A DNA stretch of 64,000 bases, taken from the NCBI RefSeq assembly GCF_023243045.1, contig NZ_JALKFX010000027.1, positions 1 through 64,000 of the forward strand. The letters are read 5' to 3'. The notes beneath the pieces are model-generated. The model was given only the letters and a program-made list of their open reading frames with translations, had not been told where the DNA came from and ran no database searches. Below are positions 1 to 64,000 of the stretch, one piece after another (position 1 is the first letter of the stretch; each line of letters opens with the position of its first letter). The position numbers and the translations under genes were made by a program. Source of the stretch: Frankia sp. AgB32. GTDB lineage: Bacteria; Actinomycetota; Actinomycetes; Frankiales; Frankiaceae.

Positions 1-76
1 GCCCATCAGCATCAGGAAGAGGCTCTTCAGCGCGGCCAACCCGCGGGCACGCCGGACCGTCGCCTCGTCGGCCGCC
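1..76 (-). repeat. Exact 76-bp copy of an internal part of the APH-family gene
   Basis: These bases are identical to 45682-45757 inside the aminoglycoside-phosphotransferase-like gene. After position 76 the match decays quickly (mismatches at 77, 80, 89, 97 and 100) and then dissolves into homopolymer. The pattern looks like a read end or mis-joined contig rather than a biological duplication, because no gene context is shared beyond it. Confidence 0.85.
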
Positions 77-97
77 CCGGACGCGGCGGAGAAGCGG

Positions 98-210
98 GCC
101 GCCCCCCCCCCCCGCCGCCACACCCCCGCCGCCCCCCCGGCCCCCCCCCGGGGGCGGGGGGGGCGCCGGGGGGGGGGGCGCCCCCGCGGCCCCCCCCCCC
201 CCCCCCCCGA
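98..210. other. Homopolymer C/G tract, probable sequencing or assembly artefact
   Basis: Almost the whole stretch is runs of C or G, with one run of C longer than 15. It separates the APH fragment from a reading frame that is open and gene-like from about 213 onward. Real actinobacterial coding DNA keeps a codon-position GC pattern, which is lost here. I treat it as unreliable sequence and not as a feature of the genome. Confidence 0.75.
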
Positions 211-212
211 CC

Positions 213-827
213 CGGGACACCGAACCCGGCGCGGCCCGCTATCGTGCCAGGTTCGTCCTCGCTCCCAGCACCGAGCCGCGGGTCGCGCCACGGACCGAGC
301 ACCCGGTGACGCCGGGCAACGGACTGACAGCGGCACGGGATGGGTTGCACCTCTACGAGGACGGCATCCTCTTTCACGGCCCGGCGTTGCAGGGCATCCG
401 CTCAGTTCTGTCCCGCGGCGCCGACGAGCTGCTGGTCCAGTGCCGGATTCCCCGACCGGGCGCCGGGCTTCCCGGCTACGGCGGGCGGCGCTACCGTGCC
501 GTGCCCACCGACCTGGCGCTCCAGACGGCGCTTGTGCTCGCCGCCGAGTCCGGCACGGTCGGCTGGTTGCCACTCGGGGTCGACCGCCTGGAGCTCTGGG
601 AACCGCTACCGGACACCGAGAGCTTCACCATCCGGGCGTGGAAGGCCGGCGACGACTCACACCGGCTGCGGGTCAACGCCGAGGCGTACTCGGCCGCCGG
701 GATCCTCCTGCAACGACTGACAGGCATCGTGCTGGTCACCTCGCCCGGCCTGGACGAGAAGTTCAGGACGGCCGTCCGCGGCTGGAAGCCGTCCGAGGTG
801 CGGAAGGGAAGCCATGTCAGCGCCTGA
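213..827 (+). CDS. Polyketide/PUFA-type synthase, C-terminal dehydratase-fold part (5' truncated)
   Basis: The frame is open upstream of the GTG at 306 back to the low-quality tract, and the extra residues (HYRA-like ARYRARFVLAP) read as synthase sequence, so the true gene starts outside the readable DNA. The part seen carries the LFHGPALQGI-type motif of polyketide synthase dehydratase/product-template hotdog domains. This domain acts on acyl-carrier-bound intermediates. The stop overlaps the start of the FabA-like gene by 14 bp, so the two are translationally coupled parts of one lipid or polyketide locus, as in pfa (PUFA) and hgl (heterocyst glycolipid) clusters. No catalytic pair is assigned; the product is unknown. 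Confidence 0.7.
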   Translation, partial: RDTEPGAARYRARFVLAPSTEPRVAPRTEHPVTPGNGLTAARDGLHLYEDGILFHGPALQGIRSVLSRGADELLVQCRIPRPGAGLPGYGGRRYRAVPTDLALQTALVLAAESGTVGWLPLGVDRLELWEPLPDTESFTIRAWKAGDDSHRLRVNAEAYSAAGILLQRLTGIVLVTSPGLDEKFRTAVRGWKPSEVRKGSHVSA

Positions 828-3111
828 GCCACCGCGGGACGCGCCGGAGGACATCGACAGCGGGGTCATCATCGTCGAGGTCGACGAGCTGGCCTGGTCC
901 GAACAGGTCGTGACCGACACGCACGAGGCCCTCGCGGGCGGGGCCACCCGGGGCGGTCCCGCCGACGTCGGGGCGCTGCCACCCGCCATCGTCCCCGCGG
1001 CGTCCCCGCGGCGGTCGGGCGGCGACGTCCGTGGGCTGGCAGAGCTCGCCGACCAACTCCACCGCAGCGTTTCGGACGCGCACGGCAACGCGCTCGCCGC
1101 GCAGCAGGCGCTGCAGCTGGTGCTGGTCCGCCAGTGGGCGAAACAGGCCGCGAACCGTCCCGGTAGCGCGACGAAGGCAGGTCTCGTGAACGGCGCGGTC
1201 GCCGCGGTCGGCCCGGTCGGCGCACAGGTGCCGGCCGCACCGCAGGGCTCGGAGGGCGGCGCGTGGCGCTGCTACGAGATCCGGGGTGACCGGCTCGTCG
1301 AGCGGGCTGACCCGCCGACGCTGCCGTGCCCGCGGCCCTCCCAGCGTTCCTCGCCCAAGCCACTCGCACGCTCGGCCCGGACCGCCCTCGCCGAGCAGGA
1401 CCTGGTGGCGCTCACCCGCGGTGAGATCGCTGCCGTGTTCGGAGCCGCCTACGCCCAGCCCGGTCTCAACCGCCGGGTGCGGTTGGCGGCGGGCCGTCCG
1501 CTGGAACTCGGCGCGGTCGACCGGCTCCACCATCGCGGTGGGGCAGCCGGCCACGGTCTTCTCACCGCGCGTCTGCGGGTGGCCGCGACACAGCGCAGCC
1601 CCGCGGGGCGCCACCTCGCCGTCGCCCGCCAGGCGGCGGAGGTGCTGGCGCTGTATCTCGGCCTGCACCTGTGCTTCGCCGACTGCGAGCTGGCCGTCGG
1701 GCTCCCCGCCGACGCGGTCACCGGCGGGGATCAGGTGCCCGTCCTGTCCCTCGCCGAGGACCTCGACACCCAGGTGATACGGGTCGAGGTGACCGCGCTC
1801 GAGCTGGTCCCCCTCCCGTGGCTGGCGGCCGACGTCACGTTCCACGATGCGCGGAACTCGACCACCGGCCGAATCAACGGTCTCGCCCTTCATGCCCGGC
1901 CCCGGTCCGGGGCGCCACTGGGTCCTGTCGCCGGCGGGACCGTGCCCGAGTTTCTCGGGCGCTTCAACAGCCGGGGTGACCGGGCGCTGCTCAGCGAGTT
2001 CAACATCGCCCACATTTCGGACGGCGATCAGGCGATCGCCATGGGCCCGGAGTTCGCCCGGTTCTCGACTGTCCCGGCCGTCCGACTGCCCAGCGCCGAC
2101 CTGCTGCTCGTCGACCGCGTGATGGACCTCACCGGCAGGCGGGGCGACCTCCACCAGGGCGCTCGATGGCGGACCGAATACGACTCACCCGCCGACGCCT
2201 GGTACTACCGGGACACCGCGAACGCCGGAATGCCGAACTGCGTCCACATGGAGTCATCGCTGCAGGCGGCGGCGTTCATCGGCCCCTATCTCGGCGGCAC
2301 GTTGCTCGGTGGCGGCGCGGAACCACTGCGACTGCGCAACCTGGAAGGCCAGGCAACGCTGCTGCGGGAGGTCGATCTCCGCGACCAGACCATCAGCCAG
2401 GAAAGCTCGGTCATCTCCACCTCGGTGACGCCGGGCGCGTTGCTGCAGGAGTTCGCCTACGAGTGCTCGCTGGCTGACAATCCCTTCTATCGGGGCACGT
2501 CGTTGTTCGGCTATTTCAGCAGTGAGGCGTTGAACAACCAGGTCGGTCTGGACGGTGGGCGGCTGGTGCCGACCTGGCTCGACCTCAACGGCACCGCCAC
2601 CACCCGGACCGTCGACGTGTCCGCGCGCCGGGCCGCGCCGGGGCGAATGCCCTGCTCAGTGGACCGGCTGGCGCTCGTCGAGGAGTTCGACGTGGTCGAC
2701 GGGGGCGGCAACGCCGGCCTGGGTTACCTGCACTGGGTTCAGCCGGTCGATCCGACCGCCTGGTATTTCGAGCAGCATTTCCGCCTCGACCCGGTGATCC
2801 CCGGATCGTTCGGGGTGGAGACGCTTGTCCAGGCGGTCCAGGAGTGGGCGCTGGACACCGGTCTCGACCGCGATCTCGATCGTCCGGAGTTCGTTGTCCC
2901 GGCCGGTGCCACCCTGCGGTGGAAGTATCGCGGGCAGTTTCTCCGAGCCGACACGCCGATGACCTTCGAGGTGCACATCGCCGGCGTCGAACGCCGGCCG
3001 GGCCGGGTTCGGGTGACCGCCGAGGGCAACGTCTGGAAGCCGGGGATGCGCATCTACCGCATCGATCAGTTGTGCGTCGAGCTGCGTACGGCGGGTGCAC
3101 CTGCCTGGTGA
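814..3111 (+). CDS. FabA-like tandem hotdog dehydratase of a PfaC/HglC-type lipid synthase
   Basis: A 765-aa protein starting at ATG 814 with AAGGGA six bases upstream, overlapping the preceding synthase gene. Residues 1-200 are low-complexity and contain a short helical segment. The middle and C-terminal thirds resemble the paired FabA-type dehydratase domains of PUFA synthases: the motif DPVIPGSFGVETL near residue 660 matches the FabA active-site helix region, and a second related unit contains the segment around MPNCVHMESSLQAA. It would dehydrate beta-hydroxyacyl thioesters made by the upstream megasynthase. In Frankia and cyanobacteria such loci make vesicle or heterocyst envelope lipids; that role here is inference. 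No ketosynthase lies in the window, because the locus is cut at its left edge. Confidence 0.75.
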   Translation: MSAPEPPRDAPEDIDSGVIIVEVDELAWSEQVVTDTHEALAGGATRGGPADVGALPPAIVPAASPRRSGGDVRGLAELADQLHRSVSDAHGNALAAQQALQLVLVRQWAKQAANRPGSATKAGLVNGAVAAVGPVGAQVPAAPQGSEGGAWRCYEIRGDRLVERADPPTLPCPRPSQRSSPKPLARSARTALAEQDLVALTRGEIAAVFGAAYAQPGLNRRVRLAAGRPLELGAVDRLHHRGGAAGHGLLTARLRVAATQRSPAGRHLAVARQAAEVLALYLGLHLCFADCELAVGLPADAVTGGDQVPVLSLAEDLDTQVIRVEVTALELVPLPWLAADVTFHDARNSTTGRINGLALHARPRSGAPLGPVAGGTVPEFLGRFNSRGDRALLSEFNIAHISDGDQAIAMGPEFARFSTVPAVRLPSADLLLVDRVMDLTGRRGDLHQGARWRTEYDSPADAWYYRDTANAGMPNCVHMESSLQAAAFIGPYLGGTLLGGGAEPLRLRNLEGQATLLREVDLRDQTISQESSVISTSVTPGALLQEFAYECSLADNPFYRGTSLFGYFSSEALNNQVGLDGGRLVPTWLDLNGTATTRTVDVSARRAAPGRMPCSVDRLALVEEFDVVDGGGNAGLGYLHWVQPVDPTAWYFEQHFRLDPVIPGSFGVETLVQAVQEWALDTGLDRDLDRPEFVVPAGATLRWKYRGQFLRADTPMTFEVHIAGVERRPGRVRVTAEGNVWKPGMRIYRIDQLCVELRTAGAPAW

Positions 3112-3120
3112 GGAGCGCGT

Positions 3121-4068
3121 TCAGTTTCCCGGCGGGGCCGCCATGCCGGCCCCGCCGGGTTTCACCATTTCCGCCGCTGCCGCGTCGAGGGCGTTGATGA
3201 ACCGGGCCAGCAGCGGTGTCTCGTTGGACTTCCGCCAGATGGCGTGCAGCGCCAGCCGGGGAGTCGGATCGACCAACGGGATGTACGCCATCGGGCGGCT
3301 GACATGTGGGCCGGTCAGCCGGCGTTCACGCTCGACTCCGGTGGTGAATCCGACCATCGTGCGGGCGGCGACCAGCGCGTTGGCGTGCCAGGGATCGGAG
3401 ACGACGTCCGCGACCTTCAGATCAACACCCGCCTGCATCGCACCGCTCGCGATGGCGTCGTACATCATCGGGCTTTGCGCCCGCTCGAACAGGATGCACG
3501 GCCGGTTCGCCAGATCACTGAAACGCACCGCGCTGCGACCCGCGAGCCGGTCGGTCCGAACGACGACCACCTGGACCTGGATCGGGTGCAACCAACGGGC
3601 GGCCAGATCGGAGGTGGACGGCTTGCCGGAGGTGATCGCCATATCGAGATCGCCGGCCTCGAGTGCGGCCAGTTGCGGGCCCGTGCGTAGTTGTTGCAGG
3701 TGCACATGAACCCGGCGCGACTCACTCTGGAATGCACTCACCGCCCCCGGTAACACCGTCCTACTGGCGACGACGCTGTACCCGATCCTGATCGAACCAA
3801 TACGCCCGACGGCCGCGAGCAGCGCATTCTCACGGGCCTGTTCGAACTCGGCCAGAGCGTTGCGGGCATTCATCAGAAAAGCCTCGCCGCTCGGTGTCAG
3901 CTCGACCTTTCGAGAAGTTCGGTTGACGAGCTGGACCGCTAGATCGCGCTCCAGGATCTGGATGTGCTGGCTGAGGGTCGGCTGGGTAACATGAACCCGT
4001 TTCGCCGCGCGACTGAAGTGCAGTTCTTCGGCCACAGCGAGGAATGATCTAATGTGCTTGATCTCCAT
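3121..4068 (-). CDS. LysR-family transcriptional regulator
   Basis: A 315-aa LysR regulator, the usual family length. The N-terminal winged helix (residues 1-60, MEIKHIRSFLAVAEELHF) has the classic helix-turn-helix segment SRAAKRVHVTQPTLSQHI, followed by a type-2 periplasmic-binding-like effector domain. I start at ATG 4068; an ATG two codons upstream (4074) is equally possible, while the longer in-frame extension to 4203 lacks family homology. It converges on the synthase genes with 9 bp between stop codons, and its last codons form one arm of a shared terminator hairpin. The target and ligand are unknown. No divergent partner gene is present, which is unusual for LysR regulators; about 600 bp of apparently non-coding DNA lie upstream instead. 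Confidence 0.9.
   Translation of the reverse strand: MEIKHIRSFLAVAEELHFSRAAKRVHVTQPTLSQHIQILERDLAVQLVNRTSRKVELTPSGEAFLMNARNALAEFEQARENALLAAVGRIGSIRIGYSVVASRTVLPGAVSAFQSESRRVHVHLQQLRTGPQLAALEAGDLDMAITSGKPSTSDLAARWLHPIQVQVVVVRTDRLAGRSAVRFSDLANRPCILFERAQSPMMYDAIASGAMQAGVDLKVADVVSDPWHANALVAARTMVGFTTGVERERRLTGPHVSRPMAYIPLVDPTPRLALHAIWRKSNETPLLARFINALDAAAAEMVKPGGAGMAAPPGN
3128..3159. terminator. Bidirectional terminator hairpin between convergent genes
   Basis: CCCGGCGGGGCCG (3128-3140) and CGGCCCCGCCGGG (3147-3159) form a perfect 13-bp stem with a 6-base loop, followed by TTT. It lies just after the dehydratase gene and inside the last codons of the convergent LysR gene. Confidence 0.7.
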
Positions 4069-4766
4069 CGTCATCCCATTTTGTAGCTGCTGGTCAGGGA
4101 TCGGTCCTGCGGTGGATGGGGCAGGTCGGATGGGTGCCGCCGAGCCACCACACCGCCCGGGCACCGGGCCGACCACCGACACGTCGAGATGGTGCGTCGG
4201 CACCCGACAGAGATCGCGGTTGGTCCAAGGAGTGGCTCACTACCAGATGGGTGTCCGTGTTCCGCCAGCTCGTGGTACTGTACCCCGATTTTGGCTACCG
4301 CGCTGGTTTCCGCGTCCCGTTCCCCGCCAACCCCCGACCTTGATTCCATCAATGTCCGGACTCCCATCGGGCAGCACGCTGGGACTTCCGCGGCCGAGGC
4401 GGCAGGTGATGCGGGCGCGCACCACGACGCGGTGAGCTGATTCACCCCGGCGGACCGGGTCGACGCGTCCTGCCAGCCATCACCTGGCGCCGACCCAGCC
4501 TAAAGGCAAAGAAGCTGCGTTCGCACGACGCCCAACCCGGAGCAGTGACCGCCAGGAGCCTACAAAAGACTTCAATCGCGGATTCTGAACCATGGATGAA
4601 AACAGGCCGAAATATTGGTGACGTCACGAACGGGAGGTCCCGTAACCACCGCCCGTGACCACGCGGCGGCGGTTGAGCGCACTCATACGCCGGCCGGTGC
4701 CATCGCCTGTCCCCCGGTCCGCCTGCCAGCGCGGGACGGCACTGAATCACACCAGGACAAGTGGGC
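4069..4766. other. Intergenic region without recognisable gene
   Basis: About 700 bp between the LysR start and the terminator of the next gene. Short open frames occur on both strands but none has a recognisable domain, convincing ribosome-binding site or consistent codon bias. The LysR promoter must lie in its left part. I see no RNA gene or mobile-element end. Confidence 0.5.
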
Positions 4767-4800
4767 TGGGCTGGCCGACTTTCCGCCGCCGGCCAGCCCA
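4767..4800 (-). terminator. Terminator hairpin of the long secreted repeat protein
   Basis: TGGGCTGGCC (4767-4776) pairs perfectly with GGCCAGCCCA (4791-4800) across a 14-base loop, 14 bp past the stop codon of the minus-strand gene that ends at 4814. Confidence 0.6.
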
Positions 4801-4813
4801 GCAGAACGATCCC

Positions 4814-6673
4814 TCAGGCGCACTGTCCCGAACGGGGGCCGTTCACGGTGTTGCCCGTCTGCCGCAGCGAGGGAGTGTTCCCGCTGCAGCTGAGCGGGCC
4901 GCCGACGCGATTGGCGGTGAACGCGGGCACGGCGTCGGCGGGGGTCGGGCCGCTGCCGCTGTTGTTGGTGATCTGTGCCGGGCCGCTGATCGTGTAGCCG
5001 GAGACTTCCAGGCCCGCGGTGTTACCACTCACGTTCAGCGGGCCGGAGATGGCGCCGCCCGGGCAGAGCGCGTGGTCCGAGCCGATCTGGACGTAGCCGG
5101 TGCTGCCCTGCACCGTGACGGGCCCGCTCACCGTCGCCTGGCACAGGACCAGGGCGGACGCGCGGGTGCTGGACACCGGTCCGGAGATCGAGGCGCCGGT
5201 CACGGACAGCGACCCGCCGGCCTGCACGGTCACCGGGCCGGCCTGCCGGCCGCCCGCTGCCAGGCAGATGGCCTGGTTACCGGCGACAGTCAGGGGGCCG
5301 CTGTGGGCTCCGGTGATGCAGGGCTGGCTGAAGCCGACGGTGACGGTCGTCGGAGCAGGCGTGGCGCTCGGCCGGAAGGTCGGGCCCCCGCTGTAGCTCG
5401 CCGTGATCTGGTGCGGGCCGGGCTGCAGCTGGGCAGTGCTGAGGATCGCCGTGCCCGCGGTGAGCGGCACGGTGGCCAGGGGGGTCGTCCCGTCCGAGAA
5501 CGTCACCGTTCCGCTCGGGGTGCCGACGTCGGGCACGCCCGGCTGCACCGACGCGGTCAGACTGACGGCCCGGCCGAACAGCGGGCTGGTGGTCGATGCG
5601 GTCAGCGAGGTCGACGTGTCGTGGGTGAAGTCGGCGCACAGCGCGTAGGCGCTGGCGACCTGGTCGCCCGTCCCGCCGGAGCCGCCGGCGGCGAAGATCG
5701 AGCTCCATGAGGTTGGGTTGATCGCCCCGCCCACGGCAGGATCGCCCGCGGTGTCGCTGGGGTAGCTGCCGCGCAGATGGGTGCCGCCGGCCGGGTTGCC
5801 CGAGGTCGGACCCGCCTGCAGGCTCTGACCACCACCGAGGAGACTGAGGTCCGTCGGGCAGCTCGCGGTGGCGACCGCGAAGGTGCTCCCCTCCTGCGGA
5901 CCGAGGCCGGACCTGCGGACGACCTTGATGGTCATGTCACCGGGCTCGGCGCACACGGCGTACGCGAAGGTCTGCGCGCCGTTGTCGGACTGCCCGTTGA
6001 TGATGCCCATGCCCGTCCAGTAGCGGAGATTGGTCGCCCCGTCGGGCAGCGGGTTGCCCTGCGCGTCACTCGGGAAGCTACCGACGGCCTTCAAGCTGGC
6101 CGACGGCGGTGGAATCGTGTGGGCTCCCCCGCCGACCGCGACGGTTCCGGCAGGGCAGGCGGCGGTGGTGTAGGCGAGACCGGCCCGAACCGGACCGGGG
6201 ACGGACGCGACGGCGACCGTCCGGTGGTCGAGCTTCGTCCCCGCGGCACACATCGCGAAGCTGGTGATCTTGTCACCGTCCTCGGCCTGACCGCCGAAGT
6301 TGCCCAGGGCCGCCCAGTACTCGGGGTTCTGCGCCCCGTTCGTGACCATGGTTCCGCTCGCGTCGCTGGGGAACGTGCCCTTCGCGCGCAGCCCGTTGAT
6401 CGGCGGGATGGGGTCGGTGGCGTCGATCTTGCTGCCCCACATCCCACCGCTGACCAGCACCGTGCCTGCTGGGCACGAGGTCACCGCGGTCGCGTACGCC
6501 GACGGCGCGCCCGGGACGGACAGGTCCGCGCGGGTCACCCGGATCACCGGCTGCAGTGGGGTGTCCGCCGGTGCCGCGCCGGGTGCCGGCGCCGCCGCGG
6601 CGGGCGCCGCCAGGGCGACGGTCAGCGCCAGTACGGACAACCCGGCGACCACACCCCCCGTACTGATCCGCAC
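4814..6673 (-). CDS. Secreted repeat protein with Ig-like domain (function unknown)
   Basis: The chosen GTG at 6673 is preceded by GAGGG at good spacing and gives a clean signal peptide (hydrophobic core GLSVLALTVALAAPAAA); an ATG at 6739 would add 22 basic residues. The mature protein has three copies of an approximately 95-residue module: CPAGT-V-GG near the start, YPSD/FPSD-G in the middle, N..YW..G further on and a closing A.C, so each module has two cysteines likely to pair outside the cell. A bacterial Ig-like (Big_3-type) domain follows (GTVTFSDGTTPLATVPL). The last 200 residues are rich in SGP-V and N-G repeats resembling a right-handed beta-helix. Function is unknown; surface or envelope display is inferred. 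It is a paralogue of the next gene (7035-8150). Confidence 0.75.
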   Translation of the reverse strand: MRISTGGVVAGLSVLALTVALAAPAAAAPAPGAAPADTPLQPVIRVTRADLSVPGAPSAYATAVTSCPAGTVLVSGGMWGSKIDATDPIPPINGLRAKGTFPSDASGTMVTNGAQNPEYWAALGNFGGQAEDGDKITSFAMCAAGTKLDHRTVAVASVPGPVRAGLAYTTAACPAGTVAVGGGAHTIPPPSASLKAVGSFPSDAQGNPLPDGATNLRYWTGMGIINGQSDNGAQTFAYAVCAEPGDMTIKVVRRSGLGPQEGSTFAVATASCPTDLSLLGGGQSLQAGPTSGNPAGGTHLRGSYPSDTAGDPAVGGAINPTSWSSIFAAGGSGGTGDQVASAYALCADFTHDTSTSLTASTTSPLFGRAVSLTASVQPGVPDVGTPSGTVTFSDGTTPLATVPLTAGTAILSTAQLQPGPHQITASYSGGPTFRPSATPAPTTVTVGFSQPCITGAHSGPLTVAGNQAICLAAGGRQAGPVTVQAGGSLSVTGASISGPVSSTRASALVLCQATVSGPVTVQGSTGYVQIGSDHALCPGGAISGPLNVSGNTAGLEVSGYTISGPAQITNNSGSGPTPADAVPAFTANRVGGPLSCSGNTPSLRQTGNTVNGPRSGQCA

Positions 6674-6943
6674 GCCGCCCTCGGCCCGTTGCGGCTTCCG
6701 ATCCAGTTCGTTCCGAGCACCCTGCCGTCCCCCAGTCATCTCAGAGATTGCGGGCACGGCGACAGACCGCGCCCACGACGAGCCCAGAGCCACGCCGCGT
6801 CGGCGGTTCGTCACCTTCCTGAGCGACAGGACTGTACTGGTAGACAAGGCGCAAATGCGAGAGGTTGAGGAAGATAAGATTGCATCTACGGTCATCTGAC
6901 GCTTGGCCAGCCGCTTGTGCTGGGCTGGCACTCGCGGGTGGTC

Positions 6944-6981
6944 GGCAGAAGGGCCGTGCGCGGACGCCGTGCCCTTCTGCC
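6944..6981 (-). terminator. Terminator hairpin of the shorter secreted repeat protein
   Basis: GGCAGAAGGGC (6944-6954) and GCCCTTCTGCC (6971-6981) form a perfect 11-bp stem with a 16-base loop, about 54 bp downstream of the stop at 7035 on the minus strand. Confidence 0.6.
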
Positions 6982-7034
6982 GGTCGTGCTGTTACCCGGT
7001 CACCGCGGCGCGGCCGCGCGGCGGGCGTCGCCGG

Positions 7035-8150
7035 TCAGTTGCCGGTCAGGCACAGGGCCCACGCGTGGGATCTGGTCGCCGCGGTGGAGCCACCTCCTCC
7101 GGTGTGGGTCGTGGAGGTCCAGTTGGCCGGGGAGGCGGTGGACGGACTCCCGCTGCCGTCGCTGGGGTAGCTGCCGTTCAAATGATCGCCCTGGGCTCCC
7201 GGGGCGGAGAAATCGGACGACGTGACGTCGCCGCCGGTGACGCCGGCTCCGCCGCTGATCAGCGTCCCGTCCCCCTCCCCACACCCGGTCGTGGTCTTCT
7301 GCGGCGCCGCGACGCTGGCCGGGCCGGTCGTCTCGGCGTACCGCACGGTGACGGTGGTCCCGCTGACGTTGATGCCACTTCCGCTGCAGATCGCGTAGGC
7401 GTAGGTGACGTTGGTGGACCCGGTGGTGCTGCCGCCGTACAGGCCGGCCGCGACCCAGGAGTCCGGGTTTGTCTCCCCGTCGTCGGCGGCGATGGCGCCG
7501 TTGTCATGCGTGCCCGCACCGGTGCCGTCCAGGTAGGTGGGGGCGCTGAGGACCGGCTTGAGCGCACCCACGTTGTTCGGTGTGGTGCGTGCCCCGCCGC
7601 CCAGGAGCCGCGTGCCCTCGGGACACGTCGCCACCGCCAGGGCCGTGGTCCCGGGGCTGGTCGGGCCCGCGACGCTGTTCATGACGATCTGGGTGCCCGT
7701 GATCGTGTCGCCGGGATCGAGGCACATGGCATACGGCGTCGAGCCGAACGCGGCGTCGAGACCGCCGCCCGACCCACCCGTGCCGCCGATGGCCCGCGCC
7801 TGCGTCGCACCGGTACCGACGACGCCGGGCGAATAGCTGTTGGCCGCGACGTACTCGGCCGTTCCATCGAAGGGAACTATTCCCCTGACATGCAGATTGC
7901 TCTGCGCCGTCCCGGTACCGACGGTCTGCAGGATTCCGACGCCAGAGACCACGTCGTTGGGGTCGCCGCCAGTCCGGCAGTTCGCATTGCTCGCACTCTC
8001 CGAGTTGGCCGTTGTGGGCCCGCTCGTGGCGCCAGGGCTGCGAACAGTCAGCGTCGTCGACGCGTAGGCGGTTCCCGGCGGGGCGACCGCCAGGGCGGCC
8101 CCGAGAACGAGTACCGTGAACACAGGGGTCCGAAGAGACTTTCTCGCCAT
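7035..8150 (-). CDS. Secreted repeat protein, paralogue of the 4814-6673 product
   Basis: A 371-aa protein. The ATG at 8150 has AAGGAAG upstream and opens a typical signal peptide (MARKSLRTPVFTVLVLGAALAV, cleavage probably after AYA). The mature chain has three modules of the same type as its neighbour (CPEGTRLLGGG; SYPSDGSGS; NWTS..GG; and closing A.C pairs), but lacks the Ig-like domain and the beta-helix tail. Both genes run the same way with about 360 bp and a terminator between them, so they are probably separate transcripts. I do not recognise the module as a named family. The conserved cysteines and lack of a membrane anchor suggest an extracellular, disulphide-stabilised protein. Confidence 0.75.
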   Translation of the reverse strand: MARKSLRTPVFTVLVLGAALAVAPPGTAYASTTLTVRSPGATSGPTTANSESASNANCRTGGDPNDVVSGVGILQTVGTGTAQSNLHVRGIVPFDGTAEYVAANSYSPGVVGTGATQARAIGGTGGSGGGLDAAFGSTPYAMCLDPGDTITGTQIVMNSVAGPTSPGTTALAVATCPEGTRLLGGGARTTPNNVGALKPVLSAPTYLDGTGAGTHDNGAIAADDGETNPDSWVAAGLYGGSTTGSTNVTYAYAICSGSGINVSGTTVTVRYAETTGPASVAAPQKTTTGCGEGDGTLISGGAGVTGGDVTSSDFSAPGAQGDHLNGSYPSDGSGSPSTASPANWTSTTHTGGGGSTAATRSHAWALCLTGN

Positions 8151-8443
8151 CGCCTTCTTCCTTGTCGGAAAGACGCGTTCACCTGCGAACGTGATCCGGC
8201 GGAGAGGGACCGCTCGCCCGCCGGAGTTCCTGAGAACGCGCACCTACGCCGGTGACAGCCCAGTCGGCTCTCCAGGATCGAGTTCGCCGCCGGCACCGGC
8301 ATCGCGCGGCCGCCCCCACCATTGGGAGCGACCCTCAGGATCGAAAGCATAGGGCGATTCAGTCCGCAGATGCGTCGCTTTCGCGGAAGCAATCCCGCAC
8401 TAGCGGATATGTGCTTGAATCCCTGCGGCCCGACCGCGGCCCG

Positions 8444-8914
8444 TCACCGCTTCTGCCCCAGCGCTGCCAGCCGCTCGCGCACCTTGTCGCCGATGGCGGC
8501 GAGCGTCTCCAACTCCTCCTCCGTGAGGTGATCGATCAGCACGCCGCGCACATCATCCACATGCTGGGGAGCAGCGTCCTCGATCAGCGTCCGGCCGCGG
8601 GGCGTGAGGGCCACGACCGCCCCCCGCTGGTCGGTGGGGCACCGCTCGCGCCGCACCAAGCCGCGGTTCTCCATCCGGCCCAGGTGCTGGGACAGTCGGC
8701 TCTTCTCCCAGTGCAGCAGGCGCCCCAGCTCGAACGGCCGCAGTCGACCGTCCGACGCCTCCGAGAGGTGGACCAGCACCTGGTAGTCGGAGTTCGAGAG
8801 CCCGCACCGGTTGCGGAGCTGCCGGTCGACGAACTCCGTCAGGCCGTCCTGCATCTCCATCAGGCCGCGCCAGGCCCGCTGTTCGCGTTCATCCAGCCAC
8901 CGCACCCCTGCCAT
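8444..8914 (-). CDS. MarR-family transcriptional regulator
   Basis: A 156-aa winged-helix repressor from ATG 8914; an alternative ATG at 8941 would add nine residues. The core (RNRCGLSNSDYQVLVHLSEA, then LGRLLHWEKSRLSQHLGRME, then the basic wing RRERCPTDQRGAVVALTPRG) is the canonical MarR recognition helix and wing. It is divergent from a nitroreductase, with a small inverted repeat between them, so it most likely represses that gene and itself until a phenolic, electrophilic or oxidative ligand binds. No redox cysteine of the OhrR type is visible at the N-terminus. Confidence 0.88.
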   Translation of the reverse strand: MAGVRWLDEREQRAWRGLMEMQDGLTEFVDRQLRNRCGLSNSDYQVLVHLSEASDGRLRPFELGRLLHWEKSRLSQHLGRMENRGLVRRERCPTDQRGAVVALTPRGRTLIEDAAPQHVDDVRGVLIDHLTEEELETLAAIGDKVRERLAALGQKR

Positions 8915-8966
8915 GCGGGCACCATACCGCTTTGTTGACATGTGAACCAAGCGTTGCTACGGTATG

Positions 8967-8980
8967 GTTAACGCATTAAC
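8967..8980. promoter_or_regulatory. Candidate MarR operator
   Basis: GTTAA-CGCA-TTAAC is an inverted repeat with perfect 5-bp arms, in the divergent space between the MarR gene and the nitroreductase gene. Position and symmetry fit a MarR-type dimer site; the assignment is inference. Confidence 0.45.
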
Positions 8981-9069
8981 TACCTCGTCGAACGACAGGA
9001 TCATGCGTGACCGGTGGCGGACCCACTCGCCTCCGGCGCACCGCGGACGACGGATTGGAAAGAACGCCA

Positions 9070-9705
9070 ATGAGCACCAGCTCCGAAACCAGCCCCGCGG
9101 ACGTTGACCGCGCGCTCGACCACCTGGACGCCCAGGGCCGACGCCTGCTGTTCAGCGCGGCCCGAACCGCCAACAGCTTCGCGGCCACCCCGGTGTCCGA
9201 CGCGGAACTGTCGGATATCTGGGAACTGGCCAAGTGGGCGCCGACGGCGGCCAACTCCCAGCCGCTGCGCGTGCTCTACGTCCGTCCCGGTGAGGGTCGC
9301 GACCGGCTCCTCAAGCACATGAACGAGGGCAACCGCGCCAAGACGGCATCCGCCCCCGCGTCGGCCGTCCTCGCACTGGACACGCAGTTCCACGAGCACA
9401 TTCCGGCGCTTCTGCCGTACAAACCGGAGCTGAAGGACGTCTTCGCCGCGAACGAGGCGATGCGCACCGAGACCGGCACGTTCAACGCCACCCTGCAGGC
9501 CGGCTACTTCATCCTCGCCGTCCGGGCCCACGGCCTCGCCGCCGGACCGATGGCGGGTTTCGACGCCGCCGGCATCGACGCCGAGTTCTTCCCCGACGGC
9601 CGTCTCCATTCGATTCTCGTCGTCAACATCGGCCACCCCGGCGAGAATCCCTGGTTCGGCCGACTCCCCCGCCTGGACCACGACGACGTCGTGCAGTGGG
9701 CCTGA
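9070..9705 (+). CDS. RutE/HadB-type nitroreductase (malonic semialdehyde reductase family)
   Basis: A 211-aa FMN-dependent nitroreductase-fold protein starting at ATG 9070 behind GGAAAG. It follows RutE-type enzymes over its length: LFSAARTANSF near the N-terminus, ELAKWAPTAANSQPLRV (FMN and substrate region), the GNRAKTASAPASAVLA strand, LQAGYFILAVRAHGLAAGPMAGFD, and a C-terminal NIGHPGENPWFGRLPRL. The family reduces small aldehydes or nitro compounds with NAD(P)H. No other rut pyrimidine-catabolism genes are nearby, so a detoxifying or quinone/nitro reductase role under the divergent MarR regulator is more likely than uracil catabolism. Confidence 0.85.
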   Translation: MSTSSETSPADVDRALDHLDAQGRRLLFSAARTANSFAATPVSDAELSDIWELAKWAPTAANSQPLRVLYVRPGEGRDRLLKHMNEGNRAKTASAPASAVLALDTQFHEHIPALLPYKPELKDVFAANEAMRTETGTFNATLQAGYFILAVRAHGLAAGPMAGFDAAGIDAEFFPDGRLHSILVVNIGHPGENPWFGRLPRLDHDDVVQWA

Positions 9706-9730
9706 GAGGACACGATCAGGGCCGCGGCGG

Positions 9731-10528
9731 TCATCCGGCGGTGTGACCGGCCGGCCCAGCGGGTTCCCGGCTGCCGCGTTCGATGAGTGGGGCCAGGCCG
9801 TCGAGCAGGCGGGCGAGGCCGAAGTGGTAGGCGTGGCCGGGGTCATGGGCGCTGTCGTGCGCCTGCCCCGCGGCCGCGCCGACCCGGCTCGCGCGTGGAT
9901 AGCGGGTCTCGTCCAGCACGCGGCTCAGCAGCGGGCCGACCGTCGCCCACCAACGGGAGTCGTCGCCGTCGGGCCCGGCGGACGCGACGGCCGCGTTGTG
10001 GGCCGCGCGCGCGTTGGCCTGCACGAAGGACAGCAGATAGGTCAGGCAGTCGTCCATCTCGACGTCCGAGAGGCCGAGGTCGTCGAAGGCGGAGAGCTCA
10101 TGCTCGTACTTGGCCAGCAGACCCGGCCCCAGGGGCGGGCGCAGCGTGGAGACCTCGGCGGCCCAGGGATGCGCGGCGAACAGGGCCAGGTTCTCGTCGG
10201 CGACGGCGGTCAGCCGCTCCCGCCAGGGCGCGCCGGCCATGTCCGTTCGCCGCATCCCGGCGTAGGCCGCGTCGAGCATCAGGTCGAGCAGTTCCTCCTT
10301 GCCTGGCACGTAGGTGTACAGCGTCATGGGGACGACCCCGAGGGCGCGGGCGACGGCCCGCATCGTCACCGCGGCGAGCCCCTCCTGGTCGGCGAGGTCG
10401 GTGGCCGCGCTGACCACTGCGGCAAGCTCCAGCGCGCGGCTCGGTCCCCGCCGGGGGGCCGGGGCCTCCCCCCACAGCAGAGCCAGCGTGCGAGCCGGAT
10501 CACCGGCGCTCGATCGTTCGACGCTCAC
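9731..10528 (-). CDS. TetR-family repressor with TetR_C-type effector domain
   Basis: A 265-aa protein. I choose GTG 10528, which begins close to the DNA-binding domain; the open frame upstream to 10612 would cross the operator. The N-terminal helix-turn-helix (LADQEGLAAVTMRAVARALG, then VVPMTLYTYVPGKEELLDLM) is followed by a long helical ligand domain of the tetracycline-repressor class, with an extended N-terminus of about 40 residues. It is divergent from a glyoxalase-fold gene, and a 17-bp perfect palindrome lies between them, so repression of the glyoxalase and autoregulation are likely. The ligand is unknown. Confidence 0.88.
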   Translation of the reverse strand: MSVERSSAGDPARTLALLWGEAPAPRRGPSRALELAAVVSAATDLADQEGLAAVTMRAVARALGVVPMTLYTYVPGKEELLDLMLDAAYAGMRRTDMAGAPWRERLTAVADENLALFAAHPWAAEVSTLRPPLGPGLLAKYEHELSAFDDLGLSDVEMDDCLTYLLSFVQANARAAHNAAVASAGPDGDDSRWWATVGPLLSRVLDETRYPRASRVGAAAGQAHDSAHDPGHAYHFGLARLLDGLAPLIERGSREPAGPAGHTAG

Positions 10529-10565
10529 CTGACCATCATCCGGGGCAAAACTCTGTACGTCGTAT

Positions 10566-10582
10566 GCTGTACTGCGTACAGC
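10566..10582. promoter_or_regulatory. TetR-type operator palindrome
   Basis: GCTGTAC-TGC-GTACAGC is a perfect 7+3+7 inverted repeat in the 84-bp divergent space between the TetR gene and the glyoxalase gene. Further TGTAC elements just to its left may extend the site. It is the expected place for autoregulation. Confidence 0.7.
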
Positions 10583-10612
10583 GTAAACGCCCGTCGAGCC
10601 CGGAGGTCGCAC

Positions 10613-11020
10613 ATGAAGATCACTTCATCGGCCGTGTCGCTGAACGTCGACGACGTCGCCGCGTCCGCCACCTTCCTCACCAGCCACTTCGGCTTCACGG
10701 AGCTGACGGCCGCCGATGGCTTCACCTCCCTCGGCCGCGAAGACGCCGGCATGAACGTCGTCTACCTGCGCCGCGGGCTGCCGACCCTGCCCGCCGACCA
10801 GCGCGACGACCACGCCGGCGGACTGATCCTCGCGTTCGTCGTCGACGACCTGGAGGGGGAACTCGCCCGACTCCAGGACGCCGGCGTGACCATCACGATG
10901 CCGCTGACGGTCGAGGAATGGGGCGAACGCGCCTTCCAGGTCCGCGACCCCAACGGCGTCATCGTCCAACTGGTCGACTGGAACGGCGCCAGCGGTCAGC
11001 CCGCCGCCGGCAACGCCTGA
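10613..11020 (+). CDS. Glyoxalase/bleomycin-resistance/dioxygenase (VOC) superfamily protein
   Basis: A 135-aa single-domain VOC protein with a strong GGAGG six bases before ATG 10613. The beta-alpha-beta-beta-beta pattern is clear: SAVSLNVDDVAASATFLTSHFGF at the N-terminus and FQVRDPNGVIVQLVDW at the C-terminus. Members sequester or convert small electrophiles and antibiotics. The residue set does not allow a choice between lyase, dioxygenase and binding protein. It is paired with the divergent TetR repressor, so it is probably an inducible detoxification gene. Confidence 0.88.
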   Translation: MKITSSAVSLNVDDVAASATFLTSHFGFTELTAADGFTSLGREDAGMNVVYLRRGLPTLPADQRDDHAGGLILAFVVDDLEGELARLQDAGVTITMPLTVEEWGERAFQVRDPNGVIVQLVDWNGASGQPAAGNA

Positions 11021-11026
11021 CGCCGT

Positions 11027-11063
11027 CCGCCCGCGGGCACGGGGACGGGGGGCCCGCGGGCGG
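11027..11063. terminator. Bidirectional terminator between glyoxalase gene and groEL
   Basis: CCGCCCGCGGGC (11027-11038) and GCCCGCGGGCGG (11052-11063) form a perfect 12-bp GC stem with a 13-base loop, placed between two convergent stop codons. Confidence 0.75.
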
Positions 11064-11079
11064 GTTCGGAGCGGCCAGG

Positions 11080-12810
<1,731 letters not shown>

Positions 12811-12822
12811 TCACACCGAGGA

Positions 12823-12849
12823 TTGGCACTCGACCTCGCTGAGTGCCAA
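12823..12849 (-). promoter_or_regulatory. CIRCE element (HrcA operator) of groEL
   Basis: TTGGCACTC and GAGTGCCAA flank a 9-base spacer, matching the CIRCE architecture (consensus TTAGCACTC-N9-GAGTGCTAA) with one symmetrical change per arm. It lies upstream of groEL on the same transcript side. Confidence 0.92.
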
Positions 12850-12880
12850 CCACTTTATAGCCCGAAGAGCCTTCAAAGAC

Positions 12881-12900
12881 GAGGTCACCACCACGTCGGA
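12881..12900. repeat. Dispersed repeat, copy 1
   Basis: The 20 bases are identical to 24801-24820, and weaker similarity (CCATCCC and GTGGGG blocks) continues for about 45 bp on the right in both places. Copy 2 sits at the edge of an IS5-family remnant, so this may be a trace of the same mobile element. Confidence 0.6.
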
Positions 12901-12991
12901 GCAGGGTCCACCTCCATCCCGCACTGAGGTGGGGCATGGCGCTCGGATGGGGCATGTGCTCGCCGATCAGCACCCCAGGGACTGGCAGGCC

Positions 12992-13264
12992 TCAACCTCT
13001 GCGATGCCAGCCTCGGCCGTGGCAACTATGACAGGTCCCCCGCCGGACCGTGCCGTTTACCGTCCATTGTACGGTGCCGCTCCCCCCGCAGGTGAAGCAG
13101 CGCCGTTTGGTGGGGTCGGCCTTAATCGCCCTGACCTTAGCCCTTCGCTGCTTCTCGCCCACGGAGGCGAGGACGATGATAATTGCGGCGACGATCCCCA
13201 CGGGCGGGCTTCCGGCGAACACGGCAACCGCGATACCAACGACCACTGCAAAGGTCAGATACAC
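12992..13264 (-). CDS. Small membrane protein with DnaJ-type zinc-finger CxxCxGxG motifs
   Basis: A 90-aa protein starting at GTG 13264 with a perfect AGGAGGG five bases upstream, which makes the gene credible despite its size. Residues 1-36 form two short hydrophobic helices ([17 protein letters not shown] and [15 protein letters not shown]). A basic stretch follows, then [10 protein letters not shown] and CHSCHGRGW, a pair of CxxCxGxG half-sites like those of the DnaJ zinc-binding domain. A membrane-anchored zinc-ribbon protein facing the cytoplasm is the simplest reading. Function is unknown. It lies between groEL and the HerA operon but is not obviously part of either. Confidence 0.7.
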
Positions 13265-13370
13265 TCCGACCCTCCTGATCCATCTATTTTCCGCCGGCCG
13301 GCACAGCAGAATTCAAGCCGCGGACGGTGTATGAACAACAATCTCGCAGGCCAAACGTCGAGGCAATAAG

Positions 13371-14483
13371 TCATCGCCTGACGACCTGAACATGGAGATG
13401 GTCAAGACCGTCGGGGAACATAAATCTCAGTACCTTTCCCACATCCTTTTCGACGAGAAGTTTAAACGCCTGCTGCGCCTCGGGGCGCAGGGCCGCGACC
13501 GCGCCAGCGAGACCGCCGGCTGGCGATCTGTCCGGCTCTAGTTCTCGCTGGAAGAACGCGTCCGGAACCTGGTACTCCATTTTCAGGACAGGTCGCGTAT
13601 TCGCGACGGTGAACGGCTTCTCGGTGATCACCCGACCAGGGGTCGAAGTAATATCATAGTAGTTCTTCTTCTCGGGATGCCCTGCATCGTAGTACTCAGC
13701 AAGCGCTCCGGCCGGATCCATTCTGGGGTTCCTGGGGAGTCCTAGCGCGATCTTCGCGTCCACCTTCGCTTCACCTTCGCCGCCGAGCATGTCCCGGTAG
13801 AACTGTGCGACGGCCAGTACCGAATCCTTCGTGCGCATGAAATTAATAGTCTTCCCAGCATAAACTCCGATGTCGACGGCGGCGCCATCCCGGTGCGGCG
13901 AGGGACCCTTGTCCGGGCGATAGAGGCTCATAATCGCAAAATCAACGCCTGTCGCTCCGTCCGCGCGCCGCCGTTCGGCGGCCGATAGCATGCGGTCAAG
14001 CACCCTCGCGAGGTCCGGACTCATAGATAGATCCAGCCCCTCCGGCGCGTTTACCATAGATTTCAGCCAGCGAGCGGATGCGCCGTCCGTTAGCTCGCGG
14101 GTCTTCGGATTCGTAACGTCGTCTCCGAATGAAACCAGGCCGTCATCCCTGGCTTGCAGAAGCCTCTCGGCAAGAGCTCCGACCTCCTTACGGTCGGCTA
14201 CTGTCCGCACTCCACCCAGATCATGAGAATCGACGTGCGAATTTCGCTCCGGCGGCCTGCCCGCGTCGGCGGCCGGGGCGCTCGGAGGCCCGGTTGGTTG
14301 AGCTATATCGGTGTGCCGACCCTGCGCCGATGGCTCGTCCGGATGCCCGCCCCTCGCCCCTGATCCTGCCGGCGCCTGCATCTGAGCGTCAAACTGCCTG
14401 CGCCACTGCCCATCCGGGGTCTGAGCGGTTTGAGAGACCGGCGGTGGACTTCTGTCTGGGGTCCGGGCAGGGGTGTCAACCAT
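13371..14483 (-). CDS. LAS-type (MepA/M15-like) zinc peptidase domain protein without signal peptide
   Basis: A 370-aa protein, last gene of a four-gene operon; its ATG overlaps the stop of the HerA-type ATPase gene by 8 bp. Residues 1-95 are Pro/Gly/Ala-rich and probably disordered. The C-terminal domain has SPHRDGAAVDI (H197 and D204) and ends with LDHLHVQ (D361, H362, H364), the spacing and order of zinc ligands in LAS-fold peptidoglycan peptidases. No signal peptide, TM segment or lipobox is visible, so if it acts on cell wall it must be exported another way, and the adjacent ATPase and membrane partner are obvious candidates. Activity is inferred from motifs only. GC is lower than in core genes nearby. 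Confidence 0.7.
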   Translation of the reverse strand: MVDTPARTPDRSPPPVSQTAQTPDGQWRRQFDAQMQAPAGSGARGGHPDEPSAQGRHTDIAQPTGPPSAPAADAGRPPERNSHVDSHDLGGVRTVADRKEVGALAERLLQARDDGLVSFGDDVTNPKTRELTDGASARWLKSMVNAPEGLDLSMSPDLARVLDRMLSAAERRRADGATGVDFAIMSLYRPDKGPSPHRDGAAVDIGVYAGKTINFMRTKDSVLAVAQFYRDMLGGEGEAKVDAKIALGLPRNPRMDPAGALAEYYDAGHPEKKNYYDITSTPGRVITEKPFTVANTRPVLKMEYQVPDAFFQRELEPDRSPAGGLAGAVAALRPEAQQAFKLLVEKDVGKVLRFMFPDGLDHLHVQVVRR

Positions 14484-17481
14484 AATTCCTCACCAGCAGC
14501 ATCACGGGCCAGTCTCCGACATCGAACGGGGCGAGGGAATCCACGACCCGCCGACTCCAGTCAGAGCTGACCGGGCGATTTCCAATCATCAGCTCTATCG
14601 TGGACGGTCGCAGACTGCCAAATGTGACGGCATCCAGCGCCTCCCAGTCTCCTATTGCCGTGTCATACCACCGTTCCACCACGTCTCGCTGTTCCGCTCT
14701 GGTGACACCCGGAATCTTACGCAGATGACGACGCTCCCACTGGGGTGTGTCCGGATGCGGACCATCCTCACCCACGGTGCTACTCAGTTCCCGATACACC
14801 GCAGCCCATTTGTACTGCTCGGCCAGAAAAGCGAAATTATCGCCATTGCAGGGCGGAGTTATTTCGGCCATGACCAGCCGCAGCACCTCAAGGCAGTGTA
14901 TGGCCAGTTCATTCTGGTCGGCATCGGGCTGAAGCGAAGCGGCGCGCACCGCGACCGCGGCATCGACCGCATGAGAGATTGCGCAGTCAAGTTCTCGTTG
15001 GTCCATGCCGTCGATGAGGCTGGCCTGCCCGGGGATGAGCTCCGGAGTCCGCCGGCCGGTCAGGTGGGCGACAACGGTGAGCTCCACCAACAGGACGAGC
15101 CACGAGTGCCGGCTGAGGATGTGCTGCGCGTCGCGAATCTGCCGAAGGCTGCACGGGGCCTGGGCACAGGACGAAGGGCACGTCGAACTACGAGGTTTGA
15201 TGAGTGGAATGAGTGAGGCTGTCCTGGGCCGGCTGGAGTCGTCGAGATCGTGACTGGACGGTACCCGTAGGAGGATCGGATTGTCCATGCCGTCGGTGGT
15301 GACGGCCGCCTGTCCACGAATGAGAGACACGACGTGACGGGATTGTCTATCGTCGAGGTTCATGGTAGCGCCAACGGCATCGCGGTCGTCCTTGGCTGGC
15401 AGCCGATGCATGATCTTGACAGCGGTATTCTTGATAACATCGGGAATAAGCTTGCTCGGGATCTGCTCGGCGATGATGATCCCCTCGCCGTATGCGCGGA
15501 CCTCGGCAAGCAGTGCGGCGAACATCTCGACTGCGTGCGAAGCCGGCCCGGCGGCTCCGGGTTCCAGTCGACGCAGCAGCCGATGTGCTTCCTCTATCAC
15601 CGTGAGATGGTCGAGGTCTCCACGCGGACCACGCATCCGCAGATGCTCGGTCAGCCGGATGAGAATGGCGCCCATCAGGAACGACTTGTCCGCGTCGTCA
15701 CCGACGTCCTGGATCTCGAAGATGACATTTCGGCTACGCAACTCCGTGAAGTCCAGCGGGTGCCCTCCCTCAAAAAACCGCCCGGTGGTGCCAAGCCGCA
15801 GGCTACTCAGTCGCACCTTGATGAAGCCCTGTACGTCCGCGGCGATATCTTTGCCGTAGCCAATCTCGGCCACCACGGTGGCCGCCGCCCGTTCCAGATC
15901 GCTAAGAGTCGGAAATCGCCGTGTAGGTCCAGGTCGGGCCGGCTCGCCCAACGCGAGATCCCAGCCCAGTTTCTCGTAGCAGCGGGTCAGCGCGGTGGCG
16001 AGCACCTGTGGGAACGGCTCGTGTGCCTCGAAGGCGGCGAGAAAAAGCGCGCGGAGCAAGTCCACATGGGTCTGCAGGGGGAACCCTGGTTCCGGCTCGA
16101 GGGGGTTGAGCCCGGCCGGCGGAAGTTCCTTGTCGCCGGGCCTGATTACGACCACCTCAGCGGAAAACGACGCGAGACGCTCAACGATCCGCGCGTACTC
16201 TGCCTTCGCCGGCTCGATCACCAGCCACGGAAGGCCGGCCCGGCTCGCCTGAGTGAGAAGATGGCGCACGGTATGCGACTTTCCTGTCCCGGTGGCGCCG
16301 CAGACGAACAGATGTCGATTCAGCGTGTCGCGACTCAGCGCCAGACTGCCGACCACCGCCCCCGATTCGTCGAGGACCTCACCGAGCGAGAGACCAGCCG
16401 GGTCGCTGATCTCCGGTGTCACGTCGAAGGTGTGCTGATTGACGACCCGTAAACCCGGCAGTTCCCGCTCGGGTGGGCGGGTCAGTGCCGCGAGCAGTTC
16501 GGTTCCCGCGATGAACGCGTTCCGGGCGCCGAGCGGATCCTCCCTCTTTACCTGGATGGCGTCGGCGAACGGCGCCGGCTGGCCGGCCGGGGCCAGCACG
16601 TAAGGCAGGCCGTCCAGCTCCGCTGCCCCGCACAGCATCGCGGCAGCCACTGCCGTGGGCCCGGGCGCCGTGCCCCCGACCAAGACCCGGATCCGCCAGG
16701 CGCCGCCGACCTGAGCGCGGCTGAGTTCGCGGTGACGCAACTGCTTACGCTCCAGCGCGACACGCCTGGTCTCGCCCACCTCTCCCCGCGATAGCGGGAG
16801 GATCTCGCTGGTCAGCAGGTCTAGCTCTGGACGCAGGTCGTCGGGCAGCAGCGGCTCTGCGACGACAAGCCAGACAAGCGGCACGCGCAGGGTCGCCACG
16901 TGCCGGTCGAAGGAACCCCGTCGGGTGGCCGGCCGGTCCTGCCCCGGATGGGCCGGCGGCGCCCACAGCGCGTCGGCCCGACCAGAGCAGGCGACCCACC
17001 AGGAGAACTGGTCGATGAGGCGAACGACGGAACGGGCCGCGACGGCGGTCGCGGCGGCACCCACCGGAAAGAGCACCGGGCGCGGTTGTGGCCTCTGTCC
17101 GTTCGAGCCACCAGTCGGCTCGCCGTTGGCCGTGTCCTCGCCCACCACCTCTTGCGATGCCGCGGGGGGAAAAAACGGGCGACCACCGAGCAGGACGTGG
17201 ACGCGGCCGCCCGGTCGCGCGCGTATCCACGCGGACGCCAACGCGGGTATGGGCTCGCCGCTGCCGAGCAGAGCGGCGTGCGCGCCGGCCAGCGACATGG
17301 CCAACGAGCCCAGCCGCGGGTCGCCGCCTTCCCGTTCCTGGTCCCGGTCCGCCTGCACACGGGGTACCTGGGTGAGCGCGTGGAACGAGAAGCGGTGCCA
17401 GTTGAATGCCGGCATCGGTTGGGGGCGCGGCCGGCCGGACACCACCTCAGACCGTCCTTCCTGGCTGGGCGGTCTGGTCAT
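14476..17481 (-). CDS. HerA/VirB4-like ATPase (DUF87-type)
   Basis: A 1,001-aa P-loop ATPase. Residues 1-370 have no recognised domain. Walker A is GATGTGKS at 395-402, preceded by NRHLFVC as in HerA-type enzymes; Walker B is LTVIEEAH at 626-633; an arginine-rich helicase-like region and QSRHVVSLIRGQAAV follow. HerA/FtsK-class motors move DNA or protein and form hexamers. The C-terminal 250 residues are unique. The gene overlaps its upstream partner by 4 bp (ATGA) and its downstream neighbour by 8 bp, so all are co-translated. No relaxase, nuclease or integrase is nearby, which argues against conjugation and against the usual HerA-NurA pair. Part of a system I do not recognise. Confidence 0.85.
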   Translation of the reverse strand: MTRPPSQEGRSEVVSGRPRPQPMPAFNWHRFSFHALTQVPRVQADRDQEREGGDPRLGSLAMSLAGAHAALLGSGEPIPALASAWIRARPGGRVHVLLGGRPFFPPAASQEVVGEDTANGEPTGGSNGQRPQPRPVLFPVGAAATAVAARSVVRLIDQFSWWVACSGRADALWAPPAHPGQDRPATRRGSFDRHVATLRVPLVWLVVAEPLLPDDLRPELDLLTSEILPLSRGEVGETRRVALERKQLRHRELSRAQVGGAWRIRVLVGGTAPGPTAVAAAMLCGAAELDGLPYVLAPAGQPAPFADAIQVKREDPLGARNAFIAGTELLAALTRPPERELPGLRVVNQHTFDVTPEISDPAGLSLGEVLDESGAVVGSLALSRDTLNRHLFVCGATGTGKSHTVRHLLTQASRAGLPWLVIEPAKAEYARIVERLASFSAEVVVIRPGDKELPPAGLNPLEPEPGFPLQTHVDLLRALFLAAFEAHEPFPQVLATALTRCYEKLGWDLALGEPARPGPTRRFPTLSDLERAAATVVAEIGYGKDIAADVQGFIKVRLSSLRLGTTGRFFEGGHPLDFTELRSRNVIFEIQDVGDDADKSFLMGAILIRLTEHLRMRGPRGDLDHLTVIEEAHRLLRRLEPGAAGPASHAVEMFAALLAEVRAYGEGIIIAEQIPSKLIPDVIKNTAVKIMHRLPAKDDRDAVGATMNLDDRQSRHVVSLIRGQAAVTTDGMDNPILLRVPSSHDLDDSSRPRTASLIPLIKPRSSTCPSSCAQAPCSLRQIRDAQHILSRHSWLVLLVELTVVAHLTGRRTPELIPGQASLIDGMDQRELDCAISHAVDAAVAVRAASLQPDADQNELAIHCLEVLRLVMAEITPPCNGDNFAFLAEQYKWAAVYRELSSTVGEDGPHPDTPQWERRHLRKIPGVTRAEQRDVVERWYDTAIGDWEALDAVTFGSLRPSTIELMIGNRPVSSDWSRRVVDSLAPFDVGDWPVMLLVRNYG

Positions 17482-19463
17482 CGGCGGACCGGAGCGGTTG
17501 CGACGCGGTCCAGCAGGGCGATACCAGGATTGCTGTCCGCCATGATCATTCGGCGGCCATGCGTGGAGTTGTCGATCAGAATGAACGCGCTTTGCGGCAT
17601 CGTCAGTATCTCCCGCGGTTCGACGACGAACTCATACACGCGACCGGTCACGGTTGAGGTGCTGATGTTGTCGGCGATGGACCAGTTGCGGGTTCCCGCC
17701 CAGGCATGGCCGCGCGAGTCGGACAGGCTCTGGCGCCGGCCGGGCAGCCCGGATGACCGCTGTTTGCCGCTGGCGCTGTCGTTCGTGTTCGTGGTGAAGC
17801 TGTCACCACCGCCGTCGTTGAAGCTCGTGCCGACCTGACGGGTCACCTGGTTGACGACGAACCGGTGCCCCTTGCCGATGAATTCGGCAGCGATGGCCGC
17901 GTCGCGGTGGTTGTACATCTTCATGAAGACGACGGCTCCGCCGGTGCCGGCGCTCTTCTCGAGATCGCCCTGCGGCTGGTCGACCATCAGAACCAGGCGG
18001 AGGCCGGCCCATCGGGCATGCTCGGAAAGGTCCCGCAGAGTTCCCGCGCCCAGATGGTCGCCGCCCGCGACGACGAGGAACCCGTCGAGGTCGGTCCGTT
18101 CGCCCATCGCCTGCCGGGCCATCTGGACCAACAGGCGATCGAGCAGTTCCTTGCGGTCGTCGCGGCCGCCACCGGTCGCGACAACCGAGACATCGGCGCC
18201 CGGCCACAGCGCGCGGGACGCGGGCTGGCCGGCTACGGGGCCGGGAACCATATCGTGAAGCTGGTCCAACTGGCTGGCCAGAAACCTGAGCTGGCGGGAC
18301 GTCCATTCGTCCTGGTCGACGTCGCCGATCTGGTCTGCGAGCCGGCCGAGCTCCTTGGCGGACAGCGAGCCGGCTCCGTCGCCACGACGCAGCACCCGCA
18401 CTCCGGCGGCCAGCCGGGCAAACGACGGCGGCCCGTCCAGGCTGTCCACGACACGACGCAGAACGTCGGTCGCCGACGCGCGCTCCTCCCGACGGTCGCC
18501 TTCCGGACGGCTCGCGAGAGCCTGTCCCAGGACCTCGGCGACCTCACGGCGGCGCAGTTGGCCAAGTAGGTCCACAGTCCGGTCGACAGCACGCCCGGCG
18601 CTACCGCTGCCCAACCGGATCATCCGGATCTGCCGCCCGGAGGCGAGCGCGACCTCGGTCAGGCCCCCACCGACATCCTGGCCGGTGAAGTCCAGCACGG
18701 TGATCCGGTGTCCGGCAGCGAGCACGGAGCAGCCCAGTGTCACCAGCAGGCTGGCCCATCCGTGCCGCTGCGGGTCGCCGCCGAACACGTCCACCCGGGT
18801 CGGTTCGACGACCGGACGCACCGGATGCCACCGCGGGCCGTTCTCCCACTCCCGCACAGCGCGCCGATGGGCGGCTGCGGCCCCGTCATGCCGGCGCCAC
18901 GCCTGCTCCCAATGCTCCACGGCCTCCTGATGTCGCCGTTGCTGTTCGGCGCGCGCCTGCTGGTACGGCCGGCGGAAGCTCCGCAGCTGCCGCCCCGCGA
19001 CGATCACGGCGCGAACCGCGTCCACCAGGAACAGGCCGACCACGACAGGGAGCATGATGCGAGCCGCCCGGTACACCTGCCATCCGTCGTGGCCGTGCCC
19101 CGCGACGAAGCTCTCGATCTCCGGTTGGTAGCCGCCGTACAGGGCGACCGCGAGGACGGTCGCCACGAGCTGCCAGACCAGGCGGGAGACCGCGCTCGAC
19201 CGTCGGGCCCGCACCGAATGATCATCGATCGCGGGTGGTTCCGACCAGGCTGGCCGCGGGTGCACCGGAGGCAGGATGGGCTCCGGAGGGCGTGCCACGG
19301 CCTCCCAGCCCCACCGGGCGGGCAGGGTGAACAGCCGAGTGGCAAGCTGGTCCGACCAGGATCCTACATCCACCGGCGTCGACCGCGGCCCGGCTTCGGT
19401 CAGAGCCGGGAAGCCTGTCTGATCGACCTGGTCGGCCTGCCGACGCCGACGGGCGCCGTTCAT
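17478..19463 (-). CDS. Two-TM membrane protein with TraD/HerA-like, P-loop-less ATPase domain
   Basis: A 661-aa protein. Residues 95-112 and 136-156 are hydrophobic helices; 165-205 is a charged, probably coiled-coil segment. The cytoplasmic part starts RVDVFGGDPQRHGWASLL, where an FtsK/TraD-type motor would have its P-loop, but the GK(S/T) is absent. It continues with VLDFTGQDVGGGL and a Walker-B-like hydrophobic strand (GFLVVAGGDHLGAGTL). The end (MKMYNHRDAAIAAEFIGKG, then VVEPREILTMPQSAFILID) resembles the C-terminus of TraD/TraG coupling proteins. I infer an inactive ATPase serving as membrane platform for the active HerA-type ATPase, which overlaps it by 4 bp. Secretion or transport is the likeliest role; unproven. 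Confidence 0.7.
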   Translation of the reverse strand: MNGARRRRQADQVDQTGFPALTEAGPRSTPVDVGSWSDQLATRLFTLPARWGWEAVARPPEPILPPVHPRPAWSEPPAIDDHSVRARRSSAVSRLVWQLVATVLAVALYGGYQPEIESFVAGHGHDGWQVYRAARIMLPVVVGLFLVDAVRAVIVAGRQLRSFRRPYQQARAEQQRRHQEAVEHWEQAWRRHDGAAAAHRRAVREWENGPRWHPVRPVVEPTRVDVFGGDPQRHGWASLLVTLGCSVLAAGHRITVLDFTGQDVGGGLTEVALASGRQIRMIRLGSGSAGRAVDRTVDLLGQLRRREVAEVLGQALASRPEGDRREERASATDVLRRVVDSLDGPPSFARLAAGVRVLRRGDGAGSLSAKELGRLADQIGDVDQDEWTSRQLRFLASQLDQLHDMVPGPVAGQPASRALWPGADVSVVATGGGRDDRKELLDRLLVQMARQAMGERTDLDGFLVVAGGDHLGAGTLRDLSEHARWAGLRLVLMVDQPQGDLEKSAGTGGAVVFMKMYNHRDAAIAAEFIGKGHRFVVNQVTRQVGTSFNDGGGDSFTTNTNDSASGKQRSSGLPGRRQSLSDSRGHAWAGTRNWSIADNISTSTVTGRVYEFVVEPREILTMPQSAFILIDNSTHGRRMIMADSNPGIALLDRVATAPVRR

Positions 19464-19491
19464 CGGATGAAGATGTGTCGGGACGATACGG

Positions 19492-20190
19492 TCAGGTGCA
19501 TTTTGGACCTCCGTCGCTGGACAGGCGGACCGCCACCCGACGCAGGTCGACCGCCAGGCAGGCGTCCTGGTCCGCGGCGGAACGGGCGGCGGTGCGGACT
19601 CTGTCCGTGCCTAGCGGAACGAGGAACTCGCAGACCGTCGACGCGAGCGAGCCCTTCACGGGCGCGCAGGCGAGCGTGAGGGCCTGCGCCGCTGCGCCGT
19701 CCGTGGTTTCGAGCCCCCTGGCGATCTGTTGGGTGGCGCGGCGATCGAACCGGAAGACCAGCGAGCCGAGGAGACGATCCCGCAATGTGTCCTCCAGCGC
19801 CTGGAGGGTCTGCTTCCCGGCGACCCCGTCCACGTTCAGGCCGCTTGAGGTCTGGAAGCTGCGGACTGCGGCGGTGGTACCCGGACCGAAAGCCCCGTCG
19901 ATGGTGGGCAGGAGTCCGCGTGCGTGTAGGGCGTTCTGGACCCCCCAGACGCAGTCGTTGCGGTCTCCCAGCCGCACGGGTTCACACGACGCCAGGTCGT
20001 CCCTGCCCCGGCCCGCGCATCCTGCGGCCAGGAGAGCCATGAGCAGGAAGAGCGAACTAGCGAATCCGGCAGTCCGGGCCGCCTGCCGCGACCATGGTCG
20101 AGCACGCCGCCGCCGCCAAACACAGACCAGATCGTGATCGGGTGGGCGCCACACGTCACCAGGACCACGACGCACCGGCCAGTTCCTCAT
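19492..20190 (-). CDS. Lipoprotein with peptidoglycan-binding domain
   Basis: A 232-aa protein, first gene of the operon, 28 bp ahead of the two-TM gene. ATG 20190 is chosen; a shorter start within the basic N-region is possible. The hydrophobic segment SLFLLMALLAAGC ends in a lipobox (LAAGC, C58). Residues of about 68-118 are a PG_binding_1 domain (VWGVQNALHARGLLPTIDG, then TTAAVRSFQTSSGLNVDGVAG). The rest is helical with four conserved-looking cysteines. It would sit on the outer face of the membrane and hold the wall, consistent with a wall-spanning export machine or anchored enzyme complex formed with the downstream products. It is divergent from the AfsR-like regulator. Confidence 0.8.
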   Translation of the reverse strand: MRNWPVRRGPGDVWRPPDHDLVCVWRRRRARPWSRQAARTAGFASSLFLLMALLAAGCAGRGRDDLASCEPVRLGDRNDCVWGVQNALHARGLLPTIDGAFGPGTTAAVRSFQTSSGLNVDGVAGKQTLQALEDTLRDRLLGSLVFRFDRRATQQIARGLETTDGAAAQALTLACAPVKGSLASTVCEFLVPLGTDRVRTAARSAADQDACLAVDLRRVAVRLSSDGGPKCT

Positions 20191-20361
20191 GACACGGATT
20201 GCTACACAAGGTCGTAGGTAGTTTGTTGGACTTATGTTGCCGTCCTGGTCAGCGCCCCGCGGGGTCCTTCGATCTGTGCCTGGGCGACGGACTGCCAGAC
20301 GGATCCAGCGGAGTCGTCGCCGGCGCGCACCGCGCTGACTAGACTCCCAGCGGGGGAGGCT
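20191..20361. promoter_or_regulatory. Divergent promoter region of the HerA operon and the AfsR-like regulator
   Basis: 171 bp between divergent starts. It must hold both promoters. It is more AT-rich than the flanks around 20190-20250. SARP regulators often bind direct heptameric repeats near -35; I see no convincing pair by eye. Confidence 0.5.
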
Positions 20362-23300
20362 ATGGAAATCAAACTGCTCGGCGAGATGCGGCTGTTGCAA
20401 TCTGGGCAGATCATCGATGCAGGGCCGGCACTGCAACGCCGGGTGCTCGCAGTATTGGCCGTGGAAGCGGAAGCAGGAAAGCCCGTTCACACCAATACGT
20501 TGATCGAGCAGGTGTGGCACGACGAAGAAACGCCCAGAAAACCAAACGACAGTCTGCGTGTGTACATCAGCGAGCTACGTCGGATATTCGCCGAGCACGC
20601 CGATGGCGGACCCGCCGTTCGGATCCCCCGCGGCAGAGGGGGACAGTACCGCCTAAGTCTCGATGTTGAACAGATAGACATTTTCCACATGCGCCGGCTC
20701 CGACAACGAGCGGCAGGAGTCACCGGAAACGACGACCGCGTGCGTCTCCTTCGCGAGGCGAACAGCCTGTGGCAGGGCGATCCGCTCAAGGACTTCTCGT
20801 CCACCTGGGCCGAGACCGTTCAGGAAGAGTGGCGCCAGGAGAGGAAGGCTCTGGTCGCGGACTGGGCGACGGCAGAGCTGGCGGCCGGGAATCCACAGCC
20901 CGTGATCGAGCCTCTACGGAAGTTGGTAAACGAAGACTTTGGGAGCGAACGTCACGTCACCCTGCTGATGCGCGCGCTGGCCGCTGCCGGCAGGCGCGGC
21001 GAAGCTCTGGACGAGTTCAGGTCAGCGCACGATCAGATGAGTGAAGAGCAAGGATACCAGCCCGGCACAGAGATGAATCAGGTCTACCAAGAAATCCTTA
21101 ACGACGGTGTCGCGGACGTTGACACGTTGACGCCGAGGCAACGCCGCCACCAGGGTGCGACGTCGCGCGGCCTGGATTCGAACAGCTCAGTTCAGGTGGG
21201 CAGCATTCCGCCACGGGCGGACAATTTCCAGGATCGGCCTCAGGCGCAGAAACTGTTCGATGCCGCCTGCGCGGGGCAGACCGCGGTGCTCACCCAGGTG
21301 GTCGCTGGCCTGGGTGGAGTAGGCAAGACCCAGCTTGCCGCCGATTTCGCTCGGCGTCTCTGGCAGGACGGGCATGGTGAGCTCGATCTACTGGTGTGGG
21401 TGTCGGCACTGACCCGTGACTCCGTCGTGTCCAGTTACGTGAAGGCGGCGGGGGAACTCGGGCTCGGGCGGGACGAAGAGGACCCGGCAGTCCTCCTCGA
21501 GACCTTTCTCAACTGGTTGGAGACCACGCCGCAGCGTTGGCTGATCATCCTCGACGACCTGGCGGATCCAGTTGCCATCGAGGGTCTGTGGCCTCCCCAG
21601 CGACCCACCGGCCGCGTGGTCATCACCACTCGGCGCCGCGATGCGACTCTTCTTGACCGTGGCGGACATGTCAACATCGACGTGTTCTCGGAGGCCGAAG
21701 CGAAGGACTACATAGTCCGGAAACTGAACCGCCGGCCCCACCTGATCGACGACGTCGAGCGGATTGTGACGGTCCTGGGTGCGTTTCCTTTAGCGCTGAG
21801 CCACGCAGCCGCATATATGATCGACATGGATATATCATGCGATGCCTACGCCGACCAGTTCGTAGACCGAAAGAATCAGCTTGAGCGGCTTTTTCCCAGC
21901 AAGGAGAACCGGTTCGACGACTACGCCAACACCGTTTCTACCACCTGGGAAATATCCGTCAAGAAGGCGAACGATCAGTATCCCGCCGGCCTCGCCCGGC
22001 CGCTGATGGAGATCGTCAGCACGTTGAACCCCAACGGCATCCCGGGGCGAGTCCTGCGGGCACGCGCCGCCGGGGCTTACCTGCTCGGACGGATTCGCGA
22101 CAGTCCGGACCGGGACGATATCCACAGCCCGGGCGCGAACACCATCCGGCAGGGGCTGCGTGGCCTGCACCGTTTTCATCTCGTCACATACGAGAACGAT
22201 GTGGTCCGTGTCCACGCGCTGGTGCAACGAGCTGTGCGAGATCACCTCCGCGGAGACGGCTCGCCGGAGAAGGCGGCGGCGCCGCACCAGTTGATGGCGG
22301 TCGCCCGGGCCTCAACCGATGCCCTCCTGGAGGTGTGGCCGCCCGCCGACAGCGACAAGGACCTGAGCCAGCTGCTGCGCGTCAACGCGGTGGCGATCGA
22401 GAACAACCACCCGGACGCGATCTGGGACCCTGAACGCGGAATCCACCCAATCATGACGCGCACCGTCCAGAGTCTCGGGACTGAGGTACGCCTCGGCGAG
22501 GCGGTCGATCTGAGCGCGCGGTTGGACGCCATGTCCGGACAACGTCTGGGGCCAGATCATCCGACCACCCTGGCTCTGCGAAATCAAACCGCCGCGATAC
22601 TCGGCGACAGAGGACAGGTGCGGGAGGCTGTGGACAGCCTCGACGCACTGATCGCGGAAGTCACCGCTGCTCTGCGCAAGGCGCGCGAGGGAGCCGACGG
22701 GAAACTGGTGGAGAGACTGGAGATCGAGCTGGTCGAGGTGCGACGCAACTACGCCTACCAGTCGGGTCAGGCAGGTCGTCCGGCGACGGCGGCGCACCAG
22801 TTGAAGACGGTGCTCGCGGACCAGACGCGGCTACTGGGCGCCGAACACGAGGCGGTGATCGGCACCCGCACCCAGCTTGTGTACTGGCGGTCCAAGGCCG
22901 GGGACACCACCGGCTCGGTGGCCGAACTGGAAGATCTGGTCCGGCTCGCTACCAGAGTCCACGGTGTCGAGAGCCGGCAGACCCTCGAGCTGCGCAGTCT
23001 CCTCGGCACCCAGCGCGGGGACTCCGTCGGGCCCGCGCAGGCCGCCATCGAGATGCAGGATCTTCTCGAGGACATGCGGCGGATACTCGGCCCAGACGAC
23101 CGCGACGTGTCGGTTCTTCGTAACAACCTGGCGATGCAGCGGTGGAGGGCCGGCGACCTGATCGCGGCGGCCGCCGAACTACGGAAGCTGGCCGACGAAC
23201 GGGATCACCTCCACGGGCCGCATCACCGGGACACCATCGCCACGCGTCACGGACTCAGCAGGGTACTCGTCGACCTGAAGAGATTTTCGGAGGCTGCAGT

Positions 23301-23562
23301 ACAACTTGACAAAGTGATCGACGGAACGAGCCGAATGTACGGCGCGAAGCATCCCGACACGTTAGGCCGGCGCTACGCACTTGCCTGCGTCTACGAGCAG
23401 ATGGATCGGCCACACCAGGTGATAGCGGCCGAGATCCTCCACGCTGTCCTCGACGACCAACTGGCTATCCTGGACTCGGACAGCCACGAGGCGGTGATCG
23501 CGACGAAAGAGGCTTTGGCTCGGGTGACAGCCCTCCTTGAAACGGGTGACATGCGCGAGTGA
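20362..23562 (+). CDS. AfsR-like SARP-NB-ARC-TPR regulator (STAND ATPase)
   Basis: A 1,066-aa multidomain regulator. Residues 1-100 form an OmpR-type winged helix (MEIKLLGEMRLLQSG, then RVYISELRRIFAEH); 105-250 are a bacterial transcriptional activation domain (BTAD); 290-600 are an NB-ARC ATPase with P-loop GLGGVGKT (316-323) and Walker B RWLIILDDL; from about 690 to the end are tetratricopeptide-like repeats (LGPDHPTTLALRNQTAAIL and related units). Such proteins sense a ligand through the TPR part and activate a neighbouring operon, here most likely the divergent HerA operon. The stop codon falls directly at the junction with an antitoxin-gene relic, so the C-terminus may be cut short or newly formed there. 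Confidence 0.92.
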   Translation: MEIKLLGEMRLLQSGQIIDAGPALQRRVLAVLAVEAEAGKPVHTNTLIEQVWHDEETPRKPNDSLRVYISELRRIFAEHADGGPAVRIPRGRGGQYRLSLDVEQIDIFHMRRLRQRAAGVTGNDDRVRLLREANSLWQGDPLKDFSSTWAETVQEEWRQERKALVADWATAELAAGNPQPVIEPLRKLVNEDFGSERHVTLLMRALAAAGRRGEALDEFRSAHDQMSEEQGYQPGTEMNQVYQEILNDGVADVDTLTPRQRRHQGATSRGLDSNSSVQVGSIPPRADNFQDRPQAQKLFDAACAGQTAVLTQVVAGLGGVGKTQLAADFARRLWQDGHGELDLLVWVSALTRDSVVSSYVKAAGELGLGRDEEDPAVLLETFLNWLETTPQRWLIILDDLADPVAIEGLWPPQRPTGRVVITTRRRDATLLDRGGHVNIDVFSEAEAKDYIVRKLNRRPHLIDDVERIVTVLGAFPLALSHAAAYMIDMDISCDAYADQFVDRKNQLERLFPSKENRFDDYANTVSTTWEISVKKANDQYPAGLARPLMEIVSTLNPNGIPGRVLRARAAGAYLLGRIRDSPDRDDIHSPGANTIRQGLRGLHRFHLVTYENDVVRVHALVQRAVRDHLRGDGSPEKAAAPHQLMAVARASTDALLEVWPPADSDKDLSQLLRVNAVAIENNHPDAIWDPERGIHPIMTRTVQSLGTEVRLGEAVDLSARLDAMSGQRLGPDHPTTLALRNQTAAILGDRGQVREAVDSLDALIAEVTAALRKAREGADGKLVERLEIELVEVRRNYAYQSGQAGRPATAAHQLKTVLADQTRLLGAEHEAVIGTRTQLVYWRSKAGDTTGSVAELEDLVRLATRVHGVESRQTLELRSLLGTQRGDSVGPAQAAIEMQDLLEDMRRILGPDDRDVSVLRNNLAMQRWRAGDLIAAAAELRKLADERDHLHGPHHRDTIATRHGLSRVLVDLKRFSEAAVQLDKVIDGTSRMYGAKHPDTLGRRYALACVYEQMDRPHQVIAAEILHAVLDDQLAILDSDSHEAVIATKEALARVTALLETGDMRE

Positions 23563-23634
23563 GGTTTCGTGGCCGTCGGCGAAGCCGACAATCATGCGGG
23601 CGGCGCCGCCGATCGACCCGAACACGGACCCCAT
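23563..23634 (-). pseudogene. Relic of a HigA-type antitoxin gene (C-terminal end)
   Basis: 23563-23585 are identical to 28647-28669 inside the intact antitoxin gene, with strong similarity on to about 23625. Translated on the minus strand it gives IGGAARMIVGFADGHETSL, matching IGGTIRMTVSFADGHETTL of the antitoxin. No start, helix-turn-helix or toxin remains. It lies between the regulator stop and an IS5-family remnant. Confidence 0.7.
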
Positions 23635-23710
23635 TAGGCCGTGCGCCTGGTCATGATCTTTCGGGTGGAGTGTGTTTCGGAGTCGGTCTTGGTCCGGTAG
23701 CTGGTCGTGG

Positions 23711-24631
23711 GTGACGCATGCGCAGCTCAGTGATGCCGCCTGGGAGTTCATCGGGCCGTTCTTGCCGATCGGCTTGTTTGGTCCGTATCCGGCTCGGTTA
23801 CGGGCCCAGTTCGAGGGTGTGGTCTGGCGGTTCCGGACGGGTTCGCCATGGCGGGAGTTGCCGGCGGAGTTCGGGCGTGGTCGACGGTGCACAACCGGTT
23901 TCGGCAGTGGCGGGACGACGGGGTGTTCGACGCGCTGCTCGAGGGCTTGCTGGCGGAGGCCGCCCGTCGCGGGGAGATCGACTTGTCGCTGGTCGGTGTG
24001 GATTCCACGACCGTGCGGGCGCATCACGACGCGGCGGGGATGCGCCTGAGTCGGGAGACGATCGAGGCGATGGAGAAAGCGGCTGAGCCTGCTGACGCGG
24101 GCCGGGAAAAGGGGGCGTCGAGAAGGGACAAGACGGGCAGCGGGGCGGCGGGCGATGATGATGATGCCGGCACGCAGTGCCGGCGGCGTCGGCGTCGCCG
24201 ATGGGGACTCCGGCTGAGCGTGGCGCTGCTGGGCCGGTCACGGGGCGGCCTGACCAGCAAGATTCACCTGGCCGCCGATCGGCGGTGTCGGCCGCTGGGG
24301 TTCGTGCTCGCCGCGGGGCAGGCCGCGGACAGCCCTCAGTTCGTCGCGGTCCTGAGCACGGCGCGAGCACGGGTACCGGTCGGCCGTCCCCAGACCCGGC
24401 CGGGCGCGGCCTACTCGTCGCGCGCCAACCGCGGCTACCTGCGCCGACGCGGTACCAGGGCGGTCACCCCAGAAAAGATCGACCAGGCCGCGAACCGGAA
24501 ACGCAAGGGCCGTCGTGGCGGCCGGCCCTTGCGCCGCGACACCGGTCTCTACCAGGAACGGAACACTGTCGCGCGGGGCGATCAACAAGCTGAAAGCCTG
24601 GCGAGGCATCGCCACCCGCTACCCGGATGAT
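23711..24631 (+). pseudogene. IS5-family transposase, frameshifted (remnant A)
   Basis: The reading begins at GTG 23711 (THAQLSDAAWEFIGPFLP), changes frame near 23875 to continue as WSTVHNRFRQWRDDGVFDAL and GVDSTTVRAHHDAAG (first catalytic Asp), passes SKIHLAADRRCRPLGFVL and SSRANRGYLRRRG, and changes frame again near 24570 to give INKLKAWRGIATRYPDD. The middle catalytic position, normally in an ADKAYSS context, reads GAAYSS, so the DDE triad is also lost. Two frameshifts and a missing acidic residue mark a dead element. It is joined directly to a second transposase piece. Confidence 0.8.
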
Positions 24632-24800
24632 CTGTGGGCACCGGTGGAACCGTTGCCGCAGAGTTCGGGGTGCCGGCGCCCACCGCGCACCGGCGGTTCC
24701 AATTGTGGACGCGGGCGGGTGTCTGGCCCCGGCAGCACCGGGCGATCCTGGACGCCCATGGTGGTGCCGGGCGGGTCGACTGCTCGTCGGTCTCCGAAAC
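24632..24800 (+). pseudogene. IS5-family transposase fragment of a second element (remnant B)
   Basis: LWAPVEPLPQSS resembles the start of another IS5 subgroup, and in a second frame AHRRFQLWTRAGVWPRQHRAIL plus VDCSSVS matches the region just before the first catalytic Asp of that subgroup. Everything after is missing. The fragment is fused to remnant A without spacer, which suggests one insertion into another followed by deletion. Confidence 0.65.
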
Positions 24801-24820
24801 GAGGTCACCACCACGTCGGA
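24801..24820. repeat. Dispersed repeat, copy 2
   Basis: Identical to 12881-12900. It lies immediately right of IS remnant B and may be part of that element's end or a separate short repeat. Confidence 0.6.
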
Positions 24821-24970
24821 ACCGCGCCCGCCGCCATCCCACCCTGAAAGTGGGGTATCTCCACGAGCAAGGCCTGAAAGGGGGTGCGGGGCTAGGATGA
24901 CGCATCGTGGCGAGAGAGCAATGGATGGATTTGTGACGGCCACTGACACCTGTCACGCAGCCGCCTTGTC

Positions 24971-27157
24971 ATGATTGTCAACGAGGGGCGGGTGGCTGCG
25001 GCGCTGCCCGGCTACGAGCTGGGCGGCGAACTCGGTTCGGGGACGTTCGGGCTGGTACTCGCCGGCCGGCACCGCGGGCTTGACCGCCCAGTAGCGATCA
25101 AGGTTCTGGCCGCCAGCCACGACGGGGCGGCGGCCGAGTTCGCCGTCGAGGCGCGGCTCCTGGCCACCCTGGACCATCCGCACGTGGTTCGCGTCTATGA
25201 CCTCGTCGAGACCGGCGACCTGCATCTGATCGTCATGGAGCTCCTGGACGGCGGAACGCTGACAGCCCGACACAAGATGGGGACGTTGTCGCCGCAGGGG
25301 GCATGCGCGGTGGGTCTGGCGGTGAGCGCGGCGTTGTCCTGCGCGCACGCTCGCGGGGTGCTGCACCGCGACATCAAACCCGACAACATCCTGTTCAACG
25401 CCGCGGGCCTGTTGAAGGTCAATGACTTCGGGATCGCGAAAATCGTGGACGGGTCCGGTGCCACCGCCAGCCAGGTCGCCGGCACCGCGGCCTACATGGC
25501 CCCCGAACAGATCCTCGCGGGCCGGCTGGGCCCGGCCGCCGACGTGTACGCCCTCGGGTGCGTCCTCTACCAGTTGCTGACCGGCAGGCCACCGTTCGAC
25601 CCGGCCCCGTCGATACACGCGCTGTGGGAGCACCACCTCAACACGCTGCCCGCCCCGCCCACCGGCGTACCCGCCCCCCTCGCAGCAGTGGTGTTGCGGG
25701 CGCTCGCCAAGGATCCGGCCGACCGGCCGCCGTCCGCCCACGCTTTCGCCCTCGACCTGGCCAGCGCCGCCGCCACCGTCTACGGCCCGGGTTGGACCGC
25801 CCAGGCCGGGATCGGGCTGCGGCTCGACGACGACATCCGCGCCGCCGCCGCTGACCCTCCATCCCTCCCGATCTCACCGGCGCCCGCGGCCGCCACGGCC
25901 GCCCCCGAGCTCGCCGCGATCGGTACCGGGTACGGGATCGGTGACCCGTCCCTCCGCCCCCGACGAGCCCCGTCCGCCGGTCCGGGTGAGCAGGCAACCA
26001 TGATGGCCGGTGCCGACCAGGCCGTCGGGGCGCCGACGGCCCACGCTCGGCCATGGCGCCGCCTGTTTCGCCGCCGCCGGATCATCGCCCCGTTCGTTCT
26101 TGCGGCCGTCGCCGCCATCGCGGCGGCCACGCTGACCAGCGTGCCTGGTCTTCAGTCGGGATCAGCCACTGCCGTCAGCCCCGACATCCATCCCGTCCCG
26201 CTCGGCCAGCCCCTGACCGGCTCCACCAACTGGGTGACCCAGGTGGCGTTCTCGCGGGATGGGCGCACCCTCATCGACGCCGACGCCAACAACATGGTGC
26301 GACGGTGGGATGTGACCGACCGCGCCTATCCCACCTCGATCGGTCAGCCGCGCACCAGTTCCACCGCGTTGGTCCTGTCGGCGGCGTTCTCCCCCGACGG
26401 GCGGATGGTTGCCTCCGGTGGCGCCGATCACATGGTGCGGTTGTGGGATGTGCCCGACCGCGCCGACCCCACCCGTCTGGGCCAGCTCGGCGAGCCCCTC
26501 GTCGGCCACACCAACTGGGTGTTCTCGGTGGCGTTCTCCCCCGACGGGCGGACGCTGGCCTCCGGCGGTGCCGACAACACGGTGCGGCTGTGGAACGTGG
26601 CCGACCGCCTTCATCCCACTCCCCTCGGCCAGCCCCTCACCGGTCACACCGACGTGGTCCTGTCGTTGGCGTTCTCCCCGGACGGACGAACGCTGGCCTC
26701 CGCCAGCAAGGACCACACGGTGCGGCTGTGGAACGTCGCCGGCCCCACCCGTCCCACCCCCCTCGGCCAGCCCCTCACCGGCCACACCAACCGGGTGCTG
26801 TCGGTGGCGTTCTCCCCCGACGGGCGGACGCTGGCATCCAGCGGTGCCGATGACACGGTGCGGCTGTGGAACGTGGCCGACCGACTTCATCCCACTCCCC
26901 TCGGCCGCCCCCTCACCGGTCACACCAACATCGTCCTGTCGGTGGCGTTCTCCCCCGATGGACGCCTGCTGGCGTCCGGCAGCCAGGACCACACGGTGCG
27001 GCTGTGGAACGTCGCCGACCGCACCCGTCCCAACCCCCTCGACCAGCCCCTCAAAGGCCATACCGCCCCGGTGACGTCGGTGGCGTTCTCCCCCGACGGG
27101 CGCACGCTGGCCTCCGGCAGCCAGGACCACACCCTGCGGCTGTGGCAGATCCGCTGA
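24971..27157 (+). CDS. Membrane Ser/Thr protein kinase fused to a seven-blade WD40 propeller
   Basis: A 728-aa protein. Residues 15-265 are a Hanks-type kinase with G-loop GSGTFG, catalytic Lys44 (VAIKVLA), HRDIKPDN (Asp134), DFG (152-154) and APEQ, so it looks active. A Pro/Ala linker and one TM helix (about 370-392, IIAPFVLAAVAAIAAATL) follow. The outer part has seven WD repeats of about 46 residues (GHTNWVFSVAFSPDGRTLASGG type), enough for one closed propeller. The repeats are very similar at DNA level (period about 138 bp), pointing to recent expansion or homogenisation. It is flanked by IS remnants on both sides; substrate unknown. The start at ATG 24971 has no strong ribosome-binding site, and a GTG 21 bp later is an alternative. 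Confidence 0.92.
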   Translation: MIVNEGRVAAALPGYELGGELGSGTFGLVLAGRHRGLDRPVAIKVLAASHDGAAAEFAVEARLLATLDHPHVVRVYDLVETGDLHLIVMELLDGGTLTARHKMGTLSPQGACAVGLAVSAALSCAHARGVLHRDIKPDNILFNAAGLLKVNDFGIAKIVDGSGATASQVAGTAAYMAPEQILAGRLGPAADVYALGCVLYQLLTGRPPFDPAPSIHALWEHHLNTLPAPPTGVPAPLAAVVLRALAKDPADRPPSAHAFALDLASAAATVYGPGWTAQAGIGLRLDDDIRAAAADPPSLPISPAPAAATAAPELAAIGTGYGIGDPSLRPRRAPSAGPGEQATMMAGADQAVGAPTAHARPWRRLFRRRRIIAPFVLAAVAAIAAATLTSVPGLQSGSATAVSPDIHPVPLGQPLTGSTNWVTQVAFSRDGRTLIDADANNMVRRWDVTDRAYPTSIGQPRTSSTALVLSAAFSPDGRMVASGGADHMVRLWDVPDRADPTRLGQLGEPLVGHTNWVFSVAFSPDGRTLASGGADNTVRLWNVADRLHPTPLGQPLTGHTDVVLSLAFSPDGRTLASASKDHTVRLWNVAGPTRPTPLGQPLTGHTNRVLSVAFSPDGRTLASSGADDTVRLWNVADRLHPTPLGRPLTGHTNIVLSVAFSPDGRLLASGSQDHTVRLWNVADRTRPNPLDQPLKGHTAPVTSVAFSPDGRTLASGSQDHTLRLWQIR

Positions 27158-27319
27158 GCGGGACGGCCCAGGACGCCGAACCTGATCGACGATCAGCAAC
27201 TCCCTCAGCCCGCGATGACGCGCGCGGCGATCAGACGGTTCGACGGTCGTGGTCGGCGACGAACCCGTGGCGGCACAAGCCTCATATAACGGGACGATAT
27301 GGGTATCGGCGAGTTAACC

Positions 27320-28300
27320 AAGAAGGTGTTTGAGATCGTTGGTTAGATGATTCTCTGTAGCGGTCGGGGACCGGGTCGTCGGGCAGGTGCGTGCCGGTCG
27401 ATGCGGCGGACCATGGCGCCGATCATCACCCAGCAGATCAGGGATTCGGCGTGGTCGGGACGACGTTCGTAGTCCGGGGCGTGACGACGATGCCCGGTGA
27501 TCCACGACAGGGTTTGTTCCACGAGCGGCGAGGCTGCACCGCGAAGCCCTTCTGCCCGGCGGGTCGGCGCACGACCTGCACCGTCACGCCGAGCAGGCGG
27601 GCGGCCGTCCACGAACGACCCGGTGAACATCCCGCCTCCGAAGACCAGGTGTAACCGCCGGCCGGCGAAGTAGCTGTCGAGGAGGGCGTGGCGTCCGCCG
27701 ACGGTGTCATGCGTACTCGCGGGAACGACCAGCACAGCCAGCAGCAGACCCACCGTGTCCACGACGACGAAACGCCTACGGCCATTGACTTTCTTACCCG
27801 CGTCACAGCCGCGGCTGGCCACCGGAACAGTGTCGGCGCCCTTCACGGACTGCGCATCGATGATCCCCACGGTCGGTTCGGTGGCACGTCCTTCTTGGAC
27901 GCGGAGCTGGTCGCGGTAGCGCGTCGTGGACACGTTCGGTCACACCCAGGTCGTGCCAGCGGGCGAAGTAGTAGCACACCGTCTGCCACAGCGGATAGTC
28001 CGACGGCAACGCCCGCCACGCACAACCGTTACGCACCACGTAGAGGAGCGCGTCGACGAGATCCCGACGGTCATGCTTCTCGCGGCGGCCGATCGACGCC
28101 GCCGGCGGCAACAGCGGCTCGATCAACCCCCACTGGGCGTCGCTCAGAGCAGAGGGATAGCGGTGACGGTGACGTCGCGGCATCACCTGACCGTCACTCG
28201 CCGACCCACCCGATCAAGCCCCTTCACGGCGAGTGCACACCCATTGCACACCCCCGCAGATCACAATCAGTAACTACCCAGAGATCTCAAACACGTTCTG
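27320..28300 (-). mobile_element. IS5-family insertion sequence with terminal inverted repeats
   Basis: AGAAGGTGTTTGAGATCGTTGG at the left end (27321-27342) matches the reverse complement of 28278-28299 in 18 of 22 positions. If the ends are 27320 and 28300, the flanks carry a 3-bp direct repeat ACC. The element is about 980 bp and contains one degenerate minus-strand transposase. Confidence 0.75.
27343..28186 (-). pseudogene. IS5-family (DDE) transposase, frameshifted
   Basis: The first frame (28186 downward) reads YPSALSDAQWGLIEPLLPPA and GCAWRALPSDYPLWQTVCYYF; after about 27930 a second frame gives EPTVGIIDAQSVKGADTV (first catalytic Asp) and KKVNGRRRFVVVDTVGLLL; near 27600 a third frame holds VRRPAGQKGFAVQPRRS before the second frame resumes with SWITGHRRHAPDYERRPDHAE. 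At least two frameshifts are needed to restore a protein. Programmed -1 frameshifting is known in some IS5 elements, but the second break is not explained by it. Confidence 0.8.
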
Positions 28301-28619
28301 ACCAGATGTGCAGTCAGATGACAGGCGAGAGGCACCGACAGCCGCCGAGGCTGCGGATCCCGCGAGAGGTCAAGATGCCGCACCGAGATTCAGCAGACGG
28401 TCGCGACGCGCCTTGGTGGATCCGCAGGAGGTAGCTGCGCCTGGGCGACGGTGGAGTGGTGGGCGTCCTGGAGGCGCGTCGCCTCGCTGTCCGGCCTTGG
28501 TGGAGGTCCTGTGCCGATGGTTCCTGCGAAGGTCGACTGGCGTCGGACGAGGGCCAGAACCGTTGCTGGCGACGACGTGGCCGGCCGCTGGGCGGACCCC
28601 CTTGCTGCGGCTGGTCGGT
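28301..28619. other. Intergenic region, nothing recognised
   Basis: About 320 bp between the IS right end and the antitoxin stop. No supported open frame, RNA gene or repeat is seen. It may be remnant DNA of the sequence the IS entered. Confidence 0.4.
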
Positions 28620-28985
28620 TTAGGCGAGTGTGGCGAGGTCGAGGGTGGTTTCGTGGCCGTCGGCGAAGCTGACAGTCATGCGGATGGTGCCGCCGATGGC
28701 CGCGAGGTAGGAGTTGAGGGTCGAGAGCAGCAGGTCGTGGGGCTGTTCGATCCGGCTGATCGCTGCCTGGGTGACGCCCAGGCGCCGGGCGAGTTCGACC
28801 TGGGTGAGGGCTGCGGCCTGGCGCAGCGCGGCCAGGCCCATCGCGTGGGTGCGGTCGGCTTCGGCCATGTCCGCTCGGATCTGGGCGACCTCGTCGCCGA
28901 TGTCGGGCCGCTGGGCAAGCTGACGGATGCGGTCGTTGCCGCGGATGAAGGTGACGTCACCGTCGGCGGTGTTGTTGTCGGTCAT
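28620..28985 (-). CDS. HigA-type XRE antitoxin
   Basis: A 121-aa helix-turn-helix protein starting at ATG 28985, overlapping the toxin stop by 4 bp (ATGA). Residues 45-95 hold the XRE domain (AALRQAAALTQVELARRLGVTQ, then AAISRIEQPHDLLLSTLNSYL). The C-terminus IRMTVSFADGHETTLDL is typical of antitoxins paired with RelE/HigB toxins of actinobacteria. It would bind the toxin and repress the operon. The toxin-first order is that of HigBA modules. With the toxin gene broken, the antitoxin may be a free anti-addiction regulator. Confidence 0.88.
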   Translation of the reverse strand: MTDNNTADGDVTFIRGNDRIRQLAQRPDIGDEVAQIRADMAEADRTHAMGLAALRQAAALTQVELARRLGVTQAAISRIEQPHDLLLSTLNSYLAAIGGTIRMTVSFADGHETTLDLATLA

Positions 28986-29416
28986 GGGGTGCCTCCGTGC
29001 TGGCGTAGCCAGGCGTCGACGAGCGCTTCGCCGCGGGTGGCGGCGCTGGCGTAGAACACGTCGCCGATCGTCTTCTTGTCGAAACCGATCAAGGCGAGCA
29101 CGACGTGGTCGTCGGCCGGGAACCAGCAGATGATCCGGACAGCGGCCTCCGGGTCGAACGGGTGCGCGACGCGCCACAGCTCATGGCGGCGAGCTTGCCG
29201 CACTCGCTTGAAGGTCGGGGACTCCTCAGCGGGTCTGGCTGGGAGATCCGTGAGTGCCTACAGGAGCGCGACCGCGAGGGCGAGACGGCGGCCTCCCTGT
29301 TCTTCCGCCCGGGTCAGCCAGCGGTCGAACTCGTCGGTCCAGTCGACGATCACTTCCCGAGTATGATCCCCGCTTAATACAACGTCAAACTCATACCCAA
29401 CCGCGGGCTGCAACAT
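28982..29416 (-). pseudogene. HigB/RelE-type toxin gene interrupted by one amber codon
   Basis: From ATG 29416 one continuous frame of 145 codons runs to the TGA at 28982, broken only by TAG at 29258-29260 (codon 53). The first part gives EVIVDWTDEFDRWLTRAEEQ, the second ALTDLPARPAEESPTFKRVR, RRHELWRVAHPFDPEAAVRI and FDKKTIGDVFYASAATRGEA, together a standard HigB/phage Gp49-like toxin of family length. Related proteins have LLQAL at the break, so a single CAG-to-TAG change is the likely lesion. Translation could restart downstream and give a 73-residue C-terminal piece without the N-terminal strand. It is followed by the intact antitoxin gene with 4-bp overlap. Confidence 0.85.
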
Positions 29417-29727
29417 CGCCGACCTCAGCGGGCGGCGCGTCCGCCTGCATTCAATATCATCTTGCAGCCCCGAGCGTGACGAGTGCGAGTGGCCGCGGCG
29501 AGCCAGTAGGGACGCGCTCCGCTACACAGCGTCCACCCGGTGGCCCTACCAGACGGCCCTGGAACTCCGCGCCCATGAAACGAACCCGTGCAGCGAAAAT
29601 CGCGCATAACAGACAATCGGCACGGTACTGCTATGAGCTTTGGGTAACCGAACGAATCAGTTATCGCTATCAGTGCTGGTCCGCAACATCTCGATCAGCT
29701 ACCTTAAGTAGCTGCACAACTACGGAA
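29417..29727. other. Intergenic region, nothing recognised
   Basis: About 310 bp upstream of the toxin gene. It must hold the promoter of the toxin-antitoxin unit. No other gene or repeat is supported. Confidence 0.4.
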
Positions 29728-29747
29728 GGTGCCCCCAACGGGGTTCG
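29728..29747 (-). repeat. Partial copy of the tRNA-Glu 3' end (candidate attachment-site remnant)
   Basis: GGTGCCCCCAACGGG followed, after one mismatch, by TTCG matches the 3' end of tRNA-Glu at 48094-48113 in 19 of 20 bases and in the same orientation. Beyond this the match breaks. Such a direct repeat of a tRNA 3' end is what integrases leave at the far end of an island; no integrase gene was found. Confidence 0.5.
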
Positions 29748-29904
29748 CAGCAGACCCGTGCAGGACTGACGAGCGTTTCAGCGTCAGGACGGCTTGTCGT
29801 CAAGGGTGATTTTACGCTTCCCGTGCGTGGAAGTGCCAGGTGAGCGCGCCGGGCGGTCGTGGCGGCCACGGGGCAGGGAACTCGGCCGTCCGTGGCACCA
29901 CTGT

Positions 29905-30132
29905 GATCATGGTGTCGGTGTGGGGCTCAGTTTCCTGTTCGGCTTCGGCAATACCTGGGCGTTGGGACTCCATCTGGGGGTGCCGCCGTACGTCGCGCCT
30001 TTGGTCGCCCCCGCGGTCGATTTGCCTGTTGTTGGCCTTTTGCCCGGGATCCGCCAGCTGGCGCTCGGCGGAGCGACTACCCGGCAGCTGCGGCCGGCCT
30101 GGCGTCTGCTCGTGTTCGCTCTCCCGCGAAAG
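29905..30132 (+). pseudogene. Relic of a DUF2637 (Spd-like plasmid spread) membrane protein
   Basis: The reading GLHLGVPPYVAPLVAPAVDL, then VVGLLPGIRQLALGG and QLRPAWRLLVFA matches DUF2637 proteins of actinomycete plasmids and integrative conjugative elements. The N-terminal helix is partial, and the frame diverges after LLVFA, just before an IS end at 30186. Such genes belong to actinomycete conjugative elements, which often integrate in tRNA genes. Confidence 0.6.
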
Positions 30133-30185
30133 CTGTCTGCTTTCCCGGCCTCACCTACGGCATCAGCGTGCCGGCATCCACGTCA

Positions 30186-30830
30186 CGAAGAGCCTGTCTC
30201 GCTCATGACGAGTGCAACGGTCATGTCCCTGATCAGCGGTCTGCCGATGCATCCGGAACCTGGTGACACCACTTTTTCGATCAGGACTGACGAGGGGATC
30301 ACATCATGCCAGGTCCGGAGGCCGGGAGCCCCGTTGCGGGGCCACGAAGAAGGTAACGGGAGGCTCACTGACCGGTCCGAGCCCGGTCGACCGCGGCAAA
30401 GCCGGCTCGAAACTGCACGTGCTCACTGATGCCGCCGGTCTTCCGCTGGTCGTCGGTGTCTCCGGGGCCAACCTCCATGACGGCCACGCGCTGATCCCAC
30501 TGGTCACGGGGATCCCCGCGATCCGTTCCCGACGCGGCCCGCGGCGCCGCAAGCCAGGCAAGTTGCGCGCGGACAAGGCCTACGACAGCGACGACCTGCG
30601 TCGATTCCTGCGCGCCCGCGGGATCACACACCGGATCGCCCACAAGGGCATCGAGTCCAGCGAGAAGCTCGGCCGCCACCGCTGGAAGGTCGAGCGGACG
30701 ATGGCCTGGCTCGGCGGCTACCGGCGTCTCACCATCCGCTGCGAACGCAACGGCCATAACTTCCTCGGGTTCCTCACACTGGCAGCGGCACTGACCTGCT
30801 GGAAGAAGCTGGCCACATGAGACAAGCTCT
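30186..30830 (+). mobile_element. Internally deleted IS5-family element
   Basis: Left end AGAGCCTGTCTC (30186-30197) and right end GAGACAAGCTCT (30819-30830) are inverted repeats with 11 of 12 matches. The span is 645 bp, shorter than a complete element, because the 5' third of the transposase is missing. Adjacent target duplication is not clear. Confidence 0.75.
30371..30820 (+). pseudogene. IS5-family transposase, C-terminal part only
   Basis: From LTGPSPVDRGKAGSKLHVLT the frame is intact and typical: ADKAYDSDDLRRFLRARGI (second catalytic Asp) and RWKVERTMAWLGGYRRLTI (catalytic Glu), ending GFLTLAAALTCWKKL. The N-terminal domain with the first catalytic Asp is deleted; an open frame runs back to 30263, but its residues are not transposase-like. 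Cannot be active alone. Confidence 0.85.
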
Positions 30831-30901
30831 AAGCCGATGAGGCCCTGCCGACACCGGCGGCCCGGCGACAGGAGGTACGTCGAAAAGAAGCCAAGACCCT
30901 T

Positions 30902-31765
30902 TCAGGACGATGCCCCCGGAATGTTGATGGGAAGAACGATACCTTCGTGCACGGAGACGCATGGACAATCCCGTTCAACTGGAAGGTCGGGCAGGGTCTC
31001 CTTAAGCAGCACGCGCAGTCGGTCCGTGTTCTCAGCGAAGATGCGGAAGACCTCTGGCTGCGAAACCGAAGATTCCTGGTCCACGCCCGCATCGAAGTCG
31101 GTGACGAGTGCGACCGTGGTATAACACATGGCGAGTTCACGTGCGAGCGATGCTTCCGGGTAGCCAGTCATGTTGATCACGGAACATCCCGCCGCCGCGT
31201 ACCATCGCGACTCGGCGCGGGTCGAGAAACGTGGCCCCTCGATTACCAGCATCGTTCCGCCGTTCACGATCCCGAGCCCCAACCGGTCGGCGCTCTTCGC
31301 GAGGACCGAGCGTCCGACCGGGCAGTAGGGATCGGCGAACGAGACGTGAACCGCACCGGTCTCAAAATAACTCTGCGAACGTCCGCTGGTGCGATCGATG
31401 AGCTGATCCGGAATGACGAAAGTGCCGGGTGGCTGGTCGGCCAGCAGTGAGCCGACCGCGCAGGGAGCAAGAATTTGCCTTACTCCGAGGGCGCGAAGTG
31501 CCCACATGTTGGCACGGTAGTTGATCGCTGATGGTGGATATTCATGACCGCGCCCGTGGCGAGGTAGAAAAGCGACAAATCTGCCATCGATCTGCGCCAC
31601 CGTGAAAACGTCTGAAGGCTCCCCGTACGGGGTGCTGACTCGAACTTCTTTGGTGTTGTCGAAAAGGCTGTAGAGGCCGGTTCCGCCAATCACTCCCAGT
31701 TCGATTCGGTCATCTTGTGTCGCATGGGGAATGCTTGCCACAAAATCCTCCTTGAATGGTTGCAA
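30902..31765 (-). CDS. mtnP: S-methyl-5'-thioadenosine phosphorylase
   Basis: A 287-aa enzyme that splits MTA with phosphate into adenine and 5-methylthioribose-1-phosphate. It has the purine-nucleoside phosphorylase family-2 marks: VIGGTGLYSL at the N-terminus, PRHGRGHEYPPSAINYRAN (phosphate and ribose contact), LVIEGPRFSTRAES and INMTGYPEASLARELAM with VTDFDAGVD. Last gene of the salvage set, 79 bp after mtnC. Using MtnP makes the Pfs nucleosidase and MtnK kinase unnecessary. Codon use and GC are lower than in core genes of the window. Confidence 0.93.
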   Translation of the reverse strand: MQPFKEDFVASIPHATQDDRIELGVIGGTGLYSLFDNTKEVRVSTPYGEPSDVFTVAQIDGRFVAFLPRHGRGHEYPPSAINYRANMWALRALGVRQILAPCAVGSLLADQPPGTFVIPDQLIDRTSGRSQSYFETGAVHVSFADPYCPVGRSVLAKSADRLGLGIVNGGTMLVIEGPRFSTRAESRWYAAAGCSVINMTGYPEASLARELAMCYTTVALVTDFDAGVDQESSVSQPEVFRIFAENTDRLRVLLKETLPDLPVERDCPCVSVHEGIVLPINIPGASS

Positions 31766-31844
31766 CCCTGCTTCCGAAGAAGTGTGAAAGCTTGGTCCTG
31801 AGTCCTGCTGGAACGTATCGGCCGGCTACATCAAGCCTGAACCT

Positions 31845-32567
31845 CTAGGTGTTCCCGTTCCCGATCGATCCATCGGTATTCGGAACCGGATCCAGGTCAA
31901 CCTCGCCAAAGTCGGTGACTTCCCGATGCTGGCTGGAACCGACGGGTTCGCGAAGGCTTCTTATGACCCAGAAACTGGACCAGCCGGCGGCCTTCGCCGC
32001 GTCAAGCTCCGCTACTACGTCCGAGAGAAAGAAGATCCGTGACGGGGGCAGATCGAGGAACCGTGCAATGAGTTCGTAGGAGTCCCTAGACCTCTTCGGC
32101 CCGGCGTTCCTGATGTCGAAGTGCCTTGTGATGTACCGAGAGAGATCTCCCAATTGAGTATGCTTGAACCACGCCTGCTGGGCGCGGACCGAACCCGAGG
32201 AGTAGATATTCACGGTTAGGCCCTGATCGACCCAGGAAGCCAGGGCAGGCGGAACGTCCCGGTACACGTGCGAACACAGCTCGCCGGCCTCCAGTCCCTT
32301 CTCCCAGATCAGCCCCTGAACGCTCTTGAGAGCAGCTGCCTTCCGGTCTTCACAGATCCATTGCCGCAGCGTCGCACCGAGGCCGCCGGGTGCCGCAGCA
32401 GACGGGCCGGCGGCCGATCGAAGCTCGTCCATGAGATCCGGGTGTTCGGCGCCGCAGCGCTCCAGCCACTCCTCGATCCGTTCGGCCGAATACGGGACGA
32501 ATGTGTCTTGGAAATATTCCAGCGAACTCGTCGTGCCCTCGATGTCGAGAACGACCGCTCCAGTCAT
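31845..32567 (-). CDS. mtnC: Acireductone synthase (enolase-phosphatase E1)
   Basis: A 240-aa HAD-superfamily enzyme that enolises 2,3-diketo-5-methylthiopentyl-1-phosphate and removes its phosphate. Motif I is VLDIEGTTSS, specific for MtnC; motif II is YSSGS; motif III/IV is RIFFLSDVVAELDAAKAAG. Its start overlaps the mtnD stop by 4 bp. Length is that of the family. The single-chain MtnC type replaces the MtnW/MtnX pair. Confidence 0.95.
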   Translation of the reverse strand: MTGAVVLDIEGTTSSLEYFQDTFVPYSAERIEEWLERCGAEHPDLMDELRSAAGPSAAAPGGLGATLRQWICEDRKAAALKSVQGLIWEKGLEAGELCSHVYRDVPPALASWVDQGLTVNIYSSGSVRAQQAWFKHTQLGDLSRYITRHFDIRNAGPKRSRDSYELIARFLDLPPSRIFFLSDVVAELDAAKAAGWSSFWVIRSLREPVGSSQHREVTDFGEVDLDPVPNTDGSIGNGNT

Positions 32568-33133
32568 GCCACAATTTCGTCAAGCGAGAGGATCCGCGAC
32601 GACACCGGATCCCCGCTGAAGTCGCCGACCCAGCCGTCCTCATTCAGGAAGAAACGTATCGCGCAAAACTCTGGATCGCTTCCCATGTCGAACCAATGAC
32701 GGACCCGGGCAGGAATCGACAACAGATCTCCGGCCTCGCAGACGAGGGCGTAGACGTGGTCGCCAAAATGGAGGTAGAAACAGCCTTTTCCTTCGGCGAA
32801 GAAACGCACCTCGGCATCGCGATGTGTATGTTCCTCCAGGAACATCTGGCGAGCCTCAGACACGCGCGACGGACGGTGCGGATCTCCCGCGCCGCGCACC
32901 ATCCGCACCACGTCGACGAATCTGAACCGGTGTTCGTTGATGAGGCGGTCCACCTCGGCACGGTACGCGTCTAGAATTTCTTTACCGTCTGGAGCAAGAC
33001 CTACTGGTCGCTGTACCCTCCAGCGCTCGAAGTGCACATTCTGGGCAGCAAGCTCCAGGCTTATCCGTACCGGATCGCTCGTACTCAGGGCCGCCCTTCC
33101 CCCGCCATCCGGAATGATCTGCATCAAGGTCAT
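32564..33133 (-). CDS. mtnD: Acireductone dioxygenase
   Basis: A 189-aa cupin. Metal ligands are visible as EEHTHRDAEVRF (H102, H104, E108) and RHWFDMG (H146). It oxidises the acireductone to formate and 2-keto-4-methylthiobutyrate when iron-loaded; a nickel-loaded form gives methylthiopropionate and CO. It begins 3 bp after the mtnB stop and overlaps mtnC by 4 bp. The start could also be the second Met (codon 4). Confidence 0.95.
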   Translation of the reverse strand: MTLMQIIPDGGGRAALSTSDPVRISLELAAQNVHFERWRVQRPVGLAPDGKEILDAYRAEVDRLINEHRFRFVDVVRMVRGAGDPHRPSRVSEARQMFLEEHTHRDAEVRFFAEGKGCFYLHFGDHVYALVCEAGDLLSIPARVRHWFDMGSDPEFCAIRFFLNEDGWVGDFSGDPVSSRILSLDEIVA

Positions 33134-33136
33134 GTC

Positions 33137-33802
33137 TCAGCTCATTTCTATTCCGCCTACCGCAACCGTCAATTGATCGAGAAGGTAGAGGCGGCACAGG
33201 ATCTCAAGGCTTTCCAGCTGGATTCGGGCTGAGGCCAGGTCGCTGCCCCAGGCAGTGGCACCGTGGTAGGAGATCAAAAAAATGTTCGGGGAGTGCGACC
33301 GCCCGGGCCCGGCTGCGTAGTAGTCGCGGACGTCGGCTGCGATCCGCGAGACGTCGCGATGGTTCCGGAAGACCGGAAGACTGATCTGGGGGTCGTCCGA
33401 GCCCCCGAAGGCCTTGATGATCTCATAGTTCTCAAAGTCGACGGAACCGAGACCCTGCCGCGCGGCCTGTGCCGAGATGGTCGTCGCGAACGGTGGATGG
33501 GCATGCGCGACAGCTTGGCAATCTGGAAAGGCCTGATACAAAGCGAGATGAATCGCGGTCTCGGCCGAAGGCCGAGGACCTCCGGACGCGGGACGGCCAG
33601 TCTCGATGTCAACCTCGGTGATGTCCTGTGGGGTCAGGTCACCCTTCTCGCGTCCGCTCGCCGTGATGGATATGGCCGCGTCCAGGTCTCCACGTCGGAT
33701 TGACAGATTCCCCGCAGTACCCTCCATCCAGCCGCGTGCGTACAACCGGCGGGCGGTCAGTACTAGATCCCGTCGATCACGATCTGCCGGGTTCGTCGTC
33801 AT
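33137..33802 (-). CDS. mtnB: Methylthioribulose-1-phosphate dehydratase
   Basis: A 221-aa class II aldolase/adducin-fold enzyme. GTAGNLSIRRG and the zinc-binding AHAHPPFATTIS segment are present, and the C-terminal ISYHGATAWGSDL supplies the last metal histidine. It dehydrates methylthioribulose-1-phosphate to the diketo intermediate used by MtnC. Tightly packed with mtnD. Confidence 0.93.
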   Translation of the reverse strand: MTTNPADRDRRDLVLTARRLYARGWMEGTAGNLSIRRGDLDAAISITASGREKGDLTPQDITEVDIETGRPASGGPRPSAETAIHLALYQAFPDCQAVAHAHPPFATTISAQAARQGLGSVDFENYEIIKAFGGSDDPQISLPVFRNHRDVSRIAADVRDYYAAGPGRSHSPNIFLISYHGATAWGSDLASARIQLESLEILCRLYLLDQLTVAVGGIEMS

Positions 33803-33928
33803 TCATTCCACCCTGTTAGTCGGTGGGGGCGGACACGACGTTCCTCCCGGCCACCACAACGCCAGGTTCGATAGTTCATTCCAGCCTCACGATAAAAACC
33901 TCGCACAGCCGGTGTACCCCTGTTGTGT

Positions 33929-34963
33929 TTATCGACCGATGAGCGGGTCGAGCGGCTGATCTGCTACTTCAACGCCGTTGGCGAGAATATTATTCTCGGT
34001 TATGACGGCAGTGACCAGATCGGTCGGAGTGATATCGAAGGCAGGATTGAATACGGTGGTACCTGTCGGCGCGACCTGCATTCCCGCGAAATGTGTCACC
34101 TCGTCCGACCGCCGTTCTTCGATCACGATCTCGCTACCGGTGGCGAGCGCCGCATCGAGGGAGGACTCCGGGCTCGCCACGAGGAACGGCACACCTGCGT
34201 GCCGGGCGGCGGCTGCTAACGCGTACGTGCCAATCTTGTTCGCCACGTCACCGTTCGCGGCAATCCGGTCTGCTCCGACGAGCACACAGTCCACCATCCC
34301 GCGATACAGCGCGGCGGCGCCGGCGGAGTCGACGCATAACCGGTGAGGAATTCCGGCCTCCGCTAGCTCCCAGGCAGTGAGGCGGGCACCTTGCAGGAGC
34401 GGTCTCGTCTCGCCGAGAAGAACCTCGTGCACTCGATCCAGGTCCGCCAGTTCGCGGATGGCGCCCAGCGCGGTGCCCCAGGCCACGGTTGCCAGACGGC
34501 CCGTGTTGCAGTGCGTGAGTATCCGTACCCGGCGTTCCGGGAACAGCCGCATCACGAGCTGGGCAACACGGCGTGAGACCGCCCGATTCGTCTGCTCGTC
34601 CTCGTTCAGCATCCGCAGAGCCTCTGCCAGGACTGCCCGAGGGCCCTCGGACACGCGGTTCAACGCCCGCCTCACCCCCCACTCCAGATTCACCGCGGTG
34701 GGCCTGGCGGCGGTGAGGCGCGCCGCGTCCCTCCGTACCGCGGCCTCGTCGACCACTCCCTCTGTGGTGTTCAGCGCGCTGGAAAGTGCGACTCCCAGCG
34801 CCGCGGCCACACCTATCGCGGGCGCACCGCGGATCGCTAGACTGGAGATGGCCTCGACGAGTTCGTGGACGGATGTCAGTCTGAGTAGGCGCAGCTCACG
34901 GGGGAGTGCCCGCTGGTCGACCGCGACGATGGCACCCTGGTCCCAGGACAGGGAACGTTCCAC
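33929..34963 (-). CDS. mtnA: Methylthioribose-1-phosphate isomerase
   Basis: A 344-aa eIF2B-alpha-like isomerase converting methylthioribose-1-phosphate to methylthioribulose-1-phosphate. GTG 34963 is chosen because AAGGAGA lies six bases upstream; the open frame extends further without homology. Markers are IRGAPAIGVAAALG, RILTHCNTGRLAT (catalytic Cys) and CVLVGADRIAANGDVANKIG (catalytic Asp). It follows the PaiB-like gene after a 123-bp gap, so an internal promoter for the salvage genes is possible. Confidence 0.95.
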   Translation of the reverse strand: MERSLSWDQGAIVAVDQRALPRELRLLRLTSVHELVEAISSLAIRGAPAIGVAAALGVALSSALNTTEGVVDEAAVRRDAARLTAARPTAVNLEWGVRRALNRVSEGPRAVLAEALRMLNEDEQTNRAVSRRVAQLVMRLFPERRVRILTHCNTGRLATVAWGTALGAIRELADLDRVHEVLLGETRPLLQGARLTAWELAEAGIPHRLCVDSAGAAALYRGMVDCVLVGADRIAANGDVANKIGTYALAAAARHAGVPFLVASPESSLDAALATGSEIVIEERRSDEVTHFAGMQVAPTGTTVFNPAFDITPTDLVTAVITENNILANGVEVADQPLDPLIGR

Positions 34964-35086
34964 AGGCTGTCTCCTTCCGCTCACGCCGGCAGGGCATGCG
35001 GCACCGTCGTGGGCGGGCCGGCATGCCGCAGGCCGGCCTTCAACAACCACACGAATCGGTGACTGCCGGGGCTGCGATTCTGCTGA

Positions 35087-35752
35087 TCACGTGCCGGAGG
35101 CGCTGGGCTCCTCCGCCTGGGCGGTCGCCTTCCACTGCCCTGCGTCCAGCCATTCGACCAGGTCGCGATAGTCGTCACCGGAGCTGAAAGGTGTTCTACT
35201 CGCAAAGGCAGAGATCGCCGCCCGGTCGACATCGGACCGATGGCCGCTCGTCTTCTGTGTGATTTTTACCTGATCGATATGGTACCGGAACGTCAGGATG
35301 GCCGGTAGAAGCTTCTGATAATAGCTGAGTGTGTCGCCCATATGCTCGCCATACAGGAGCTTGGGATCTATTTCGCTCGCCGTCGTCAGGAGGGCTTCGA
35401 AAGAATCCTCGCCATCTTCTATCAGCTCGATCCTGCCAGTGAATTTGACCGAGCAGTAGTTCCAGGTCGGTACAGCGGGCTGACGCTCGTAGCAGGTCGG
35501 TGAGACGTAGGTATGGGCGCCGGCCACCAGGCCGAGGGTGGGGTGTGGCCGTGGCCAGGCCCTCGGATGCGGATTGGTTCTGCTGACATGCCCGAGGAGC
35601 GTCAAATCTCCTTCGGTGGCTTTCAGTACAGTGAGCGGGACACGTGAGACTAGATAGTCGTCCTCAACGAAATCGACGAGCTCGCAGAGCGGATACCTCC
35701 GCAGCAAGGCAGCGGCGAGCTCCAGGTCACCTCCTTCGACTTCGACAGTCAT
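35087..35752 (-). CDS. PaiB-like flavin-reductase-fold (FMN-binding split barrel) protein
   Basis: A 221-aa protein resembling PaiB: PLTVLKATEGDLTLLGHVSR, then VSPTCYERQPAVPTWNYCSV and FRYHIDQVKITQKTSGHRSDVD. PaiB proteins have an FMN-binding split-barrel fold and were named as negative regulators, but many sit in biosynthetic clusters and may be enzymes. Its start overlaps the acyl-CoA dehydrogenase stop by 4 bp, so it belongs to the biosynthetic transcript. A flavin oxidoreductase role in the pathway and a heme- or flavin-sensing role are both open. Confidence 0.8.
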   Translation of the reverse strand: MTVEVEGGDLELAAALLRRYPLCELVDFVEDDYLVSRVPLTVLKATEGDLTLLGHVSRTNPHPRAWPRPHPTLGLVAGAHTYVSPTCYERQPAVPTWNYCSVKFTGRIELIEDGEDSFEALLTTASEIDPKLLYGEHMGDTLSYYQKLLPAILTFRYHIDQVKITQKTSGHRSDVDRAAISAFASRTPFSSGDDYRDLVEWLDAGQWKATAQAEEPSASGT

Positions 35753-36906
35753 GAGGCAATCAGCTCACCCAACAGAATCATGAGATAGTTGTTCTCGCCC
35801 TCGTACAGCTGGTTCAATCTCACGTCCCGGTATAGTTTCTCCATCGGAAACTCCTCCATATATCCGTTTCCGCCCATCAGCTGCATGGCTTCCGAGACCA
35901 CCTCAGTCGCCTGCTCGGAACAATAGGTCTTCACCATGATGGCCAGCTTGTCATCCAGACGGTCCGTGTCCTCGGCCTGGAGGAACGCCGTGTAGGCAAA
36001 GGCGCGAACCGCAGCCACGCGAGTCGCCAGACGCGCGAGCCTCACCTGGACAGCCTGGTGCTCGACCAGCGCCCTGCCGTTCTGCACCCGGTTCCGGCAG
36101 TATTCGAAAGCGATGTCGTAAGCCCGTTTGGCCACGCCCGCGCTGGAGATTCCCACTCCCGGCCGGGCGAGCGCGAGGGTCGAGGTGAAGATGTGCGCAC
36201 CCTGGCCAGCCACCCCCACGAGGTGGTCCGCGGGCACGAAAACATCGTCGAAATGTAGTTCTCCCACACGGCTCGTGCGGTGCCCGAGCTTCGCGGGCTC
36301 GGCACCGACGCGAAATCCCTCGCTCGTCGTGTCGACCACCAGGAGGACTGGGCCTTCGCGCGAAGCACAGAGCGTGACGACATACGAGGCGATCGGCCCG
36401 TTGGAGATAAATCGTTTGACGCCGCGCACCACCCAGCCGCTCTCGTCCCTCTCAGCCCAGGTATTCAGGCCAGTACCGGTCCTGGCGGCGCTCAGTACGT
36501 CTGATCCGGACTCTGGTTCAGTACCGGCGACCGCGAAGAAGACCCGGCCGTCCACGTCGTCTCGGATGATTTTTCCGAAGCGTTCCCGCAGACCGTAGTC
36601 ACCGAACTGCAGGATCGGGGTCAGCCCGAGTGTGTTGCCACCGATGATGTCAGTGCATCCGAGGTCGGCATACGCGAGCTCCTCCAAGATGATCCCGACG
36701 GAAACCAGATCGAGCCCATTGCCCCCGTACTCCTTCGGGATCGCAGCCCGGCCGAAGCGTTGGTTTATCTCCCAGGCCGCGGACTCGGGCAGTGCTTGTC
36801 GGCGTGCGTCGCATTCACGTCCCAGCGGTAGCAGGGTGCCGCGCGCATAAGCGCGAACGGAATCACGCAGCTCTGTCTGTGCCTGCGTGAGCGTCAACGT
36901 GGGCAT
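35749..36906 (-). CDS. Acyl-CoA dehydrogenase
   Basis: A 385-aa flavoprotein of family length. FAVAGTEPESGSDVLSAART and RFISNGPIASYVV (flavin and acyl-CoA contacts), QLMGGNGYMEEFPMEKLYRD and LNQLYEGENNYLMI (catalytic Glu in the YEG context) are present. It introduces an alpha,beta-double bond into an acyl-CoA or a carrier-bound acyl group. It overlaps the amidase gene by 13 bp and the PaiB-like gene by 4 bp. With the acyl-CoA ligase of the same operon it probably prepares an unsaturated acyl unit. No electron-transfer flavoprotein genes are adjacent. Confidence 0.92.
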   Translation of the reverse strand: MPTLTLTQAQTELRDSVRAYARGTLLPLGRECDARRQALPESAAWEINQRFGRAAIPKEYGGNGLDLVSVGIILEELAYADLGCTDIIGGNTLGLTPILQFGDYGLRERFGKIIRDDVDGRVFFAVAGTEPESGSDVLSAARTGTGLNTWAERDESGWVVRGVKRFISNGPIASYVVTLCASREGPVLLVVDTTSEGFRVGAEPAKLGHRTSRVGELHFDDVFVPADHLVGVAGQGAHIFTSTLALARPGVGISSAGVAKRAYDIAFEYCRNRVQNGRALVEHQAVQVRLARLATRVAAVRAFAYTAFLQAEDTDRLDDKLAIMVKTYCSEQATEVVSEAMQLMGGNGYMEEFPMEKLYRDVRLNQLYEGENNYLMILLGELIAS

Positions 36907-38315
36907 GTGAGTGTGCTCCCCGTCGGGCCGACTTCCGCCCTGACGATGCGGTCAGCCAGATCAAGCAGTCTCTCCTCGGACCAGGCGGGTCCGACAATCT
37001 GGATCCCGGCGTGAAGGCCGGACTGCAGACGGACAGGTATCGTAACGGCCGGCAGACCGAGCATCGACACCATCCAGGTACAGCGCTGGGCTGCCAACAG
37101 ATGCGCCTCGCCCCCGTCGTATTGGACAGTCTGAACTCCTGACGGCTGGGCGGTGACGGGCGAAGCCGGAAGCAGGATGACGTCTGCCCGTCCGAACAGC
37201 TCGGCTGCATCCGTCCGCAGGTTGTGTCGTTTGATGGCGGCTCGCGCGAAGTCGGCTAGATCCACCGGGCTGCTCGCCGCGAGCTCAAGGAAATTCTGCA
37301 GTGTCGGCCCGATCAGTTCTGGATGCGCCATGAACAGGCCGAGGTCGTTTGGATCACCACCGTAGCCGCCGGCCAGCGCCCAGAAGAAATCCTCGGACTG
37401 GTCAAGGAACTCGGCACCCTCATCCAGGATGGTGAAACCGAGCGAGGAGACGATCGCGCTGACTTGGGACAGCGCGGCCGCGACGCCGGGGTCCAAGGGG
37501 ACCGGCCCGATTTGGTCGCACACTATAGCAAATCCAGTGCTGCCCGCCGATGTAGGTCCAACTGGTACCGAGTACGGGTTCAGCGGATCGTGGGCGGACA
37601 TCACTCCGAGAAAATACCGCAGATCATCAACCGATGATGCGAGCGCGCCGAGAACCGCCACCTCGTGCCAGGCGTCCGGGCTGTGTCCCTGGGCCGGCAC
37701 CAGCCCCGGGGTCGGCTTCAAAGAGAAGCACCCAGACCACGCAGCCGGCAGGCGCAGTGAACCGGCGAGGTCTGACGCAATGCCCAGACTCGCGCAGCCG
37801 AGCCGAACCGCGACGGCGTCACCCGAGCTTGACCCGCCCGCGTCAAGGTGCGGATCGTCGGGATTGGCCACCGCGCCGAAGAGCGGATTGTCCGATGTCA
37901 GGCCAAGGGTTAGCTCGGCGCAGTTTGTCTTGCCCAGGACGATGGCACCGGCGGCGCGCAGTCGCGCCACCGCCCTCGCGTCCGAGACTCCGACTCTATC
38001 GCGAAAGAACAGTGACCCGCTGGTAAAGGGCGCGCCTGCCACCTCCAGCGCATCCTTGACCGTGACTACGATGCCGTCAAGCGCGCTGAGCGGCTGACCA
38101 TTCCGATAGCGCTCGGCTGATGCTCTCGCCTCAGCGCCGGCGTCATCGGATCGGAGATGGACGATCGCGTTCGAGCGGACACCGAGCTGCTCGACCTGCC
38201 GCAAGCTCATCTCAAGCAGGTCGACTGGCGTGAGGTCGCCACTACGGTAGCGGGCTGTGATCCCCGCGATCCCACCGAGCTCAAGCACACCTGCGGAGTG
38301 GTGTGTCAGTGTCAC
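36894..38315 (-). CDS. Amidase-signature family hydrolase
   Basis: A 473-aa amidase-signature (GatA-like) enzyme. The catalytic Lys lies in GIVVTVKDALEVAG, the cis-Ser in DAGGSSSGDAVAV and the nucleophilic Ser in ASDLAGSLRLPAAW, where family members usually have DTGGS, so the loop next to the nucleophile is altered while the serine is kept. The family hydrolyses or transfers amide groups. No GatB or GatC partner is present, so a pathway amidase or amide-forming enzyme is more likely than tRNA amidation. It overlaps the ligase gene by 4 bp. Confidence 0.9.
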   Translation of the reverse strand: MTLTHHSAGVLELGGIAGITARYRSGDLTPVDLLEMSLRQVEQLGVRSNAIVHLRSDDAGAEARASAERYRNGQPLSALDGIVVTVKDALEVAGAPFTSGSLFFRDRVGVSDARAVARLRAAGAIVLGKTNCAELTLGLTSDNPLFGAVANPDDPHLDAGGSSSGDAVAVRLGCASLGIASDLAGSLRLPAAWSGCFSLKPTPGLVPAQGHSPDAWHEVAVLGALASSVDDLRYFLGVMSAHDPLNPYSVPVGPTSAGSTGFAIVCDQIGPVPLDPGVAAALSQVSAIVSSLGFTILDEGAEFLDQSEDFFWALAGGYGGDPNDLGLFMAHPELIGPTLQNFLELAASSPVDLADFARAAIKRHNLRTDAAELFGRADVILLPASPVTAQPSGVQTVQYDGGEAHLLAAQRCTWMVSMLGLPAVTIPVRLQSGLHAGIQIVGPAWSEERLLDLADRIVRAEVGPTGSTLTCPR

Positions 38316-39808
38316 TGCGTCACCTCCAGAATCCTTGCCCAGTAGTTTTGCTCGATGCGCTTGCGCACGGGCTTACCGGTTGCTGTCATCTCGCCCTTCT
38401 CGACATCGAGCGGTGCGTCGAGAAACACGACGTCATTGATGCGTTCGTCAAACGGCAGCCGGGCCACGTGGCGGCGGAGTTCGTCCAGAAACGCGGTACG
38501 ATTCGCGGCGGTGTTCGGTCGGAGATGGACCACGGCCACCGCGCGTTCGAGGGTGTTTCCGACGAATGCGATCTGCTGGCAGTTCGGCGCCGATGAGAGT
38601 AGACCTTCCAGCTCCTTCGGAAAAAGCTTCTTCCCGGTCTTAAGGCAGATCGAGTCCTTCTTGCGCCCTCTGAGGACGAGAAAGCCGTCGTCGTCGAGGT
38701 CTCCTACGTCGCCGGTGCGCAGCCAACCGTCGACCAAGGTATCGGCAGTCGCCCCTTCGTTCCCCCAGTACCCGGCAAACACCGACTCGCCTCGGACGAG
38801 TATCTCACCGTCATCGGCGGTCTTGACATCGACTCCGTCGTGCGGCAAGCCTACAGTTCCTTCTCGAAATCCTGACGGAAAATTGAAGGTCGCGAGCGAG
38901 CAGCACTCGGTCATCCCATATCCTTCGTACAGTGGAAGACCATGCGCCCGGTAATAGGCCAGCAGAGACGGTGCCACCGGAGTCGTCCCAGTGTAGAGCT
39001 TGGATGCCCCGCCCAGCAGTTCGGCCAGGCTCATCGAGCCCAGGAGGTCCGCATGGACCGTGGCAATATCCTGGAAGAACACCGGTGGGCTCGCGACGAA
39101 CGTTGGCCGGTACTGGACCAGCTGGTGTACTAGATCGCGATAAGGATTCGCGAAGCCAATCGTTCCCGCGCACTCCAGGAAGAAATAGAGATCGTTGACG
39201 CGGGTCTGAGCGAGTGGCAGGAAGATCAGATTCCGGTCACGCTCCCCTAACGGAATCTTTTTCGTGAAGATCTCGCAGGCGTACCGTGCATTACGGTAGC
39301 GAATAGCGCACGCTTTGTATCCACCGGTGGTGCCTGACGTGCTTGCGAGATAGAGCACGGCGTTGTCGTCATGCTCAATGGGGAATCGGGATAGATCGAT
39401 GGGCCGATCCACCGCGTGTTCCGCGATTAGCTCACGGACCAGGACCGCAGCAGGCGATCCGGTCTCGAGTAGCAGCGGGTCCGACTCCTCCGCGACGATG
39501 ACGGAGGGCGTGAGGAGCTCAACGAAACTCCGCTTCTGGTGGGTCGCCGCGCCAGGGGCCAATGCGAGTGGCAGCGCTCCCAGCAACTGGGCCGCCAGAT
39601 CGATGGCCACCCATTCTACGGAGTTGCGCACCGTGACGAGGACCCGGTCACCGCGGCCGACGCCGCGATCCCTGAAGGAATCCGCGAAGGACACGGCCAG
39701 GGCGAGGAGCTGCTCACGGGTGAAAGTACGGCGCGTGCCCCGGACGTCATCGGTCAGGAATATGCGATCGGGTGCCCGCTCGCAGGTCTCAAGAAACTTC
39801 TTGAGCAT
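38312..39808 (-). CDS. AMP-dependent acyl-CoA synthetase/ligase
   Basis: A 498-aa ANL-superfamily enzyme. YLASTSGTTGGYKACAI is the phosphate-binding loop (A3), LYEGYGMTECCSLATF the A5 motif, GWLRTGDVGDLDDDGFLVL the A7 hinge and ATGKPVRKRIEQ the region of the A10 lysine. It activates a carboxylic acid as acyl-AMP, then normally as CoA thioester; no carrier-protein gene lies nearby, which favours CoA. Substrate cannot be read from the sequence. Its start overlaps the GNAT gene by 20 bp. Confidence 0.92.
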   Translation of the reverse strand: MLKKFLETCERAPDRIFLTDDVRGTRRTFTREQLLALAVSFADSFRDRGVGRGDRVLVTVRNSVEWVAIDLAAQLLGALPLALAPGAATHQKRSFVELLTPSVIVAEESDPLLLETGSPAAVLVRELIAEHAVDRPIDLSRFPIEHDDNAVLYLASTSGTTGGYKACAIRYRNARYACEIFTKKIPLGERDRNLIFLPLAQTRVNDLYFFLECAGTIGFANPYRDLVHQLVQYRPTFVASPPVFFQDIATVHADLLGSMSLAELLGGASKLYTGTTPVAPSLLAYYRAHGLPLYEGYGMTECCSLATFNFPSGFREGTVGLPHDGVDVKTADDGEILVRGESVFAGYWGNEGATADTLVDGWLRTGDVGDLDDDGFLVLRGRKKDSICLKTGKKLFPKELEGLLSSAPNCQQIAFVGNTLERAVAVVHLRPNTAANRTAFLDELRRHVARLPFDERINDVVFLDAPLDVEKGEMTATGKPVRKRIEQNYWARILEVTQ

Positions 39809-40631
39809 CCCCGTTCCTTTCTAGCATGGCGCCTTTGAAGAGGCCCGGCAGTCGCATGTAGCCGGCTCGTTCGAGGAGGCTGAGCGACGGTGCGTTCGAT
39901 GGCTCGACATCGCAGACAATTGTGGTGAAGTGAGGTCTTAGCAAGCTCAGATGTCGGGAGGTCAGCCAGTATGCAAGTCCATGGCCACGGAACTCGCTGC
40001 GCACCACCAGGAATCCGACCATTGCGATTGAGAATTTGTGGTCTACGAAATGTGTGCCGATCGCCCCGACCAGGTCGGGGCCATGGAAGAGGCCGAGGAA
40101 GAATCCATCCCGGAGCGCGCCGAGATGATATCTGCTGACTCCCGTCTCGCGATACAGACGAGCCAACTCCGGATGAGCGTCGTCACCCAGCCTGTGCAGG
40201 CTGTACTCCCGATTCTCTGGGCACGCCTGAGCGCTACCCCGAAGCGCAAGGCGGACATAGTGTTCGGTCGCAACGGGATGATAGCTGGGGACCGACAAAG
40301 AAATCGCCGGCGGTGCGAAGGAGAAGATGTGCTGCTCGCTCGCGGAGTGCTCGATTCTCCAGTCGACTGTGGCACCCTCGGGCGCCCGGCCGAGAATATA
40401 GGCGTGGACCACGCGTGGCAGCATCGGATACAGCGCACAGGCGGGTGCCTCGACCACGCAAATATCGTTCACGATCCGGCAGATGTAGCCCTCGGTGAGC
40501 TGCCGGCAGAACAGGTAGGCGTTCTGGGCAATGGCGGTCGTAGCGAGAGCACGAGACCGGGCCAGCGATCTTGCTGGAGAGGCAGCGGAATCTTCCGAAG
40601 ACTCCGCCACGTCTCCTATGCTTGGCTTCAC
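39789..40631 (-). CDS. GNAT-family N-acetyltransferase-like protein
   Basis: A 280-aa protein. The C-terminal half is a GNAT fold: FSIAMVGFLVVRSEFRGHGL is the acetyl/acyl-CoA-binding motif A (RGHG), and VEPSNAPSLSLLERAGYMR is motif B. The N-terminal 130 residues are a distinct domain, possibly a second GNAT-like half. It would acylate an amine using acyl-CoA, perhaps the product of the neighbouring ligase. It begins within the 4-bp overlap with the BtaA-like gene. A shorter start at an internal Met is possible. Confidence 0.8.
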   Translation of the reverse strand: MKPSIGDVAESSEDSAASPARSLARSRALATTAIAQNAYLFCRQLTEGYICRIVNDICVVEAPACALYPMLPRVVHAYILGRAPEGATVDWRIEHSASEQHIFSFAPPAISLSVPSYHPVATEHYVRLALRGSAQACPENREYSLHRLGDDAHPELARLYRETGVSRYHLGALRDGFFLGLFHGPDLVGAIGTHFVDHKFSIAMVGFLVVRSEFRGHGLAYWLTSRHLSLLRPHFTTIVCDVEPSNAPSLSLLERAGYMRLPGLFKGAMLERNGDAQEVS

Positions 40632-41722
40632 GCGCTCTCGGTGGTGCTCTGCGGGCGAGTCCAGGACTCATAGCGGGAGTAGTATCCGATGCGGTCCAGT
40701 GAGATGTTTGATTTTGAGAGGCTGGAGTCGAGGTTCCACCCGCCGGCGCACTCTGGCAGCGCCCGTTCTCTGAGAAAGGATCGGAGGAAAACCCGTGCAC
40801 CCGGGCGCGAGACACGGCTGACTGCCTGCCAGACAGTCAGGTAGGATTCTTCGTCGCACCAGTCGAGAATGTTGCTGAGATTTATCGCGTCGACGGACCT
40901 GGGTGGGAGGGACTCAAGGGCATCGGCGAGATCGGCGACAACCCACTGGATTTTTCTGCTCGTCTGGCGAACGGTGTCGAAGCTGTCTGGACGAGCGAAT
41001 TCGGGAAGCTCCGCCTCTTCGGACCAGGCACCCGATACAAGCCGGGAGAAGAAATAGTTTTCTTTTGCATATCGCGTCACCATCTGTCGAAACATGATGT
41101 TGTGAAAGAAATGCGAGAATGGGACCTCTGCCATCATGGGAAATGCCCAGCTTGGAATGAATGCGCCCGAGATCTTCTCGTCCGCGAGATAGTCGTCGAG
41201 AAAGGAGACAACCGAGGGGCCGGCCAGGTGGGCTTCCCAGAGTTCCAGTCGCCGCGACGGGGAAGAAGTGTTGAGGATGAGACGGAGCGCGTCGTCTCCC
41301 GCCGTGGCCAGGCCTCGCCGCAGGCCTTCGAGGAACTCCTCGAGGTGGGAGAAGGCCGCGAGACCGCCCGATTTGGATACCTCGGACCGCTGCAGCTCCC
41401 GGAGCGGGACAGCGGCGGCGTGTTGGTCAAGTATCCGATGCACTTCGTGACTCGGTGCTTTTTGATACCCCATCGCAACGGCGAAGTCGCCGTAGGTGGC
41501 CGCTGTCATCAGCCGCTGTTTGGCCTTGCAGAGCTCGATCTGCGCGGAAGAGACGTCCACCGCGATGACCTCCGCCGCGCTGGTGCACGCCGCGTTGAAG
41601 GCGTTGTCGCCACCCGACGCGATTGTGACGACAGTGTCACCCGGCTGGATCTGTAGAGAGCGTTTGATGACCCACCAGTCCTCCATCACCTCGGAGTACG
41701 TGGGCCGCTCCAAGCCCTTCAC
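40628..41722 (-). CDS. BtaA/DUF3419-type SAM 3-amino-3-carboxypropyl transferase
   Basis: A 364-aa protein matching DUF3419, the family of BtaA, which moves the 3-amino-3-carboxypropyl group of SAM to a hydroxyl (in betaine-lipid synthesis) and releases MTA. The N-terminal PTYSEVMEDWWVIKRSL and the SAM-loop region DTVVTIASGGDNAFNAAC with VIAVDVSSAQIELCKAKQ are present; the C-terminal SVDAINLSNILDWCDEESY completes the Rossmann part. No BtaB methyltransferase is near, so ordinary betaine lipid is unlikely. Its by-product explains the mtn genes in the same cluster. It overlaps both neighbours by 4 bp. Confidence 0.88.
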   Translation of the reverse strand: MKGLERPTYSEVMEDWWVIKRSLQIQPGDTVVTIASGGDNAFNAACTSAAEVIAVDVSSAQIELCKAKQRLMTAATYGDFAVAMGYQKAPSHEVHRILDQHAAAVPLRELQRSEVSKSGGLAAFSHLEEFLEGLRRGLATAGDDALRLILNTSSPSRRLELWEAHLAGPSVVSFLDDYLADEKISGAFIPSWAFPMMAEVPFSHFFHNIMFRQMVTRYAKENYFFSRLVSGAWSEEAELPEFARPDSFDTVRQTSRKIQWVVADLADALESLPPRSVDAINLSNILDWCDEESYLTVWQAVSRVSRPGARVFLRSFLRERALPECAGGWNLDSSLSKSNISLDRIGYYSRYESWTRPQSTTESA

Positions 41723-42405
41723 CGGGAGGTGGCGGCCAGCGCCCTGCCGGCAACGTAGGCCCGGAAGACGCCGTCGAGCAGCAGCCCCTGCAGGTGTAGC
41801 GACTCCTCCAGGACCCGGCGGATCGCCACTCTGTCCTCTTCGCTGCGAACGGCCTCCTTGATCGCCCGGCGCACCCCGTTGAAGTGGGCCTCGTCGATCG
41901 TCGAGTGCTCGACGAAGAAGGTCATCTGGTCGTCGCCCAGACCCATCGCACGCATGGCGTCCGTCAGGTCACGAATATGTGTGTAGCAGCTCTCGGCCCA
42001 GTAGCTGTAACCGAGGCGCGCAACTGCTCCCTCCAACATCGCTATTCGGTAGAGATATGAGATGAAGGCCAGCGACTCGGGCAGAGGCCGGCTGTTCGCG
42101 ACCGGTTCGGTGTCGTAGTCGGCGGCGGCGAGGTCGTGGATGACCATCTGGTCGTGACCGGCCTCGGCGTACGCGTGATGAGTCGCGAAACGCAGGAGGG
42201 GCAGTTGGTCGGAGAAGACGTTGACCGCGGCGAGGGCCTGGTTCTGGGTGTTGTGGCGCGTGTAGTGATAAATCTCGCGCATGAGAAGGTAGTAGAGCTC
42301 GCGGTTCAGACCTTCGTTGCGAAGGTGCTGCCAGAAGGGCATCTTATGGATCTCAGCCCACTTGACGGCGGCGATTTTGTCGAGTTCAGCGAAGAAGTGT
42401 TCCAT
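41719..42405 (-). CDS. Heme-oxygenase-like diiron oxidase/oxygenase (HDO superfamily)
   Basis: A 228-aa all-helical protein. ATG 42405 is chosen because AGGAGAG stands six bases upstream; an open frame continues to 42621 without homology. It fits the iron-containing redox enzyme (TenA/UndA/SznF-like) family: E81 and H84 in AEAGHDQM, E138 in SYWAES, and H167, D171, H174 in EHSTIDEAHF are candidate metal ligands, with E44/H47 earlier. HDO enzymes do N-oxygenation, oxidative C-C cleavage or desaturation on amino-acid-like substrates. The gene overlaps the BtaA-like gene by 4 bp, so its likely substrate is the aminocarboxypropyl product. The exact reaction is unknown. Confidence 0.82.
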   Translation of the reverse strand: MEHFFAELDKIAAVKWAEIHKMPFWQHLRNEGLNRELYYLLMREIYHYTRHNTQNQALAAVNVFSDQLPLLRFATHHAYAEAGHDQMVIHDLAAADYDTEPVANSRPLPESLAFISYLYRIAMLEGAVARLGYSYWAESCYTHIRDLTDAMRAMGLGDDQMTFFVEHSTIDEAHFNGVRRAIKEAVRSEEDRVAIRRVLEESLHLQGLLLDGVFRAYVAGRALAATSR

Positions 42406-42941
42406 GGATTCTCTCCTATTTTCGTTGTTCGGTACGGACGGCCGACATGGGATGACGGTCGAGGTGTCGAAGACAGGCCTCGAACACCGCCACCTGATTG
42501 AACGGATCTTGTCGTCGAGATTTGCCGCCCCTTGTGGGCCGTAATGAGGCTGGTATCTACTATGGAAGGCTCGGCGTCGGCATTGGGGACGTCGGTGAAC
42601 AGGCCCTTGAGACGAGGTCACCGTGAATAAGGTGCGATAGATGTAAATACTGTCGGGCGAGAGAGCTGAACGACAGAAAAAGAGGTAGAAGGCCCGGGGA
42701 TGGGCTTTTAAAGATGGACACCAGGCCCGGATGGGAAAGGTGAACGAAGGGTCTCAATCATGAAATGCGCGATATTGTCAACGGCTTGATTTTTGGTTCG
42801 TGATTGTCAGGTCGGAGAGGCATGGCATATCTGAAGCGCTGCCTACCGCCAGATCTAGTGACGCCGACCCTGCTGCCGATGGAGCCTGTGTTAGTGGGGA
42901 TCAACTCGGTTGGTCGGCTGTACTGGAGTTTCGTAGATTTT
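42406..42941. other. Leader region of the biosynthetic operon
   Basis: About 535 bp between the LuxI/FeeM-like gene and the oxidase. It is comparatively AT-rich, holds no supported gene and probably contains a promoter for the operon. I looked for a SAM-type riboswitch and saw no convincing one by eye. Confidence 0.45.
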
Positions 42942-43652
42942 TTATGCGATCGCCGGGGAGACGGTCCGACGCGGCGTAACACGGCGACGCTGTTGCGAGC
43001 GTTCGACTAACTCGAGGATGTGCCCCTGAACCACGGCGTATCGCTGGGAGCTGGCAGAGCCGTGCGAGAGCGTGTGGTGTGAGAGTATCCGAGCACCGAA
43101 CCGACGCGAGTACAGGACTGCCAGTCTCGGCTTGCAGACGGCGAACCACTGCCGGCAGTCAAGCTCCTCGAGCAGCTGCTCAGCGGAGTCGCCCACGAGA
43201 ATGTCAAGTATTTCGGTGCCTCGGTGCCTCGAATCTACCAGCAGCCGCGATATCTCGACGTATTCGCCGTCGTATTCGCCGTCGAGTGAACCGAGGATGG
43301 CGTGACGGGAGGGCAGATCGAACTGCGGAAACCAGTCTTCGACCTCTGCCGAGTAGCGGATCGACGCCGCGATGCCGTCCAGATACTGGATGTAGTACAC
43401 GTGCGAACGCTGGTCTGGTACGTCGACTCCCTCCGTATCGACCTTCCGGGAGGAAACGACATGAGGGTCACTGCGCCATAGGTGAACAATGCGGTGCAAC
43501 TGGATCCGAGCCAGCTCGCGTGAGGTGCGGGCCTTTCGAACTACGAGGCCTTCTGCAGTTGTCGCCTGGCTCGAAATCGTGACTGTTCGGCTATGGGCGC
43601 CGTCTTCCAGTCCCACACATCCCCCTTGTGTGCGCCTTCGCGAATTTTGCAA
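42942..43652 (-). CDS. GNAT-fold N-acyltransferase, LuxI/FeeM-like
   Basis: A 236-aa protein. The core reads VYYIQYLDGIAASIRYS, then VEISRLLVDSRHRGTEIL and AVCKPRLAVLYSRRFGARIL, ending YAVVQGH. Order and spacing resemble acyl-homoserine-lactone synthases and FeeM-type N-acyl amino acid synthases (the E-SR strand, then a basic turn, a helix and a Y-R-x-G strand). It would join an acyl group to the amine of SAM or of an amino acid; LuxI enzymes also release MTA. Start is uncertain; an internal Val start is possible. It is first of the cluster, separated from the rest by a 535-bp leader. The assignment is by fold only. Confidence 0.6.
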   Translation of the reverse strand: MQNSRRRTQGGCVGLEDGAHSRTVTISSQATTAEGLVVRKARTSRELARIQLHRIVHLWRSDPHVVSSRKVDTEGVDVPDQRSHVYYIQYLDGIAASIRYSAEVEDWFPQFDLPSRHAILGSLDGEYDGEYVEISRLLVDSRHRGTEILDILVGDSAEQLLEELDCRQWFAVCKPRLAVLYSRRFGARILSHHTLSHGSASSQRYAVVQGHILELVERSQQRRRVTPRRTVSPAIA

Positions 43653-44153
43653 AGCCTTGAAGGCCTATTCAACAGCAATCTGACTGATAATGGACGTGAA
43701 TGCTGGAGGCTTTCGTCGGCCAGAAGGAACGTTATATGTGGATTATTGGTGTGTCAAGAAAACTACGTAAAGTTACAGTCGATCCGACTGCTATCTACGC
43801 CTTGACGCGGCGCATCCTCTGTGTGTGGATCAAGATTGATGGTCGGATCTGTGTCCATGAGCTGCAAGAAGTCATACTCAATGAAATCGATCGAAAACAT
43901 CCGATGGGGTTGTGGGGAATGGCGGCGTGGCCACCCCTCCGTCGCCTTCCGTAGTCGAGCGGGTTTGCATCGGCTTGGAGTGCTCGACCGCGAACGTTGC
44001 TCGGACGGACGCCTCCGGGCTTCGTCCGCACTCTTCTGCTGTGTGTTTCCACGGAGTGCCGAGGCCGTCCGCAATCTGGCCTCACCTGGATCCTTGACGG
44101 GGCAACGGTGCCCGGCGGCGTGTTGTCCCGTCGCAGTTCGGCCGGGGCAGTAC
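43653..44153. other. Intergenic region left of the ISAs1 element
   Basis: 500 bp with no supported gene. Short open frames occur on both strands but lack ribosome-binding sites and known motifs. The promoter of the LuxI/FeeM-like gene should be at its left end. Confidence 0.4.
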
Positions 44154-45522
44154 CCAGGGCCCCGGCAAGTTTGCTGACGCGTAGGTGGTGGTCAGGCCTG
44201 GGGTTTCTGGTGGGGCTGTGTAGCGGGATGCGGGCATGTGGTCGGGGGCCCCGTGGGCACGGGCACGACACCTGAAGATCATGAAGGTTCCTACGCCATC
44301 ATGATCGACCCGAGGTGCCGTGCCCGCCGTACCAGTATCACCGCCTGTCCCTGTTCTCGATCATCTGGCTGCCACCGTCACCGATGGTCATTACCGGCCG
44401 TCGTCGGCGTCGGTTCTGCTGGCGGTCTTCGACCGGGTCCCGGATCCGCGCAAACCCCAAGGAAGACGGCACAGCCTGGCCGTGGTGCTGACTTTGGCGA
44501 CGTGCGCAGTGCTCGCCGGCGCGCGGTCGTTCACCGCGATCGGTGAGTGGGCCGCCGATGCCGGCCTGGCGGTCGCTGAACTGCTTGGTATCGTCCGGGT
44601 GCCCGACGAGTCAACGTTCCGCCGGGTGTTCGCCGCGCTTGACGCCGGCGCGCTGGACACGGCGCTGGGCGTGTGGGCCGCCGTGGCGACCAGCCCGGAC
44701 ACCGGGACACGGCGGCGGGTCGCGGTCGACGTCAAGACCCTGCGTGGTTCCCGCACCGGCGACGCTGCGGGTCGGCATCTGCTCGCCGCGCTGGACCATG
44801 ACACCGGTGTGCTTGGCCAGGTCGCGGGGGACGCGAAGACGAACGAGATCCCCGCGCTGTCGGTCCTGCTCGCCGGCCTCAATCTGACCGGTGTGATCGT
44901 CACGGCGGATGCTCTGCATACCCGGACCGAGACCGCTCGCTGGCTGGTCGGCCGCGGAGCGCACTACCTGCTGACGATGAAGGCGAACCAGCCCAGCCTG
45001 TATGCCCAGCTCGCAGCCCTGCCCTGGCGTCAGGTTACGACCTCCGCGCGGACCGTCGAGCGGGGCCACGGCCGCCGCGAGCAGCGCACCGTGAAAGCCA
45101 CCGAGGTCCGCGCTGGGCTGCTGTTCCCGCACGCCGTGCAGGCGGTGCGGATCACCCGCCGACGCCGGCCGCTCGCCGACGGGCCCGCCGAGACCGAGGT
45201 CGCCTAGTAGCTGATCACCAGTCTCCCGACCCATCAGACCAGCCCGACCCAGCTCGCCGCGTTCGCCCGGGAGCACTGGCTGGTCGAGAACCGGCTGCAC
45301 TGGGTCCGCGACGTCACCTTCGGTGAGGACTTCAGCCAGGTCTGGACCGGTCACGCGCCCCACGTCATGGCCAGCCTGCGTAACCGGGCGATCGCGGTCC
45401 TGCGCCTGGCCGGCGTCGCGAACATCGCCGCAGGAATCCGTCACCACGCCCGCCACCCCGAACGCCCACTAGAGGCGATCATGAAGCTTGCTTGCTAAGC
45501 GACAACTTTGCCGGGGCCCTGG
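44154..45522 (+). mobile_element. ISAs1-family insertion sequence
   Basis: The left end CCAGGGCCCCGGCAA (from 44154) is mirrored at the right end up to 45522, with more similarity inside. Flanks GGCAGTAC (44146-44153) and GGCGGTAC (45523-45530) form an 8-bp target duplication with one mismatch, which suits ISAs1 elements. Length of about 1.37 kb is normal. It carries one transposase gene. Confidence 0.85.
44320..45498 (+). pseudogene. ISAs1-family transposase with two adjacent in-frame amber codons
   Basis: A 392-codon frame encoding the full family length: DRVPDPRKPQGRRHSLAVVL, GVWAAVATSPDTGTRRRVAV with DVKTLRGSR, LTMKANQPSLYAQLAALPW and, after the stops, HWLVENRLHWVRDVTFGEDF and VMASLRNRAIAVLRLAG. 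The only defects are TAG TAG at 45205-45210, between TEVA and LITSL, where relatives have aromatic or aliphatic residues (two TAC codons would need one change each). There is no frameshift. Everything else, including the ends of the element, is intact, so inactivation is recent or the two bases are sequence errors. Confidence 0.85.
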
Positions 45523-45573
45523 GGCGGTACCGGGATTGAGGTGAGCATGTGATGCCAAGCGGATCCGCAGCGT

Positions 45574-46485
45574 CTAATAGTGGAATCGGGTCAAACGCTC
45601 GCTCAGGACCCGGTCGAGCGCCGCCCTTCCCGCCGGACCCCACGTCGGCTTGCCGCCGGGCAGGCCGCGGTCCCCGTTCTGGCCCATCAGCATCAGGAAG
45701 AGGCTCTTCAGCGCGGCCAACCCGCGGGCACGCCGGACCGTCGCCTCGTCGGCCGCCGCGTACGCGGCGAAGAAGCGTGCGGCCGCGCCAGCCGGCAGCA
45801 ACACCCAGGCGGCCGCCAGGTCCGACGCCGGGTCTCCGACGAACAGGTCGCCGAAGTCGACAACGCCCGCCAGCGTCCCGTCCGCGACGACGACGTTCGC
45901 GGGGTGCAGATCGCCGTGCACCCACACCGGCGGACCCTCCCATACGGGGGCCGCCACGGCGTCGTCCCAGACAGCCCGGACGTCGGCGGCATCGGAGCCG
46001 ATCGCGTCAGCGTCGACGGAGTCGAAGAACCGGTCGAAGCCGTCCGTGCAGTCCTCGGGGTGCGCTCCGCGGCCCGTATCAGCCGGTGCGTCGCCGGGCG
46101 CCGCCACATGCAACGCCCGGAGGAACGCCGCCAGGGTGTCGGCCGCGCGCTCGCTGCGGGTGATCGACCCGTGGTCCAGCGGCAGGCCCGGCACCCACGT
46201 CATGACCGTCCAGATCTTGGGGAACCGCTCGGAGGACGCACCACTGCGCACCGGGACGGGGATTGGCAGCGGCAGGCGTGGGGCGAGCAGCGGCAGCCAC
46301 CGGCGCTCCTTGAGCTGGTGATCGGGGTCGGTGTCCATGCGCTGGATCCGCACGACCAACTCGTCCCCGAGGCGCCACATCTGGTTCCCCCAGCCGCCCT
46401 CCACCTCGCGCAGCGGCAGCTCGGCCAGGTCCGGATGCTGGTCCCGCAGCAAATCGCGGATGAGACCCGCGGTGATCTCGGTCAT
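45574..46485 (-). CDS. Aminoglycoside phosphotransferase (APH)-family kinase
   Basis: A 303-aa APH/choline-kinase-like enzyme from ATG 46485. WVHGDLHPANVVV is the catalytic loop (HGD-x4-N), and VVDFGDLFVGDPASDLA carries the metal-binding Asp. The N-lobe has VRIQRM as the nucleotide-lysine strand, in which Arg stands where a Lys is usual. Such enzymes phosphorylate aminoglycosides, macrolides or other small alcohols; the substrate cannot be predicted. 76 bp of it recur exactly at the left edge of the window. It sits between an IS element and an XRE gene. Confidence 0.9.
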   Translation of the reverse strand: MTEITAGLIRDLLRDQHPDLAELPLREVEGGWGNQMWRLGDELVVRIQRMDTDPDHQLKERRWLPLLAPRLPLPIPVPVRSGASSERFPKIWTVMTWVPGLPLDHGSITRSERAADTLAAFLRALHVAAPGDAPADTGRGAHPEDCTDGFDRFFDSVDADAIGSDAADVRAVWDDAVAAPVWEGPPVWVHGDLHPANVVVADGTLAGVVDFGDLFVGDPASDLAAAWVLLPAGAAARFFAAYAAADEATVRRARGLAALKSLFLMLMGQNGDRGLPGGKPTWGPAGRAALDRVLSERLTRFHY

Positions 46486-46600
46486 GCGGAGCAACCATAC
46501 TGGTTCATCGCGACACTTCCTGGGAGCAGACGCGAAATGATCCTCTCAAACGGGCCGGCCTCCACCGAATCCAGGGCGTTTCACTGCTGGTGAACTTCGC

Positions 46601-47653
46601 CTAATGCGATTTCTTGGTCTTTTCTGGAGCCATCAGATCTGACATGCGGTTGAGTACTTCGGCGGCGCGTGCGTCTTGCTCTTCTTTCGGCAATCTGACG
46701 ACGGCGAGCTCTGATGCGCACCTTTCCCGGAGGTCGTCTCGGTCGAACCAGCGCAGGGGGTGCCGGGGGTCGGTGGGGTCGTAGATGCCCTGCCCGAACG
46801 CTTCCATGACTGCCAGGTCGTACCGGCGATGGTCGTGGCTGTCGTCGGGTGGAAGGAGGCCGCCCACCATACGGTTCATCCACGTCTCCCTGGTGCCTGC
46901 CTCGTCGTCGGGATCGTCCACGTCGGCGTCGTAGCCGAACACATCCTCCGTGTCGCGCAGTCCGGGAAACGTGTCGAGAACGTCGCCGATCTGGGGCGGG
47001 TCGGTGTTCTGGATGACGAGCCACAGCGCGTACTCGTCGGCGAGGCACCGCGGGTGGGGGAGGCGTCCCTCTCCGAGTTCGCTGCCGATCCGCATGATGC
47101 GCTCGCCCATGCGCACCAGCCAGTGGTTGTTGACCTGGGTGAGAGCCAGTTCGGGCAGGTCGCACAGCAGGGGGACGTCGCGGAGGGTCGCCTCTCCCTT
47201 CAGATAGGCGGCGAACTCGTGACCGAACGAGCTGTCCAGGTGCAGCTCGCCGTCTGAGGTGGGTGCGAAGTCGGAGAAGTCGATAGTCGTGGACAGGGCC
47301 ATGGCGTCGGCCGGTGTAAGCGGGTCACCGGTGAACGACTTGTTGAACAGCCTCACCAGGTCGACCGTTTGTCGGTCGACGACGACAGGCCGTTCGCCCT
47401 CGCCTACCTCCGACTCGTCCCCGGGTTCGGCGCCGGCCAGTCGACGCAGCGCCGCGAGACTGAGCTTCAGCGCGCGTGCGAACCCTTGCAGGTTGTCCAT
47501 CCGGAACCCGTCCAGCGCGCCGATATCGGCCGCTGTGTTCTCGAAACGTCGCCAGGTCGCGAGGGACACGTCAGCACGCCGCGCAGCCTCCTGCTGGGTG
47601 AGGTTCAGCTCCGCGCGCCGCTGCTTGATCGCGTTGTCCGCCGCCACATCCAC
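46601..47653 (-). CDS. XRE-family DNA-binding protein with large unknown C-terminal domain
   Basis: A 350-aa protein from GTG 47653, with AGGAG four bases upstream; a GTG two codons further in is an alternative. Residues 8-65 form the helix-turn-helix (KQRRAELNLTQQEAARRADV, then SLATWRRFENTA). The remaining 280 residues, with acidic stretches (VFGYDADVDDPDDEAG), match nothing I recognise. A pair of direct repeats just upstream may be its operator. It resembles regulators found on actinobacterial mobile elements, which fits its position next to a tRNA gene. Confidence 0.8.
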   Translation of the reverse strand: MDVAADNAIKQRRAELNLTQQEAARRADVSLATWRRFENTAADIGALDGFRMDNLQGFARALKLSLAALRRLAGAEPGDESEVGEGERPVVVDRQTVDLVRLFNKSFTGDPLTPADAMALSTTIDFSDFAPTSDGELHLDSSFGHEFAAYLKGEATLRDVPLLCDLPELALTQVNNHWLVRMGERIMRIGSELGEGRLPHPRCLADEYALWLVIQNTDPPQIGDVLDTFPGLRDTEDVFGYDADVDDPDDEAGTRETWMNRMVGGLLPPDDSHDHRRYDLAVMEAFGQGIYDPTDPRHPLRWFDRDDLRERCASELAVVRLPKEEQDARAAEVLNRMSDLMAPEKTKKSH

Positions 47654-47675
47654 CACTCTCCTCGACGAGTGCTTG

Positions 47676-47715
47676 TTGAGCGCTCGCAATGCTAGCACTC
47701 ATTGAGCGCTTGCGA
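47676..47715. promoter_or_regulatory. Direct repeat pair, candidate XRE operator
   Basis: TTGAGCGCTCGCAA (47676-47689) and TTGAGCGCTTGCGA (47702-47715) are direct repeats differing at two positions and spaced 26 bp, about two and a half helical turns, just upstream of the XRE gene start. Autoregulation is inferred. Confidence 0.5.
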
Positions 47716-48070
47716 GCGGCGGCCCGGTCGTGCCCGCATGGGTGCCGGCCGATGCCGGTCGGTGGGGTGAGCTGGGGCCGTGAAACGCCACCCGACGGAT
47801 CGCCCGGGTTCGGGCCGCGACGTCTCGAGTGCGGGTGCAAGTGCGCAACGACGCGCGGCCGGGCTCTCTGCTGGACGTGGCATGCGACGTTCCGAAGTCG
47901 ATCAGATCCGACTGGTGGGCCGCCCGTCCAGGAAGGGGCGAACCCGTGCAGCCCGCGGGACCGGGTTCGTGGCGCGCAAAGACCGTCGGCACCTGAAATG
48001 GAAGCGTGATGCGACTATGGGGACTCTTTGGGTGAGAAAGTGCTGACCCAACTAGCCTATTAAGTTCATT
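47716..48070. other. Intergenic region between the XRE gene and tRNA-Glu
   Basis: About 355 bp with no supported gene. If an integrase gene once lay next to the tRNA, no trace is readable here. Confidence 0.4.
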
Positions 48071-48090
48071 GGGTAGTCGATCGACTACCC
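48071..48090. repeat. Perfect 20-bp palindrome beside the tRNA-Glu 3' end
   Basis: GGGTAGTCGA and TCGACTACCC are exact reverse complements with no loop, ending six bases before the tRNA 3' end. It could act as terminator stem of the tRNA transcript or as a protein-binding dyad at an attachment site. Confidence 0.6.
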
Positions 48091-48095
48091 TCGGG

Positions 48096-48168
48096 TGCCC
48101 CCAACGGGATTCGAACCCGTGCTACCGCCTTGAAAGGGCGACGTCCTGGGCCGCTAGACGATGGGGGC
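48096..48168 (-). tRNA. tRNA-Glu (anticodon TTC)
   Basis: 73 bases folding as a standard tRNA. The acceptor GCCCCCA (5') pairs with TGGGGGC (3'), the anticodon stem-loop CGCCC-TTTCAA-GGCG has anticodon TTC, and the T arm is ACGGGTTCGAATCCCGT. The discriminator is A; CCA is not encoded completely. The first bases read GCCCCCATCGTCTAG, usual for actinobacterial tRNA-Glu. Confidence 0.97.
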
Positions 48169-48290
48169 CGACTGGCGATCGGGGGTGGCCCGGCATCCGC
48201 CCGACCAGACCTCGATCATCTGTAGCACTGCCAGCATAGGGGATGGCCCGGGTGGGCGACAAACCCCTTGTCGTCCGATCACGCTGGGAG

Positions 48291-49118
48291 TCACCGCAGA
48301 GCCGGGCTCGGGTCGGCCCAGCGGTAGCGGGAGTGGAAGAACGCGCGGACCGGCCGGCCGCCGATCGCGATCGAGTGGTCGATACGCGCCGGCCCAGCCT
48401 CCGCGCCGGAGCCACCTGCCCCGACCGCGGCGAGGCCGCCGAACTGGGCGAGATCGAACGACATGGTGACGTCGTCAGCTCGGGCGACCGGGGTGTTCGG
48501 GTCGTGGACGCGCAAGGTCACCACCGTGCCGAGCTGGCGGTAGGCGTAGGCGAGGACCTGGTGGTTCAGGCCGAGCTGGCGGGGGTCGGCCGAGCGGACC
48601 GTGACGATCCCGATCGGTGCGAGCCGGCCGGTGTCGAGGTCGAGGCGGATGCGCGGCCACTCGTCGGCGAGGCTGCGGGCACCCACGCCCGGCCGCCCTC
48701 GCGGGCCAGCGTCGGGGCCGCGCATGAGGCCGTAGTAGCGGGCGACACCTCTGGGCAGGTCGAAGCTGTCGAACAGCCGGCGCACCAGATACGCGTACAG
48801 CGGGCTGCCCCGGGCCGGCGGCGTCGGGTCCGGCGATGGGTCGAGGCGCGCTTCGGCGAGGTCGCGCACCGCGAAGATCATTCCTCCGCACAGGCCTCGG
48901 CTGGCGTCGCCGATACCGATGCCCCACGGCAGGCCGGGCGCGCGGACGCCGAGCAGCGGCTGCGCCGCGAAGTCGTTCGAGAAGCGGAACGCCCGGGTGC
49001 TCGGCAGGAAGCCGGGAACGGCCGAAGACGCCTCCCAGGCCGTGGGGCGGCCTGGCAGGCGCACGGACGAGCCCGGCGGACGGCCTGGGCCGTCCGCCGG
49101 TTCCCCGAACAGGTCCAC
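48291..49118 (-). CDS. Papain-fold (C39-like) cysteine-peptidase-like protein
   Basis: A 275-aa protein. After a Pro/Gly-rich 45 residues comes GIGIGDASRGLCGGMIFAVRD, where a Cys sits in a G-x-C-GG helix start like papain-fold nucleophiles. Later LNHQVLAYAYRQLGTVVTLR is followed by VHDPN, the usual His and Asp of C39-like domains (HQVLAY...DPN). The Cys-His-Asp order supports a peptidase-like fold. No signal peptide or TM helix is visible, so a cytoplasmic role is likely. Activity and substrate are unknown. It stands alone between tRNA-Glu and bldC. Confidence 0.7.
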   Translation of the reverse strand: MDLFGEPADGPGRPPGSSVRLPGRPTAWEASSAVPGFLPSTRAFRFSNDFAAQPLLGVRAPGLPWGIGIGDASRGLCGGMIFAVRDLAEARLDPSPDPTPPARGSPLYAYLVRRLFDSFDLPRGVARYYGLMRGPDAGPRGRPGVGARSLADEWPRIRLDLDTGRLAPIGIVTVRSADPRQLGLNHQVLAYAYRQLGTVVTLRVHDPNTPVARADDVTMSFDLAQFGGLAAVGAGGSGAEAGPARIDHSIAIGGRPVRAFFHSRYRWADPSPALR

Positions 49119-49388
49119 CCTGTGCCCTCCCGGTGCTCAGGTGGTCCTTGACGCGCGCAGTCTCGACGCGCGGGTCCGGATGCCAGTCTCGCGGCTGGCA
49201 ATCCAGATTTTTGCACTTTCTTCACACTTGATGACCCAAGGGTGCGTCTCGCAGGCCCCCCGAAGGTCGTGTCAGCGACCGTCGATCCCACGCCGCCAGG
49301 CGCGAGCACCGGGACCCCGCAGGGTCTCCGAGCCGCGCGCGGACGGGACGGGATGGTGCCTGCCGGCCACCCGCCGGGCGAAAACGAT

Positions 49389-49595
49389 CTAGATGTCGCC
49401 TCCCATGCTCGGAACACCCTTGAGCAGGGCACGCACCTCGGCCTCCCGATACCGGCGGTGCCCACCAAGGGTCCGAATCGACGTCAGCTTGCCGGCCTTC
49501 GCCCACCGGGTCACGGTCTTCGGATCAACCCGAAACATCGTGGCTACCTCGGCGGGCGTCAGCAGTGGCTCGGCGTCCGGCGTTCGTGTCGTCAT
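49389..49595 (-). CDS. bldC: BldC, MerR-like developmental regulator
   Basis: A 68-aa DNA-binding protein consisting of one MerR-type winged helix (LLTPAEVATMFRVDPKTVTR, WAKAGKLTSIRTLGGHRRYR). This is nearly the whole protein, as in Streptomyces BldC, which binds direct repeats cooperatively and controls onset of differentiation. GGGAGG stands nine bases before the ATG. Neighbours (hypothetical, vdh, DUF3073, purM, purF) repeat the Streptomyces order around bldC. Confidence 0.95.
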   Translation of the reverse strand: MTTRTPDAEPLLTPAEVATMFRVDPKTVTRWAKAGKLTSIRTLGGHRRYREAEVRALLKGVPSMGGDI

Positions 49596-49747
49596 TGTGT
49601 TGGCCTCCCGTCACAGAGCGTCGCTCCGTCCCATACAGATCGTGCATCCTTCGGGGGCATTTCGGACATGGCACGTCAGGACCATCTGCTGACTAGTCAC
49701 AGCTCGTCCGAAGCAGACGGCGACTCTCTGTTAACGGAATGCGTCGA

Positions 49748-50578
49748 TCAGCTTGCGGATTCCCGTGCCTGCAAGGGTCTCCACCTCATGAGGACCCGTT
49801 CGTAGGCTTCGACCGCTAGGTCTGTTCGCCCACGGCGTAACGCGCTGACAGCCTCGACGATGTCCTCTACGGAGTTGTCGCCCCGAAGCATGTCATCGTC
49901 GAGCAGGTCAACTAGCCCGTCGTAGTCCAGTTCGACCCTGCTCTGCGGATGGAAGGACCCCAGCCAACGGGCCAGATCACCGATGCCCTCGACGGCGGGC
50001 GCGTCCGCCGAACCGGACCGCAGGGTCTCCACCGCCTCCACCGCGCGGCTGGCCCGGCGCCGCGCCAGGCTCATCGTCGTCCGGTAGATCATCGATCGCT
50101 CGGCGGTGTCGCCGGTCACCAGCGAGCGCTCGGCCGGGTCGAACAGCAGGAACCACGGCGGCGGCACCATCCAGGTGGACGTCTGCACGTGGACCTTGAG
50201 CATCGGGCGACGCGCCTTCCAGCGGTCCAGCTCGACCTCGGCCGGCTCGGTCAGCCGCCGCGGCAGGAACGCCTCCGCGACCCGCTCGGGCAGCGCGCCG
50301 CGGAACTCCACCGCCGCCTGCCACACCCGCATCTGCGTCGACCACGGGCACACGAACATCAACCCGTCGATCCACTGCACGAACGCCGACTCGTCGGCGA
50401 CGTCGAGGGTCGGTCGGACCGCCGCGAGCATGGAGACGACCCGCTCCCGCCGGGATCCGGCCCGGCGCGACGGCGGCCCGGCCGCCGCGTACCGCTGCCA
50501 GCGACCGCGCTCGGCGACCGGAAACGCGGCAAGGGGCTCATACACCCGCAGATAGGCCGCGGGCGAGACGACAGCCAT
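49748..50578 (-). CDS. Conserved actinobacterial protein of unknown function (next to bldC)
   Basis: A 276-aa protein from ATG 50578. It starts MAVVSPAAYLRVYEPLAAFP and has a Trp-rich middle (PMLKVHVQTSTWMVPPPWF, then LFDPAERSL) and a helical, acidic C-terminus. No enzyme motif, TM segment or signal peptide. A homologue in the same place beside bldC is usual in actinomycetes, so it belongs to the core genome (DUF8083-like). Function is not known. Confidence 0.82.
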   Translation of the reverse strand: MAVVSPAAYLRVYEPLAAFPVAERGRWQRYAAAGPPSRRAGSRRERVVSMLAAVRPTLDVADESAFVQWIDGLMFVCPWSTQMRVWQAAVEFRGALPERVAEAFLPRRLTEPAEVELDRWKARRPMLKVHVQTSTWMVPPPWFLLFDPAERSLVTGDTAERSMIYRTTMSLARRRASRAVEAVETLRSGSADAPAVEGIGDLARWLGSFHPQSRVELDYDGLVDLLDDDMLRGDNSVEDIVEAVSALRRGRTDLAVEAYERVLMRWRPLQARESAS

Positions 50579-50971
50579 CTCAGCTCCCCAGGACCGCCGC
50601 GAGCGCCACGGCCGCCGCTGGCCGCCGACGCGGGCCCGGCCCCACGGCGATCCTCGGGGGCAGCACCGGACGCGCCCGCACGGCGCGCCCGCCATATCGG
50701 GACAAGTCCCTCAACGAGCGCCGGGGCGCCGCAGACGACACCCACGCGGATGCCCTGGAACCTGGCATGGCTCGATCCTGGCACGACCAACCGGGCGCCG
50801 TCCGGCCTACCGCCGCCGTAGGGTGCGCCAAGGGGCGACCGGGTGCTGACCGGCACCGTACCGGGCGCCGTGCGGCGCGGTTGCGCGCTGCGGCGAGCGG
50901 GCTCGGCGGGCCGGTCCGGGCGCGCGCCGTCCGGCGCGTGGCCAGGTCGGCCAGCCGCCAGGAGGTGCGTG
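50579..50971. other. Divergent intergenic region before vdh
   Basis: 393 bp between divergent genes. It is GC-rich with no supported gene and should hold both promoters. No clear operator is seen. Confidence 0.45.
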
Positions 50972-52042
50972 ATGTCATCGCTGTTCGGCGCTGTTCGCGA
51001 ACACGAACAGGTGCTGCTGTGCTCGGATCCAGCCACCGGCCTGCGGGCGATCATCGCGGTCTACTCGACCGCGCTCGGCCCCTCCCTGGGTGGCACCCGC
51101 TTTCACCCGTACGACGACGACGGCGCCGCCCTGGCCGACGCGCTCGCGCTCTCCCGGGCGATGGCCTACAAGGCGGCCTGCGCCGGGCTGGATCTCGGCG
51201 GCGGCAAGGCGGTCATCATCGGCGACCCGACCCGGGACAAGTCCGAGGCGCTGCTGCGAGCCTTCGGCCGCCACATCGCCTCGCTCGGCGGTCGCTACAT
51301 CACCGCCTGCGATGTCGGCACCTACGTCGCCGACATGGACGTCATCGCCCGGGAGACGCGTTGGGTGACGGGCCGCTCCCCGGAGCACGGCGGGGCGGGG
51401 GACTCCGGCGTCCTGACCGCCTTCGGGGTGTTCCAGGGCATGCGCGCGGCCGCGCGGCACCGGTGGGGGACGCCGAGCCTGAGCGGGCGGCGGGTCGGGA
51501 TCAGCGGTGTCGGCAAGGTCGGCAGCCGGCTCGCGGCGCATCTCGTCGACGACGGCGCCTCGGTGGTGGCGACCGACGTGGACAAGTCGGCGTTGGCCCG
51601 GCTCGCCGCCGACGCGCCCAAGGTGGAGATCGTCGATGATCCGGACAAGCTGCTTGATCTCGAGCTCGACGTCTACGCCCCCTGCGCGCTGGGCGGCGCC
51701 CTGAACGACGACACCGTCGCCCGGCTGCGGACAGCGGTCATCTGCGGCGGCGCCAACAACCAGCTCGCGACGCCCGGGATCGGCCAGCGGCTCGCGGACG
51801 CCGGGGTGCTCTACGCGCCCGACTTCGTGGTGAACGCCGGCGGTCTCATCCAGGTCGCCGACGAGATCGAGGGGTACTCGCCCCAGCGCGCGCGGGCGCG
51901 GGCCGCCCGGATCCTCGACACGACCGCCGAGGTGTTCCGCCTCGCGGACGACGAGAACGTGACACCGGTGGAAGCCGCGGAACGGCTCGCCGAGCGCCGG
52001 ATGGCCGATGTGGGGCGCCTACGCCGCTTCCTGCTGCCGTAG
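50972..52042 (+). CDS. vdh: Glu/Leu/Phe/Val dehydrogenase, probably valine dehydrogenase
   Basis: A 356-aa NAD-dependent amino-acid dehydrogenase starting at ATG 50972 with AGGAGG upstream. It has [19 protein letters not shown], the substrate-binding [19 protein letters not shown] (catalytic Lys), [13 protein letters not shown] and the Rossmann glycine motif [13 protein letters not shown]. It oxidatively deaminates branched-chain amino acids to 2-oxo acids. The synteny with Streptomyces vdh beside bldC supports valine as substrate, though Leu or Phe cannot be excluded from sequence alone. It supplies branched acyl precursors and nitrogen. Confidence 0.92.
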
Positions 52043-52579
52043 GGGCCGTTTCGTCGGTCCTGTCCGGGTTGGCCGCCGCGCTGGTGCGGCCTACCTCGCC
52101 GGCGGTCGTCCGCGCGGTCCACGGCGTTCTGAGCGCCCTTCTTGGGCGTAGCGGTCGGATCCGGCGGAGGCGGGGCGCAGCCGGACAGGGCCTGCATGGG
52201 TCGGGCGGCTGGGGCGTGGTGGGGCTGGGGCACCCAGCGGCGCGGTCCTGCCGTCGGGGCGGCAGTCGGGGGGCGGCAGTCGGGGGGCGGCAGTCAGCCC
52301 GTGGGCGCCGGTTCCCGGCGTCCAGCAAAACGTGACGGTCGCCACATAGGACGGGGGTCGGCCATCTCTCGGCCGGCCCGCCGGGCGGCCCCGATCCCCC
52401 ACGTGAACCGCAGGACAGGCGGCTTCACGGAGCGCTTCCGATCGTGGACATCTTGTCCGAGGACAGGCAACTGTCGGGTTGGCGTGCCGAGAGGGCTCCG
52501 GTCCCTGTAGTCTCGGGAAGCACGAGACAGTGAGAGCACCGGGGCGGGTCCCCGTCGTCATGTTCGAGGGGGTCGAGCC
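52043..52579. other. Intergenic region between vdh and the DUF3073 gene
   Basis: 537 bp with no supported gene. It contains a short tandem repeat (52261-52296) and, close to its right end, the promoter of the DUF3073 gene. Long open frames here exist on both strands because of high GC and are not credible. Confidence 0.45.
52261..52296. repeat. Tandem repeat, 14-bp unit, about 2.5 copies
   Basis: GGCAGTCGGGGGGC occurs twice in direct succession, followed by half a third copy. Too short for a CRISPR or VNTR of known role; it is probably slippage in GC-rich intergenic DNA. Confidence 0.8.
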
Positions 52580-52786
52580 ATGGGGCGCGGCCGAGCTAAG
52601 GCCAAGCAGACGAAAGTCGCCCGCGAGCTCAAGTACAACTCGCCCAATATGGATCTCGACCGATTGAAGGCGGATCTGGGCGCGGGCTCGACGCGCGAGA
52701 GCACCAGCGACGAAGCACATACAGATGACGATTATGGCTATGACGCCTACGCAGACGACGAGGATGATCGTCGTTCCTCGCGCTGA
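52580..52786 (+). CDS. DUF3073 family protein
   Basis: A 68-aa small acidic protein. The N-terminus MGRGRAKAKQTKVARELKYN and the following PNMDLDRLKADLG are the hallmark of DUF3073, conserved across actinobacteria and usually beside purM. The C-terminus is Asp/Glu/Tyr-rich. Function is unknown; a basic head with an acidic tail suggests nucleic-acid or ribosome association, but that is speculation. Confidence 0.93.
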   Translation: MGRGRAKAKQTKVARELKYNSPNMDLDRLKADLGAGSTRESTSDEAHTDDDYGYDAYADDEDDRRSSR

Positions 52787-53097
52787 GTAGCGTCACGCCG
52801 TTAATCGCCCCGCCGCGGAAGGCTCACCGCGGTGTCGTCGCCGACAGCAGTCGCCCAGGCTCCGGTCTGGGCGATCACTGTCATACCGTGGCGCCTCCGG
52901 CCTGGCCGGCTGACGCCGCATAGTGGCGTGGTCTGAGAGTGGCCCATGCCCTGCTGCCCGCGAGCCTGTCACGGCAGCCACGCCGATCTGCCATGGGCAG
53001 AAGCCGGTGGGTACAGCCGAGCGGCCTCGCTGGGCGCATCAGCGCGGCCACGGCCGTGGCCGCGCGCAGGTCGCTCGCGGCCGGGCAGCCTCTGCTG
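52787..53097. other. Convergent intergenic region
   Basis: 311 bp between the convergent DUF3073 and purM stops. No gene is supported. A CCGCGG-centred dyad near 52813-52838 may serve as terminator, but it lacks a T tract. Confidence 0.4.
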
Positions 53098-54252
53098 TCA
53101 GGCGGGGTGCCGGCCGATCAGCCGCGCGCCGGCGGAGTCCCGACCCTCGCCAGTTGCGGCCTCGACCGCGCCGCCGCTTCCCTTGGCCGCAGCCGGGGAC
53201 TGCTCGCCAATCGAGCCGATGAGCCACGCCGGCACGCCACGCTCGGCGAGCAGCGCCAGGGCGTCCCCGGCGGCCTCCGGCGCGAGCACCGCGACCATCC
53301 CGACACCCTGGTTGAACGTGTTCTCCATGTCCGGCTGGGCGACCTCGCCCCGCTCCGCGAGCAGCGCGAAGATCGGCGGCACCGGCCAGGTCGCCCGGTC
53401 CAGCGTCGCGACCAGGCCGGCGGGGATCACCCGGGCGGTGTTCGCCGCGAGCCCGCCGCCGGTGATGTGGGCGAAGGCGTGCACCTCGACGGCCGCCGCC
53501 AGCGCCAGGCAGTCCTTGGCGTAGATACGGGTCGGGGTGAGCAGGGCGTTGCCCAGCGGTTCGCCCAAAGACGGGACGTACGACCTGAGCCCGGCCGCAG
53601 CGGCCACCGAGACCCCGCCGGGCTGGTCAGAATCGACGGGACCGCTCAGGATGTGACGTACGAGCGAGAAGCCGTTGGAGTGGATGCCGGATGAGGCCAT
53701 CGCGACGACCACGTCCCCGGGCCGGACGCGCTCTGGCCCCAGCACGGCGTCGGCCTCCACGACCCCGACCCCCGTCGCGGCCAGGTCGTAGTCGTCGCTG
53801 CCCATGAGCCCGGGGTGTTCGGCGGTCTCCCCGCCGACCAGCGCCGCCCCGGCCTGCTCGCAGCCCGTCGCGATCCCCGCGACGATCTGGGCGATCCGTT
53901 CGGGCACGAGGCTGCCGCAGGCGATGTAGTCGAGCAGGAACAGCGGCTCGGCCCCGCAGACGACGAGATCGTCGACGACCATGGCGACCAGGTCGATGCC
54001 GACCGTGTCGTGGGTGTCGAGCGCCCGGGCAATCGCGATCTTGGTGCCGACGCCGTCCGTGGACGACGCGAGCAGCGGCTGCCGGTACCGGCTGGTGTCC
54101 AGGGCGAACAGCCCGGCGAAACCACCGAGCGAGCCCACCACCTCCGGACGGGTGGCCCTGGCCACGTGCCCACGCATGAGGTGGACCGCTCGGTCCCCCG
54201 CGACGACGTCCACCCCGGCCGCGCGGTAGGACGTCCGCTCCCCCGAGGTCAC
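53098..54252 (-). CDS. purM: Phosphoribosylformylglycinamidine cyclo-ligase
   Basis: A 384-aa AIR synthetase, fifth step of purine synthesis, closing the imidazole ring with ATP. GTG 54252 overlaps the purF stop (GTGA). ASSTDGVGTKIAIARA is the ATP-binding signature; GGETAEHPGLMGSDDYDLAA and ITGGGLAANTARVIP follow as in the family. Co-translation with purF is evident. Confidence 0.96.
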   Translation of the reverse strand: MTSGERTSYRAAGVDVVAGDRAVHLMRGHVARATRPEVVGSLGGFAGLFALDTSRYRQPLLASSTDGVGTKIAIARALDTHDTVGIDLVAMVVDDLVVCGAEPLFLLDYIACGSLVPERIAQIVAGIATGCEQAGAALVGGETAEHPGLMGSDDYDLAATGVGVVEADAVLGPERVRPGDVVVAMASSGIHSNGFSLVRHILSGPVDSDQPGGVSVAAAAGLRSYVPSLGEPLGNALLTPTRIYAKDCLALAAAVEVHAFAHITGGGLAANTARVIPAGLVATLDRATWPVPPIFALLAERGEVAQPDMENTFNQGVGMVAVLAPEAAGDALALLAERGVPAWLIGSIGEQSPAAAKGSGGAVEAATGEGRDSAGARLIGRHPA

Positions 54253-55844
54253 GCCGGCCTCGCCTCGGCCAGATCGGCGTCGTGCCCGTCCGGGGACGGA
54301 TCGGCGCCGTTCATGCCCAGCGTCACCTCGCGGCGCATCGCCTCGGCGATCATCTCGGCGGTGGTGCGCGCCCCGCCGGTCTCCTCCAGCCGGTGTTTGC
54401 CAAGCTTGTCGGTCTCGGCCAGCGGCACCGGGTACTCGCCGTCGAAACAGGCCCGGCACAGGGATCCGGCCGGCTGGTGGGAGGCCTCGATCAGGCCGTC
54501 CAGCGAGACGTAGGCCAGCGAGTCCGCGCCGAGCGAGACCCGGATCTCCTCGACCCCCGCGCCGCTGGCGATGAGCTCGGTCCGGGTGGCGAAGTCGATG
54601 CCGTAGAAGCAGGGCCAGCGCACCGGTGGGGAGGAGATCCGGATGTGGACCTCGGCGGCGCCCGCCTCGCGCAGCATCCGCACCAGCGCGCGCTGGGTGT
54701 TGCCCCGCACGATCGAGTCGTCGACGACGACCAGGCGGCGGCCCTCGATGACCTCGCGCAGCGGGTTCAGCTTCAGCCGGATGCCGCGCTGGCGGATCGT
54801 CTGGGACGGCTGGATGAAGGTGCGTCCCACGTAGGAGTTCTTGACCAGGCCCTCGCCGAACGGGATGCCGGACTGTTCCGCGTACCCGACGGCGGCGGGC
54901 ACCCCGGACTGCGGCACGGGGATGACCAGGTCCGCGTCGACCGGGGCCTCCCGCGCCAGTTGGCGGCCGACGTCGACGCGGGTGGCATGCACCGAGCGGC
55001 CGGCGATCGCGGTGTCCGGCCGGGCAAGGTAGACGTACTCGAACAGGCAGCCGTGCGGATTGGCGGTGGCGAAGGTGTGCGAGCGCACACCGTCCGCGTC
55101 GATGACGATCATCTCGCCGGGTTGGACCTCCCGCACGAAGGTCGCGCCGACGATGTCGAGGGCCGCCGTCTCGCTGGCCACGATCCACGCCCCGTCGGGA
55201 TGTTCGGCGAGGCGGCCGAGCACGAGCGGATGGATGCCGTGCGCGTCCCGGGCCGCGTACAGGGTCGAGGCGTCCGAGAAGACCAGCGAGAACGCGCCGG
55301 CGAGCCGGGGCAGCACGGCCATCGCCGCGTCGACGAGGGTCGGGCCGGGATGGTCCGCGAGCATCGCGGTGATGAGGTCCGAGTCGGTGGTCGCCCGCAG
55401 CCGGTCCCGGCCGGCGCCGAGTTCCCGGGCCAGTTGGACGATGTTGGTCAGGTTGCCGTTGTGGCCGAGCGCGATCGGGCCGCCGTAGCGGGAGGTGCGA
55501 TAGGACGGCTGGGCGTTCTCCCAGGTCGAGGAGCCCGTCGTCGAGTAGCGGGTGTGACCGACGGCGACGTGGCCGCTGAGGCTGGACAGCTTCACCTCGT
55601 CGAAGACCTGCGCGACGAGCCCGAGCTCTTTGAAGACCACGACCGTGCGCCCGTCACCGACCGCGATGCCGGCCGCCTCCTGGCCACGGTGCTGCAACGC
55701 ATACAGTCCGTAATAGGTGAGATTAGCGACATCCTCGCCGGGAGCCCAGACTCCGAAGACGCCACAGGCGTCCCGAGGACCGGGATCGTCGGACAGCTCG
55801 GACCACGCCTCAGGGGAGCCGTTGCGAGCGGCGACGTCTGACAC
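54249..55844 (-). CDS. purF: Amidophosphoribosyltransferase
   Basis: A 531-aa enzyme for the committed step of purine synthesis (PRPP plus glutamine to phosphoribosylamine). GTG 55844 is chosen, with GAGGAG five bases upstream. The first 26 residues form a propeptide before the nucleophilic Cys27 (DACGVFGVW). The glutaminase domain has ALQHRGQEAAGIAV, and the PRPP loop is VVVDDSIVRGNTQ. Cysteines at GCLFEYVYL and SLCRACFDGEY fit the oxygen-sensitive 4Fe-4S type found in Bacillus and actinobacteria. Confidence 0.97.
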   Translation of the reverse strand: MSDVAARNGSPEAWSELSDDPGPRDACGVFGVWAPGEDVANLTYYGLYALQHRGQEAAGIAVGDGRTVVVFKELGLVAQVFDEVKLSSLSGHVAVGHTRYSTTGSSTWENAQPSYRTSRYGGPIALGHNGNLTNIVQLARELGAGRDRLRATTDSDLITAMLADHPGPTLVDAAMAVLPRLAGAFSLVFSDASTLYAARDAHGIHPLVLGRLAEHPDGAWIVASETAALDIVGATFVREVQPGEMIVIDADGVRSHTFATANPHGCLFEYVYLARPDTAIAGRSVHATRVDVGRQLAREAPVDADLVIPVPQSGVPAAVGYAEQSGIPFGEGLVKNSYVGRTFIQPSQTIRQRGIRLKLNPLREVIEGRRLVVVDDSIVRGNTQRALVRMLREAGAAEVHIRISSPPVRWPCFYGIDFATRTELIASGAGVEEIRVSLGADSLAYVSLDGLIEASHQPAGSLCRACFDGEYPVPLAETDKLGKHRLEETGGARTTAEMIAEAMRREVTLGMNGADPSPDGHDADLAEARPA

Positions 55845-56121
55845 CAGGACTCCTCGACTGGTCAGGGACACCGGCAGGAGGCGGCGGGCGCCGGATCGCG
55901 CGTCCGCGCCGAGCCCGTCCACCGCGGGGACGGGACACGCCGCGGGCGGGGCCCGGCCACCGCCTCGCCCGGCAGCAACCAACGTCCACGCTAGCAGCGA
56001 CGACGCACATCGGCCCTTGCTACTCGTGCGGTGCCTGCCGGACCTGCCACCCCACCCGGACCTGCCGGACATCGACATGGAGCCGGCGTGGACCCGGCAA
56101 GGACCCGGTGGCGCCGAGCCG

Positions 56122-56994
56122 TCAGAGCAGCGGCAGGTGTTCGGAGAGGTCCGCACGTTCCCCACTGGCGGTGATCCGGCCGTCGGCGACCGCCTCGGCC
56201 CAGGCCAGCCGCCCGGCGCAGACCAGGAGGAAGGGGACAGGGCCGGCCTCGACGACGTTCGGCGGCGTGCCCCGGGTGTGACGGGGGCCTGCCACGATCT
56301 GGACGGCGGCGAACGGCGGGACCCGCAGCTCGACCGCGTGGCCCGGGACCCGCGCGGCGAACAGCTCGGCGACCAGCCTGGTGGCGAGCCGCAGCGCCGG
56401 CCGCTCCGGCTCGACGCCGAGGTCCAGCCCGTGCACGACCGCCTCGACTGCCCGGGTGCGCAGAAACTCCGTCATCACCATCGGCCCGCCCGGCGTCATG
56501 ACCAGCGGATCCGTGCTGATCTCCAGGTCGGGCCCGGGCCCGGGGCCGGGCAGCGGACCGGGGCCGGCGAGTCGGGCAAGCGCCGCCCTTGCCGTGGCGA
56601 CCTCGGCCGCGAGGCGCGGGCGTGCCTCGGCCTCCCCCACCGCCGTCGCCAGCCGGCGAGCGGTGCCCGCGACCTCCTCGGCCCGCACCCCGGTTCCGCT
56701 CAGGTAGTCCGTCGCCGGGACGGGACGGCCGGCAGGCCCGGCAGGCAGCCGGGCGGCGGCCGGGGCCGTGCCTGGCAGCACCTCGGCGAGGGCCTCGGTC
56801 ACCGCCGTCGCGGACCTGGCGACATGCATGACCAGGTCCGCGGTGGTCCAGCCGGGCAGGACGCTCGGCGCGGCCAGCGCATCGTCCGGCAGGACGGCGA
56901 CCACGTCGACGATCTTCTGCCACTGGGCCAGGACGGCATCGGCGAGTTCGGGCACGGCCGCCGCAGCGTCCCGCCGACGGGTTCGGGGAGCCAT
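56122..56994 (-). CDS. Maleylpyruvate-isomerase-like (mycothiol-dependent DinB-fold) protein
   Basis: A 290-aa protein from ATG 56994. The N-terminal half is a four-helix DinB/MDMPI bundle (LPGWTTADLVMHVARSATAV, where the His in VMHVA is the usual metal ligand, and AVEAVVHGLDLG supplies another). The C-terminal part resembles the SCP-like domain of TIGR03083 proteins. Members use mycothiol as thiol cofactor in isomerase or transferase reactions. It faces away from the sacsin-like gene. Substrate is unknown. Confidence 0.8.
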   Translation of the reverse strand: MAPRTRRRDAAAAVPELADAVLAQWQKIVDVVAVLPDDALAAPSVLPGWTTADLVMHVARSATAVTEALAEVLPGTAPAAARLPAGPAGRPVPATDYLSGTGVRAEEVAGTARRLATAVGEAEARPRLAAEVATARAALARLAGPGPLPGPGPGPDLEISTDPLVMTPGGPMVMTEFLRTRAVEAVVHGLDLGVEPERPALRLATRLVAELFAARVPGHAVELRVPPFAAVQIVAGPRHTRGTPPNVVEAGPVPFLLVCAGRLAWAEAVADGRITASGERADLSEHLPLL

Positions 56995-57106
56995 CCATCC
57001 ATCCTGCCGGCCGACCGCCCCGCTCCTCACGCTGCCCGGCGCCGGCGCGACCTGCCCGCGCGGACCGGTGCCGCCCCGACCGAGCGGCGGGGACAAGGAT
57101 GGAGCC

Positions 57107-60100
57107 GTGTCAGTGACCACCGCACGCGCTGCGGCCGACGGGTATGGGACCGACAGATACGGGGCCGACGCGATCAGGCGGCGGGTGCTCGACTCGTGGG
57201 GCGCCTCGCCGGCCCGCTTCCGGGAGGACGCGAACGCCGAGGAGGACGCGGCCCTCGGCGCCTACCGCGACCGTCTCGTGGTCGAGCTGCTGCAGAACGC
57301 GCTCGACGCCGCCCGCGAGGCCGGCGTCCCGGCGCGGACGTACCTGCGGCTGACCACGCTTCCGACCGCGCCGGGTGCCGGACCCGGCGGCCTCCTGGAG
57401 GTCGCCAACACCGGCGCGCCGCTGTCGGCCGCCGGGGTCGAGGCTCTGTCGACCCTGCGCGCCTCCTCCAAGCGGGACACCACGGCCATCGGGCGCTTCG
57501 GAGCCGGGTTCGCGGCCGTCCTGGCGGTGACGGATGAGCCCTCAATCGTCTCGGCTGTCGCCGCCACCGACCAGCCCGCCACCGACCAGCCCGCGACCGG
57601 GGTCGCCTGGTCGCGAACCGCCGCCATCGACGCCGTCACCGCGCTGCGCCCCGGCCTTCACCAGGACGTCGACAACGAAACTCGACGCGACGTAACGAAT
57701 GGCGACGTAACAAATCTCGATCCGGCGACGGAAGGCGGCGGCGCGACCGGTGGCCCGGCGACGGGCCTGGCCGCGGAGCTGGCCCGACGGGACGGAGCCG
57801 CGCCGATCCTCCGGCTGCCGTTCGCGATCACCGCCCCGCCGCCCCCGCCCGGCTACGACACCGTGGTGCGCCTGCCACTGCGCGACGCGGCGGCGGCGGA
57901 GCTGGCGCGGACCCTGCTCGGGGGCCTCGATCCGACCCTGCCGTTGGTCCTCGGCGGGCCGGGCGAGATCACTGTCGATGTCGATGGCGAGATGCGGACG
58001 ATTACCTGCCGGTGGATCCGCGGCGGTCCGGACGGCGAACGGGCCGACCCGGGCGGGCAGAACACGCCACGCCAGCAGGTCGCGATCGCCGACCTGAACG
58101 GTGAGCGGTGGCGCGGTGTTGCCCGGCTCGGCACGATTCCCGCCCGACTGCTGGCCGACCGGCCCGTCGAGGAACGTCAGCGCACCGGCTTCACTGCCCG
58201 GGCGATGGTTCCCGACGGTGACTGGCCGGACGGGGTCGCCCGGGTGCTGCGTGCCCCTCAGCCTACCGACGAGCCGCTGTCCCTGCCCGTCCTTGCCAGC
58301 GTGGAGCTGCCGCTGGACCCCTCCCGGCGGCACACCATCGCCGGCCCGCTGCGCGACTGGCTGACCGACGAACTCGCCGCGGCCATCGTTGCACTCGCCG
58401 CCTGTCTGGGCACCGGGGACGCACTGGACGAACCTGCCCAGAACGCGGCCACGGACAGCGGTGCAGCCAGGTCAGGCGTCGCCCGAATCGGGGCACCCGA
58501 CCCGCGGACCGCCCTGGCCATCGTCCCGACCGGGCTGCCGCGCGGAGAGGTCGACGGGCGGCTGCGGGACGTCCTGCTGCGGCAGCTCCCCGAGGCGGCG
58601 TTGTTCCCCGGCGGCCGGCGCGGCTGGGAGTGCTCGGTCTGCGATCTCGGACCCGCCACCGACGCGGTCACCGAGCTGCTGGGCGAACCCGCCGACACGT
58701 CCGCGGACGGGCCCACCGACGGGATCGACGACGGGATCGACGACGCGGCGCTCGTGCCCGGCCTGCTGCCGGCGTCCTACGCCTCCCGGCGGTGGCGGTC
58801 GGCGCTGGACCTGCTGGGGGTGCGCCGGGTGGACAGCGCCACGCTGGTCGAGCTGCTGTCCGGTGCCACCCGTCCGCCGCACTGGTGGGGACGGATCTAC
58901 TCGCTGCTGGTCAGCGCGCCTGACCGCGATGCGCTCGGCGCGCTGCCGGTGCCCCTCGCCGAGGTGATGGACGAGGACGCCGCTCTGGGCGTCCGGATGG
59001 TCACCGGCCCGCGGGGCACCCTGCTGCCCACCCCCGACCTCGACATCGTGGCCCTCGTCCGCTCCGGCCTGCCGCTGCGGGTGGTCCATCCCGAGGCATG
59101 CGCCGACGCCGCCCGCGACGCGCTGCGAACCCTGGGCGCGGTGGAGGGCACCCCCGCAGGGGTGCTGCGCGACCCTGCGGTCCGGGAGGCCGTCCTCGAC
59201 GCCGACCCTGACGACCATCCGGACGATCTGCTCGCCCTGGCCGGCGCCGTGCTGGCGCTCGCCCGGGACGCCGGCGAGGAGGCGACCGGCCTCGACTGGC
59301 TGGAGGACCTGCTGCTGCCGAGCGCCGACGGCGAGTTCGCCACGGCCGGCGAGCTGCTCGTCGCCGGGGGTCCGCTGGATCAGGTCCTCGACGAGGACGC
59401 CCCGTTCTCGACGTTGTCCGCCGAGCTGGCCCGGGCCTGGCCCGCCGAGGTGCTCGAACGGGTCGGCGTGCTGCACTCGTTCGGCGTGCTGCGGGCCTAC
59501 GACCTGCCGTTGGACGCCGACGAGCAGATCCTGCTCGACCTCGACGACAGCGACACCTGGGTGGACGACGTCGCCGCCGGCGATCACGGCGCGCCGGGGG
59601 ACTCGGTGAACCTGCGCCGTCCGCCGGCCGGTGGGCCGCCGGCACCGGCGATGATCGGCGTGTTCACGGCGGTCCGCGACCTCGAGCTCGTCAACCCGCG
59701 GTCCTGGCCGCAGGCACTCGCCCACCTGGCCCGGCCGCCGCTGCGCGAGGTCGTGTTCACCCCGGAGCCGTCCTACACCCGCTGGTGGCTGGCCCGGCAC
59801 GCGGTGCTGCCGGTGCTCGGCGGTCCGGCGCTGCCGCCCCGTGAACTGCTGCTGGCCACGGCGGATCCGCTGCTCGCCGGGCTGTTCGCCCCCGCGGCTC
59901 CGCTCGACGGGGTCGACGACGATTTCCTTCGCCATCTCGGCGCCCGGCTGACCCTCGACGACGTCCTCGGCGACCTGGGTGCGGTGATGGACCTGCTCGA
60001 CCGGCTCGGGGACGCCGACCGGGAGATCCCGTGGGCCGCCGCGCGGATCCTGTACATCGCGGCGGTCGACGCCGTCGCCCGGATGCTGGCCGCGCCCCAC

Positions 60101-60604
60101 CGGACCGCCCGGGACGAGCGGTTCGATCCACCCCTGACCGTGCGGACGCCCGACGGGGTCGTGCCGGGCGAGCAGGCCGTGGTCGTGGACGCCCCGGACC
60201 TGCTCCGGCTGGTGGGCGGCCGCGGGGCGCTACGGCTGCCGCTCGACCGGGCCGCCGAGGTCGCGCACGTCCTCGGGGTGCCGCTGGCCGCCGAGACGGG
60301 TCCCTGCGACGTCGTCTCCACCGCCGAGGAGTCGGGACGTGCCCCGGACGGCACGCCCTACCTCGTGCACCGCCCCCTGCTGGTCGAGGACCTGTCCGGA
60401 CGGCCGACCCCGGTGCCGTGGCGGGTGGTCGGCGGGATCGGTGGCGAGGTGCACGTGGACGCCCAGGCGGGGCCGGACGCGCTGGCGCGGGCACTCGCCT
60501 GGCGGGGCGGCCAGTGGGATCGCCGGCACGCGCTCGCCGCCGAGCTCCGCGACCCGCACGGCGCTGCCTTCCGCGGGGCGGAGGACGACCTGGACGAGAC
60601 CTGA
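57107..60604 (+). CDS. Sacsin-type/HSP90-like ATPase domain protein
   Basis: A 1,165-aa protein. GTG 57107 is chosen since AAGGATGGAG precedes it; the open frame upstream runs antisense to the neighbour gene. Residues 45-150 form a GHKL ATPase: LVVELLQNALDAAREAG (N-box), LEVANTGAPLSAAGVEAL (G1 with the Asp-to-Asn-type variant VANTG) and IGRFGAGFAAVLAVTDEP (G2). The remaining 1,000 residues are Leu/Asp-rich with no assigned domain. Such sacsin-N proteins are widespread in actinobacteria and thought to be chaperone-like; some relatives are in defence loci. Here it lies in the core purine region, so housekeeping is likelier. Confidence 0.85.
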   Translation: MSVTTARAAADGYGTDRYGADAIRRRVLDSWGASPARFREDANAEEDAALGAYRDRLVVELLQNALDAAREAGVPARTYLRLTTLPTAPGAGPGGLLEVANTGAPLSAAGVEALSTLRASSKRDTTAIGRFGAGFAAVLAVTDEPSIVSAVAATDQPATDQPATGVAWSRTAAIDAVTALRPGLHQDVDNETRRDVTNGDVTNLDPATEGGGATGGPATGLAAELARRDGAAPILRLPFAITAPPPPPGYDTVVRLPLRDAAAAELARTLLGGLDPTLPLVLGGPGEITVDVDGEMRTITCRWIRGGPDGERADPGGQNTPRQQVAIADLNGERWRGVARLGTIPARLLADRPVEERQRTGFTARAMVPDGDWPDGVARVLRAPQPTDEPLSLPVLASVELPLDPSRRHTIAGPLRDWLTDELAAAIVALAACLGTGDALDEPAQNAATDSGAARSGVARIGAPDPRTALAIVPTGLPRGEVDGRLRDVLLRQLPEAALFPGGRRGWECSVCDLGPATDAVTELLGEPADTSADGPTDGIDDGIDDAALVPGLLPASYASRRWRSALDLLGVRRVDSATLVELLSGATRPPHWWGRIYSLLVSAPDRDALGALPVPLAEVMDEDAALGVRMVTGPRGTLLPTPDLDIVALVRSGLPLRVVHPEACADAARDALRTLGAVEGTPAGVLRDPAVREAVLDADPDDHPDDLLALAGAVLALARDAGEEATGLDWLEDLLLPSADGEFATAGELLVAGGPLDQVLDEDAPFSTLSAELARAWPAEVLERVGVLHSFGVLRAYDLPLDADEQILLDLDDSDTWVDDVAAGDHGAPGDSVNLRRPPAGGPPAPAMIGVFTAVRDLELVNPRSWPQALAHLARPPLREVVFTPEPSYTRWWLARHAVLPVLGGPALPPRELLLATADPLLAGLFAPAAPLDGVDDDFLRHLGARLTLDDVLGDLGAVMDLLDRLGDADREIPWAAARILYIAAVDAVARMLAAPHRTARDERFDPPLTVRTPDGVVPGEQAVVVDAPDLLRLVGGRGALRLPLDRAAEVAHVLGVPLAAETGPCDVVSTAEESGRAPDGTPYLVHRPLLVEDLSGRPTPVPWRVVGGIGGEVHVDAQAGPDALARALAWRGGQWDRRHALAAELRDPHGAAFRGAEDDLDET

Positions 60605-60651
60605 CCGCCGCCCCCGCCGGCGGCCTCGCGCCGTGGCCGCCGGCGCGACGC

Positions 60652-61008
60652 TCAGCGCAGGCGGCTCGGGCGCCGGACGACGATCCACAGGCCGGCCAGA
60701 CCGAGGACGAAGCCGCAGATCGCCGTTGCCAGCCACCACAGGTGTCCGTCGTCGCGCAGATCGTCGAGGAAGAACAGCATGACGACGGCGGCGAGCGCCC
60801 ACAGGACGGTCCCGACGGCCACCGAGGCGACGCCGTCGTAGGGCAGCGGCTCGGGCGCGGGCAGATCGTCGATCGTGTCGACCCGCGAGGCGCCGACCGG
60901 CGAGGCGTGGGCCGGCGGCACGGGGCCGGCCGCGTCGGGTGTGGCCGGGGCGGCGTTACCGCGCGCGCTGTCCCCGGCGGCACCGTCTCCGCTGGCTGGA
61001 GAGTTCAT
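60652..61008 (-). CDS. DUF2530 family small membrane protein
   Basis: A 118-aa protein from ATG 61008. After 55 disordered Gly/Ala/Pro residues comes PAPEPLPYDGVASVAVGTVL, then two TM helices (VLWALAAVVMLFFL and LATAICGFVLGLAGLWIVV) and a basic end. This layout matches DUF2530, conserved in actinomycetes beside the sacsin-like gene. Function is unknown. Confidence 0.82.
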   Translation of the reverse strand: MNSPASGDGAAGDSARGNAAPATPDAAGPVPPAHASPVGASRVDTIDDLPAPEPLPYDGVASVAVGTVLWALAAVVMLFFLDDLRDDGHLWWLATAICGFVLGLAGLWIVVRRPSRLR

Positions 61009-61681
61009 CCCGGCTGACGCTACTCCGGTCCACCGGCGGCCCGGTTCCCGGCGGACGGAAGCGGTCCCGGCCGCCCGCCCAGCGCCCAGCGGAAGGCGGA
61101 AGGCGGACAGCGGGCGCGCTGCCGGCCTGCGGCTGGCGGGCCACCGGGTGACGGCGCGCCGCTGGAGCTGGTTTCGGCCAGCTTTCCGGCCCATTCTCCA
61201 CTTCCCCGGCCGACTATGTGAAGCAAGTCACAGTTAACTGCCCTTGGCTACAACCGGAACCGTGTGTTTCCGTTGCTCTTGTGTTGAAGCGGCTGATCCT
61301 GGTCACCCGGAGCCACATCGATCTGCTCCGCGTCGCCTCGGCTGCCTGTCCGGCTGGCTGAGCACCCGCCGGCCGCCCTGCCGCCGGCCCGGACCGATCG
61401 AACACCGCCGTATCCCCCGAGCGTCAGGCCGGCCCGCGTATCCCGGAGCCGCTGACACCGCCGCGCGGCGGATCGATCCCGACGCAGTCACCGCGATCAC
61501 CCGGATCCCCTGTGCGACACCGGTAGGACCAGCCTCCAGACGCCCCTGTCAGCGGAGACGGGGCGGGCCGGCGCAGGTCCACCGGACCAGATCGATGATC
61601 CACCCCTCCGGACTCCGACCATCCGGCCCGCGACCATCTGGCTCCCGGCAACCGGACATACCACTGACCGAAAGGCCAGCG
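61009..61681. other. Long intergenic region with CRP-type site
   Basis: 673 bp between divergent genes. Its only notable element is the CRP-type operator at 61217-61232. An open frame continues upstream of the winged-helix gene across most of it, but its Arg/Pro-rich, Cys-containing translation is not protein-like. The winged-helix gene may have a long leader. Confidence 0.45.
61217..61232. promoter_or_regulatory. CRP/Cmr-type operator
   Basis: TGTGA-AGCAAG-TCACA is a perfect match to the TGTGA-N6-TCACA site of CRP-family regulators, which in actinobacteria recognise GTGA-N6-TCAC. It lies 208 bp upstream of the DUF2530 start and 450 bp upstream of the winged-helix gene, so either could be controlled. 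Confidence 0.6.
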
Positions 61682-62167
61682 ATGTCCCCGCAAACGACCG
61701 TCCTCCCGTACCGGGCGCCCCGCCTGGCGGCCCTGCCGTCCCGCTCAGCCGCCGGGACCGCGACCCTGCCCCGCACACCGCTGCCCACCCCGCCGAACCA
61801 TGCCCGGCTCGCCACCCGGCCGATCCGGCCCGCCGAACCGGCGGCCCCGCCCCGCCGTGGCGTGTGGATCGACCGCACCACCTGGCTCGCGACCGTGGAC
61901 GGCCGGGCCCTGCAGCTCACCTACCTGGAATTCGAGGTACTGGACTTCTTCGTCAACAACCCGGAGAAGGCCCACAGCCGCCAGGCCCTGCTGTCCACGG
62001 TGTGGGGACGGCGGGTGGACGACGACTCCGCTCCCGACCTGCGCACCGTCGACGTTCTCGTCACCAGGCTGCGGCGCAAGCTCGGTACGGAACACCGGCA
62101 CCGCATCGAGACGATCCGCCGGGTCGGCTACCGCTACCGCCCTGTGGACCCGACGCTGGAGCCCTGA
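61682..62167 (+). CDS. Stand-alone OmpR-type winged-helix DNA-binding protein
   Basis: A 161-aa protein starting at ATG 61682 behind GAAAGG. Residues 1-58 are Pro/Arg-rich and probably disordered. Residues 60-158 are a complete Trans_reg_C winged helix (LQLTYLEFEVLDFFVNNPEK, RQALLSTVWGRRVDDD, VDVLVTRLRRKLG, IETIRRVGYRYRP). The receiver domain of response regulators is absent, and no histidine kinase is near. It resembles single-domain regulators of actinobacteria such as those with an N-terminal tail in place of a receiver. Confidence 0.9.
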   Translation: MSPQTTVLPYRAPRLAALPSRSAAGTATLPRTPLPTPPNHARLATRPIRPAEPAAPPRRGVWIDRTTWLATVDGRALQLTYLEFEVLDFFVNNPEKAHSRQALLSTVWGRRVDDDSAPDLRTVDVLVTRLRRKLGTEHRHRIETIRRVGYRYRPVDPTLEP

Positions 62168-62226
62168 CCGGGGCCCGGTCCCGCGGTGACCGGGCCCCGG
62201 TCCAGGCCCGCACACCGCAGGACCGG

Positions 62227-63039
62227 TCAGGCCGGCCCTCGGCGGCCGGTCAGCCGCCAGGAGGCCTGTTCCTGGTAGTCCACGGGGCTGCCCGGCGGGC
62301 CGTCGACGCTGCGCATGAGCACGATCCGGTCGACGGTCCACGGCAGCGGCGCCACGTCGGCCCGCAGCAGCCCGACCAGCGTCTCCAGGTCACGATCGAC
62401 GGAGCCGGGCACCCGGGCGAGGGTGAGGTGGGCGCGCAGCGGCCGGCTGTCCGCGCCGATGACCGCGGCGCGCTCCACCGCCCGTCGCACCCCCGTCGCC
62501 AGCGCGACCAGGGCCCGATCTCCGCCGATCGAGGTCCCCGTCAGCCCGGCCGCGCCGCCCGCCACCGCGCGCACGCCGGTCCACAGGACACGGTCGCCGA
62601 ACCGCCCCCCGCCGACGGTCTCCACCGGGATCGGGGCGTGCCGGCGGGCCACCCGGGCAAGCCGGTCGTCGAGTTCCACCCGCCGCTCGTCCGGCACCGG
62701 GCCGAGGAACGCGAGGGTGACGTGCCACCGGTCACTCCCGGACCAGCGGAGTTCGGGCGCCGCCCGCCGGGCCCGAGCCGTCGCGACGGCCAACGCGTCG
62801 ACGACGGTTGCCGGTGGCAGTACGGCGACGAACAGCCGGGCGGTCAGCGCGGTGTCCCCGGGCTGTCCGGATCGCGTCCGTCCGCGGTGCGGGCGGACGC
62901 GCCGGGTCGGGCCGTCCTCAGGATGGCGCGGGTGCCCGAGCTGAGTCTGCGTGTCATCGTGGCCCCACCTCCTCGGCCGAGCCGGCGGCGCGCATCCCGA
63001 CACCGTCAGCTCCGCGTGACAATTGGCGCTGCTGCCCAC
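62227..63039 (-). CDS. thpR: RNA 2',3'-cyclic phosphodiesterase (ThpR/LigT, 2H superfamily)
   Basis: The 2H fold is clear from ARLFVAVLPPATVVDALAV onward, with the catalytic HVTLAFLG and AHLTLARV motifs at the expected spacing. Known members open 2',3'-cyclic phosphates of RNA ends. Family proteins begin at about the residue encoded at 62847, whereas the open frame extends to a GTG at 63039 (63003 is another GTG) with 65 extra non-homologous residues. A start near 62850 would need an uncommon codon, so the 5' end is unsettled. It is divergent from the oxidoreductase gene. Confidence 0.8.
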   Translation of the reverse strand: MGSSANCHAELTVSGCAPPARPRRWGHDDTQTQLGHPRHPEDGPTRRVRPHRGRTRSGQPGDTALTARLFVAVLPPATVVDALAVATARARRAAPELRWSGSDRWHVTLAFLGPVPDERRVELDDRLARVARRHAPIPVETVGGGRFGDRVLWTGVRAVAGGAAGLTGTSIGGDRALVALATGVRRAVERAAVIGADSRPLRAHLTLARVPGSVDRDLETLVGLLRADVAPLPWTVDRIVLMRSVDGPPGSPVDYQEQASWRLTGRRGPA

Positions 63040-63070
63040 CAGAGCGACCCGGCGGGGGCACTATCGAACC

Positions 63071-64000
63071 GTGACGACGCTTCCCGAGATGGTGCCACCG
63101 CGTGATCCGGTGCTGTCCGTGAGCTGGCGGGAACAGCGCCGCACCCACCGGCGCCGCCAGCCCGATCTGCCCCTCGCCATGGCCCTGGTCACCGACGGGT
63201 CCGACAGCACCACGGCCGGGGTGCTGCGGGAGGCCGGCGTCGACGTGGTCGGCCTGCTGGCACCGGAACCCCTCGAGTCGCTCGCCTGGGCCGCGGAGGC
63301 GGGGGTCCCCCGCGCCTACGCCGATCCGATCGCCATGCTGTCCGACGACATCGAGGCGGTCTGCGTGGAGACCCGCCCGCCCGGCTCCGACATCATCGCC
63401 CGGCGGTCGGCCGAGGTCGGCCTACACGTGCTGCTCGCCGGCCCGGCCAGCGCCGAGGCGGAAACCCTGCGCGCCGTCGCCGACCTCGCCGAGGAGGGCG
63501 ACCTCGCCCACGTCGTCGCTCTGGACGGGCGAGCCTGGCCGGCGGCGACGCACGTCGCGGCCACCGTGTCCTCGCTCGGCCGGCTGACCCAGATGACCGT
63601 CGTGGGGGCGCCGACCGGGCCGAACGGCCGCGTCGAGATCGTCGACCTCATCATGCGCTGGTGCGGGGAGGTGCTGGCGGTCTGCGCGGACCCGGCGGCG
63701 ATGCCCGCCCCCACCCTGACCCCGGACGCGCCGGTGACCTTGGCCCTGCTCACCTCGAGCGGAGCCACCGTCCTGGTCAACGAACGGATGAACGGACATC
63801 TCGACACGGCCACGATCACCGTGTGCGGCGAGGCGGGCCGGGTCGTCGTGCAGGGGCGCCGGATCCGCCGCCAGGACGTCGACGGGGTGCGTGACCTGGT
63901 CATGCCGGCCGCCGCGACCGCCCGCCCCGGCCTGATGGAGGCGACCTACGATGTCGTGCGGGTCACCGAGCTCGACGACACCCGGCTCGTGCGGGGCGCG
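63071..64000 (+). CDS. Gfo/Idh/MocA-like oxidoreductase (3' end beyond window)
   Basis: Open from GTG 63071 to the window edge, 310 codons without stop. After a 35-residue basic head comes a Rossmann-like unit (LAMALVTDGSDSTTAGVLRE, DVVGLLAPEPLESLAWAAEA, AEVGLHVLLAGPASAEAETL), in the order expected for Gfo/Idh/MocA N-domains but with the GxGxxG motif degraded to TDGSDS. A beta-sheet C-domain follows. Lack of the nucleotide-binding glycines and of the EKP lysine (GP instead) suggests an inactive or altered family member. Confidence 0.6.
   Translation, partial: MTTLPEMVPPRDPVLSVSWREQRRTHRRRQPDLPLAMALVTDGSDSTTAGVLREAGVDVVGLLAPEPLESLAWAAEAGVPRAYADPIAMLSDDIEAVCVETRPPGSDIIARRSAEVGLHVLLAGPASAEAETLRAVADLAEEGDLAHVVALDGRAWPAATHVAATVSSLGRLTQMTVVGAPTGPNGRVEIVDLIMRWCGEVLAVCADPAAMPAPTLTPDAPVTLALLTSSGATVLVNERMNGHLDTATITVCGEAGRVVVQGRRIRRQDVDGVRDLVMPAAATARPGLMEATYDVVRVTELDDTRLVRGA

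Follow-up and report, generated by a model that had tools for sequence, protein, structure and literature searches.

Analysis of a 64,000-nt stretch of Frankia sp. AgB32 DNA (the window) points to two adjacent genes, P0003 and P0002, as the motor of a system that exports polymorphic toxins, a reading to which we give roughly two chances in three. In many actinobacteria, among them Frankia symbionts and antibiotic producers, a pair of type IV-type ATPases, one of them always dead, is fixed beside a toxin gene that keeps changing. A bolder proposal, put at somewhat less than even odds, is that the pair forms a previously unnamed, minimal two-ATPase translocon (a dead coupling protein plus a live HerA/VirB4 motor) dedicated to the intercellular delivery of polymorphic toxins in hundreds of actinobacterial species.

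The window operon is transcribed from the minus strand in the order P0004 (19492-20190), P0003 (17478-19463; 661 aa), P0002 (14476-17481; 1001 aa) and P0001 (13371-14483; 370 aa). P0003 and P0002 overlap by 4 nt and P0002 and P0001 by 8 nt, with a gap of 28 nt between P0004 and P0003; since the four genes overlap or nearly touch, a single transcript is likely. Within the operon the GC content is lowest in P0001 (0.62 vs 0.70 for P0003). On the downstream side of P0001, a regex scan detected a 90-aa minus-strand gene (12992-13264) with AGGAGG ahead of it, which codes for a transmembrane (TM) segment and a CxxCxGxG zinc ribbon (weak DnaJ_CXXCXGXG match); groEL lies beyond it and is preceded by an inverted repeat of the CIRCE-like kind (GGCACTC-N9-GAGTGCC) at 12823-12849 on the minus strand. 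On the other side is P0005 (20362-23562), divergent on the plus strand, which encodes a regulator with SARP (BTAD), NB-ARC and TPR domains (Pfam/NCBIfam). To the right of P0005 there is an IS4/5-type transposase piece (23848-24630), adjoined by a gene for a Ser/Thr protein kinase-WD40 repeat fusion (24971-27157, plus strand). A 59-bp direct repeat, 82% identical between its copies, flanks the locus at 12879-12938, near the groEL promoter, and at 24799-24858, before the kinase gene. Empty-site comparison found the groEL and kinase flanks apart or on separate contigs in other Frankia.

P0004 is a candidate immunity, wall-docking or envelope partner. Its listed 342-aa open reading frame is too long because it runs into the P0005 reading frame; the lipobox (LLAAG^C, lipidated Cys codon at 20017-20019) and the available start codons make ATG 20190 or GTG 20154 a plausible start, and the product matches PG_binding_1 at 2.4e-15. 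P0004 was linked to the pair in one other case, at L067 of a different Frankia, where the copy is decayed. Analogues of the 90-aa TM zinc-ribbon gene stand beside the pair at L110, L112, L132 and L135, and its product is a candidate accessory or immunity protein. The cargo in the window has no obvious toxin-type immunity gene, the candidates being P0004 and the 90-aa protein. A role of P0005 as a dedicated regulator was rejected on account of a homologue (55% identical) in Frankia G003 (L197) with no P0001, P0002 or P0003 homologue nearby; P0005 is a local neighbour outside the conserved core. The genes reported in the original prediction are all present, the four of the operon being co-translated as described, and both the wall-binding lipoprotein and the divergent SARP-NB-ARC-TPR gene proposed there stand.

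Judged from its motifs, P0002 is a HerA/VirB4-like ATPase with intact Walker A (GATGTGKS, residue 395, 16276-16299) and Walker B (HLTVIEEAHR, residue 625, 15580-15609), and in a 17-member alignment of its relatives GxTGxGKS and EEAHR are invariant. Profile searches matched it to DUF87 (1e-7), HerA_C (5e-6) and HerA models of NCBIfam/PADLOC, and weakly to VirB4 models, with a score below every curated cut-off of the named HerA families. Profile comparison gave no significant match between P0002 and P0003.

P0003 has TM segments at about residues 90-110 and 129-158, and GK[ST] is missing from its Walker A site, whose sequence is GGDPQRHGWASLL. That motif was kept in 0/99 P0003 homologues, where the site reads GGTxxGWxSLL or similar. 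The AlphaFold model (mean pLDDT 82, built with 45 sequences) shows a RecA-type domain and a TM hairpin together with a long stalk of helices; its best structural match is TrwB (Z 24.2 over 352 residues, rmsd 4.2, 16% identity), followed by VirB4 (Z 22.7), HerA (18) and EccC (14), and a VIA-align comparison leaves other folds possible. The TrwB-like model, taken with the absence of the P-loop from all 99 homologues, argues that P0003 is an ATPase-dead, coupling-protein-like membrane protein. The linkage of the two genes further suggests that P0002 and P0003 bind each other. Both proteins had been anticipated, one as a two-TM TraD-like protein devoid of a P-loop and the other as an active HerA/VirB4-like ATPase, and both descriptions hold.

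A search with P0002 detected a strong relative in 22 of 97 related genomes, and each of these 22 also has a P0003 homologue. Across 84,980 species the ATPase has at least 486 relatives; among the 80 best actinobacterial loci, 71 contain the pair (68 by HMM and 3 by tblastn), and several of those lacking P0003 terminate at a contig edge. Homologues of P0001, P0004 and P0005 were absent near the related pairs, with the exception of one LAS cargo (L080) and the decayed copy L067. The pair is fixed and the other three genes are not conserved; therefore the system consists of P0003 and P0002 alone. A conserved four-gene operon was rejected on the same grounds. The original prediction of four genes as one system, to be judged by the neighbourhood of the 1001-aa ATPase, thus gains the link to P0003 and loses P0001, P0004 and P0005 as a linked set. 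The earlier claim is thus sound as an observation and about half right as an interpretation: the finding improves on it with a toxin slot that is common to the family, and is narrower in that the core has two genes instead of four.

Some chromosomal versions of the pair (Actinomadura, the core Frankia copy) have no adjoining toxin, and therefore its ancestral role may be something other than toxin export. In the Actinomadura chromosomal pair (L087, L093, L099-L103, L114, L115, L121, L126, L133) a conserved 217-222-aa membrane protein fills the cargo slot. The second, chromosomal copy of Frankia is syntenic across the genus (L046 at G000:C177, L041-L044, L063, L064) and adjoins an L,D-transpeptidase-like gene with no toxin cargo, and in Nonomuraea and relatives (L035, L056, L060) the pair lies directly ahead of genes that, judged by sequence, are MurT- and GatD-like. 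In genus g3 (L199, L200) a P0003 homologue is convergent with a SCO6880/SCO6881/VirB4-like operon, with no P0002-type ATPase there. This operon occurs elsewhere in nearly all related Frankiaceae genomes, including a separate locus in the window genome; its position in genus g3 and its frequency in Frankiaceae make it possible that the pair shares a membrane complex with the SCO6880-type locus. An obligatory tie to that locus was rejected as a general rule, since genome G087 has the pair and gave no SCO6880 match. Further afield, an E. coli plasmid (pTW10590_133, L072) and a Lactococcus plasmid (pB26B, L071) carry the order dynamin-dynamin-hypothetical-DUF87 ATPase, then a nuclease gene and a further small gene, which in E. 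coli is SMI1/KNR4; both loci may be cousins of the system, one Gram-negative and one from a Firmicute. The E. coli plasmid locus was found in 1 of 5,426 E. coli genomes, and the phage collection gave only a weak ATPase match, in two unannotated gut contigs.

The gene directly downstream of the ATPase differs from locus to locus. The Pfam matches of 53 proteins from this slot are almost only toxin families (17 families listed): Peptidase_C2 (calpain-type protease, five times), YwqJ-deaminase (four times), zeta toxin, ADP-ribosyltransferase and RelA/SpoT (twice each), as well as Scabin-like, EndoU, Endonuclea_NS_2 (DNA/RNA endonuclease), papain-fold toxin 1 and barnase-type ribonuclease. As a control, 84 genes around the same loci were taken, for which the 25 families listed are of ordinary kinds (regulators, transporters, enzymes). 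The cargo N-termini are Pro-rich and disordered (median disorder-promoting fraction 0.65 vs 0.43, p 4e-31), and a Sec-like segment was found in 0/56 of them. Seven pairs of cargos share an N-terminus (54-88% identity) and differ in the C-terminus, and 19 pairs show the reverse. Swapping of N- and C-termini is the hallmark of polymorphic toxins given by Zhang et al. (2012; PMC3482391), whose trafficking modes are not known to include a motor of the P0002-P0003 type. The family as a whole shows constant N-terminal regions joined to exchangeable toxin domains at the C-terminus, the window member having only one LAS relative (L080). A P[ST]PEFQxxLD motif is common to cargos of Frankia, Actinoplanes, Dactylosporangium and Paractinoplanes and appeared in 0 of 500 shuffles, the motif having been picked post hoc, after the data were seen. 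A W-x3-[FY]-D helix is present in the window cargo and in three L082 genes, and in a looser form in both L080 cargos. WRxxFxxxL, which resembles the cargo motif, opens the P0003 N-termini in the sister operons L078, L079, L081 and L082, and it is perhaps a docking helix shared by P0003 and the cargos. Behind each of the four YwqJ cargos stands a small gene with a MORN_2 match, all four belonging to a single cluster (c14); after other cargos come ankyrin, DUF6086 or small uncharacterised genes. Assignment of the slot gene as a polymorphic-toxin cargo is well supported by these features.

In the window, the slot is filled by P0001, which is most likely a toxin payload, one of many exchangeable ones. 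Its N-terminus is disordered and Pro-rich with a W-x3-F-D helix (14388-14405), and its C-terminal region carries both zinc motifs of LAS (VanY/MepA-like) peptidases, H197-x6-D204 and D361-H-L-H364 (H197, D204 and H364 as the motif residues), which suggests a putative LAS-type peptidoglycan peptidase. P0001 gave no Pfam match and no sequence relative in the PDB, and it was found in 0/96 other genomes searched; its AlphaFold model, built with two sequences (pLDDT 38), is too poor to support the LAS fold and was not used. A relative of P0001 (E=1e-8, both motifs kept) fills the cargo slot of a sister Amycolatopsis operon (L080), whose P0003 is 51% identical to that of the window, and the sister operons of Asanoa, Rugosimonospora and Allokutzneria (ATPases 55-59% identical) hold other cargo. 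P0001 has no signal peptide and no Sec signal; because its peptidoglycan substrate would lie outside the membrane, another export route is needed, most obviously one through the motor pair. The LAS-type assignment of the original prediction is kept as a putative one on its motifs, and the cytoplasmic location proposed with it is not shared here.

In the proposed model, P0003 would be the membrane receptor, coupling-protein-like and ATPase-dead, and P0002 a live hexameric motor of the HerA/VirB4 type, after the template of the VirD4/VirB4 division of labour between receptor and motor (PMC12857230). The product of the downstream gene would be the substrate, recognised by the pair through short helical docking motifs in its disordered Pro-rich N-terminus, and its C-terminus would be the interchangeable toxin, here a putative LAS-type peptidoglycan peptidase active solely outside the cytoplasm. 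P0004, the 90-aa TM zinc protein or both may protect the producer wall or dock the substrate. The window operon and the sister loci contain no channel gene. We infer that the pair translocates the cargo across the membrane, and the nature of the target cells is inferred in the same way.

A different role for P0001 is that of a dedicated, EssH-like wall hydrolase that opens the wall for the machine, with P0004 anchoring it to peptidoglycan. EssH provides a precedent in the type VIIb system (PMC13059805), peptidoglycan is the site of action for both P0001 and P0004, a clear immunity gene is absent from the window, and the second gene of L080, which shares an N-terminal motif with the LAS gene there, could be the true effector. 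We nevertheless regard this role as rather unlikely, given that P0001 occupies a slot that holds unrelated toxins elsewhere, that most operons have no wall hydrolase in it and that no P0001 was recovered from the 96 other genomes. As regards the earlier suggestion of a secretion or wall-remodelling machine, secretion is favoured over DNA processing; the machine is not primarily a wall-remodelling one because P0001 sits in a variable position. A degenerate conjugation module, or a type IV one that transfers DNA and has the toxins as hitch-hikers or addiction genes, would agree with the coupling-protein and VirB4 folds and with the pseudo-coupling protein adjoining the SCO6880/SCO6881/VirB4-like operon in genus g3. 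It is quite improbable, as no relaxase is annotated in the cargo-bearing plasmid stretches examined or in the window operon, the coupling-protein P-loop is always lost, export-like motifs are common to the cargo N-termini and G087 keeps the pair with no SCO6880 match.

The pair might instead serve an intracellular suicide defence, in which a HerA-type ATPase senses phage and frees a toxic effector as in HerA-SIR2 and HerA-DUF4297. The anti-phage HerA families are the nearest to P0002 by profile, the effectors are varied and a STAND regulator adjoins; against this, HerA-SIR2 and HerA-DUF4297 have no two-TM coupling-like partner, Pro-rich substrates or linked immunity, a peptidoglycan peptidase would be pointless in the cytoplasm, and a P0005-type regulator is not conserved with the pair, all of which leaves little probability for such a defence. 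The envelope-sensing defence of the original prediction is likewise a weaker reading than polymorphic-toxin export. Still less credit goes to the idea that the pair hands its cargo to the type VII secretion system of the same genome: EccD is present in the window genome (on another contig) and in most Frankia, and EccC is structurally related to P0003, but the Pfam families listed for the cargos include no WXG/LXG domain, and the complete genome G010, in which the pair occurs in a copy without cargo, gave no EccD match.

According to a 2025 review of type IV secretion (PMC12857230), it has long been asked whether dedicated effector translocators evolved in Gram-positive bacteria, and a single case has been reported. 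If the toxins are exported by the P0002-P0003 pair, they would take a delivery route covered by no described system, a large set of 'hypothetical' toxin genes would be explained, and the pair would offer a tractable case of a pseudo-ATPase as secretion receptor.

Among known systems, the type IV ATPases are a close counterpart, in that the modelled fold and TM hairpin of P0003 match TrwB and P0002 is HerA/VirB4-like, so that one would recruit and one drive. Unlike in type IV secretion, the P-loop is gone from all P0003 homologues, so that there is a TrwB-like fold in place of a VirD4-like protein with an active P-loop, and the substrates are toxins; the channel subunits VirB6 and VirB8 were not found in the window operon or the sister loci, and the window operon has no pilin or relaxase gene. 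In the type IV effector translocator 89K of Streptococcus suis, a Gram-positive bacterium, VirD4/VirB4-type ATPases have likewise been proposed as exporters of a protein effector (PMC12857230); 89K comprises a full VirB1/B3/B4/B6/B8/D4 set with a single protease effector, whereas here there are two ATPases and swapped toxins. With the type VIIb/LXG systems the pair shares an FtsK/HerA-type motor, cargo with a constant N-terminus and a variable C-terminus, and small linked genes. The type VIIb motor is an EssC-like fusion, in contrast to a separate dead receptor and live motor, and the 17 cargo families listed include no WXG/LXG, and EccD is on another contig. Defining features of type IV and type VII systems were looked for and not found, and the system is therefore filed under neither. 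HerA-SIR2, HerA-DUF4297 and HerA-NurA likewise have a HerA-type hexameric ATPase adjoining an effector gene, but they are soluble and intracellular, whereas here the partner is a two-TM pseudo-coupling protein and the substrate is disordered; P0002 itself falls under the curated cut-offs of those families. In the dynamin-DUF87 loci of E. coli and Lactococcus, a related ATPase domain is directly followed by a nuclease and a small gene, with a dynamin pair in place of P0003 and short cargo that has no Pro-rich leader. The mismatch with type IV, type VII and HerA-NurA systems put forward in the original prediction is upheld, as is the missing relaxase, and the cargo fits the polymorphic toxins. 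Our literature search, with subscription papers and some preprints outside its scope, found no description of the system or its engine, and by its cargo the system is filed under the polymorphic toxin systems.

Follow-up and report, generated by a model that had tools for sequence, protein, structure and literature searches.

A haem-oxygenase-like oxidase gene coupled to a DUF3419 gene in a probably laterally acquired Frankia operon with MTA salvage genes

The window, a stretch of 64,000 nucleotides from Frankia sp. AgB32, carries on its minus strand a gene for a haem-oxygenase-like dimetal oxidase/oxygenase (HDO) followed by a gene of the DUF3419 family (Table 1). The HDO reading frame runs from 42405 to 41719 with an ATG start, in exact agreement with the interval originally predicted, for which the strand had been left unstated; the plus-strand reading of the same interval contains stops. 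This is the single HDO copy in the 6.68-Mb host genome. The HDO stop and the GTG start of the DUF3419 gene share 4 bp (GTGA), which verifies the predicted overlap, and the same 4-bp overlap is found at the related loci L046 and L078. All six junctions from the HDO gene through the PaiB-like gene are overlaps, five of them of 4 or 13 bp and one of 20 bp. Past the PaiB-like gene the run goes on, after a spacing of 36 bp, into mtnA-B-D-C-P, which lie on the minus strand as well, at spacings of -4 to 126 bp. Among the cluster genes, none was recognised as encoding a carrier protein.

Table 1 Features of the window and ArgRS-like genes at related loci (L046, L078, L079, L120).
Feature	Coordinates	Strand	Evidence
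DDE transposase, downstream flank	30263..30820	+	PF01609 E=5.5e-19
mtnP, MTA phosphorylase	30902..31765	-	NF005876 413.3 bits, cut-off 306; sole copy found in genome
mtnC, enolase-phosphatase/acireductone synthase	31845..32567	-	TIGR01691 187.5 bits, cut-off 128
mtnD, acireductone dioxygenase	32564..33133	-	PF03079 E=4.1e-28
mtnB, methylthioribulose-1-phosphate dehydratase	33137..33802	-	TIGR03328 155.7 bits, cut-off 137
mtnA, methylthioribose-1-phosphate isomerase	33929..35050	-	TIGR00512 378.8 bits, cut-off 279
PaiB-like FMN-binding protein	35087..35752	-	PF04299 E=4.2e-25; homologue by module in L046, L120
Acyl-CoA-dehydrogenase-like flavoenzyme	35749..36906	-	PF00441 E=1.3e-39
Amidase (amidase-signature family), candidate deacylase	36894..38315	-	PF01425 E=4.1e-70
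AMP-binding acyl-CoA-ligase-like enzyme, 498 aa	38312..39808	-	PF00501 E=8.4e-47
GNAT acyltransferase, 280 aa	39789..40631	-	PF00583 E=4e-8; 4-bp overlap
DUF3419 (BtaA superfamily), putative SAM:3-amino-3-carboxypropyl transferase, 364 aa	40628..41722	-	PF11899 E=5.5e-39; 4-bp overlap with HDO
HDO, 228 aa	41719..42405	-	PF14518 E=2.6e-20; 3DDE E=1.5e-41; MboA ligand mapping
FeeM-like N-acyltransferase (GNAT/N-acyl amino acid synthase type)	42942..43652	-	PF21926 E=0.0047, below Pfam cut-off; phmmer 5.6e-8 to L046 counterpart
DDE transposase, upstream flank	44320..45207	+	PF13808 E=2.7e-23 and PF01609
Divergent ArgRS-like paralogue by FeeM-like/HDO/DUF3419, L046	6882-8675	-	
Same, L078	11308-13470	+	
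Same, L079	11218-12996	+	
Same, L120	9745-11424	+	

The stretch from the HDO gene to the mtn genes was probably acquired laterally, since it is poor in GC and has transposases at both sides. Between 30851 and 43700 the GC content is 0.616 compared to 0.701 in the rest of the window, and none of the 121 windows of the same length outside this interval falls below 0.659. A large BTAD/NB-ARC/TPR regulator of the actinomycete cluster-activator type (20362-23562, plus strand) lies about 7 kb past the low-coordinate transposase, and an APH-family phosphotransferase gene (45574-46494, minus strand) directly outside the high-coordinate one.

The HDO protein matches the Pfam family of iron-containing redox enzymes PF14518, and its closest solved structure by phmmer is 3DDE (Sden_3740). 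Foldseek with a low-confidence AlphaFold model (pLDDT 55.6) also ranked 3DDE first (TM 0.75), followed by CADD (0.67) and BesC (0.63), in agreement with a haem-oxygenase-like helical bundle. In the original prediction all six candidate metal ligands were said to be present. Profile alignment and residue mapping bear this out: the six crystallographic Fe ligands of MboA, as given in the accessible part of PMC13185094, correspond one-to-one to the identical residues E81, H84, E138, H167, D171 and H174, i.e. the 3-His/3-carboxylate set of the HDO superfamily. These residues are invariant in all five aligned relatives, and D85, the counterpart of the extra, partly conserved acidic MboA ligand Asp90, is D or E in the same five. 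Clustering of the six ligands is read from the MboA mapping and from the solved relative 3DDE, neither of which speaks against it. On the strength of the fold matches and the six MboA-type ligands, we assign the protein to the HDOs, with a predicted enzymatic activity.

In the DUF3419 protein, PF11899 covers residues 8-348. The description of this protein as BtaA-like therefore stands at the level of the family, but not beyond: its identity to the BtaA-type protein of a rhizobium is only about 20%, so that it could transfer a different part of SAM. The gene of the rhizobial protein is adjoined by a methyltransferase gene, whereas no second methyltransferase that could be a BtaB-like partner was found among the operon genes scanned. 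Foldseek with the model of this protein, which was poor, like that of the HDO (both were built from two-row alignments; pLDDT 49.9), returned nothing beyond weak matches to SAM-methyltransferases with TM values of about 0.2. BtaA is an aminocarboxypropyl (ACP) transferase acting in betaine lipid synthesis, the known function of DUF3419, and ACP transfer from SAM gives off MTA (PMC10491745, accessible part); the betaine in these lipids is ether-linked (PMC6302742, accessible part).

The gene 536 bp upstream of the HDO gene encodes a FeeM-like protein with a PF21926 score of 17.2 bits against a cut-off of 27. Its L046 counterpart occupies the same position, and the counterparts at L046, L078 and L048 exceed the cut-off. 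The L046 protein passes in addition the cut-off of Acetyltransf_5, a family which we take to include OlsB-type acyltransferases.

At the far end of the operon, four of the five mtn assignments lie above NCBIfam equivalog cut-offs and mtnD was assigned by the Pfam family ARD. Together, the enzymes of mtnA-B-D-C-P are predicted to cover every step between MTA and the methionine keto acid. The final aminotransferase, a step usually covered by general aminotransferases, was not seen among the operon genes. Since ACP transfer from SAM releases MTA, this set fits an ACP transferase of the DUF3419 family in the same operon, and we regard it as the strongest evidence for aminocarboxypropyl chemistry; the original prediction had overlooked it. 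Among the loci examined, the mtn set was seen at the window locus only, and no mtn genes were present within the stretches searched at the planctomycete loci. In the genus, a close relative of mtnP (57-60% identity) is present in two of the 12 other genomes, in a different context; nine have weak matches of about 30% identity and one has no match.

In order to assess recurrence of the pair, relatives were collected from several genome sets. Searched against 396 genomes of the phylum, the HDO protein had matches in its own and 37 others at E<=1e-3, the matches listed being at most 32% identical, and within the 35 genomes of the order in its own plus two (G618 and G523). A search of genome contigs yielded one relative, L046. 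The A1 profile retrieved 22 of 294 planctomycete genomes at E<=1e-6, six of them at E<=1e-45 including G751, and among 154 genomes of one planctomycete class there were six at E<=1e-20, with G1076 as the sole new close one. The plasmid search gave 25 records with HDO relatives; the phages and viral contigs searched gave no relative. Among 393 genomes of the class, the DUF3419 protein had matches in its own and in 12 others, the latter with partial coverage or low identity; the 12 other genomes of the genus had no match. Against plasmids it had no match at 1e-5, although a Deefgea plasmid carries a divergent DUF3419 gene.

We examined 13 loci of the same HDO subfamily: the window, L046, L078, L079, L120, L049, L048, L050, L126, L127, L080, L081 and L082. 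The DUF3419 gene is directly beside the HDO gene in five of these (the window, L046, L078, L120 and L049), and at L079 one gene lies in between. Apart from the window, the carriers are four planctomycete genomes and the Deefgea plasmid, all of the same HDO clade, so the adjacency is not limited to this strain and a strain oddity is ruled out. The pairing apparently spans three phyla, and its recurrence in 6/13 loci strengthens the functional pair that had been proposed from the overlap. A FeeM-like or GNAT gene accompanies the HDO gene in 10/13 loci, including all six with DUF3419; in four (L048, L050, L126 and L127), FeeM-like and HDO genes occur without DUF3419. At 13 more distant HDO loci (L083-L093, L121 and L122), phmmer detected no DUF3419; for hits outside the subfamily from the phylum and planctomycete searches, neighbourhoods were taken for 11.

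All four planctomycete loci contain FeeM-like, HDO and DUF3419 genes, a gene of the penicillin acylase family (recognised as PF01804 by Pfam at L078 and L079 and through phmmer at L046 and L120) and, on the opposite strand, an ArgRS-like gene; two of the four share a PaiB-like gene with the window. The gene order on the Deefgea plasmid is FeeM-like, HDO, DUF3419, speD, monooxygenase and serine hydrolase, in which speD after DUF3419 is as expected for a branch with a SAM-derived alkyl donor. In the HDO tree, the DUF3419-linked proteins form one group with a support of 80/90, or 97/96 without Deefgea. The tree of DUF3419 proteins separates the window protein and its four planctomycete counterparts from BtaA-type proteins, while the Deefgea protein groups with the others on a long branch, outside the group of the window. 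Deefgea may have recruited its DUF3419 gene separately, and the pairing would therefore have arisen twice, or its position may be a long-branch artefact.

Other HDO neighbourhoods differ from these. In G618 and G523, FeeM-like, transporter-like (by eye) and AMP-ligase genes come after the HDO gene in this order, with no DUF3419. At L080 a GH3-type enzyme (Pfam) takes the place of the FeeM-like protein, and L081 and L082 look similar by eye; in this HDO branch (L080:298-2640, L081:7000-10394, L082:8698-10305) the HDO gene lies downstream of the GH3-type adenylating enzyme and DUF3419 is absent, and L081 has, by eye, a KAS III-like gene as well. A P. syringae plasmid (L050, NZ_CP011973.1, 12095-17153) combines the HDO relative with a PaaK-like ligase, a GNAT-like protein, a flavodoxin, an EamA transporter and a hydrolase, near anthranilate-synthase genes and without DUF3419. 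Such HDO relatives (44% identity) are carried by 23 Pseudomonas plasmid records predicted to be conjugative, of which one served for the neighbourhood and 22 were left out of the counts. The more distant planctomycete HDO genes at L083-L089 adjoin AMP-ligase genes, a single open frame matching both at L088 and L089, and one planctomycete genome has three consecutive HDO-like genes (L090:8320-10539, minus strand). A DUF3419 gene outside the BtaA/BtaB arrangement also occurs in an operon of a Roseinatronobacter plasmid (L129, NZ_CP121116.1, 523-8507), together with genes for a UbiA prenyltransferase, a membrane protein, a GNAT-like protein and an AMP-binding enzyme.

Based on these results, we propose, with a probability of roughly 0.5, that the HDO/DUF3419 pair belongs to an operon that was acquired laterally and directs the synthesis of a small specialised metabolite, with the HDO acting before ACP transfer and the MTA being recycled. 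We infer the reactions, their order and the product as follows. The FeeM-like GNAT would N-acylate an amino-acid-like substrate, and the dimetal HDO would use O2 to oxidise the N-acylated substrate, hydroxylation or N-oxygenation being the likeliest reactions. The DUF3419 enzyme would then add the ACP group from SAM to the oxidised intermediate; a hydroxyl made by the HDO on C or N would be a natural acceptor, since BtaA alkylates a hydroxyl. A deacylase, the amidase in the window or the penicillin acylase in the planctomycetes, would finally take off the acyl group. The GNAT, AMP-ligase, acyl-CoA dehydrogenase and PaiB-like proteins may provide tailoring steps in this strain. MtnP-A-B-C-D would return the MTA towards methionine, and the operon would therefore cover its own SAM cost. 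The original prediction had implied that the HDO acts on the DUF3419 product. Over the small sample of 13 loci, co-occurrence speaks for the opposite order: the HDO probably acts before aminocarboxypropyl transfer, because the FeeM-like/HDO combination recurs without DUF3419, yet every locus found with DUF3419 and HDO has a FeeM-like gene.

In the order implied originally, DUF3419 would first make an aminocarboxypropyl ether or amine, which the HDO would desaturate or cleave, with an enol-ether vinylglycine (aminoethoxyvinylglycine/rhizobitoxine type) as one example of a product. Amino acids are substrates of characterised HDOs, which are also capable of desaturation; MboA is an acetylenase that works on a Leu-Ala-Arg tripeptide (PMC13185094, accessible part). 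The ACP group, too, is an amino acid, and the two genes are tightly coupled. Since DUF3419 is absent from L048, L050, L126 and L127, however, HDOs of the subfamily would work there without an ACP adduct, and we consider this order possible but unlikely. Still less probable is an aminolipid pathway, in which a FeeM/OlsB-type N-acyl amino acid is modified by the HDO and receives a homoserine head group from DUF3419, to give a membrane lipid instead of a diffusible metabolite. It would be in line with the role of BtaA in betaine lipids (PMC10491745, accessible part) and with the Acetyltransf_5 match at L046, but it is ranked low: the operon has no BtaB-like N-methyltransferase, in contrast to the rhizobial arrangement, the window and 4/4 planctomycete clusters contain a deacylase-type gene, and an AMP-ligase and an acyl-CoA dehydrogenase would not be expected.

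Two further explanations concern the source of the MTA. The mtn genes could be a housekeeping salvage operon that lies downstream by chance and says nothing about DUF3419. As mtnP is the sole copy in the genome, the set would serve general MTA removal too, and its genes are separated by 36 bp from the PaiB-like gene and by up to 126 bp from one another; on the other hand, close mtnP relatives are confined to two of the 12 other genomes of the genus and have another context there, the GC-poor stretch covers both halves, and these lie on the same strand with no intervening gene, which makes a chance arrangement rather improbable. It is very unlikely that the FeeM-like protein, as an acyl-homoserine-lactone synthase, is the MTA source and DUF3419 something else. 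FeeM-like and LuxI-type enzymes have a common fold, the latter release MTA, and the FeeM-like gene adjoins the operon, but Pfam assigns the upstream proteins to FeeM and not to Autoind_synth, and the mtn set is found at the window alone compared to FeeM-like genes in 10/13 loci.

A more specific and doubtful version of the HDO-first order takes up the ArgRS-like genes. Here, the HDO would introduce an N-OH function, as in a hydroxylamine, oxime or N-hydroxyguanidine, which DUF3419 would O-alkylate with the ACP group of SAM to a canaline/canavanine-type alkoxyamine amino acid, with the planctomycete ArgRS paralogue as the matching gene for resistance or arginyl transfer. All three planctomycete genomes tested (G1076 was not among them) have a separate canonical-looking ArgRS elsewhere, and we therefore regard the cluster gene as a paralogue, which may serve self-resistance or arginyl transfer; in the L079 copy, Pfam detects the catalytic domain only. 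In the host genome, two ArgRS genes are present outside the contig of the window. A canavanine-type product in this organism, as read from its second ArgRS, is unsupported: close relatives of that ArgRS are present in 3/12 other genomes of the genus and DUF3419 in 0/12. If this version is true, bacteria would form O-(3-amino-3-carboxypropyl) oxyamines along an oxygen-dependent route that includes the recycling of SAM.

With a pair of an HDO and a probable transferase of a SAM piece, its own recycling genes and relatives in unrelated bacteria, the cluster is probably responsible for a small molecule whose biosynthetic route has yet to be described. The HDO family is growing fast and the sequence of a member does not reveal its substrate; here, a conserved partner fixes the adjacent step, ACP transfer as attested by the mtn set, which narrows the HDO chemistry and makes the reaction testable. 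If the pairing is as we read it, SAM chemistry would gain a new entry with ACP ethers or amines built on a group that the HDO has generated, and the mtn genes would be a case of a pathway that brings along the recycling of its cofactor. The pattern of co-occurrence further offers a handle on the wider FeeM-like/HDO family in actinomycetes, planctomycetes and proteobacterial plasmids.

The component enzyme families are known, but their combination appears to be undescribed in the open PMC literature, where nothing was found on DUF3419 or ACP transfer paired with an HDO. The window HDO has the haem-oxygenase-like fold and the 3-His/3-carboxylate set in common with MboA (mangotoxin acetylenase), BesC, UndA, SznF, PolF, AetD and CADD, although its sequence similarity to MboA and BesC is low (E=0.00067 and E=0.0048). 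It belongs to the same subfamily as 3DDE, a Shewanella structural genomics entry with no function in its title. While the partners of MboA are ATP-grasp ligases (PMC13185094, accessible part), those of the window HDO are a FeeM-like acyltransferase and DUF3419. The latter shares with BtaA the Pfam family over nearly its full length and the presumed ACP transfer from SAM, but is distant from the rhizobial type and has, instead of BtaB, the HDO and FeeM-like genes beside it. In the cluster of SB-203208, SbzA, SbzC and SbzI combine a tRNA-synthetase-like paralogue with GNAT acyltransferases, as in the planctomycete relatives; SbzA derives from IleRS, and the accessible part of that report mentions neither an HDO nor DUF3419 (PMC6331615). 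In natural-product synthesis, enzymes that transfer ACP or aminopropyl groups and release MTA are known as MccD/MccE of microcin C, CntL and nicotianamine synthase; in the accessible part of the source, BtaA is called non-homologous to this group and an HDO is not mentioned alongside any of its members (PMC10491745). Among the loci described here, the DUF3419-speD neighbourhood of Deefgea resembles the decarboxylated-SAM option of MccE/MccD.
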